Source of the DNA: Candidatus Iainarchaeum sp.
GTDB taxonomy: Archaea; Iainarchaeota; Iainarchaeia; JAADDC01
Assembly (NCBI GenBank): GCA_030445695.1
Contig: JASUTF010000013.1
Location: 1-25,788 of the forward strand
Length of the DNA: 25,788 nucleotides
Direction: 5' to 3'
Part shown: positions 1-25,788 of the stretch, piece after piece
Layout of the letters: each line of letters begins with the position of its first letter
Numbering within the stretch: position 1 is the stretch's first letter
Notes under the pieces: generated by a model
The model's input: only the letters and a program-made list of their open reading frames with translations
Database searches by the model: none
What the model was told of the DNA's origin: nothing
Translations under genes and position numbers: made by a program

Positions 1-720
1 TGGATATGGAGGGCAACGAACCTCCGCGCGGTCATCCGCGTGGGCGAGAGCTTGACCAACAAGAGCACGTGCACGAGGAACCCGAACCTCATCATAGAGG
101 GGTGGGCAAAGAACAAGAAGGAGGCACAGCAGCGTGTGGAGGAACTCACGATCATACTGCGCTCCGGTGCCCTCCCCGCTGGCATCCGCCTCGAATCGGA
201 GCAGAGCGTCCCCTCCACCTACGGGCGCGAGGCGTTCTACACGTTCTTGGCAGCGATGTTCGCATCCATGATCGCCGTGTCCCTCTACATCGCCTGGCGC
301 TACCGCGTCTGGAAGATCTCCGGGCCCATTATCATGACCATATTCTCCGAGATCCTGCTGATATTCGGCTTCGCGGCGCTCATCAACTGGAAGATCGACA
401 TACCGTCCATGGTGGGTATGATCGCATCCACCGGTACCGGCGTCGACGACCAGATCGTCATAACGGACGAGGTGCTCCGCGGCGGTGGAGAGGAGGAGGG
501 CAAGAAGGAGAAGGGCGTCCTCAAGAGGATACGCCGTGCGTTCTTCATCGTCTTCGCCACCGCCGGTGCCCTGAGCTTCGCAATGCTGCCGGTGTTCTTC
601 TCCAGCATCCCGGCGCTGACAGGGTTCGCACTGACCACCATCGTCGGTGTGTTCGTGGGCATAACGATAACACGGCCTGCCTTCGCAGAGATCATACGCT
701 ACGTGGTCAGGAAGAAGTGA
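1..720 (+). CDS. secD: Protein translocase subunit SecD, C-terminal part (cut by window start)
   Basis: The reading frame is open from the first base, so the start lies outside the window; 239 residues are visible. SecD works with SecF at the membrane to drive late steps of Sec-dependent export. The visible part holds the end of the extracytoplasmic domain with a SecD-like stretch (LRSGALPAGIRLESEQSV), then about five to six membrane helices. The conserved TGTGVDDQIVITDE motif of the SecD/RND family sits between helices. A charged cytoplasmic loop (GGGEEEGKKEKG) and a basic tail ending RKK follow. The TGA stop directly abuts the stop of the convergent signal peptidase gene. secF would be expected just upstream but is not visible. 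Identity is strong; only the 5' end is missing. Confidence 0.93.
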   Translation, partial: WIWRATNLRAVIRVGESLTNKSTCTRNPNLIIEGWAKNKKEAQQRVEELTIILRSGALPAGIRLESEQSVPSTYGREAFYTFLAAMFASMIAVSLYIAWRYRVWKISGPIIMTIFSEILLIFGFAALINWKIDIPSMVGMIASTGTGVDDQIVITDEVLRGGGEEEGKKEKGVLKRIRRAFFIVFATAGALSFAMLPVFFSSIPALTGFALTTIVGVFVGITITRPAFAEIIRYVVRKK

Positions 721-1386
721 TCAGGCCCCGAACAGCCATAACTTGACCTTCCCGACGATGGGGATGCGGAAGAACGCTACACCATAGACCTGACCCTCGG
801 GAATGGGATAAAGGTATATGCAGGGCCCTGACTGGCAGTCCTGATCAATGGTCGGGTTCGTTCTGTCGTTATCCCCCTTTGTGAGGTAGAAAACTCCGTC
901 TGGGGCAACGATACGCAGAACGGCCCTGTGAACGATGTCCACGTGGTATATATCGTTGTAGTAGACGATTATGTCCCCGTTACGCTCAAGGGGAATGAAG
1001 CGATCGTAGACCTTGAACCCCTTCAGACGTATACCCTCCTTCACAAGGGAGATGGGCGTGTTCACCAGCGGTTTCCCGAAGAGGGGGACGTTCACCTCCA
1101 CCGTGGGCGCCCGCACCTCCCTCCAGTGGTGGACGAGGACTATGTCCCCGGGAAGAAGCGTGGGCTCCATGGACTGGGACGCGACGATGACCGCCGGCTT
1201 GGACGTGTGAAAAAGAACTCCGAGGATCAGGTATAATGCATAGGCGACGATGATCGCATAGAAAACCTCGGCCGCGTGGTATACGATCTTCTCCCCCGTG
1301 TTCTCCGGCCTCCCCATATGGGAAAACCAGAAACGGTCGAACCAGTAAAAGGGATCCAGCTTTTCAAGGACGCCCACGCGACTCAC
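721..1386 (-). CDS. Signal peptidase I, archaeal/ER type (Ser-His-Asp)
   Basis: Membrane serine protease that removes signal peptides from exported proteins. With the GTG start at 1386 it has 221 residues. One membrane helix (about residues 43-59) is followed by the nucleophile motif SQSMEPTLLPGDIVLVHH (Ser72). VDIVHRAV supplies His in place of the bacterial Lys, and GDNDRTNPTID supplies the conserved Asp. This is the Sec11-like archaeal type. The frame is open to an ATG at 1500, but that extension lies inside the upstream DUF99 gene and is Arg/Cys/Trp-rich, so I reject it. GTG 1386 or GTG 1377 is likelier, overlapping the DUF99 stop (1364-1366) by about 20 nt. It is the last gene of the minus-strand csl4-rpoL operon and converges on secD with no spacer. 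Confidence 0.92.
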   Translation of the reverse strand: MSRVGVLEKLDPFYWFDRFWFSHMGRPENTGEKIVYHAAEVFYAIIVAYALYLILGVLFHTSKPAVIVASQSMEPTLLPGDIVLVHHWREVRAPTVEVNVPLFGKPLVNTPISLVKEGIRLKGFKVYDRFIPLERNGDIIVYYNDIYHVDIVHRAVLRIVAPDGVFYLTKGDNDRTNPTIDQDCQSGPCIYLYPIPEGQVYGVAFFRIPIVGKVKLWLFGA

Positions 1387-1921
1387 CCATCCCCACGGCC
1401 GAAGCGACGAGGTGCGCCAGCCGCACCGGCTCCGGCAGCAGAGAGTATATCTGATAATCCTCCACAACCCTTTTAACATCCGATGCACCGATCCCCACAA
1501 AGGAAACGTATAGAACGCCCCTCTTCGTTTTCAGGGGGACTGGAGATGGATTTCTCTTGATCACGGAAAGGATAAAATCGGCGTTGGGAGAACGCTCCAT
1601 GGCCCGGAGAAAGGAGGAGGAAGGGGGTCTCCTCATCACGGCAATTACAGGCACGCCTGCCTCCTCGAAGAACGCGTTCATGTCCAGAACGTTGGTCCCT
1701 GCAAACACCGTGCCGGAGGTCATGACGGCTTTCGCCTGCCCGCCATACTTCGAACGGGCCACCATGTCCACGAGCTTTTCCGTGACGTCCGTGCCGTCTA
1801 TCTGGATTTCCCTGTACAGAACGCCCTCCACCAAAGTTCCTCTCATCAGAATGCCGAGGAGGGGGGCCCTGCCCCGCCTCTCGGGAAAGTAGCCATCGTC
1901 CACGCCAAGGACGCGGATCAT
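1364..1921 (-). CDS. DUF99 / UPF0215 family protein (endonuclease dU-like)
   Basis: 185 residues. The N-terminal motif IRVLGVDDGYFP and the central FAGTNVLDMNAFFEEAGVPV followed by MRRPP are hallmarks of the archaeal DUF99 family. That family is related in fold to endonuclease V and, to my knowledge, has been linked to cleavage at deoxyuridine in DNA. The acidic pair D7-D8 would correspond to a metal-binding position in an EndoV-like fold; this is inference from family fold, not something the sequence proves. The ATG at 1921 overlaps the TGA of rpoL by 4 nt (1918-1921), so translation is probably coupled. Its 3' end overlaps the signal peptidase start. Membership is confident; the biochemical role is not. 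Confidence 0.85.
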   Translation of the reverse strand: MIRVLGVDDGYFPERRGRAPLLGILMRGTLVEGVLYREIQIDGTDVTEKLVDMVARSKYGGQAKAVMTSGTVFAGTNVLDMNAFFEEAGVPVIAVMRRPPSSSFLRAMERSPNADFILSVIKRNPSPVPLKTKRGVLYVSFVGIGASDVKRVVEDYQIYSLLPEPVRLAHLVASAVGMGESRGRP

Positions 1922-2190
1922 TTCAGGGCCTCTTCAAACGCTGTCCGGAAAGTGATGAAGTCCGCCTTAGCACGCTCCACCGCCGACTTGAGAACGTCCC
2001 TCGGAGAACCCTCCTTGACGCGGAGGTAGAGTTTGGTCTTCCCCTCGAGCGGGTGCTCCTGGGCGAACGCTGCGAAATCCACACGCTCGTCCTGCACCAG
2101 ATACGCCTTCACGAGAACGGCTATCGTCTTGTCTCCCTTCACCTCGAGCTCCAGCTCCTTATCATTCTCCTTAAGGATCTTTACCTCCAT
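1918..2190 (-). CDS. rpoL: DNA-directed RNA polymerase subunit L (Rpb11-like)
   Basis: 90 residues, the normal length for archaeal RpoL. RpoL pairs with RpoD (Rpb3-like) to form the assembly platform of archaeal RNA polymerase. The start MEVKILKENDKELELEVKGD, the central FAQEHPLEGKTKLYLRVKEG and the helical C-terminus match the family. The start is set by a near-perfect ribosome site GAGGTGAT (2194-2201 on the minus strand), three bases before the ATG and overlapping the TGA stop of csl4. It overlaps the next gene by 4 nt. Association of rpoL with csl4 is a known archaeal arrangement. Confidence 0.95.
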   Translation of the reverse strand: MEVKILKENDKELELEVKGDKTIAVLVKAYLVQDERVDFAAFAQEHPLEGKTKLYLRVKEGSPRDVLKSAVERAKADFITFRTAFEEALK

Positions 2191-2193
2191 AAC

Positions 2194-2201
2194 ATCACCT
2201 C
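2194..2201 (-). promoter_or_regulatory. Shine-Dalgarno site of rpoL overlapping the csl4 stop
   Basis: GAGGTGAT on the minus strand contains the csl4 TGA and sits 3 nt before the rpoL ATG, indicating coupled translation. The same arrangement recurs at 19900-19907 between aCPSF1 and the small gene after it. Confidence 0.7.
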
Positions 2202-2770
2202 GGAAGCTTGGGCTGGCCGTAATCCATGGTTATCTTTCTCCTGTATTCCCTCTTGCACCGGGGGCAGTAGAGAACGGCACCCCTGCGTGAAAGGGGTCTC
2301 CGGCAGACCGAGCAGTATGCCTTTATGATGCCGTAGTTCGCACCCTCCGTAGACAGCTGGACGAAGCGACGCTTCTGTATCCCCACGATCTTCGCACGGA
2401 TCCAGTCGCCAACGCCGAACTCGTTCCTCACGTTCTCAACGAAGCCCTTCCGCACGTTGGACACGTGTATGGTGGCATACTTGCTGGGCGGGATCAGGCG
2501 GAAACGCCGCGTATTGTATGGGAAGAGTTCCACAACGGCATACTGGTCAAAGGTCTGCGTTATCCTCCCGTAGACAATGGAGTTCACCACGTTGAAGCGG
2601 GGGATCCGCTTGGGTGACTCAACGCGCACCTCGTGCTCCATCTCGTCGTATTTTGGAACCCCAATGCTGGAAGCATAGACGATGCCCTCGCTCTCATAGG
2701 CACCGTCGGAAGGCATAAACTCCTCTACTTCGGCGAGCTTCTCGCCGGGCGTCACGAACAATTCAATCAC
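2195..2770 (-). CDS. csl4: Exosome RNA-binding subunit Csl4
   Basis: 191 residues. Csl4 is a cap subunit of the archaeal RNA exosome that recruits and binds RNA. Three parts are visible. The N-terminal domain (about 1-60) includes the typical VTPGEKLAEVEEFMPSDGAY. A central S1 domain (about 65-135) begins VNSIVYGRITQ. A C-terminal zinc ribbon has the pairs CSVC and CPRC (about 150-175). The start is GTG at 2770, supported by GGAGG six bases upstream (2777-2781). It overlaps the end of the preceding 101-aa gene by 8 nt and is followed 4 nt later by rpoL. All parts of the family are present, so confidence is high. Confidence 0.95.
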   Translation of the reverse strand: MIELFVTPGEKLAEVEEFMPSDGAYESEGIVYASSIGVPKYDEMEHEVRVESPKRIPRFNVVNSIVYGRITQTFDQYAVVELFPYNTRRFRLIPPSKYATIHVSNVRKGFVENVRNEFGVGDWIRAKIVGIQKRRFVQLSTEGANYGIIKAYCSVCRRPLSRRGAVLYCPRCKREYRRKITMDYGQPKLPR

Positions 2771-3068
2771 CCTGGTCCTCCGTCTTTGTGAGCAGCTCCG
2801 ACAGAACGTCCTTTGCTTTAACGCCCGTCTTTCCTTCCCTTTCCCGCTCGGAGCCCTTCACGATGACGGGGGGTGCATTATTCGACGTTGTCGTTACGTC
2901 CGAGCCAAGAACGTCAAGGATCTCGCCCAGTTCCACGTATATGTGGTCTACCATTTTTTGAAGGAGTTCTCCGCTGCCCTCGACGTTCCCGTGAGCCATA
3001 TCTTTTAGGAGCGTGACAAGCTCGAAGAGCCCCTCGAGGCGTCCCTTCACATAAGAAATATCTGCCAT
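2763..3068 (-). CDS. Unknown small protein heading the csl4-rpoL operon
   Basis: 101 residues from ATG 3068; I do not recognise the family. The first ~60 residues are predicted helical and amphipathic (for example VKGRLEGLFELVTLLKDMAH). A Ser/Thr/Asn-rich linker (TTTSNNAPP) and a charged C-terminal helix follow. There is no cysteine, signal peptide or membrane segment, so it is probably cytoplasmic. An upstream in-frame ATG at 3107 is rejected because the AT-rich promoter core (3087-3098) lies between the two, 19-30 nt before ATG 3068, which makes a leaderless start there more sensible. It overlaps csl4 by 8 nt, so a role linked to the exosome or transcription is possible but is pure context inference. 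Confidence 0.72.
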   Translation of the reverse strand: MADISYVKGRLEGLFELVTLLKDMAHGNVEGSGELLQKMVDHIYVELGEILDVLGSDVTTTSNNAPPVIVKGSEREREGKTGVKAKDVLSELLTKTEDQGD

Positions 3069-3086
3069 GCAGAAAAGATGCTCACG

Positions 3087-3098
3087 AATTTTAAAAAA
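3087..3098. promoter_or_regulatory. Shared bidirectional promoter core
   Basis: AATTTTAAAAAA lies 19-30 nt before ATG 3068 on the minus strand and 18-29 nt before GTG 3116 on the plus strand. Being nearly palindromic, it can serve as a TATA box in both directions; both transcripts would be leaderless. Confidence 0.6.
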
Positions 3099-3115
3099 GT
3101 AGATCATATTTTCAC

Positions 3116-3910
3116 GTGGTTTTCGAATACCTCTTCGGCGCCAAGGATGCCGAAGGACACCCGATGCTCATGTTCGCGGCGGGATTCATTTACACCGTGA
3201 TCTCCGTTCCGCTGGCACTCCTTCTCCACGAGTCCGCGGCCAGCATCCTCGCCGTCTCCCTGGCCGCCATCGCAGGGGTCCCGCTCATACTGAAGATCGT
3301 GGAGTTCGAGAGTGACATGCTTGATCTCTACCCGAAGAGCGTTTTCACAAGGGAGACGAGAGTGATCGTCCTTTACCTATGGTTCTTCTTCGGGGAGATC
3401 GCAGGTTTCACCACCGCCTACCTCCTCCTCAACCCCTCCGAGTTCTCGGCGGCCACGGCGTTCCAGATGCAGGACATAACCTACGTAGAGAGCATACGGA
3501 CAAGCATAACGGGGAACGCGGTGAGGGCAAATATCTTCGACATCATATTCTGGAACAACGTCCGCGTCTACGTGATCGGAATCCTGTTATCGTTCATCTA
3601 CGGGACCGGGGGTGTCTTCATACTGACGTGGAACGCCTCCGTCATTGCGGCGCTCCTGGCAACAGAAATAATGGAAACCGGATCCATAATAACGGGGATC
3701 GCCCGGTTCCTTGCGATCCTGCCGCACGGGGTCGTGGAGTACAGTGCCTACGTCGTGGCGGGCTTCACTGGCGCCCTGATATCGTTGTTACTCCTGCAGC
3801 GTGGCTGGAACCGCCACCTGATAAGGGACGCGATCATTTTCCTCGTAACGGGGATTATCCTCCTCTACATCGGTGCGGCGGTGGAGTCCGTGCTATTTCT
3901 TGCGGGCTGA
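3116..3910 (+). CDS. Stage II sporulation protein M-like (DUF95) membrane protein
   Basis: 264 residues starting at GTG 3116, about 20 nt after the AT-rich promoter core. There are about six hydrophobic segments, beginning near residues 16-50. The signature around residue 203, ILPHGVVEYSAYVVAGFTGA, is the conserved LPHG-x-E motif of the SpoIIM/DUF95 family. In Bacillus SpoIIM belongs to a peptidoglycan-remodelling complex. Archaeal members have no known role and need not share it, because archaea lack that cell wall. The central loop (about 100-150) is likely extracytoplasmic. The 3' end overlaps the convergent SPFH gene by 18 nt. Family assignment is good; function is unknown. Confidence 0.85.
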   Translation: MVFEYLFGAKDAEGHPMLMFAAGFIYTVISVPLALLLHESAASILAVSLAAIAGVPLILKIVEFESDMLDLYPKSVFTRETRVIVLYLWFFFGEIAGFTTAYLLLNPSEFSAATAFQMQDITYVESIRTSITGNAVRANIFDIIFWNNVRVYVIGILLSFIYGTGGVFILTWNASVIAALLATEIMETGSIITGIARFLAILPHGVVEYSAYVVAGFTGALISLLLLQRGWNRHLIRDAIIFLVTGIILLYIGAAVESVLFLAG

Positions 3911-4849
3911 CTTCTCCTTTAGCATCTTCTTGAACTCATCCAGCAGGTATGCGTATTTCCCCTCCAGATCCTCCTCCACCTTCTTCGGGCTGACTGCACC
4001 GCCAAGGGCGGAGGATATGCTCTGGGCAAGCGTCGAGACCTCCAGCGGGAGGACGATCTTCGTCGCCTTGCCCGATGCGATCTGTTCAAGTGCCTTCAGA
4101 TAGTAGTAGGCCAGTGCCTTCTCGTTCAGCTCCCCTGCTGCCTGTTTCACCGCTTCTATCTTGACCTTCTCTGCCTCCGCCTCCTGCACGGCAGCATACT
4201 TCCTCTGCTCCGCCTCCCTGCGCTGGTGCATGGCCTCCATCAGCTCTTCAGGCAGGGAAACACGCTTCAGCTCGACAGAGACGACCTTCACACCCCAGCC
4301 CTCTGCCATCCTCTGGAGATCCGTCCTCAGCTGAGAGTTGATCTTGTCCACGTTAGATATGATCTCCTCCGCCGTCATGCGACCGGCTATCTCACGGATG
4401 GTCGACTCCACGTAAAGGATCGCGGCGCTCTTGTAGTCCTGGACGTTGAGCACGGCCTTCGCCGGATCCGATACCTTGAGATATACCACCGCGTCTATCT
4501 GCACCTCGATGTTGTCCTTGGTTATGACCTTCTGGGGGGCCACGTCCAGCGTCTCCGTACGCAGGTCCACCTTCACGTAGTTCTCAATAAACGGGATTAT
4601 TATGGTCCAGCCAGGGCCACGGACGCCTACAAAATGACCGAAACGGAACACAACTGCCCTCTCATACTCCTGAAGCTGGAGGAGGACGTCAAACTTCGTG
4701 GAGGCAATCAGGAGCAGGAGGATGATCAGACCGATGATAAGATACACGTAATTCTGCGTGGAAACTGCGTAGGCGATCCCAATGACTGCCAGAAGCGCCA
4801 GGAAGAGGATTACGCCGAACACCGCTGCCTTCTTTGCCTGCTGATCCAT
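3893..4849 (-). CDS. Stomatin/prohibitin-like SPFH domain membrane protein
   Basis: 318 residues from ATG 4849 (MDQQAKKAAV). Two hydrophobic segments near the N-terminus (about 8-27 and 34-51) anchor it. The SPFH domain follows (about 55-230), with typical stomatin text EYERAVVFRFGHFVGVRGPG, TKDNIEVQIDAVVYLKV and GVKVVSVELKRVSLPEELMEAM. An Ala/Glu-rich coiled coil comes next, and the tail is basic (KSARKK). Such proteins oligomerise into membrane scaffolds and often regulate membrane proteases. The frame extends upstream to 5146, but that region lies inside the divergent DUF373 gene and is Ser/Phe-rich noise. No NfeD partner is adjacent; instead a DUF373 and presenilin-like pair is divergent. 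The stop is TAG. Confidence 0.92.
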   Translation of the reverse strand: MDQQAKKAAVFGVILFLALLAVIGIAYAVSTQNYVYLIIGLIILLLLIASTKFDVLLQLQEYERAVVFRFGHFVGVRGPGWTIIIPFIENYVKVDLRTETLDVAPQKVITKDNIEVQIDAVVYLKVSDPAKAVLNVQDYKSAAILYVESTIREIAGRMTAEEIISNVDKINSQLRTDLQRMAEGWGVKVVSVELKRVSLPEELMEAMHQRREAEQRKYAAVQEAEAEKVKIEAVKQAAGELNEKALAYYYLKALEQIASGKATKIVLPLEVSTLAQSISSALGGAVSPKKVEEDLEGKYAYLLDEFKKMLKEKSARKK

Positions 4850-4850
4850 A

Positions 4851-4860
4851 CTTAAAAACA
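4851..4860 (+). promoter_or_regulatory. TATA-like box of the DUF373 operon
   Basis: CTTAAAAACA lies 24-33 nt before ATG 4884, the expected distance for a leaderless archaeal promoter. It interleaves with the opposite-strand box at 4871-4880; only 34 nt separate the two start codons. Confidence 0.55.
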
Positions 4861-4870
4861 GGGTCAGGTG

Positions 4871-4880
4871 ATATTTAATT
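4871..4880 (-). promoter_or_regulatory. TATA-like box of the SPFH gene
   Basis: AATTAAATAT on the minus strand lies 22-31 nt before ATG 4849. Each gene's box lies close to the other gene's start, so binding of TBP/TFB at one probably hinders the other. Confidence 0.55.
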
Positions 4881-4883
4881 ATC

Positions 4884-6089
4884 ATGGCGGAGAAACTCCT
4901 CGTTTTAGTGGTGGACAGGGACGACGACATAGGGACAAAGACGGGCATAAAGGGGCCAATAATAGGGGAGGAAGCAAACCTGGATGTGGCCACGAAGCTG
5001 GCCCTTGAAGACCCCGAAGAATCAGATGCAAACACAATATTTGCCGCCGTAAAGATCGCCCGGGAGCTGAGAAGGCAGGGAAAGAGCGTGGAGGTTGCAA
5101 CGGTCACGGGGCACAGAAACCTCGGGTTCCTGGCAGACAGCAGCATTAATAACCAACTGAAGGTCGTCTTCCAGAACTTCCCTGCAGACGGCGTTGTCTT
5201 CGTGACGGACGGGGCGGAGGACGATCAGGTAGTCCCGCTCATCCTCTCATACGCACCCATCGTATCCAAGAGAACCGTGGTGGTAAAACAGGTGGTTCAG
5301 CTGGAGAGAACGTATTACATCATAAAAAACGCCCTCCGCGACAAGGACATCGCCCCCATCCTCTTCGGTGTCCCGGGAATCGCGTTCCTCCTCTGGGCAC
5401 TCCTTGGCAACCTGGCGGTGAAGCTCATCCTCGGGCTTATTGGTTTATACTTCGTGGCCATAGCAACGGGTCTGGACACGGTAGTGGGGGAGTGGATCAC
5501 GGCCATCATCCGCGGCATCTCCTTCCGAGGCCCGGGTGCTCCGTTCTACCTCATCTCGCTGGCAATGCTCATCATGGCCGCCTACTCCGGTTACAGAAAC
5601 TACATGGCCATCCCGGGTGAAGCAGGCATATACGAGATGGTCCGATCCATTGTGGGCTTCTCCGCCCTCTCAGCAATACTTTACCTCTTCGGCCGGTCCG
5701 TGGACACCCACAGGCAGAAGAAGGCGTTCCTGATAGGGAAATACATCCGCCACATGGCCATAGTCATGATCGTGTGGGTCATAGTGGACGCCACCATGAA
5801 GATCCTCGAGGGGCAGGCGGCAATGACAGACCTCTACATCGTCTCCCTCACGAGCATCCTCTTCTACGTGGTGGTCGCCCAGATCGCCGCCATGTTCGAG
5901 GAGAGCATAAAGCACTCCAGAAAACTCATAGGCGTGGAGGCATACAGCCATGGCGGTGCCCGTATCGGAAGGGTGAAAGACGTGGACCCGGAGAAGGGCA
6001 TCATCGTCATCTCCTCCGGGAAGAAGGACATCAGGGTAACGGCAGACAAGATATCCGTGAACGGGCACGGAGTCATCGTGGGTGTCTAG
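4884..6089 (+). CDS. DUF373 family membrane protein
   Basis: 401 residues, TAG stop. The N-terminal soluble domain (about 1-145) begins LLVLVVDRDDDIGTKTG and contains TVTGHRNLGFLADSSINNQL and FVTDGAEDDQVVPLILSY, all typical of archaeal DUF373. About seven membrane helices follow (from about residue 150), ending in a soluble C-terminal part (about 340-401). DUF373 proteins are widespread in archaea and uncharacterised; the acidic N-terminal motifs (DRDDD, GAEDD) resemble a metal or nucleotide site, but that is inference. The start ATG is 24-33 nt after a TATA-like box. The stop overlaps the GTG of the presenilin-like protease by 8 nt, so the two are probably co-translated. Confidence 0.9.
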   Translation: MAEKLLVLVVDRDDDIGTKTGIKGPIIGEEANLDVATKLALEDPEESDANTIFAAVKIARELRRQGKSVEVATVTGHRNLGFLADSSINNQLKVVFQNFPADGVVFVTDGAEDDQVVPLILSYAPIVSKRTVVVKQVVQLERTYYIIKNALRDKDIAPILFGVPGIAFLLWALLGNLAVKLILGLIGLYFVAIATGLDTVVGEWITAIIRGISFRGPGAPFYLISLAMLIMAAYSGYRNYMAIPGEAGIYEMVRSIVGFSALSAILYLFGRSVDTHRQKKAFLIGKYIRHMAIVMIVWVIVDATMKILEGQAAMTDLYIVSLTSILFYVVVAQIAAMFEESIKHSRKLIGVEAYSHGGARIGRVKDVDPEKGIIVISSGKKDIRVTADKISVNGHGVIVGV

Positions 6090-6867
6090 CGTGCTGGCAG
6101 TCAGGGGCAGGTTCAGAGAGATATTTGCAATATACGTGGCAACGCTGCTCCTGGCACTCTTCTTCGCCTGGCCTCCCCCGCCAGAGGTCCCTCCGGAGGG
6201 GGAGAGCCCGGGGACGGCGGGATTATTCTTTACATACGTGATTCTTGCCACCCTCGCCTTCCTTGCAATAATCCGGCTCTGGCCGTGGCTGCTCCGCCAC
6301 ATACTCGCGTTCCTAGAAATCGTGTTCCTCTTCTCCACCACGGCCCTCATCACCGTCAGTTACAACCTCCCCGTAACGCTCCCATACCTCGCCGTCACCA
6401 CACGGATCATATGGTGGAGGAACTACATCGTCCAGAACATCTCCACTGCCATCATAGCGTCCGTTGCAACGGCTGTTGTGGGTATGGGGCTCTCACCAGG
6501 GGTTGCAGCTGCCCTCCTCGCCATCTTCGCCATCTATGACTACGTGTCCGTATTTGTCACGAAGCACATGGTAACGCTCGCCCGGGCGCTGGGGGCAACC
6601 GCAGATGAGGAGGGACGCGTTCGCAAGGTTTCTGAAATCCACATGCTGGGGGCAGGGGACATCGTGATTCCGGGCATTTTCTCCGTATCGCTCCTCCGCG
6701 TTGGACTGCTCCCAGCTCTCCTTTCCGTTTTTGGAGCTGTCGTCGGTCTGTTCTGGACCATGAACCTCGCGAGAAGGTGGAAGCGTGTCCTGCCGGCACT
6801 GCCCAGCATAGCCCTGCCGGAGCTCTGCTTCGCAGCGGTGGGGATCACACTATCGTTGTTCCTTTGA
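6082..6867 (+). CDS. Presenilin/SPP-like intramembrane aspartyl protease (PSH type)
   Basis: 261 residues with about nine membrane helices. Presenilin homologues cleave within membrane-embedded substrates such as leftover signal peptides. The three family signatures are present. YD is in AIYDYVSVF (Asp153), GxGD in LGAGDIVIPG (Asp193), and PAL in LPALPSIALPEL (P238-L240). Both catalytic aspartates are therefore kept, and I expect an active protease. A proline-rich loop (PPPPEVPPEGESP) lies between the first two helices. The start is GTG 6082, overlapping DUF373; GTG 6091 is an alternative three codons in. The 3' end overlaps convergent pyrH by 23 nt. The genes around it suggest membrane proteostasis. 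Confidence 0.92.
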   Translation: MSSVLAVRGRFREIFAIYVATLLLALFFAWPPPPEVPPEGESPGTAGLFFTYVILATLAFLAIIRLWPWLLRHILAFLEIVFLFSTTALITVSYNLPVTLPYLAVTTRIIWWRNYIVQNISTAIIASVATAVVGMGLSPGVAAALLAIFAIYDYVSVFVTKHMVTLARALGATADEEGRVRKVSEIHMLGAGDIVIPGIFSVSLLRVGLLPALLSVFGAVVGLFWTMNLARRWKRVLPALPSIALPELCFAAVGITLSLFL

Positions 6868-7522
6868 ACGACTTGCCCTCGAGGAGACGGTGGAGGTTGT
6901 GAAGATCTTTTCCGATGACGTAGGTCTTCACGTTCGAGCGGGCAAGGATCTTGGCAGCGGCGATGTCTATGGGGGTGTGTGCCCCGGGATCCCTCGTGTC
7001 CACGGACTCCACAAGGGATACAAGTTCCTCATGGCTCATTCTCTCTATGAGGCGGGCGTTCGGATACTTGCTGGGGTTCCTGTCGAATATGCCGTCCACG
7101 TTGGTTATGTTAACGAAGACGGAACCCGTGGCCTCCGCAAGAAGGGCCGCTGTGTAGTCGGAGGTCACGCCCGGAACGGCCCCGTGGACCACGGGTATCC
7201 AACGGCCCATATACGCCTTGGCACGCCATATATCGGACAGGGGCTCGGGGTATGCATTCTTCAGGGCGGATATGAGGAGCCACGCGTTCATCTTGGTGGC
7301 GAGTATCCCCGCCTGATCCTGGAGCGTCTTCTCCCCTCCGAGGATGCGGACAGCCCAGGAGTAGTCCCTTGCGACCCGTCCGCCACCCGTTACCAGTGCC
7401 AGTTCCACGCCGTGCTCAAAGAAGTAGTCCACGACGCGGGCAAACTTCCGGATCCACTGCACGTCAATCCTGTCGGGAACCATCACGGAACCGCCGACGG
7501 AGATCACGTAACGCTCGGGCAT
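6845..7522 (-). CDS. pyrH: Uridylate (UMP) kinase, archaeal type
   Basis: 225 residues from ATG 7522 (MPERYVISVGGSVMVPD). It phosphorylates UMP to UDP in pyrimidine nucleotide synthesis and belongs to the amino acid kinase fold. Visible landmarks are the N-terminal VISVGGS phosphate loop, LALVTGGGRVARDY, VVHGAVPGVTSDYTAALLAE, and the archaeal UMPK stretch FVNITNVDGIFDRNPSKYPNARL. Length is normal. A start at ATG 7543 is possible in frame but would leave the TATA-like box (7543-7551) in the wrong place; from ATG 7522 the box is 21-29 nt upstream, giving a leaderless mRNA. Confidence 0.95.
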   Translation of the reverse strand: MPERYVISVGGSVMVPDRIDVQWIRKFARVVDYFFEHGVELALVTGGGRVARDYSWAVRILGGEKTLQDQAGILATKMNAWLLISALKNAYPEPLSDIWRAKAYMGRWIPVVHGAVPGVTSDYTAALLAEATGSVFVNITNVDGIFDRNPSKYPNARLIERMSHEELVSLVESVDTRDPGAHTPIDIAAAKILARSNVKTYVIGKDLHNLHRLLEGKSFKGTTIV

Positions 7523-7542
7523 GCATAAAAAACGTTCCCTCA

Positions 7543-7551
7543 CTATAAAAA
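7543..7551. promoter_or_regulatory. Shared bidirectional promoter core between pyrH and aRF1
   Basis: TATAAAAAG on the plus strand reads CTTTTTATA on the minus. It lies 17-25 nt before ATG 7568 (aRF1) and 21-29 nt before ATG 7522 (pyrH). No other convincing box exists for either gene, although AT-rich 7524-7533 is a weaker plus-strand alternative. aRF1 also has a purine-rich GGAAGGGGAGG before its ATG. Confidence 0.5.
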
Positions 7552-7567
7552 GGAAGGGGAGGATAGA

Positions 7568-8779
7568 ATGGACGACGCAGTTCTCAAACGCCTCATCAGG
7601 GAGCTAGAGGGAATACGCGGCACGGGAACGCAGCTCATATCCCTCTACATCCCGCCAAATTACCCCCGGGGCGACATAATGAGCATGCTCACCGACGAGT
7701 ACAGCAAGGCGGGGAACATAAAGGACAAGACCACGAGAAAGAATGTCCAGGCAGCCCTCGCCAAGATAATGAACTACCTCAAGGCCATCGACTACAAGCT
7801 CCCCGAGAACGGCCTCGTCATCTTCTGCGGAAACGTGTCGCCGAAACCGGGGGAGCAGGACATCCGCCTCTTCTCCGTGGCACCTCCCCAGCCCGTTTCC
7901 AAGATTTATCGATGTGATTCTACGTTCTACCTTGATCCCCTTCGCGAGATGGCCAAACCAACAGAGTACTACGGCGTAATTGCCATGGACGGGAAGGAGG
8001 CAACCATAGCACTCATAAAGGGAAACGTCATAGACATTGTCTCCCGCATACGATCCCTGGCCCCTGGGAAGCACCACGCCGGTGGCCAGTCCGCCCGCCG
8101 ATTTGAGCGGCTAAGGGAGATAGCGGACCACGAATACCTGAAAAAGGTGGCAGACGAGGCGAAGGAGGCGTTCCTGGAACTCGGGGACAAGTTGAAGGGC
8201 ATAATACTGGCAGGTCCTGGTCCCAAGAAGAACGAGTTCTACAACAAGGACTACTTGGATCCCCGGCTCAAGGAGAAGATTTTGGGTATCGTGGACACGG
8301 GGTACACGAACGAGTACGGCATAAGGGAGGCGCTGGACAACGCACAGGACATATTACGGGACGCTGAGATCGTGCAGCAGAAGAAGGCGGTGGAGCAGTT
8401 CATAGGGGAGATCGTTAAGGGAGGACTCGCCGAGTACGGACTCAACAACGTCTACCAGGCATTGAAGGAGGGGCGGGTGGACACGCTCCTCGTGGTGGAG
8501 AGCGCGGAGGCGTGGCTCGGCAAATACGTATGTCCGAAGTGCGGGCACGAGGAGGAGCGTGTGGCCAAAAACGCAGAGGACCTGAAAAAACCGCTCAAAT
8601 GCCCTACATGCGGGGCGGAGATGGAGCTGGACGTCATAGAGGACGCCATAGAGGAGATGATTAAGCTCGCAGAGGATACTGGAGCGAAGGTGTTCTTCAT
8701 ATCCCCCGACACCGAGGAGGGACAGAAGATAGAGAGGGGATTCGGCGGGGTCGGGGCGCTGCTGAGGTATAAGGTATGA
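7568..8779 (+). CDS. prf1: Peptide chain release factor aRF1
   Basis: 403 residues, the usual aRF1 length. It recognises all stop codons in the ribosomal A site and triggers peptide release. Domain 1 (about 1-130) has GTGTQLISLYIPP, a stop-codon loop reading KAGNIKDK (residues 47-54) instead of the usual NIKS, and YRCDSTF (114-120), matching the YxCxxxF motif. Domain 2 has the catalytic GGQ at 172-174 in HHAGGQSARRFERLRE. Domain 3 carries an intact minidomain with CPKC (322-325) and CPTC (345-348). The stop TGA overlaps the ATG of the next gene by 4 nt. NIKD in place of NIKS is noteworthy and is treated as a finding. Identity is certain. Confidence 0.97.
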   Translation: MDDAVLKRLIRELEGIRGTGTQLISLYIPPNYPRGDIMSMLTDEYSKAGNIKDKTTRKNVQAALAKIMNYLKAIDYKLPENGLVIFCGNVSPKPGEQDIRLFSVAPPQPVSKIYRCDSTFYLDPLREMAKPTEYYGVIAMDGKEATIALIKGNVIDIVSRIRSLAPGKHHAGGQSARRFERLREIADHEYLKKVADEAKEAFLELGDKLKGIILAGPGPKKNEFYNKDYLDPRLKEKILGIVDTGYTNEYGIREALDNAQDILRDAEIVQQKKAVEQFIGEIVKGGLAEYGLNNVYQALKEGRVDTLLVVESAEAWLGKYVCPKCGHEEERVAKNAEDLKKPLKCPTCGAEMELDVIEDAIEEMIKLAEDTGAKVFFISPDTEEGQKIERGFGGVGALLRYKV

Positions 8780-10293
8780 AGATGCGCTACAGGGATCTGG
8801 CCGCCCGTGTGTTCGACGACGAGATCCGCTTCCCCGCGTTCCTGCCCAGCGTATACGGGCGAAATGTCCCAAACACGGAAGGCATTCTCGTCAACGTGTA
8901 CCGCATATGGACAGATAGGAATTACCGTACCGCCTCCTCAAAGGACATACATTCTTTCCTCTCGTTCAACGGTTTTGTCCTTCCCGAGAGCGGCTGGAAG
9001 CAGATAGACAAGTACGGGGATGAGGACGTTACCAACGAGGATCTCGTTCATCTCCAGGAGAGGATGGGCTTCCCGGTGGTGGCGCCACTCCCCGCAGGTA
9101 GGGTGGAGGACGCCATAATAAACGCGGGCCTTGCAAGGGAGATGACGGAAAAATCTCTCTTTCTCGAAATACCTGCATCGTGGACGGAAAAAGAGGTTTT
9201 AGCATTCGTTGAGGCAACCAAGGAGTGGGCATGGGGTTACGGAACGCATTCTGACGATCCAGAGTTCCTGGAAATGCTCCTTCGCGTGGTTCCAAGATCC
9301 AAAAAGATCGCAGTGCTCGGTATCCACCACCCTGCCATCATACCCGTCCTCGCGGCCATGGGAGCGGACGTGTTCTCCTCCGGTGCCCACGCCCGCTACG
9401 CCTCCAGGGGATTATACATAACCGATGCCTCCATCCGTCCCCTCTCCGAAATGGAAGAACTTCCCTGCAGCTGCAACGCCTGCGAAAATAGAGACCCCGA
9501 CGATCTGGAGAGGAACAGAGAGCTGCTGGAGAGGCACAACCTCAACGCGTTCCTCCTCGAAGTGAAGAGAACGCGAAACGCTATAGCAGAGGGCCGGCTC
9601 TACGAGTATGCCAGAAGGAGGGCAATGACCCACCCTGACATATATAGAAAGTTCCTGTTCGTCGTCAGGAGCGATTGGGTCCTTGAGAACCTGCCGTTTC
9701 CCAAGCAAAACAGCATATACCTGTTTGAAAACGAGTTCCGGCCCGAAATTGAGCTTGGAAAACGCCTGGCAAGGGAAAGGGGTGCAAACATTGACCATCT
9801 CGCCTTCACGTATCCCTTCGGGCAGACATATCCCCCAATGATCGAATCGCGGCCGGAGCCGGAAGATGTCGTCAGGGCCGTGTTCAGATACCAGTACGGC
9901 ATTGACGTGGACGTTTCATCACTCCGCTGGGAGCTTAGGAAGGGGATACCGAGAAAGATATTCATGGGGGAGACGTATATCGGTCTCATCCGGTTCGAGG
10001 ACGGCTTCTTCGTCCCCAGCATAGAGGGAGCACGCTGGTTAAAGGAACTTCTCCCACCCCCTCAGGGGAGGATAGTGGTGGATGAAGACGGCGTCCAGCA
10101 GGTCAGGAACAAGAGAACACCGCTCACGGACCACGTGCTGGACGTGGATCCCGGCCTCCGGCCGAACATGGAGGTTATCATCGTCGATGAGAACGACGGG
10201 GTCATCGCAACGGGCAAGTCCGTCCTCACTGCCCGCGAGGTGGCGGAGATTCCCCGCGTTCCCGCAGTGAAGGTACGTCACCGGGCGGTATGA
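8776..10293 (+). CDS. Archaeal tRNA-guanine transglycosylase homologue lacking catalytic aspartates
   Basis: 505 residues aligning over the whole length of archaeosine TGT (TgtA), which inserts preQ0 at G15 of tRNA. The TGT domain is followed by C1/C2 domains (about 345-420, with TYPFGQTYPP and PSIEGARWLKELLPPP) and a C-terminal PUA domain (about 430-505, with DPGLRPNMEVIIVDEND). The zinc site is kept: PCSCNAC (C231, C233, C236) and His254. The catalytic positions are not kept. The DSG general-acid/base motif reads PESG (Glu71), the DIPTPP base-binding loop is absent (PLPAGR), and the nucleophile FDS reads FSS (Ser201). The ArcS motif PCxxxKPY is also missing. It is thus probably a non-catalytic paralogue, and tRNA binding through PUA is likely. 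It is coupled to aRF1 by an ATGA overlap. Confidence 0.88.
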   Translation: MKMRYRDLAARVFDDEIRFPAFLPSVYGRNVPNTEGILVNVYRIWTDRNYRTASSKDIHSFLSFNGFVLPESGWKQIDKYGDEDVTNEDLVHLQERMGFPVVAPLPAGRVEDAIINAGLAREMTEKSLFLEIPASWTEKEVLAFVEATKEWAWGYGTHSDDPEFLEMLLRVVPRSKKIAVLGIHHPAIIPVLAAMGADVFSSGAHARYASRGLYITDASIRPLSEMEELPCSCNACENRDPDDLERNRELLERHNLNAFLLEVKRTRNAIAEGRLYEYARRRAMTHPDIYRKFLFVVRSDWVLENLPFPKQNSIYLFENEFRPEIELGKRLARERGANIDHLAFTYPFGQTYPPMIESRPEPEDVVRAVFRYQYGIDVDVSSLRWELRKGIPRKIFMGETYIGLIRFEDGFFVPSIEGARWLKELLPPPQGRIVVDEDGVQQVRNKRTPLTDHVLDVDPGLRPNMEVIIVDENDGVIATGKSVLTAREVAEIPRVPAVKVRHRAV

Positions 10294-10774
10294 TGCCGGA
10301 AACCCCGCGGGGATCCTCCAGTATGAGCGTGAACCTCTCTTTACCGTCCTTGGCCCTTTTGATCCACTCAAGCAGCTCTTCCTTCCTCTTTCTTGCCTCT
10401 TCCGTCTCGGGAATCACTTTTCGGAGTGCGTCCTCAAAGCGGTCCAGAACGCCTTCCACGGTGGTTATGAACCCATTGGAGAATGGACCGGGATGCAGCT
10501 CCAGCCCCGACTCAGGTATCTCAAGACGGCCAGATGACGCTCGAACAACCACGTAGTTCAACTTCTCCGGGGCATCAACATCCAGCCGATCCGTTTTATG
10601 CCCCCTGTCCTCCAGCTCGATCACGTCCGTATGCGTATAACCGCAGGAACGGCACTTGGACGTCATGATCACTGCCCTGCCGAAGTGCGGCAGTTCCTTC
10701 TCGACAACAACCGTGCGCAACGTCTTTTTCCCGCACGCCGGGCAGAGGGCGTCCTCTATAACTTGGGGCTCCAC
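10226..10774 (-). CDS. ZPR1-type zinc finger protein
   Basis: 182 residues from a GTG at 10774 (VEPQVIEDALCPACGKK). A single ZPR1 module is visible: the zinc finger CPAC at about 11-14, paired with CRSC about 30 residues later (SKCRSCGYTHTDV). The alpha/beta part then contains NYVVVRASSGRLEIPESGLEL and FTLILEDPRGVSGI. Eukaryotic ZPR1 has two such modules and acts as a chaperone/adaptor for eEF1A; archaeal single-module proteins are uncharacterised. The frame continues upstream to 10894, but the shared promoter core (10795-10803) lies there, so I use the leaderless GTG. The last ~22 residues overlap the convergent TGT-like gene by 68 nt, an unusually long antisense overlap. Confidence 0.87.
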   Translation of the reverse strand: MEPQVIEDALCPACGKKTLRTVVVEKELPHFGRAVIMTSKCRSCGYTHTDVIELEDRGHKTDRLDVDAPEKLNYVVVRASSGRLEIPESGLELHPGPFSNGFITTVEGVLDRFEDALRKVIPETEEARKRKEELLEWIKRAKDGKERFTLILEDPRGVSGIIPPGDVPSLRERGESPPPRGQ

Positions 10775-10794
10775 GAGAAAACACGGCGCAAAGT

Positions 10795-10803
10795 GGTAAA
10801 AAA
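10795..10803. promoter_or_regulatory. Shared bidirectional promoter core between ZPR1 and first thioredoxin-fold gene
   Basis: GGTAAAAAAG region, read TTTTTTACC on the minus strand. It lies 21-29 nt before GTG 10774 (minus) and 22-30 nt before ATG 10825 (plus). It is the only AT-rich block in the 50-nt spacer. Confidence 0.55.
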
Positions 10804-10824
10804 GCTTTGCAGGAAATGTCCTAC

Positions 10825-12168
10825 ATGCCACGCAAAAAGAGTGTGAAGAAGGAGGAAAAACCGAAGGAAACAGCAAAAAAGGAGGCCGTGCCAAAGAAAG
10901 GCACGGAGAAGAAGGTGAAACCCGCCAAGGGCATCGGAGGTAACCCTTACGTTATTGCGGGCATCGTGCTCCTTGCCTTTGCCCTGGGTATCGGCATTGG
11001 CTACGTCCTCATGGGCAACCAGGGGGCAACGCCATCGGGCGGGGGCGCAAGGGCGATCCTCCTCGCGGACGACCAGTGTGATATCTGTACGGAGGGCGTA
11101 AACCAGGTCGTGAGCATTTTGGACCAGCGGTTCAACTTCTCCGGCATACCCAGAGAAACCATCAGCGTGCAGAGCAAAGAAGGTGAGAAGATATACAGGA
11201 AGCTCCTCGAGAACAACGTGAACATCGTCCCGCTCATCCTTCTCGAGGGAAACGTCGAGGGGACGGACTTCTACAAGACGCTAAACACCATGCTGGCACA
11301 GTACGGCGGCGCGAGTCGGTTCCTCATGAAGGCGGGGGACTACTACGTCCTGCTCCCCGACTGGCCCTACCGTCTATACAACCCGGACCAGCCGGAGACG
11401 AAGATCCTGCTCCAGGGAGACGAAACAGTAAGGACAATGCTTGAACCGTTTATCTACCGCTCCGTTGTAAACGCCGTGATAGTAGAAGAGGATGCGCCGG
11501 AGGGCTATGTGCTCCGTGTTGAGGCGCCAGAACACATACTTAACACACTGAAGCAGGCATTCAGCGGTGCAGAAATTGAAGGGAACGCCGCAGTAATTAA
11601 GAAGATGAAAGAGGTCAACGTGGAACTCTTCGTGATGTCCTTCTGCCCCTACGGAAACCAGGCGGAGGAGATCATACCACAGATCAAGGAGAAGTTCGGC
11701 GATAGGGTGCGCATCATACCGCACTACATCATAACAGATCTTGGCAACAACCAGTTCCGCTCCCTGCACGGCGATCAGGAGCTCCATCAGGACGTGCGGG
11801 AGGTCTGTGTCTACAAGCTCTTCGGCGAGGACGCATGGCTGAACTTTGTTCTGGCCATAAACAAGAGTTGCAGCGCATCGAACGCCGACTCCTGTTGGGA
11901 GAACGTGGTAAGGGATCTGAACCTCGATGTCGACGCCATCAAGGAGTGCTACGACAACGAATTCGCGAGTATCGCCTCTGAGGAGGCAAGGATCAGCCAG
12001 CTAAAGGGCGTCACGGGATCTCCGACGACGCTCATCGGCGGATGGTACAGGGCGGACATAAGAGACCCCAACTTCCCGGCACTGCTCTGCTCGTTCATGG
12101 AGAACCCGCCGGAGGGTGCCTGTGAAGGAAAAATTGAAGTAAAGGCGGCCAGTGGCAGTTGCGGCTAA
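10825..12168 (+). CDS. Membrane-anchored protein with two thioredoxin-like domains (GILT-like C-terminal domain)
   Basis: 447 residues from ATG 10825 (MPRKKSVKKEEK). In-frame ATG 10816 and TTG 10807 are too close to the TATA-like box. A Lys-rich cytoplasmic N-terminus (1-36) precedes one membrane helix (about 42-63), so the rest is outside the cell. Domain 1 carries a redox-type CDIC (85-88). Domain 2 begins NVELFVMSFCPYGNQ, with Cys274 but Gly277 where a second Cys would sit. It also has HGDQELHQDVREVC (315-328), which resembles the GILT signature CQHGxxECxxNxxxxC. Further cysteines (about 10 in all outside the membrane) and SPTTLIGG, the cis-Pro-type loop of thioredoxin folds, follow. It is likely a thiol oxidoreductase or isomerase for exported proteins; the exact reaction is unknown. 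Confidence 0.82.
   Translation: MPRKKSVKKEEKPKETAKKEAVPKKGTEKKVKPAKGIGGNPYVIAGIVLLAFALGIGIGYVLMGNQGATPSGGGARAILLADDQCDICTEGVNQVVSILDQRFNFSGIPRETISVQSKEGEKIYRKLLENNVNIVPLILLEGNVEGTDFYKTLNTMLAQYGGASRFLMKAGDYYVLLPDWPYRLYNPDQPETKILLQGDETVRTMLEPFIYRSVVNAVIVEEDAPEGYVLRVEAPEHILNTLKQAFSGAEIEGNAAVIKKMKEVNVELFVMSFCPYGNQAEEIIPQIKEKFGDRVRIIPHYIITDLGNNQFRSLHGDQELHQDVREVCVYKLFGEDAWLNFVLAINKSCSASNADSCWENVVRDLNLDVDAIKECYDNEFASIASEEARISQLKGVTGSPTTLIGGWYRADIRDPNFPALLCSFMENPPEGACEGKIEVKAASGSCG
12068..12084. other. Placeholder-free note: no separate element here; end of domain 2
   Basis: This short stretch encodes part of the C-terminal segment of the first thioredoxin-fold protein (NFPAL). It carries no independent signal and is listed only to state that the region up to the inverted repeat at 12168 is coding. 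Confidence 0.2.
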
Positions 12169-12198
12169 GGGTTTTAACAACCCTCTCTCCATTTTTTT
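12168..12198 (+). terminator. Inverted repeat plus T-run between the two thioredoxin-fold genes
   Basis: AGGGTT (12168-12173), spacer TTAAC, AACCCT (12179-12184): a perfect 6-bp inverted repeat that begins at the last base of the TAA stop. A run of seven T (12192-12198) follows 7 nt later. The T-run could end transcription of the first gene. The central TTTTAAC also lies 23-30 nt before ATG 12202 and can be the TATA box of the second gene, so the repeat may instead be an operator around that box. Confidence 0.45.
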
Positions 12199-12201
12199 CT
12201 C

Positions 12202-13599
12202 ATGGCGAAGAACGAAAAGGCAGGGCAACTGCTTGTTCTGCTGGGAGGATTCGTGCTCGGTGTAATTGTTGCCATAATCGCAACGCACCCGCCAAACACC
12301 GGCACGTTCTACAGCAGAAGCGTGATCGTGCTCTACGACCCGAACTGCGACATATGCACGCCCGAACTGAACAGGGTCGTACAGTTCATGGAGAATAACT
12401 TACCCTCTGCAAAGAACGTCACGTTTATCTGGCAGGACGTGAGAAGCGGCGCAGGAGCAAGGAAGTACGTAGAACTTGTGGAAGAGAGAAACGTGAACCT
12501 CGTCCCCCTGGTGCTGTTCACGAAGGACCTCGAGGATACGGACTTCTTCAAGGAGCTCAACGAGGCGTTTGCCGCCTCGGGGGGGATAGGTGCGAACCTC
12601 ATTGACGTGGGCAAATACTACGCTCTGAGACCGCGGTGGCCAACCCGCCGCTACGTGCCGGGCAAGCCGGAAGTCAGGGTCACCGTGCTGGCAAGCAGAG
12701 GGGTGGACGTAAACAACATAAAGTCGCTCCTCTACCTCTCCGCTGACAACGTGGTAGTAGACGTGAAGGAGACCAACGATACAGTCCTCAGAATCGAGGC
12801 AACGCCCGAGATCATTGCAGCGATTGCCCCCTACTTCCCCCTTGCGAGAGTGGCGGGAGGGGTGCTGGAGGTTCCGAAGATTGTTGTGACCGTCTTCGCA
12901 AGGCCCGACTTTGCCGAGCCGGTGGAGAACGTGTTGAAGAACGCCGGAATAGAGGCAAACGTGCAGACAACGCTCTACGGAACATACGTGCTGGCAAACA
13001 TCGTGACGGACTACCCGGACCTCGTGGGCAAGCTCTTCCCGGGGGCCAAATACTACCAGAACGGCATCTCCATTACAAGGGATGAGACGCTGAACATTGA
13101 CCTCTTCCTGGCAGGGGACGAGAACGAGTGGATAGACGAGCTGAACAGGATCGTGTCCCTCACGAGAACCGACGGGGGCTACAGGGTCTTCGTCGTGCCC
13201 CACTACGCGGCGGGGCTTCAGGGAGGGAACGTCATATTCCCGGGAGGCCAGGACGCGTTCAACAGGGCCGTTGCGGAGTACTGTGCATACCTGAACGCAC
13301 CTGCCAAGTGGACCGAGTTCGTCTCCTCCTTCAGGGCCTGCGGTGGAACGGCCGACTGCATAGAGAGCGTCTCTAAACAGTTGAGCATTGACGCGGATAG
13401 GATAACGAACTGTGCACAAACGTCATCCAACCAGATCCTGCAGTTCTTCATAAACGATACCGCGCAGAACAGGGTGACGAAAACATCCGCGCTCATAAAC
13501 GGGTGGCTCTACGTGGATGAACCGGATCGCCTGAAGGATTACGTATGTGCCATGCTTTCGTTCCCGCCTGAAGAACTCTGCGGGGGTGAGGTGCAATGA
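12202..13599 (+). CDS. Membrane-anchored thioredoxin-fold paralogue with degenerate second domain
   Basis: 465 residues; tandem paralogue of the preceding gene. One N-terminal membrane helix (about 8-28) is followed by domain 1 with CDIC (49-52) in YDPNCDICTPELNRVV, close to the neighbour's DDQCDICTEGVNQVV. Shared stretches continue, for example NVNLVPLVLF against NVNIVPLILL, and RPRWPTRRY against LPDWPYRLY. Where the neighbour has CPYG, this protein reads NIDLFLAGDENEWIDE, so the second active site is gone. An extra segment of roughly 70 residues (about 230-295) precedes it. Several C-terminal cysteines remain (YCAYL, FRACGG, DCIE, NCAQ, YVCAM, LCGG). It probably kept a CxxC redox or binding role while the second domain diverged. 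The stop overlaps the next ATG by 4 nt. Confidence 0.8.
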   Translation: MAKNEKAGQLLVLLGGFVLGVIVAIIATHPPNTGTFYSRSVIVLYDPNCDICTPELNRVVQFMENNLPSAKNVTFIWQDVRSGAGARKYVELVEERNVNLVPLVLFTKDLEDTDFFKELNEAFAASGGIGANLIDVGKYYALRPRWPTRRYVPGKPEVRVTVLASRGVDVNNIKSLLYLSADNVVVDVKETNDTVLRIEATPEIIAAIAPYFPLARVAGGVLEVPKIVVTVFARPDFAEPVENVLKNAGIEANVQTTLYGTYVLANIVTDYPDLVGKLFPGAKYYQNGISITRDETLNIDLFLAGDENEWIDELNRIVSLTRTDGGYRVFVVPHYAAGLQGGNVIFPGGQDAFNRAVAEYCAYLNAPAKWTEFVSSFRACGGTADCIESVSKQLSIDADRITNCAQTSSNQILQFFINDTAQNRVTKTSALINGWLYVDEPDRLKDYVCAMLSFPPEELCGGEVQ

Positions 13600-14249
13600 A
13601 GATACGGTATTTGGGTCACGCTGCGTTCCAGATCATAGGATCGAAGAACATCGTTATCGATCCGTTCCTCACGGGCAACCCAGTGGCGGCAGAGCAGGAG
13701 GGAACGCCCGATCTGATACTTGTCACGCATGCACACGGGGATCACCTCGGGGACGCGGTGGAAATGTCCAAACGTTCCGGCGCGCCCATCGTCTGCATGT
13801 ATGATATCGCACAGCACATACGGGGCGTTCAGGCATACGGCATGAACTACGGGCCGGCGAAGATAGAGGGCATCGACATCGTCATGGTCCCCGCCTGGCA
13901 CTCCTCGTCCATGGGCGGGCAGGAGGTCGGCAATCCAGCGGGCTTCATCGTCAAGATGGACGGGAAGACGGTCTACCACGCAGGGGACACGTTCGTCTTC
14001 GGCGATATGGCCCTGTTTAACGAGTTGTATGGGCCGATAGATGTGGCGCTCCTACCCATCGGCGGCTACTTCACCATGGGCCCAAGGGAGGCGGCGAAGG
14101 CCGTGGAACTACTGAAGCCCAGAATCGTCGTTCCCATGCACTACAACACGTTCCCGCCCATCCGCCAGGACCCGGAGGAGTTCAGGAAACTTGTAGGAGA
14201 TAAAGCAGAGGTCAGAATCCTGAAGCCGGGGGAGGAACTGGACATCTAA
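13596..14249 (+). CDS. UPF0173 metal-dependent hydrolase (metallo-beta-lactamase fold)
   Basis: 217 residues. The N-terminal MKIRYLGHAAFQI and DPFLTGNP are typical of UPF0173. The metal-binding motif is VTHAHGDHLGD, with further ligands in VPAWHSS, YHAGDT and VPMHYNTFP, so the di-metal site looks complete. The physiological substrate of this family is not established. The ATG overlaps the stop of the thioredoxin-fold gene (ATGA, 13596-13599), with GGGTGAGGTG just upstream as ribosome site. It is thus in the same operon, although a link to thiol chemistry is only contextual. Confidence 0.92.
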   Translation: MKIRYLGHAAFQIIGSKNIVIDPFLTGNPVAAEQEGTPDLILVTHAHGDHLGDAVEMSKRSGAPIVCMYDIAQHIRGVQAYGMNYGPAKIEGIDIVMVPAWHSSSMGGQEVGNPAGFIVKMDGKTVYHAGDTFVFGDMALFNELYGPIDVALLPIGGYFTMGPREAAKAVELLKPRIVVPMHYNTFPPIRQDPEEFRKLVGDKAEVRILKPGEELDI

Positions 14250-14252
14250 CCC

Positions 14253-14264
14253 TTTTTAATTTTC
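14253..14264 (+). promoter_or_regulatory. TATA-like box of the tRNA gene
   Basis: CTTTTTAATTTT lies 22-33 nt before the first base of the tRNA (14286), the expected archaeal promoter distance. It starts 4 nt after the stop of the upstream hydrolase gene. Confidence 0.55.
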
Positions 14265-14285
14265 CTCCCTTTACTCTTTTGGCAC

Positions 14286-14397
14286 GGGGCCGTAGCTCAG
14301 CCTGGTCAGAGCGTCGGTCTTATAAGACCCGCTCTGAGACACACGTCTCCGGGTTGAGGAAAACCGAAGGTCCGGGGTTCAAATCCCCGCGGCCCCA
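14286..14397 (+). tRNA. tRNA-Ile (anticodon UAU) with a 37-nt intron
   Basis: Acceptor GGGGCCG pairs fully with CGGCCCC (14390-14396), discriminator A at 14397; CCA is not encoded. The D arm GCTC/GAGC and the T arm CGGGG-TTCAAAT-CCCCG are perfect. The anticodon stem TCGGT (14314-14318) pairs only with ACCGA (14363-14367), which requires removal of an intron at 14325-14361. The loop is then CTTATA plus A, with U33 and anticodon TAT at 14321-14323. The intron is at the canonical 37/38 site. It gives bulge-helix-bulge geometry: outer stem, 3-nt bulge 14360-14362, central helix 14319-14322 with 14356-14359 (one mismatch), 3-nt bulge 14323-14325, inner helix GACCCG/CGGGTT, and hairpin GAGAC-ACAC-GTCTC. 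Confidence 0.93.
14325..14361 (+). other. Archaeal tRNA intron (bulge-helix-bulge substrate)
   Basis: 37 nt. It folds into helix 14326-14331 with 14350-14355, a one-sided CTCT bulge (14332-14335) and a 5-bp hairpin 14336-14340/14345-14349 with loop ACAC. Both predicted cuts (after 14324 and after 14361) fall after the second base of a 3-nt bulge, as the archaeal splicing endonuclease prefers. Confidence 0.82.
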
Positions 14398-14525
14398 CTT
14401 AAACACACCACTGGGCGAGGCATGGCTGAGGACGTCTTTAAACTTCTGGTTGGAGCTCCTGAATCTGCTGATGCCCTTTCTGAAATAGGATGAAGAAATA
14501 AATAGAACCAGACGATAAGCATACT
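14398..14525 (+). other. Intergenic spacer after the tRNA
   Basis: This 128-nt spacer is the longest non-coding gap in the window. It contains a possible 23-codon frame (14422-14493, beginning MAEDVFKLLVGAPESADALS) after a weak GGGCGAGG. It also holds the AT-rich AAGAAATAAATAG block at 14494-14505, 21-32 nt before ATG 14526, which I read as the TATA box of the next gene. I see no repeat of the tRNA 3' end and no other element. Confidence 0.5.
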
Positions 14526-15350
14526 ATGAAGAAGGTATGGACATTTCTAACGGCCCTGCTTGTGATCATGCCCTTTGCGTTTGCTGACATCATAACGCCA
14601 TGGTACGAGTATCCCCTTGTGGTTGGCTTTTCAATTATCGGCCTGCTGCTCCTCTATATATGCATTGTGGGCGTGAATACGCTTGTAGAGTTTCCCGTTG
14701 TTTTCCTTTTCGGTAGAAAGGCAGGCTGGGACAAAACAAGGTCTTACGCGAACTCGTTCCTTGCCAACATCGTCAGCGGCTGGCTCCCGCTTCTAATGGC
14801 AATATTTGCAACGTTACCCGGTGGAATGTCCATCGCACAGGCATGGGCCGCAATAATATTCGTTGAGCTTCTCGTAATTCTACTGGAGGGTTGGATTTAC
14901 CAGAAACTGATGATGCAGAAGGGAATGGCATACGTCACGGCCACAGCAGCAAATGTTTTCAGCGTTGCAGTTGGTTATGCTCTGCTTTGGATCGGTATGG
15001 CTGCCAGGCTTAGTCCGAACTCCGGAGTAATCGCATTAACAATATTCGGAGTCCTTTCAGCAATAGTGGGCATTGTGGTATTGCGAAAGATAAAGGACAA
15101 AAACACCACGAACATAACAAAACCCACAAAGAAGGCGTTCAAGATAATCGGGATAATCGCAGGTGTGTTAATAGTGCTTTCGATGATCTGGGGGATAATC
15201 GCAGAAAGCACACCCAAACCGCGATACATTGACCCTCAGATGTATGTGAGTGAGACAGTTAAGTCCTTTGCGATAACGGGCGTTGAAGGTGGAGTAATAA
15301 AACACCTTCCCCCTTCCTTTTTCTCATGTACATGGATAAAAACGCCATGA
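14526..15350 (+). CDS. Unrecognised multi-pass membrane protein with signal peptide
   Basis: 274 residues; family not recognised. MKKVWTFLTALLVIMPFAFA looks like a cleavable signal peptide ending AFA-D. About five to six further hydrophobic segments follow (about 30-52, 78-95, 97-118, 130-160, 164-185, 204-225), with a charged loop (RKIKDKNTTNITKPTKKAFK) before the last. Codon use is clearly AT-richer than in the flanking genes (many ATA/AAA/ACA/AAC), a possible sign of transfer. The tail is odd: after about residue 258 the frame runs through the apparent promoter of NAC (15293-15302) and 25 nt into NAC, ending HLPPSFFSCTWIKTP. A single-base change near 15290-15300 would expose TAA/TAATAA, so a frameshift or read-through 3' end is possible. 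Confidence 0.65.
   Translation: MKKVWTFLTALLVIMPFAFADIITPWYEYPLVVGFSIIGLLLLYICIVGVNTLVEFPVVFLFGRKAGWDKTRSYANSFLANIVSGWLPLLMAIFATLPGGMSIAQAWAAIIFVELLVILLEGWIYQKLMMQKGMAYVTATAANVFSVAVGYALLWIGMAARLSPNSGVIALTIFGVLSAIVGIVVLRKIKDKNTTNITKPTKKAFKIIGIIAGVLIVLSMIWGIIAESTPKPRYIDPQMYVSETVKSFAITGVEGGVIKHLPPSFFSCTWIKTP
15293..15302 (+). promoter_or_regulatory. TATA-like box of nac
   Basis: GTAATAAAAC lies 24-33 nt before ATG 15326, embedded in the 3' end of the preceding membrane protein gene. Confidence 0.5.
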
Positions 15351-15643
15351 AGATGCTCCAGCGTATGGGGCTGAAGGTAGAAGAGATAAAGGCAAGGCGC
15401 GTTGTCATCGAGACGGAGGACGGGACAAAGCTCGTTTTTGAGAACCCGCAGGTCATGAAGACGTCCATGCAGGGGCAGGTCGCCTACCAGATCGTGGGGA
15501 CGCCAAAAGTGGAAGAGGAGATCAGGGAAGAGGACGTGGAACTGGTGATGCAGAAGACGGGGGCGTCAAGGGAAGAGGCGGAGAGAGCGTTGAAAGAGAC
15601 GGGAGGAGACATTGCGGAGGCAATCCTCCGCCTTATGGGGTGA
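15326..15643 (+). CDS. nac: Nascent polypeptide-associated complex protein (archaeal alpha-NAC)
   Basis: 105 residues, normal for archaeal NAC, which homodimerises and binds nascent chains at the ribosome exit. The NAC domain (about 10-60) contains LQRMGLKVEEIKARRVVIET and LVFENPQVMKTSMQGQVAYQI. The C-terminal UBA domain (about 68-105) has EEDVELVMQKTGASREEAER and GGDIAEAILRLM. The start could be ATG 15326 or ATG 15332; the former fits the upstream TATA-like box. The 3' end overlaps the convergent exported-protein gene by 11 nt. Confidence 0.95.
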   Translation: MYMDKNAMKMLQRMGLKVEEIKARRVVIETEDGTKLVFENPQVMKTSMQGQVAYQIVGTPKVEEEIREEDVELVMQKTGASREEAERALKETGGDIAEAILRLMG

Positions 15644-16103
15644 GGATCTCCTGCGCGTAGGCCGTGTAGCTCCCGTCCGTGCCTATGCTGATGAACCACT
15701 GGACCGGAACCACGTCGCCGACGCCGTGTGCAGGCAGCACGAAGCCGTAGACGTTCAGATCCAGCACGTTACCGCCGAGGTCTATGCCGTTCACCTCGAG
15801 GACTGCGTCCCTATACCATATGACGTTCTTTCTGTTGAGCAGTTCCGCCGTGGCGTTCACGTCTTCAGGGGCAATTATGACGTAAGGGCCGTCTGTGCCG
15901 ACAACGGTCATCCCGTTCGTGTCGGGAGGGGAGATGAGAACCCAGCGCTCATCCACGAAATCGACTACGCGTGCAAAACCCCTTCCCGAATAGTCACCGG
16001 GGCGTACGGGGCGTTGGGCAGAAGGAGCGTAGACGAAAAGGGCAGCAGAGGATAGAGCAACCGTTATTGCGATGATCAGACCAATCATTTTATTCCTTTC
16101 CAT
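15633..16103 (-). CDS. Small exported or membrane-anchored protein of unknown function
   Basis: 156 residues from ATG 16103 (MERNKMIGLIIAITVALSSA); family not recognised. One N-terminal hydrophobic segment (about 6-26) acts as signal peptide or anchor. The remainder (about 30-156) is beta-rich and has no cysteine (for example GFARVVDFVDERWVLISPPD and GMTVVGTDGPYVIIAPEDVN). It includes one possible N-glycosylation sequon (NAT). An in-frame ATG at 16121 is less likely, because CTTAAAACG (about 16125-16133) is 22-30 nt before ATG 16103. It is divergent from the FKBP gene and convergent with nac, so it has its own transcript. It is probably a surface protein; no function can be assigned. Confidence 0.72.
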   Translation of the reverse strand: MERNKMIGLIIAITVALSSAALFVYAPSAQRPVRPGDYSGRGFARVVDFVDERWVLISPPDTNGMTVVGTDGPYVIIAPEDVNATAELLNRKNVIWYRDAVLEVNGIDLGGNVLDLNVYGFVLPAHGVGDVVPVQWFISIGTDGSYTAYAQEILTP

Positions 16104-16118
16104 GTTAGTATGCTTAGT

Positions 16119-16136
16119 CAAAACGTTTTAAGGTGA
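16119..16136. promoter_or_regulatory. Palindromic AT core and FKBP ribosome site
   Basis: AAAACGTTTT (16120-16129) is a perfect palindrome. Its right half with TTAAGG gives the minus-strand box CTTAAAACG for the exported-protein gene. AAGGTGA (16130-16136) is a Shine-Dalgarno site 5 nt before ATG 16142 of the FKBP gene. The palindrome could also bind a dimeric regulator. Confidence 0.45.
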
Positions 16137-16141
16137 GCATC

Positions 16142-16777
16142 ATGGTAAGAGTTCTGTTAATCGCATACGAGGGTCGGGACAAAGATACGGGTAAGGTCTT
16201 CGACAAGGTGGAGGAAGAGGAGCCCTACGCTGTTATTCTCGGCGAGGACGCACTCATACCGGGCCTTGCAGAGGCGCTGGAGGAGATGAAGGAGGGAGAA
16301 GAAAGAGAAATAGAGCTCCCGCCCGAGAAGGCGTTCGGAGAGAGGAAAAAAGAGCTCATCGTAATCATACCGGAGAAGGAGTTCAGGAAGAGGGGGATCG
16401 CACCTGTTCCCGGCCTCGTAATAGAGGCAGACGGGCGGCCGGGCCGTGTTCTCTCTGTTTCGGGCGGGCGTGTTCAGGTGGACTTCAACCACGAGCTCGC
16501 AGGGAAGACCGTTATCTACCGGGTGAAGGTCCTGGCCGAGTTGAAGGAACCGGAAGAGATCGCAGAGGCCCTTTTCCGGAGGTATATGAGGACAAAACTC
16601 GACGGCGTGATCTTCAAGGACGGCGTCCTCGAAGTGGTCTACCGCCCCTCCGACGCCAAGGACAAGAACATGCAGAAGCTCCTCTACGTGGCCACGCTGC
16701 TGAAAACGCTCCCGGACGTCAAGGAGGTAAGAATAACGGAGCGTTACATCAGGAGAGGTGAGGAGAAGGCGGAGTGA
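16142..16777 (+). CDS. SlyD-like FKBP-type peptidyl-prolyl isomerase
   Basis: 211 residues from ATG 16142; a GTG at 16133 is also in frame but lies inside the ribosome site. The protein catalyses Xaa-Pro isomerisation and acts as a folding chaperone in the cytoplasm (no signal peptide). The FKBP core is split by the insert-in-flap chaperone domain, as in archaeal long-type FKBPs. The first half reads VLLIAYEGRDKDTGKVFDKV and LIPGLAEALEEMKEGEEREI. PEKAFGERKKELIVIIPEKEF leads into the insert, and VDFNHELAGKTVIYRVKVL closes the core. A C-terminal extension of about 70 residues (from about 140) with DGVLEVVYRPSD is typical of archaeal members. The stop abuts the dCTP deaminase stop with no spacer. 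Confidence 0.92.
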   Translation: MVRVLLIAYEGRDKDTGKVFDKVEEEEPYAVILGEDALIPGLAEALEEMKEGEEREIELPPEKAFGERKKELIVIIPEKEFRKRGIAPVPGLVIEADGRPGRVLSVSGGRVQVDFNHELAGKTVIYRVKVLAELKEPEEIAEALFRRYMRTKLDGVIFKDGVLEVVYRPSDAKDKNMQKLLYVATLLKTLPDVKEVRITERYIRRGEEKAE

Positions 16778-17299
16778 TCAGGGGCTGTCCTGCGTGAAGT
16801 AGCGGCGGTCCACGGGCCCTTCTTCTACCCCCTTCACTTCTTCAAAAACGGCCTGTGCTATTCTCACCCCCGGCCAGAGGCGGATGGGCTTCGGCGACAG
16901 GTTCACGATCTCCAGAATCTGATGGTTGGAGACGCCGGGTTGGATGAGATTGGAGGAGACGTGAACGAGGAGGCCTATGCGCGCGAATCGCGAACGGCCG
17001 GATATCCAGCCGAAGACGCGATCTGACAGTGTTATACGCTCCCTCGTTATGCCGAGCACGAGCTGCCCGGGCATGATCTCAATGGGGCCGCCGTTCGTGT
17101 CAACAACGTCCCCGTAGACCGCGGGGTCGAAGGAGTCGTCCCTTATATCTATGAACTCATCGTAGCGGTCAAAAACGCGGAACTTCGTGCCAAGAGCGAG
17201 GTCGTAGGAAGCAGGGCCAAGTGCGCTCTCGTCAAACGGCTCTATGCGGATATCCCCAGTCCGCATGAGTTCCAGAATCGCCTTCCTGCCCAGAATCAT
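16778..17299 (-). CDS. dcd: dCTP deaminase (dUTPase superfamily)
   Basis: 173 residues from ATG 17299 (MILGRKAILELMRTGDIRI). It converts dCTP to dUTP, and some archaeal members also hydrolyse dUTP to dUMP. Landmarks are ALGPASYDLALG, the active-site loop SGRSRFARIGLLVH with Ser and Arg at the usual spacing, IQPG, and ILEIVN carrying the catalytic Glu. The loop reads GRSRFAR rather than the common GRSSLAR/GRSSFAR. The frame runs on to 17494, but that extension overlaps psmB on the other strand, and a TATA-like GTTTTAAACG (17320-17329) lies 21-30 nt before ATG 17299. Whether it is mono- or bifunctional cannot be read from sequence alone. Confidence 0.92.
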   Translation of the reverse strand: MILGRKAILELMRTGDIRIEPFDESALGPASYDLALGTKFRVFDRYDEFIDIRDDSFDPAVYGDVVDTNGGPIEIMPGQLVLGITRERITLSDRVFGWISGRSRFARIGLLVHVSSNLIQPGVSNHQILEIVNLSPKPIRLWPGVRIAQAVFEEVKGVEEGPVDRRYFTQDSP

Positions 17300-17319
17300 G
17301 AGGGGAAAAGGAAACCATC

Positions 17320-17329
17320 GTTTAAAACA
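17320..17329 (-). promoter_or_regulatory. TATA-like box of dcd
   Basis: GTTTTAAACG on the minus strand, 21-30 nt before ATG 17299. Unlike several other divergent pairs, psmB appears to use a separate, weaker box (TCTAATACG, about 17343-17351, 21-29 nt before ATG 17372). Confidence 0.5.
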
Positions 17330-17371
17330 ATTACCCCTCCCATCTAATACGTCGTATTCTGAGGTGTTCTC

Positions 17372-18001
17372 ATGGAGGCAAAGAAAGGCACTACAACGGT
17401 GGGCATAAGGGGAAAGGACTTTGTGGTTCTCGCCGCGGATAAGATGGCGTCGATGGGGGATCTGGCTGCGGACCTCAACACCCAGAAGGTTCACCCCGTT
17501 TCAAAGTATATGGCCATCACCACCGCGGGTCTTGTGGGGGACCTTCAGATTCTCACCCGGTTCCTGAAGGCAAGAATCAACCGCATGAAGATAGAGGAGG
17601 GTGAAGAGCCCCACCCGAGGAGAATCGCCACGTTCCTTGGGACGATACTGAACGCAAACAAATACTTCCCGTACTGGGTTCAGATCCTCCTGGGCGGCTG
17701 GAAGGGAGAGCCGTATCTGGCAAGCGTGGATGCGGCCGGCGGAGTGACGGACACGGAGCCCATCATGGCAACCGGTTCCGGCAGCCCCGTCGCCTACGGT
17801 GTGCTCGAGGCAAACTACAAGGAAGGCATAAGCGAAAAGGACGCAATAGCCCTTGCGGTGCAGGCGGTGGAGGCCGCCCGGGTACGCAATACGTTCACCG
17901 GCGGTCGCGAGCCCGGAATAGACGTGGCGGTCATAGACAAGAAAGGCGTCCGACTCCTCAGTCCTGAGGAAGTCGCAAAGATCAAGAAGTCCCTCAAATA
18001 A
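17372..18001 (+). CDS. psmB: Proteasome subunit beta
   Basis: 209 residues. It forms the proteolytic rings of the archaeal 20S proteasome. The propeptide is very short: MEAKKG, with self-cleavage leaving Thr7 (TTTVGIRGKD) as the N-terminal nucleophile. The conserved Asp (GKDFVVLAADK) and catalytic Lys (ADKMASMG) follow, and GSGSPVAYGVLE is the usual C-terminal active-site segment. The start ATG lies 21-29 nt after a weak TATA-like sequence. aCPSF1 follows 15 nt downstream, a neighbour pair seen in other archaea. A PAC2-family protein, possibly an assembly factor, is encoded at the window's right edge. Confidence 0.96.
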   Translation: MEAKKGTTTVGIRGKDFVVLAADKMASMGDLAADLNTQKVHPVSKYMAITTAGLVGDLQILTRFLKARINRMKIEEGEEPHPRRIATFLGTILNANKYFPYWVQILLGGWKGEPYLASVDAAGGVTDTEPIMATGSGSPVAYGVLEANYKEGISEKDAIALAVQAVEAARVRNTFTGGREPGIDVAVIDKKGVRLLSPEEVAKIKKSLK

Positions 18002-18016
18002 AACGGAGGGTTCGAG

Positions 18017-19906
18017 TTGGCAGACAAGGAGCTTCTGAAGAGAGTAGTGGAAATAGTTGGCGAAGAGGCGGGGGTAACAAAGGTAGAGCCGGAAGGGCCC
18101 GAGATAGGCATATACACGCGAAACCCCGTCTACTTCCTGGATCACGAGGACGCGGTGGCGTCCATAGCCGCAAACCTGAAGAAGAGGGTGAACATCCGCA
18201 GCGACCCGTCCATACTCACGCCCCCTGAGCACGCGAAGGAGGTCATTCTGGCCACCGTCCCCGAGGAGGCGGGCATTACGGACATACAGTTCGTGCCCGA
18301 GATGGGCACCGTCTACATAGAGGCGAAGAAGCCCGGTCTGGTCATCGGTAAGAACGGGGAGACGCTGAGGAGGATTGTGGAGCAGATAGGGTGGCTGCCA
18401 AATGTTTACCGCGCCCCCGCAATGGACAGCAACATACTCAAGGGCGTCAGGAAAGTCCTTGTAAAGCACGTAAAGGACAGGAAGAAGTTCTACAAGGAGG
18501 TGTTCGCCCGCATCAACCGTCCGAAGAAGTCAGACAAGGAATGGGTGCGCGTCCACTTCCTGGGATCCGCACGGTTCGTTGGCCGGTCCGCATACCTCGT
18601 CGAGACGCCGGAGAGCAAGATTCTGGTGGACGCGGGTGTGGACATCTCCGGGAACGGCCCTGTGTTCCCAGAGCTTGATGTCCTGCGTATCCCGCTGGAC
18701 GAGATAGATGCTGTGGTGATAACACACGCCCACCTTGACCACTCAGGCATGGTGCCATATCTCGTAAAACTCGGCTACAAAGGCCCCATCTATGCTACTC
18801 CACCCACAAGGGATCTCTCGGCACTGCTGCAGTTCGACTTCGTGGATGTTCTCGTAAAGGACAACATAGAACCGCCGTATTCGGAGAGATGGGTGAAAGA
18901 AGCAGCCCTGCACACCATAACGAGGAACTACGGGGAGGTAACGGACATCGCACCGGACGTGAGGATCACGTTCCACAACGCGGGGCACATCCTGGGCTCG
19001 GCAACGGTACACATGCACATAGGGCAGGGCTTCCACAACATAGTGTTCACGGGCGACATGAAGTTCGGGTTCTCACGCCTGCACAACCCGGCGGACACGA
19101 AGTACCCGCGTGTGGAGACGGTGATCATAGAATCAACCTACGGAGGCAGGGACGACATACACCCCTCACGCAGGGACACGGAAGCGGCACTGGAACGGCT
19201 CCTCGTGAGCACTATGGAGAAAGGAGGGAAGCTCCTGATACCAGCGTTCGCAGTGGGCCGCGCGCAGGAGATCATGCTCACCCTGGAGGCCATGTACAGG
19301 AGGAACGGCTACGAGTGGCCCATATACGTGGACGGGATGATCAAGGAGGCCTCCGCCATATACACAGCGTATCCGGAATACCTCAAGCGTGACGTCCAGA
19401 GGCGCATACTGTCCAACGATTCACCCTTCGAGATGGAGCACTTTGTCTATGTGGATTCCTACGCAAAGCGTGACGAGATAATGGAAGGAGGCCCGGCGGT
19501 CATCGTGGCACCCTCCGGAGCGCTGACGGGAGGTCCCGCGGTGGATTACTTCCAGCGCATGGCCGAGGACGATAGGAACGCCATAGCCCTCGTCGGATAC
19601 CAGTTCGAGGGGTCCCTCGGACGCAAACTCCAGAAGGGCATACGAGAGATTCCCATAAAGGTGAATGGAGGGAAGATGAGGGCACTGCACGTTGCCGCCC
19701 GCGTGGAGACGCTTCACGGCTTCTCCGGCCACTCGGACAGGAGGCAGCTGGAGGCATTCGTCCGCCACCTGCCCCAGAAACCGTCGAGGATACTCACGGT
19801 GCACGGGGAAGAGGAGAAGTGTGTGGTGTTGGCTCGCGACCTGGGACGCTCCATACGAACGGAGGCGTATGCCCCGCGGCTCCTGGACGTGCTACGGCTG
19901 AGGTGA
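18017..19906 (+). CDS. aCPSF1 / FttA: KH-domain beta-CASP ribonuclease, transcription termination factor
   Basis: 629 residues starting at TTG 18017, supported by GGAGG (18005-18009). aCPSF1 is the archaeal CPSF73 homologue that cleaves nascent RNA downstream of U-rich sites to end transcription. Two N-terminal KH domains (about 1-140) include KKPGLVIGKNGETLRRI. The metallo-beta-lactamase domain has the metal motif THAHLDHSG (H237, H239, D241, H242), then HNAGHILGSA and FTGDMKFG. The beta-CASP domain is inserted after ESTYGGRDDIHPSR, and HGFSGHSDRRQ plus VHGEEEKC carry the last metal ligands. All catalytic residues are present and the length is typical. Its TGA lies within the ribosome site of the following small gene. 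Confidence 0.96.
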   Translation: MADKELLKRVVEIVGEEAGVTKVEPEGPEIGIYTRNPVYFLDHEDAVASIAANLKKRVNIRSDPSILTPPEHAKEVILATVPEEAGITDIQFVPEMGTVYIEAKKPGLVIGKNGETLRRIVEQIGWLPNVYRAPAMDSNILKGVRKVLVKHVKDRKKFYKEVFARINRPKKSDKEWVRVHFLGSARFVGRSAYLVETPESKILVDAGVDISGNGPVFPELDVLRIPLDEIDAVVITHAHLDHSGMVPYLVKLGYKGPIYATPPTRDLSALLQFDFVDVLVKDNIEPPYSERWVKEAALHTITRNYGEVTDIAPDVRITFHNAGHILGSATVHMHIGQGFHNIVFTGDMKFGFSRLHNPADTKYPRVETVIIESTYGGRDDIHPSRRDTEAALERLLVSTMEKGGKLLIPAFAVGRAQEIMLTLEAMYRRNGYEWPIYVDGMIKEASAIYTAYPEYLKRDVQRRILSNDSPFEMEHFVYVDSYAKRDEIMEGGPAVIVAPSGALTGGPAVDYFQRMAEDDRNAIALVGYQFEGSLGRKLQKGIREIPIKVNGGKMRALHVAARVETLHGFSGHSDRRQLEAFVRHLPQKPSRILTVHGEEEKCVVLARDLGRSIRTEAYAPRLLDVLRLR

Positions 19907-19907
19907 T
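19900..19907 (+). promoter_or_regulatory. Shine-Dalgarno site of the split small membrane protein
   Basis: GAGGTGAT contains the aCPSF1 TGA stop and lies 3 nt before ATG 19911, the same coupling layout as csl4-rpoL. Its quality argues that the downstream frame is a real gene. Confidence 0.7.
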
Positions 19908-19910
19908 GTA

Positions 19911-20115
19911 ATGGAGCAGATCCTGACCACAACAGGTTATTTATTCTTTCTCTACGGTGCATACCTCTTTGCATCTAACTACCCCGCAGATCCCCTTGGT
20001 AAAAGGCGGCATACTGATGGCACTCGGTGTGCTGCTCATAGGGATCGGGTATCTGATCTACCGCAGACGGATTAGGCAGATGGGAAAAGAGAGAACCGGC
20101 TGGGAGTTCAGATGA
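19911..20115 (+). pseudogene. Small two-helix membrane protein, reading frame split by a +1 shift
   Basis: A perfect GAGGTGAT (19900-19907) precedes ATG 19911. The first frame gives MEQILTTTGYLFFLYGAYLF then ASNYP, a clear membrane helix. It then becomes Arg/His-rich nonsense and stops at TAG 20073-20075. From about 19985 the next frame (+1) reads PQIPLVKGG, the helix ILMALGVLLIGIGYLIY, a basic stretch RRRIRQMGKERTG and ends WEFR at TGA 20113-20115, which overlaps the ATG of the kinase gene (ATGA). Removing one C from the CCCC run 19982-19985 fuses the halves into a ~67-residue two-helix protein. It is either a real disruption, a sequencing or assembly error, or programmed frameshifting. Family not recognised. 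Confidence 0.75.
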
Positions 20116-20624
20116 GAATTATCATAACAGGAGTCCCGGGGACAGGGAAGACGATCGTGGCAGAGATCCTATCCCGGCGTTTGAAATATCCCCTGATCAC
20201 CGTAAAGGATCTTGTGCGGGAAAAATACGTAGATACGAGAAAGCTACGGCTCAAGGCAATATGGGAGACCAAGGATATGGACGATGTGATCCTCGAGGGG
20301 CACCTCTTCTGTGAAGTGAAGATACCTGCAGACCTCGTCATCGTTCTGCGCACGAACCCGGAGGAGCTGAAAAAACGGCTGGAACAGCGTGGTTACCCTG
20401 AAAAGAAGGTTCGGGAAAACCTGATGGCGGAGTTCGTGGACTACTGCCTCGCGAAGGCGGAGGAAAAGTATGAGGACGTGTGGCAGGTGGACACAACGGG
20501 GAGAACGGCGGAGGAAACGGCAGATAGAATACTGGATGCCCTGAAAAGGGGCGTGGACATATATGACCACGTGGACTGGTCACCGATCCTTGAAGAGTGG
20601 CTGAGAAAGGGATATATAGAGTGA
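20112..20624 (+). CDS. AK6/Fap7-like adenylate kinase family NTPase
   Basis: 170 residues. The P-loop GVPGTGKT is at 7-14 (MRIIITGVPGTGKTIVAEIL). VILEGHLFCEVKIPADLVIVLR, then NPEELKKRLEQRGYPEKKV and VDTTGRTAEETADRILDAL match the AK6/hCINAP/Fap7 family. That family has adenylate kinase and ATPase activity and helps 20S pre-rRNA maturation in the small ribosomal subunit, through uS11. The archaeal role is inferred from the eukaryotic and a few archaeal homologues. The ATG overlaps the stop of the shifted frame of the preceding small gene by 4 nt, so translation is likely coupled. The promoter of the next gene (TATATAG at 20612-20618) lies in its 3' end. Confidence 0.9.
   Translation: MRIIITGVPGTGKTIVAEILSRRLKYPLITVKDLVREKYVDTRKLRLKAIWETKDMDDVILEGHLFCEVKIPADLVIVLRTNPEELKKRLEQRGYPEKKVRENLMAEFVDYCLAKAEEKYEDVWQVDTTGRTAEETADRILDALKRGVDIYDHVDWSPILEEWLRKGYIE
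20611..20620 (+). promoter_or_regulatory. TATA-like box of the exported 318-aa protein gene
   Basis: GATATATAGA lies 20-29 nt before ATG 20640, inside the last codons of the kinase gene; it implies a leaderless transcript separate from the psmB operon. Confidence 0.55.
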
Positions 20625-20639
20625 GATCCCATTTAATCT

Positions 20640-21596
20640 ATGCGAAAACTTCTGGCGCTCGCGATCGTTCTCCTTCTTCCGGCAGCGCTCGCTGCAGTGC
20701 AGACATTCAGAGAGATAGGAATAACACCGACTGTCGGACCGCTGGAGAAGAACAGATCATGGGAAATCCCCTACGAGTTCCAAGAGGGCTGCACCCCCTT
20801 CGCGTCCATCACACTCCTCTCGGGAAAACTAACCGTTATGGACGGAAATGCGGTTCTCTTGAAGACAAAGAGGCCCGGAACGTATAGGGTGGTCCTGAAA
20901 CGCTCAGGAGTTGTGAGGATCACGCTGGAACGTTTGGAGGGAGAGGGAGAGGCGAAGATAGACGAAAAATCGTTCATCGCCTGCGACAGGGTACCCGTAA
21001 TCGAAACGAACATCATCTCCCCGGATGTGTGGAAGGTTGGCGGCTACACAGGGGTCTCCGTCGTTCTGAAAAACACGGGAACCGCGGATGCAAACGGAGT
21101 CCTCCTCCTGAAAAACCCCTGGAACGCCGCCCCCTTGGAGCCACCGGGCAAGATCACCGTTCCCGCGGGCGGAGAAACCACAATACAACTAACCATGCTC
21201 ACCACCAAAGAAAACTCAAAGGTCCTGTTCCCCGGGCAGTGCTTTGAGTACAGGGACAAATACGGGAGAGCAGAGGTCTGCACGGACAGCACAACGTTTA
21301 GAGCCGAGAAGAACGTTCCCGTCGCCTGCATCATATACCCCGATACAATAGAGCTCTTCAACACCGGATACGTGGAAACCGAAATCAAAGATCAAATACT
21401 TTTGCCCAGAGACAGCATTTTCACCGGGATAAACGAAACGAACGGGGCAAGCATGTGCGAAATCGGCGTAAAAATACAAAAAAGCCCGTTCGTAGAAGAA
21501 ACGGATCTGTCCGTCTATTATTCACTTATCTTGACCCTGCTCGGCATTATCGGACTTTTGGTCTCGGAGAAAAGATTAAAAACCAGTAAAGCGTAA
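20640..21596 (+). CDS. Exported single-pass protein of unknown function with six cysteines
   Basis: 318 residues; family not recognised. MRKLLALAIVLLLPAALA is a signal peptide with likely cleavage after ALA. The body is beta-rich; the stretch VGGYTGVSVVLKNTGTADAN with TVPAGGETTIQL (about 135-190) looks like an Ig-like/CARDB-type fold found in archaeal surface proteins. Six cysteines (EGC, IAC, GQC, EVC, VAC, SMC) all lie in the presumed outside part and could form three disulfides. One C-terminal membrane helix (about 292-310, YYSLILTLLGIIGLLV) ends in a short basic tail, so it is anchored at the membrane. It has its own promoter, and the histone gene follows. Confidence 0.72.
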   Translation: MRKLLALAIVLLLPAALAAVQTFREIGITPTVGPLEKNRSWEIPYEFQEGCTPFASITLLSGKLTVMDGNAVLLKTKRPGTYRVVLKRSGVVRITLERLEGEGEAKIDEKSFIACDRVPVIETNIISPDVWKVGGYTGVSVVLKNTGTADANGVLLLKNPWNAAPLEPPGKITVPAGGETTIQLTMLTTKENSKVLFPGQCFEYRDKYGRAEVCTDSTTFRAEKNVPVACIIYPDTIELFNTGYVETEIKDQILLPRDSIFTGINETNGASMCEIGVKIQKSPFVEETDLSVYYSLILTLLGIIGLLVSEKRLKTSKA

Positions 21597-21610
21597 TATT
21601 TGCGACAAAA

Positions 21611-21620
21611 AAGGAGGTGG
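21611..21620 (+). promoter_or_regulatory. Strong ribosome-binding site of the histone gene
   Basis: AAGGAGGTGG is almost fully complementary to the 16S 3' end and lies 7 nt before ATG 21627. With an upstream AT-rich GTAATATTTG (about 21592-21601), it marks a leadered transcript, unlike the mostly leaderless first genes elsewhere in the window. Confidence 0.65.
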
Positions 21621-21626
21621 ATCCCG

Positions 21627-21839
21627 ATGGCAGAGCTTAAGCTTGCACAGATTGAGAGAATTATGAGGAAGGCGGGCGCTCAGCGCGTCTCTGCCGAGGC
21701 AAAGGAGGCACTCCGCGAGATCCTCGAGGAGGTCGCCCTTGAGGTCGCGGGCCTCGCAGTTGAGATCGCACACCACTCCGGCAGGAAGGGTGTGCAGGCA
21801 GAGGACGTCAAGCTCGCAGCCAAGCAGCTCCTTGGCTGA
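21627..21839 (+). CDS. Archaeal histone
   Basis: 70 residues from ATG 21627 (MAELKLAQIERIMRKAGAQR). The single histone fold spans the protein: helix 1 LAQIERIMRKAG, loop 1 AQRVS, long helix 2 AEAKEALREILEEVALEVAGLAVEIAHHSG, loop 2 RKGVQ and helix 3 AEDVKLAAKQLL. The RKGVQAEDVKLA segment (the RKTV/ED-type motif) is diagnostic. It dimerises and wraps DNA. There is no tail extension. An in-frame codon at 21600 is rejected because it would put the ribosome site inside the gene. T-rich sequence from 21849 to 21882 (CTTCTTTCTTCTATTTTAG) may end transcription. Confidence 0.96.
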   Translation: MAELKLAQIERIMRKAGAQRVSAEAKEALREILEEVALEVAGLAVEIAHHSGRKGVQAEDVKLAAKQLLG

Positions 21840-21848
21840 AAGCGTCCC

Positions 21849-21882
21849 TTCTTTCTTCTATTTTAGATTTTTGGTATTTTCT
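21849..21882 (+). terminator. T-rich region downstream of the histone gene
   Basis: Pyrimidine/T-rich plus strand (TTCTTTCTTCTATTTTAG and ATTTTTGGTATTTTCTT) directly after the histone stop. U-rich tracts are the known archaeal termination signal, also the target of aCPSF1. It overlaps the end of the convergent 953-aa gene. Confidence 0.5.
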
Positions 21883-24724
21883 TGCGCTTTCTGGGTTTGT
21901 TCTCCGTTCTGAGAAGATAAACGAGCGCAGCAGCGGAGAGAAGACCCACAAGGATGCCCAAGTACTTCGTGTTAATGCTCCTCCCTGTGATCTTGGGCTC
22001 GTATGTGGATGCCAGCGCAAGGGCAAGGACGTAGTCCCCGTTCAGCAGGGCCTTCTCCGCGAGGGAACGTAGCTCTTCATGTTCAGGGATGGAAAACACG
22101 TATGACTTTGCCCGGGATACAAGGGAGTCCTTTGTCTCGCTGGCCAGAAGGTATAATGAACTCAGTGCAAGCACGTCGTTCGTCTCCTTCACTGATTCAC
22201 CTATCTGCTCAATCGTCTTCTCTGAGAAGGGAATCAAGGCAGTGGCGTTAAGCTCGTCAGCCCTCTCGTAGTAATCCTTCAACTCGGAAAGGAGCTCAAG
22301 AACCTTTGAACGGAGGTAGTTGGAGTAGTTCACCTCGGCTGAAACAACTGTCTGTACGATGGGCACGCTGACGGTTGAGAAATCCGTCCTTTCGCCCCAT
22401 TCGCCGGTGTATGTATACGCGTTAAACTCAGAGGTAACTGAACCGAGCTCAAAACTGTCAGATCCGAACGGATCTAACTTTACAGAGCACACAACGGCAG
22501 GCCCGAGTTTGGAGCAGTTCTTGGGCAGTTTCTCAGCGTCCACCGGAATAACCACATCCCCCTTATACTCGTGCTCGCTCACGTTCCTCACGGAGACGTA
22601 GGCGGTGTCCCCATCCACCACGTAGTTCACTTCAACCACGCGATCGAGAAGGATCGCTTCTCCTACTCCCTCAAAATACACGTAGGAGCTGTCTGAATGG
22701 ACGTTGGAACTTGCAGATATCACGCTGCCCGTGAACGGATAGCGCACAGGCAGGGAATACGGGTTACTGACGTGCAGGTAGATGGAACCGTCCTCGCTGC
22801 CCAGTTCCTCAACCTCCAGTGGAAGGGGCATTGCCTGAACTTCCACCGTGGCCGAACCGCCGCCTCGCAGCATCAACACCTTCCCGCTGGCATCCACAGA
22901 TACTGTAAGGCCGTTGGAATCCAGTGCGCGCAACGACATGATCTGGAACGGGACAGGATACTTCGTGATGATGTCCGCACCTCCGGCGTCCAGAAGAACT
23001 GTAATTCGAACTGTAGAGACGGATTCCGCATCGAAGTAGCCGTCGTAGTCAAATACCGGATATATTCGGTCAGATGCCAGATCTCTTAACTTCAAGTAAA
23101 TCTTTGTTAGCTTCGAAAAGGCATCTCCAAGTTCAGATTCGCACAGGAACTCCGTGGGCAGTTCAAGATACTGTGCTTCAAGGGCTGGGTCGTCCACAAC
23201 CGCCAGCAGTTTCTCCACCGTGTGCTTCATTTCTACATAACGCGTATACATCTCCGACCCCATGGTCCTTGAGCGAAGATCATCCCTGTAGTTCATACAG
23301 CACTCCAGGCGGTCAGGTATATCGCCCACGACGCACGCATAGTCGCTGGGAAGCACCCTCGCACCGCAACGGATTTCCTCTTCACAGGAACGGAGCATTA
23401 TTTCGTCATCCGCATACTCCCTATCCTTCAGAACGATCTCAAGGGCCCGTGCGCAGGTAGACAGGTCCGGATCCTTCCTGAGCGAAGCAACGTAACCGGG
23501 CAGGACCTCTCGCGCGTACTCCGTGCGCGGCGAATACTTGGAGAGGAAGGCAACGCAGACGTCCACCAGCCCGTCATAATCGGCTATCTTCCTCTTCAGG
23601 TCATCGCGTAGCTCCACGAGCTCTTCATAAGCGTCTTCGGCGTTCTGCAGGGCCAGGAGATATTCCCCTGCCCTGTTTTTATACTGCTGTACGTTCCCCT
23701 CTATCCAAGATAAGAGCTCCTGTGACCTTATGCGTGCCTGAGGAGCGATCTCCTTCGGCTCGGCAGAAAGGAGGGACTCGCTGACGCTGGAACGCGCAAG
23801 GAGCGATAGTGCCTCCGGGGAGAACGTGGATATCCTGCGTGACTCCAGTTCAGTGGCCAATGAGAGTATCTCTGTGCTAACCTTCGGGGCTTCCGTGGAT
23901 ATTTTATCGGCCCTTTCGTCATAGCGTTCCAGTGCCTTGTAAAACTCCAGCAGCAGGGGTTTCGCGTAGAAGTAGACGGAGTCGGAAAGCCCCACCGCCC
24001 TGTTCACCACGTCTATGGCCCTTACCCTCGCGTTCGCAAACTCGTCGGCAGTTGCCATGGCCCATTCGATCACTCCCGCGGGAATCATACTCCACTGTGA
24101 TGTGATGAATGCTGCCACAACGGGCATAAAATGCTTCAGATGAATCCCATACTCGAGCAGAAGGTTGTTCAAAACCGTTTGCTTGTCCCGATACTCCTGC
24201 AGGGCCTTTCCAAGGTTCGTTGTCGCCCTTTCACTTCCCACATCTTCCAGCACATACGTAATCTCAGAATACGTTTCGCGGAGATCGGCATACCTGGACT
24301 TCTCCACGCCGGCCCTGTGCAGTTCCCTCTGGAAGAACGCGAGGTTCGAGACAAGGGCAGCAACGGACTGATCCGCGTAGTAGAGTGCCTTCTGAGCAGG
24401 AGTCGACACCTTTGAAGATGCATCGGCAATGAGTTTTGGGATCTCCGAGAAGTTTACATCGGAGTTGCAGTAGTTCCTGGCAGCGTCGTAAAGCGTTGTT
24501 ACCTGGTTCGAATAATACCAGGAGCTGCCAACGAGTTTCCCGTACCACATTGCACCGCCCTGAAGCCCCGTTGCCTTTATACAGGAGTTTACGGTGGTGC
24601 AGTGCGGGACTTCGGGCACGGGAAGATCGGAAAAGTTGCACGCAAATATCTTGAGAATGGCAGGGCCGAGAAACAGGAGAACGGACAGAGCTACCCCAAC
24701 AACCTCAGCACTCCCCCGCCCCAC
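21863..24724 (-). CDS. Large cysteine-containing surface protein with two membrane anchors
   Basis: 953 residues from GTG 24724, 22-31 nt after a good TATA box; family not recognised. An N-terminal hydrophobic segment (about 8-28, GVALSVLLFLGPAILKIF) is a signal peptide or anchor. Residues ~55-560 are mostly helical with coiled-coil stretches (for example ELVELRDDLKRKIADYD). Residues ~580-790 are beta-rich repeats with surface-protein character (SNPYSLPVRYPFTG; VSVRNVSEHEYKGDVVI). A second helical segment (~800-910) precedes a C-terminal membrane helix (~918-938) and a basic tail (NKPRKRKKIPKI). Fourteen cysteines, all in the presumed outside part after the first segment, and several N-x-S/T sequons support export. 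The gene starts 6 nt after the NUDIX stop. It converges on the histone gene with a 23-nt gap. Confidence 0.8.
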   Translation of the reverse strand: MGRGSAEVVGVALSVLLFLGPAILKIFACNFSDLPVPEVPHCTTVNSCIKATGLQGGAMWYGKLVGSSWYYSNQVTTLYDAARNYCNSDVNFSEIPKLIADASSKVSTPAQKALYYADQSVAALVSNLAFFQRELHRAGVEKSRYADLRETYSEITYVLEDVGSERATTNLGKALQEYRDKQTVLNNLLLEYGIHLKHFMPVVAAFITSQWSMIPAGVIEWAMATADEFANARVRAIDVVNRAVGLSDSVYFYAKPLLLEFYKALERYDERADKISTEAPKVSTEILSLATELESRRISTFSPEALSLLARSSVSESLLSAEPKEIAPQARIRSQELLSWIEGNVQQYKNRAGEYLLALQNAEDAYEELVELRDDLKRKIADYDGLVDVCVAFLSKYSPRTEYAREVLPGYVASLRKDPDLSTCARALEIVLKDREYADDEIMLRSCEEEIRCGARVLPSDYACVVGDIPDRLECCMNYRDDLRSRTMGSEMYTRYVEMKHTVEKLLAVVDDPALEAQYLELPTEFLCESELGDAFSKLTKIYLKLRDLASDRIYPVFDYDGYFDAESVSTVRITVLLDAGGADIITKYPVPFQIMSLRALDSNGLTVSVDASGKVLMLRGGGSATVEVQAMPLPLEVEELGSEDGSIYLHVSNPYSLPVRYPFTGSVISASSNVHSDSSYVYFEGVGEAILLDRVVEVNYVVDGDTAYVSVRNVSEHEYKGDVVIPVDAEKLPKNCSKLGPAVVCSVKLDPFGSDSFELGSVTSEFNAYTYTGEWGERTDFSTVSVPIVQTVVSAEVNYSNYLRSKVLELLSELKDYYERADELNATALIPFSEKTIEQIGESVKETNDVLALSSLYLLASETKDSLVSRAKSYVFSIPEHEELRSLAEKALLNGDYVLALALASTYEPKITGRSINTKYLGILVGLLSAAALVYLLRTENKPRKRKKIPKI

Positions 24725-24730
24725 AATAAA

Positions 24731-25207
24731 TTACGGGTTCTGCAGTTTATATACAAAGTAGTTCTCGATCTCCTTCCAGTCACGGAACCAGAAGCGGCCG
24801 TAAAATTTCTGCCCCGACAGGAGAAGGGGGAACCAGTGGCGGTCGTCCGCCCACATCTTATCATAAGGGATATCATCGATCCCGAACCACTGCGGGCGTG
24901 CCTCCTCGGTCTCGCAAAGCTTTCCCGTATATGAGCCGGTCACGAAGACGTGAACGATCATCTCAAGGGATCCGTTGTTGTAGAACTCGAGAACGCCACG
25001 CCACTCCAGGGGTCCGGGGGAAGCACAGACCTCCTCCCGGAACTCACGGATAGCCGCATCCTCCAGCGTCTCGCCCGCGTGCACCTTACCCCCAACACCG
25101 TTGTAGTATCCCTTTCCAAAGCCCCGTTTCTTGTGAATGAGCAGTATCTTTCCGTCCCGGATTACGTAGGCCAGCGTGAACACGCGGGGCTGCAGGAGGG
25201 CCACCAT
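24731..25207 (-). CDS. NUDIX hydrolase, MTH1/8-oxo-dGTPase-like
   Basis: 158 residues. NUDIX enzymes hydrolyse nucleoside diphosphate derivatives; this one resembles the MTH1 type that cleans oxidised dNTPs. Evidence for the type is ILLIHKKRGFGKGYYNGVGG directly before the Nudix box and the C-terminal WFGIDDIPYDKMWADDRHWF with FYGRFWF. The box reads GKVHAGETLEDAAIREFREE, so all metal-binding Glu residues are present, but the usual Gly after the second position is Cys61 (EEVC). TATA-like GTTAAAACAG (about 25226-25235) lies 20-29 nt before ATG 25207, so it is likely leaderless despite following the PAC2 gene closely. Substrate is inferred. Confidence 0.9.
   Translation of the reverse strand: MVALLQPRVFTLAYVIRDGKILLIHKKRGFGKGYYNGVGGKVHAGETLEDAAIREFREEVCASPGPLEWRGVLEFYNNGSLEMIVHVFVTGSYTGKLCETEEARPQWFGIDDIPYDKMWADDRHWFPLLLSGQKFYGRFWFRDWKEIENYFVYKLQNP
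24746..24755 (-). promoter_or_regulatory. TATA box of the 953-aa surface protein gene
   Basis: TGTATATAAA on the minus strand, the best TATA match in the window, 22-31 nt before GTG 24724 and inside the 3' end of the NUDIX gene. Confidence 0.65.
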
Positions 25208-25225
25208 GGGAAAAAGAGGGAAGAA

Positions 25226-25235
25226 CTGTTTTAAC
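25226..25235 (-). promoter_or_regulatory. TATA-like box of the NUDIX gene
   Basis: CGTTAAAACAG-type sequence on the minus strand covering the TAA stop of the PAC2 gene, about 20-28 nt before ATG 25207. Confidence 0.45.
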
Positions 25236-25788
25236 GGATGTAGTCCGTGGGCTCAGGCGGTTTCGTCTCCTCCTTCGGGGGTGCTGCCATCTTGCGCAGC
25301 AGTTCCTCGAAGCCGGAGGCGGCCTTCTCCAGATCAGCGAGGTCGATCTCGTTGCCCAGATACGCCATGATCATGCGGGTCACGGCCAGCGCGGCTCCGG
25401 GGTCACCGTGCACCGTGAGCTGTGCCGACGTCTCTCCCATGAGGCAGGCACCCTTAAAACCCTCGAGGGCCCCCACGCCCAGCAGCAGGCCCGCCGCACC
25501 GGTGATCGCACCGCTGTCGTCGATCTTGGCACCCAATTCCTTGAACCTCTTCAAGATCTCTTCGTCCGTGCCAGCAACGACCACTCCCGGCTCTGAGAGC
25601 ATCCTCTGTGGCCCGCGGTCAATGCCCGCCATGGTGTATATCTCCTCCACGCCAAAACCCTTCACGAGCTCGAGGATCTCGGAAGTGTACTCGTAGAACT
25701 CTGCGGGGCTCGAGCCCACCGGCTGGACGTCGCCCGTGAGGATGAAGAAGGGTTCCTTCGCATCCACGTAGTAGAGCTGGTTTCGCAG
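25231..25788 (-). CDS. PAC2-family protein (proteasome assembly chaperone-like), cut by window end
   Basis: 185 residues are visible; the frame is open through the last base of the window, so the 5' end is missing. An internal GTG at 25767 is not the start, because the upstream codons read LRNQLYYVDAKEPFFILTGD, which continues the conserved fold. PAC2 hallmarks are FILTGDVQPVGSSPAEFYEY, IYTMAGIDRG, DDSGAITGAAGLLLGVGAL and CLMGETSAQLTVHGDPGAA. Archaeal relatives (PbaA/PbaB) bind proteasome subunits, and some act as proteasome assembly or activator factors; others are uncharacterised, so the role here is inferred. A flexible Pro/Glu/Lys-rich C-terminal tail ends PPEPTDYIR. Such C-terminal hydrophobic-Tyr-x tails can dock in proteasome alpha pockets (HbYX), and here the tail reads DYIR, not an exact match. 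Confidence 0.87.
   Translation of the reverse strand: MRNQLYYVDAKEPFFILTGDVQPVGSSPAEFYEYTSEILELVKGFGVEEIYTMAGIDRGPQRMLSEPGVVVAGTDEEILKRFKELGAKIDDSGAITGAAGLLLGVGALEGFKGACLMGETSAQLTVHGDPGAALAVTRMIMAYLGNEIDLADLEKAASGFEELLRKMAAPPKEETKPPEPTDYIR

Follow-up and report, generated by a model that had tools for sequence, protein, structure and literature searches.

A degenerate archaeosine tRNA-guanine transglycosylase derived in place from TgtA in one genus of Micrarchaeota

In the reaction catalysed by tRNA-guanine transglycosylases (TGT), an aspartate acts as the nucleophile and forms a covalent adduct with the tRNA, and a second aspartate is also needed. The fold can nevertheless be found without this activity: QTRT2 is a non-catalytic TGT-fold subunit placed beside QTRT1, in which Asp279 is changed to Glu and Asp105 to Cys, with the zinc site kept (PMC6165067). 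The protein described here derives from TgtA, the archaeosine TGT (ArcTGT), and is a genuine pseudo-enzyme restricted to one clade, into which TgtA was turned at its original locus. No paper describing this variant was found in the open-access literature, which does not prove that none exists.

The window, i.e. the whole stretch of 25,788 nucleotides that was analysed, is contig 22 of a genome of 664 kb that is 89% complete. The order to which it belongs comprises ten genomes (completeness from 68 to 92%) in two genera of five each, hereafter the genus (that of the window, placed in Micrarchaeota) and the sister genus; related MAGs that encode this protein have been deposited under the names Micrarchaeota, Diapherotrites or Euryarchaeota. 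The TGT gene lies on the forward strand (8776..10293), codes for 505 amino acids and overlaps through an ATGA the gene of the peptide release factor aRF1 (7568..8779, forward strand), exactly at the coordinates of the original prediction. Pfam matches to the TGT domain (74.5 bits), to TGT_C2 (9871..10062, forward strand) and to the RNA-binding PUA domain (10066..10281, forward strand) give it the full archaeosine-TGT architecture. With the TIGR00432 model of TgtA, on the other hand, the protein reached 140 bits for a cut-off of 350 (range across the genus, 109 to 146 bits, versus 426 for a sister-genus protein), so that the equivalog score was not attained. Among proteins of solved structure, the closest in sequence is the ArcTGT of Pyrococcus horikoshii (1iq8, E-value of 1e-52). 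An AlphaFold2 model built from a 30-row alignment (mean pLDDT of 91.8) matched 1iq8 and 1j2b over the whole length (Foldseek E-value of 7e-42; VIA-align Z score of 37.4, 2.3 Å over 503 residues); this match is partly expected because the input alignment held canonical TgtA rows. The complete archaeosine-TGT fold is thus retained in the model.

The state of the active site was read from an alignment with 37 canonical TgtA rows (5 from the sister genus and 32 from other archaea). The first catalytic aspartate, that of the DSG motif, is replaced by glutamate (D95 to E71, giving ESG; 8986..8988); it is E in 5/5 genus rows and D in 5/5 sister-genus rows as well as in 32/32 rows of other archaea. 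The nucleophile of the FDS motif, D in all canonical rows, is S or T in 5/5 genus rows (D249 to S201 in the window; 9376..9378). The glycine of GxGHP is replaced by a histidine, H184 (9325..9327), which is invariant across the genus, and the preQ0-recognition loop (DIGTxLDIPTPP in TgtA, more generally DIxTxxDIPTPP) is deleted around residues 103-107 (9082..9096) and is missing from all five genus proteins. Conversely, the putative zinc-site ligands C231, C233, C236 and H254 (9466..9537), read from the sequence as CxCxxC...H, are intact in all five; all these features are on the forward strand. Altogether, the genus has about 65 invariant positions at which it departs from the majority residue, both that of the sister genus and that of other TgtA, and most of them fall within the barrel and the zinc region. 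The picture drawn by the original prediction, that of a full-length archaeosine-TGT homologue deprived of its catalytic aspartates and of the DIPTPP base-binding loop but with zinc ligands and PUA domain, is therefore borne out by Pfam, alignment and fold, down to the numbering of E71, S201 and the four ligands. The suggested check of whether E71 and S201 are fixed across the clade gave a slightly different answer for each: position 71 is an invariant Glu and position 201 is Ser or Thr in the five genomes. Since all five share them, the changes are not a sequencing accident, and an assembly or sequencing error was rejected; so was a shifted catalytic aspartate, D198 being the ordinary conserved Asp of GxDxFDS. 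As an aside, the sister-genus proteins (L019-L023) display the reverse pattern: they keep both catalytic aspartates and have mostly lost the zinc cysteines.

As to occurrence, the A1 model scored 621 to 954 bits in the genus, 157 to 299 in the sister genus and at most 246 elsewhere among 389 genomes. Canonical loci that were fetched had DSG wherever the patterns matched (a regular-expression search, without result for L130, L133, L110 and L124; the pattern for the second Asp matched an N-terminal decoy in some rows). A contig search with the single protein gave no match, and one with the alignment gave four records. The degenerate form is confined to one genus among the sampled genomes. Within the phylum (87 genomes), the matches of the alignment model to archaeal-type TgtA were limited to the window's family and a single genome outside it (G086). 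Many other Micrarchaeota (e.g. G059, G055 and G046) gave weaker TIGR00432 matches (E-values of about 1e-16 to 1e-47) and no match to the A1 model; these are possibly bacterial-type Tgt. TIGR00432 also detects bacterial Tgt in bacterial control genomes.

The gene occupies the same slot in both genera, between aRF1 and, on the opposite strand, a ZPR1-like zinc-finger gene (10226..10894, reverse strand, in the window), and in the sister genus the slot holds the form with the catalytic aspartates. Upstream, most contigs carry genes for a UMP kinase, a presenilin-like protease, a DUF373 protein and a stomatin (names other than aRF1 and TGT were assigned by eye). In a maximum-likelihood tree the two genera were joined (support of 100/99) inside TgtA, with ArcS apart; the program warned of long branches on the ArcS side. 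Because slot and tree join the two forms, we concluded that the gene is the former TgtA ortholog of the genus, degenerate, and not an added paralogue. The gene was therefore already next to aRF1 when its active site was lost. The coupling to aRF1, originally proposed as a clue to a new function, is no such clue, since it was inherited from the active form. The window also carries two adjoining genes for membrane-anchored CxxC proteins, thioredoxin-like by eye (10807-13599); they are poorly conserved, with about 26 to 50% identity between members of the genus.

The other known components of the archaeosine pathway were not found in the genus. Both the window protein and TIGR00432 gave one TGT match per genome in the five genus genomes (additional rows in the window-protein searches were split matches of the same gene), and no second TGT, archaeal or bacterial, was found in these genomes, which are 68 to 92% complete; the catalytically complete tgtA envisaged in the original prediction was thus looked for and not found. 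The arcS- and queF-like genes that were to be sought with it were likewise not detected in the genus. The ArcS core was found in 0/5 genus genomes, where RaSEA was covered as part of the RaSEA-ArcS fusion protein. The fusion itself, bearing the ArcS motif PCSYRKPYRRSKTH, is present in two of the five sister-genus genomes (L034:712-2127 in G005 and L032:1330-2748 in G006); its domain matches are to a radical SAM, RaSEA-like part and to an ArcS core (DUF5591), and in it the ArcS-RaSEA complex is condensed into one polypeptide. It has the ArcS motif and is devoid of both the TGT-like part and the PUA domain. Neither QueF nor YhhQ was found in either genus, nor was a full-length QueC in the order (weak matches only, all but one covering 50 to 67 positions), and therefore the sister genus either obtains preQ0 otherwise or lacks it. 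The target base is still present in the tRNAs of the genus: 37 of the 38 tRNA genes read from the source genome have G15, as do 20/20 in a sister-genus genome. The sole A15 tRNA (L212, G000:C29:4679-4786) is 108 bases long and for that reason probably contains an intron. The window has a tRNA gene of 112 bases (14286-14397, forward strand; Rfam, 62.8 bits), probably with an intron as well, for which ARAGORN made no call at default settings.

Codon comparisons bear on whether the gene is maintained. Between genus members, substitutions amounted to 0.15-0.38 at codon positions 1 and 2 versus 0.56-0.66 at position 3, and NG86 estimates gave a dN of about 0.17 to 0.52 for a dS of at least 1.6 where computable, saturated or nearly so. 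These patterns, at the level of the sequences, indicate purifying selection. Within the genus the TGT evolved about twice as fast as in the sister genus (1.03 versus 0.56), whereas aRF1 hardly differed (0.27 versus 0.24); part of the change may thus be relaxed constraint. The degenerate protein is under constraint, though a weaker or a different one from that acting on the catalytic form. Its distance ratio (between/within) of 2.72 does not set it apart from neighbouring genes, and we claim no accelerated burst on the stem.

Several explanations have to be weighed. That the protein is, like QTRT2, a non-catalytic subunit working only with an active TGT agrees with the loss of catalytic residues and the retention of zinc ligands (PMC6165067), and this analogy was part of the original prediction. 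It fails as stated, since neither a second TGT nor an ArcS core was found in the five genomes; by our own arithmetic from the completeness values, a second TGT would be missed in all five by incompleteness alone about 4 times in 100,000, if independent, and we hold the partner model to be highly improbable. Least credible of all is that the protein belongs to the ArcS type (TgtA2) and, its motif lost, completes the synthesis of archaeosine. ArcS is also a TGT relative without the Asp pair, and its model NF040592 does match the window protein (111 bits), but the motif PC-x3-KPY-x2-S-x2-H is missing, as the original prediction had noticed, the tree places the protein in TgtA beside the sister genus, the slot is that of a catalytic-type TgtA and, without TGT activity, preQ0-tRNA would not arise. 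A relict without present function, drifting to loss, would account for the faster evolution and for the lack of archaeal TgtA in most other members of the phylum; it is an improbable outcome given five intact ORFs, full-length or contig-limited, an excess of changes at codon position 3 far above positions 1 and 2, and replacement residues that are shared and fixed throughout the genus.

There remain two readings in which the protein has a use, tRNA binding and new chemistry, both among those put forward in the original prediction. Base exchange is very unlikely, judging from the residues: covalent catalysis needs the Asp nucleophile, and the Ser/Thr and Glu replacements are compounded by the deletion of the base-binding loop. 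With the active site lost, the tRNA-binding body kept and the other pathway genes not found, we predict that binding or chaperoning of tRNA is the most likely function, and we regard it as probable that the sole TgtA ortholog of the genus was made a pseudo-enzyme in place and still serves as a tRNA-binding chaperone or scaffold. On this view, an active archaeosine TGT stood next to aRF1 in the ancestor of the family; the branch to the genus then saw the disappearance of the catalytic Asp pair and of the preQ0 pocket, together with that of the known archaeosine pathway, and purifying selection maintained the protein body. Surfaces of the PUA and C2 domains and of the barrel may then clamp tRNA and so assist the folding or stability of the D-arm and tRNA core, G15 being presumably unmodified in the genus. 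What counts against pure PUA/C2 binding is the location of the genus-specific residues, most of which belong to the barrel and the zinc region. A less likely, tentative alternative makes use of them: the emptied pocket might house a new active site, one that carries out a different reaction on tRNA or on some other RNA, with E71, H184, the hydroxyl residue 201 and W151-A-W-G-Y155 as candidates. E71 and H184 are indeed invariant and 201 always Ser or Thr in proteins merely 55 to 66% identical to that of the window, and many of the genus-invariant noncanonical positions seem to lie around the old pocket. Yet neither a cofactor motif nor a partner gene was identified, and conserved pocket fillers would equally fit a structural plug. 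In its specific form, a scaffold re-tooled in place for new tRNA chemistry through E71, H184 and the 201 hydroxyl in an archaeosine-less lineage, this idea is more doubtful still.

This genus offers a natural case of separation of function: in an enzyme for the insertion of a tRNA modification that is a hallmark of archaea, the chemistry is apparently lost and the predicted tRNA-binding body is still under selection. One can thus test whether ArcTGT does something else besides catalysis, for example in tRNA folding, and the catalytic-type protein of the sister genus, located in the same slot, provides a matched comparison. TruB and TrmA are tRNA modification enzymes with such a non-catalytic role in tRNA folding.

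Compared with known systems, the protein shares with ArcS (NF040592) its nature of TGT relative devoid of the TGT Asp pair, but it lacks the ArcS motif and lies outside ArcS in the tree. Like QTRT2, it combines the TGT fold and a dead active site with preserved zinc ligands; unlike it, it retains the C2-PUA region and has no active TGT found in its genome, whereas QTRT2 belongs to the queuine (G34) branch and works with an active QTRT1. From TgtA/ArcTGT (TIGR00432; P. horikoshii, 1iq8 and 1j2b) it differs by the lack of the catalytic Asp pair and of the preQ0-recognition loop, by a length 60 to 90 residues below that of the sister-genus and P. horikoshii proteins and by scores far under the family cut-off. 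It is nonetheless to TgtA that it is akin in architecture, fold, Cys3-His ligands, C2 and PUA, being the positional and phylogenetic ortholog of the TgtA of the sister genus.
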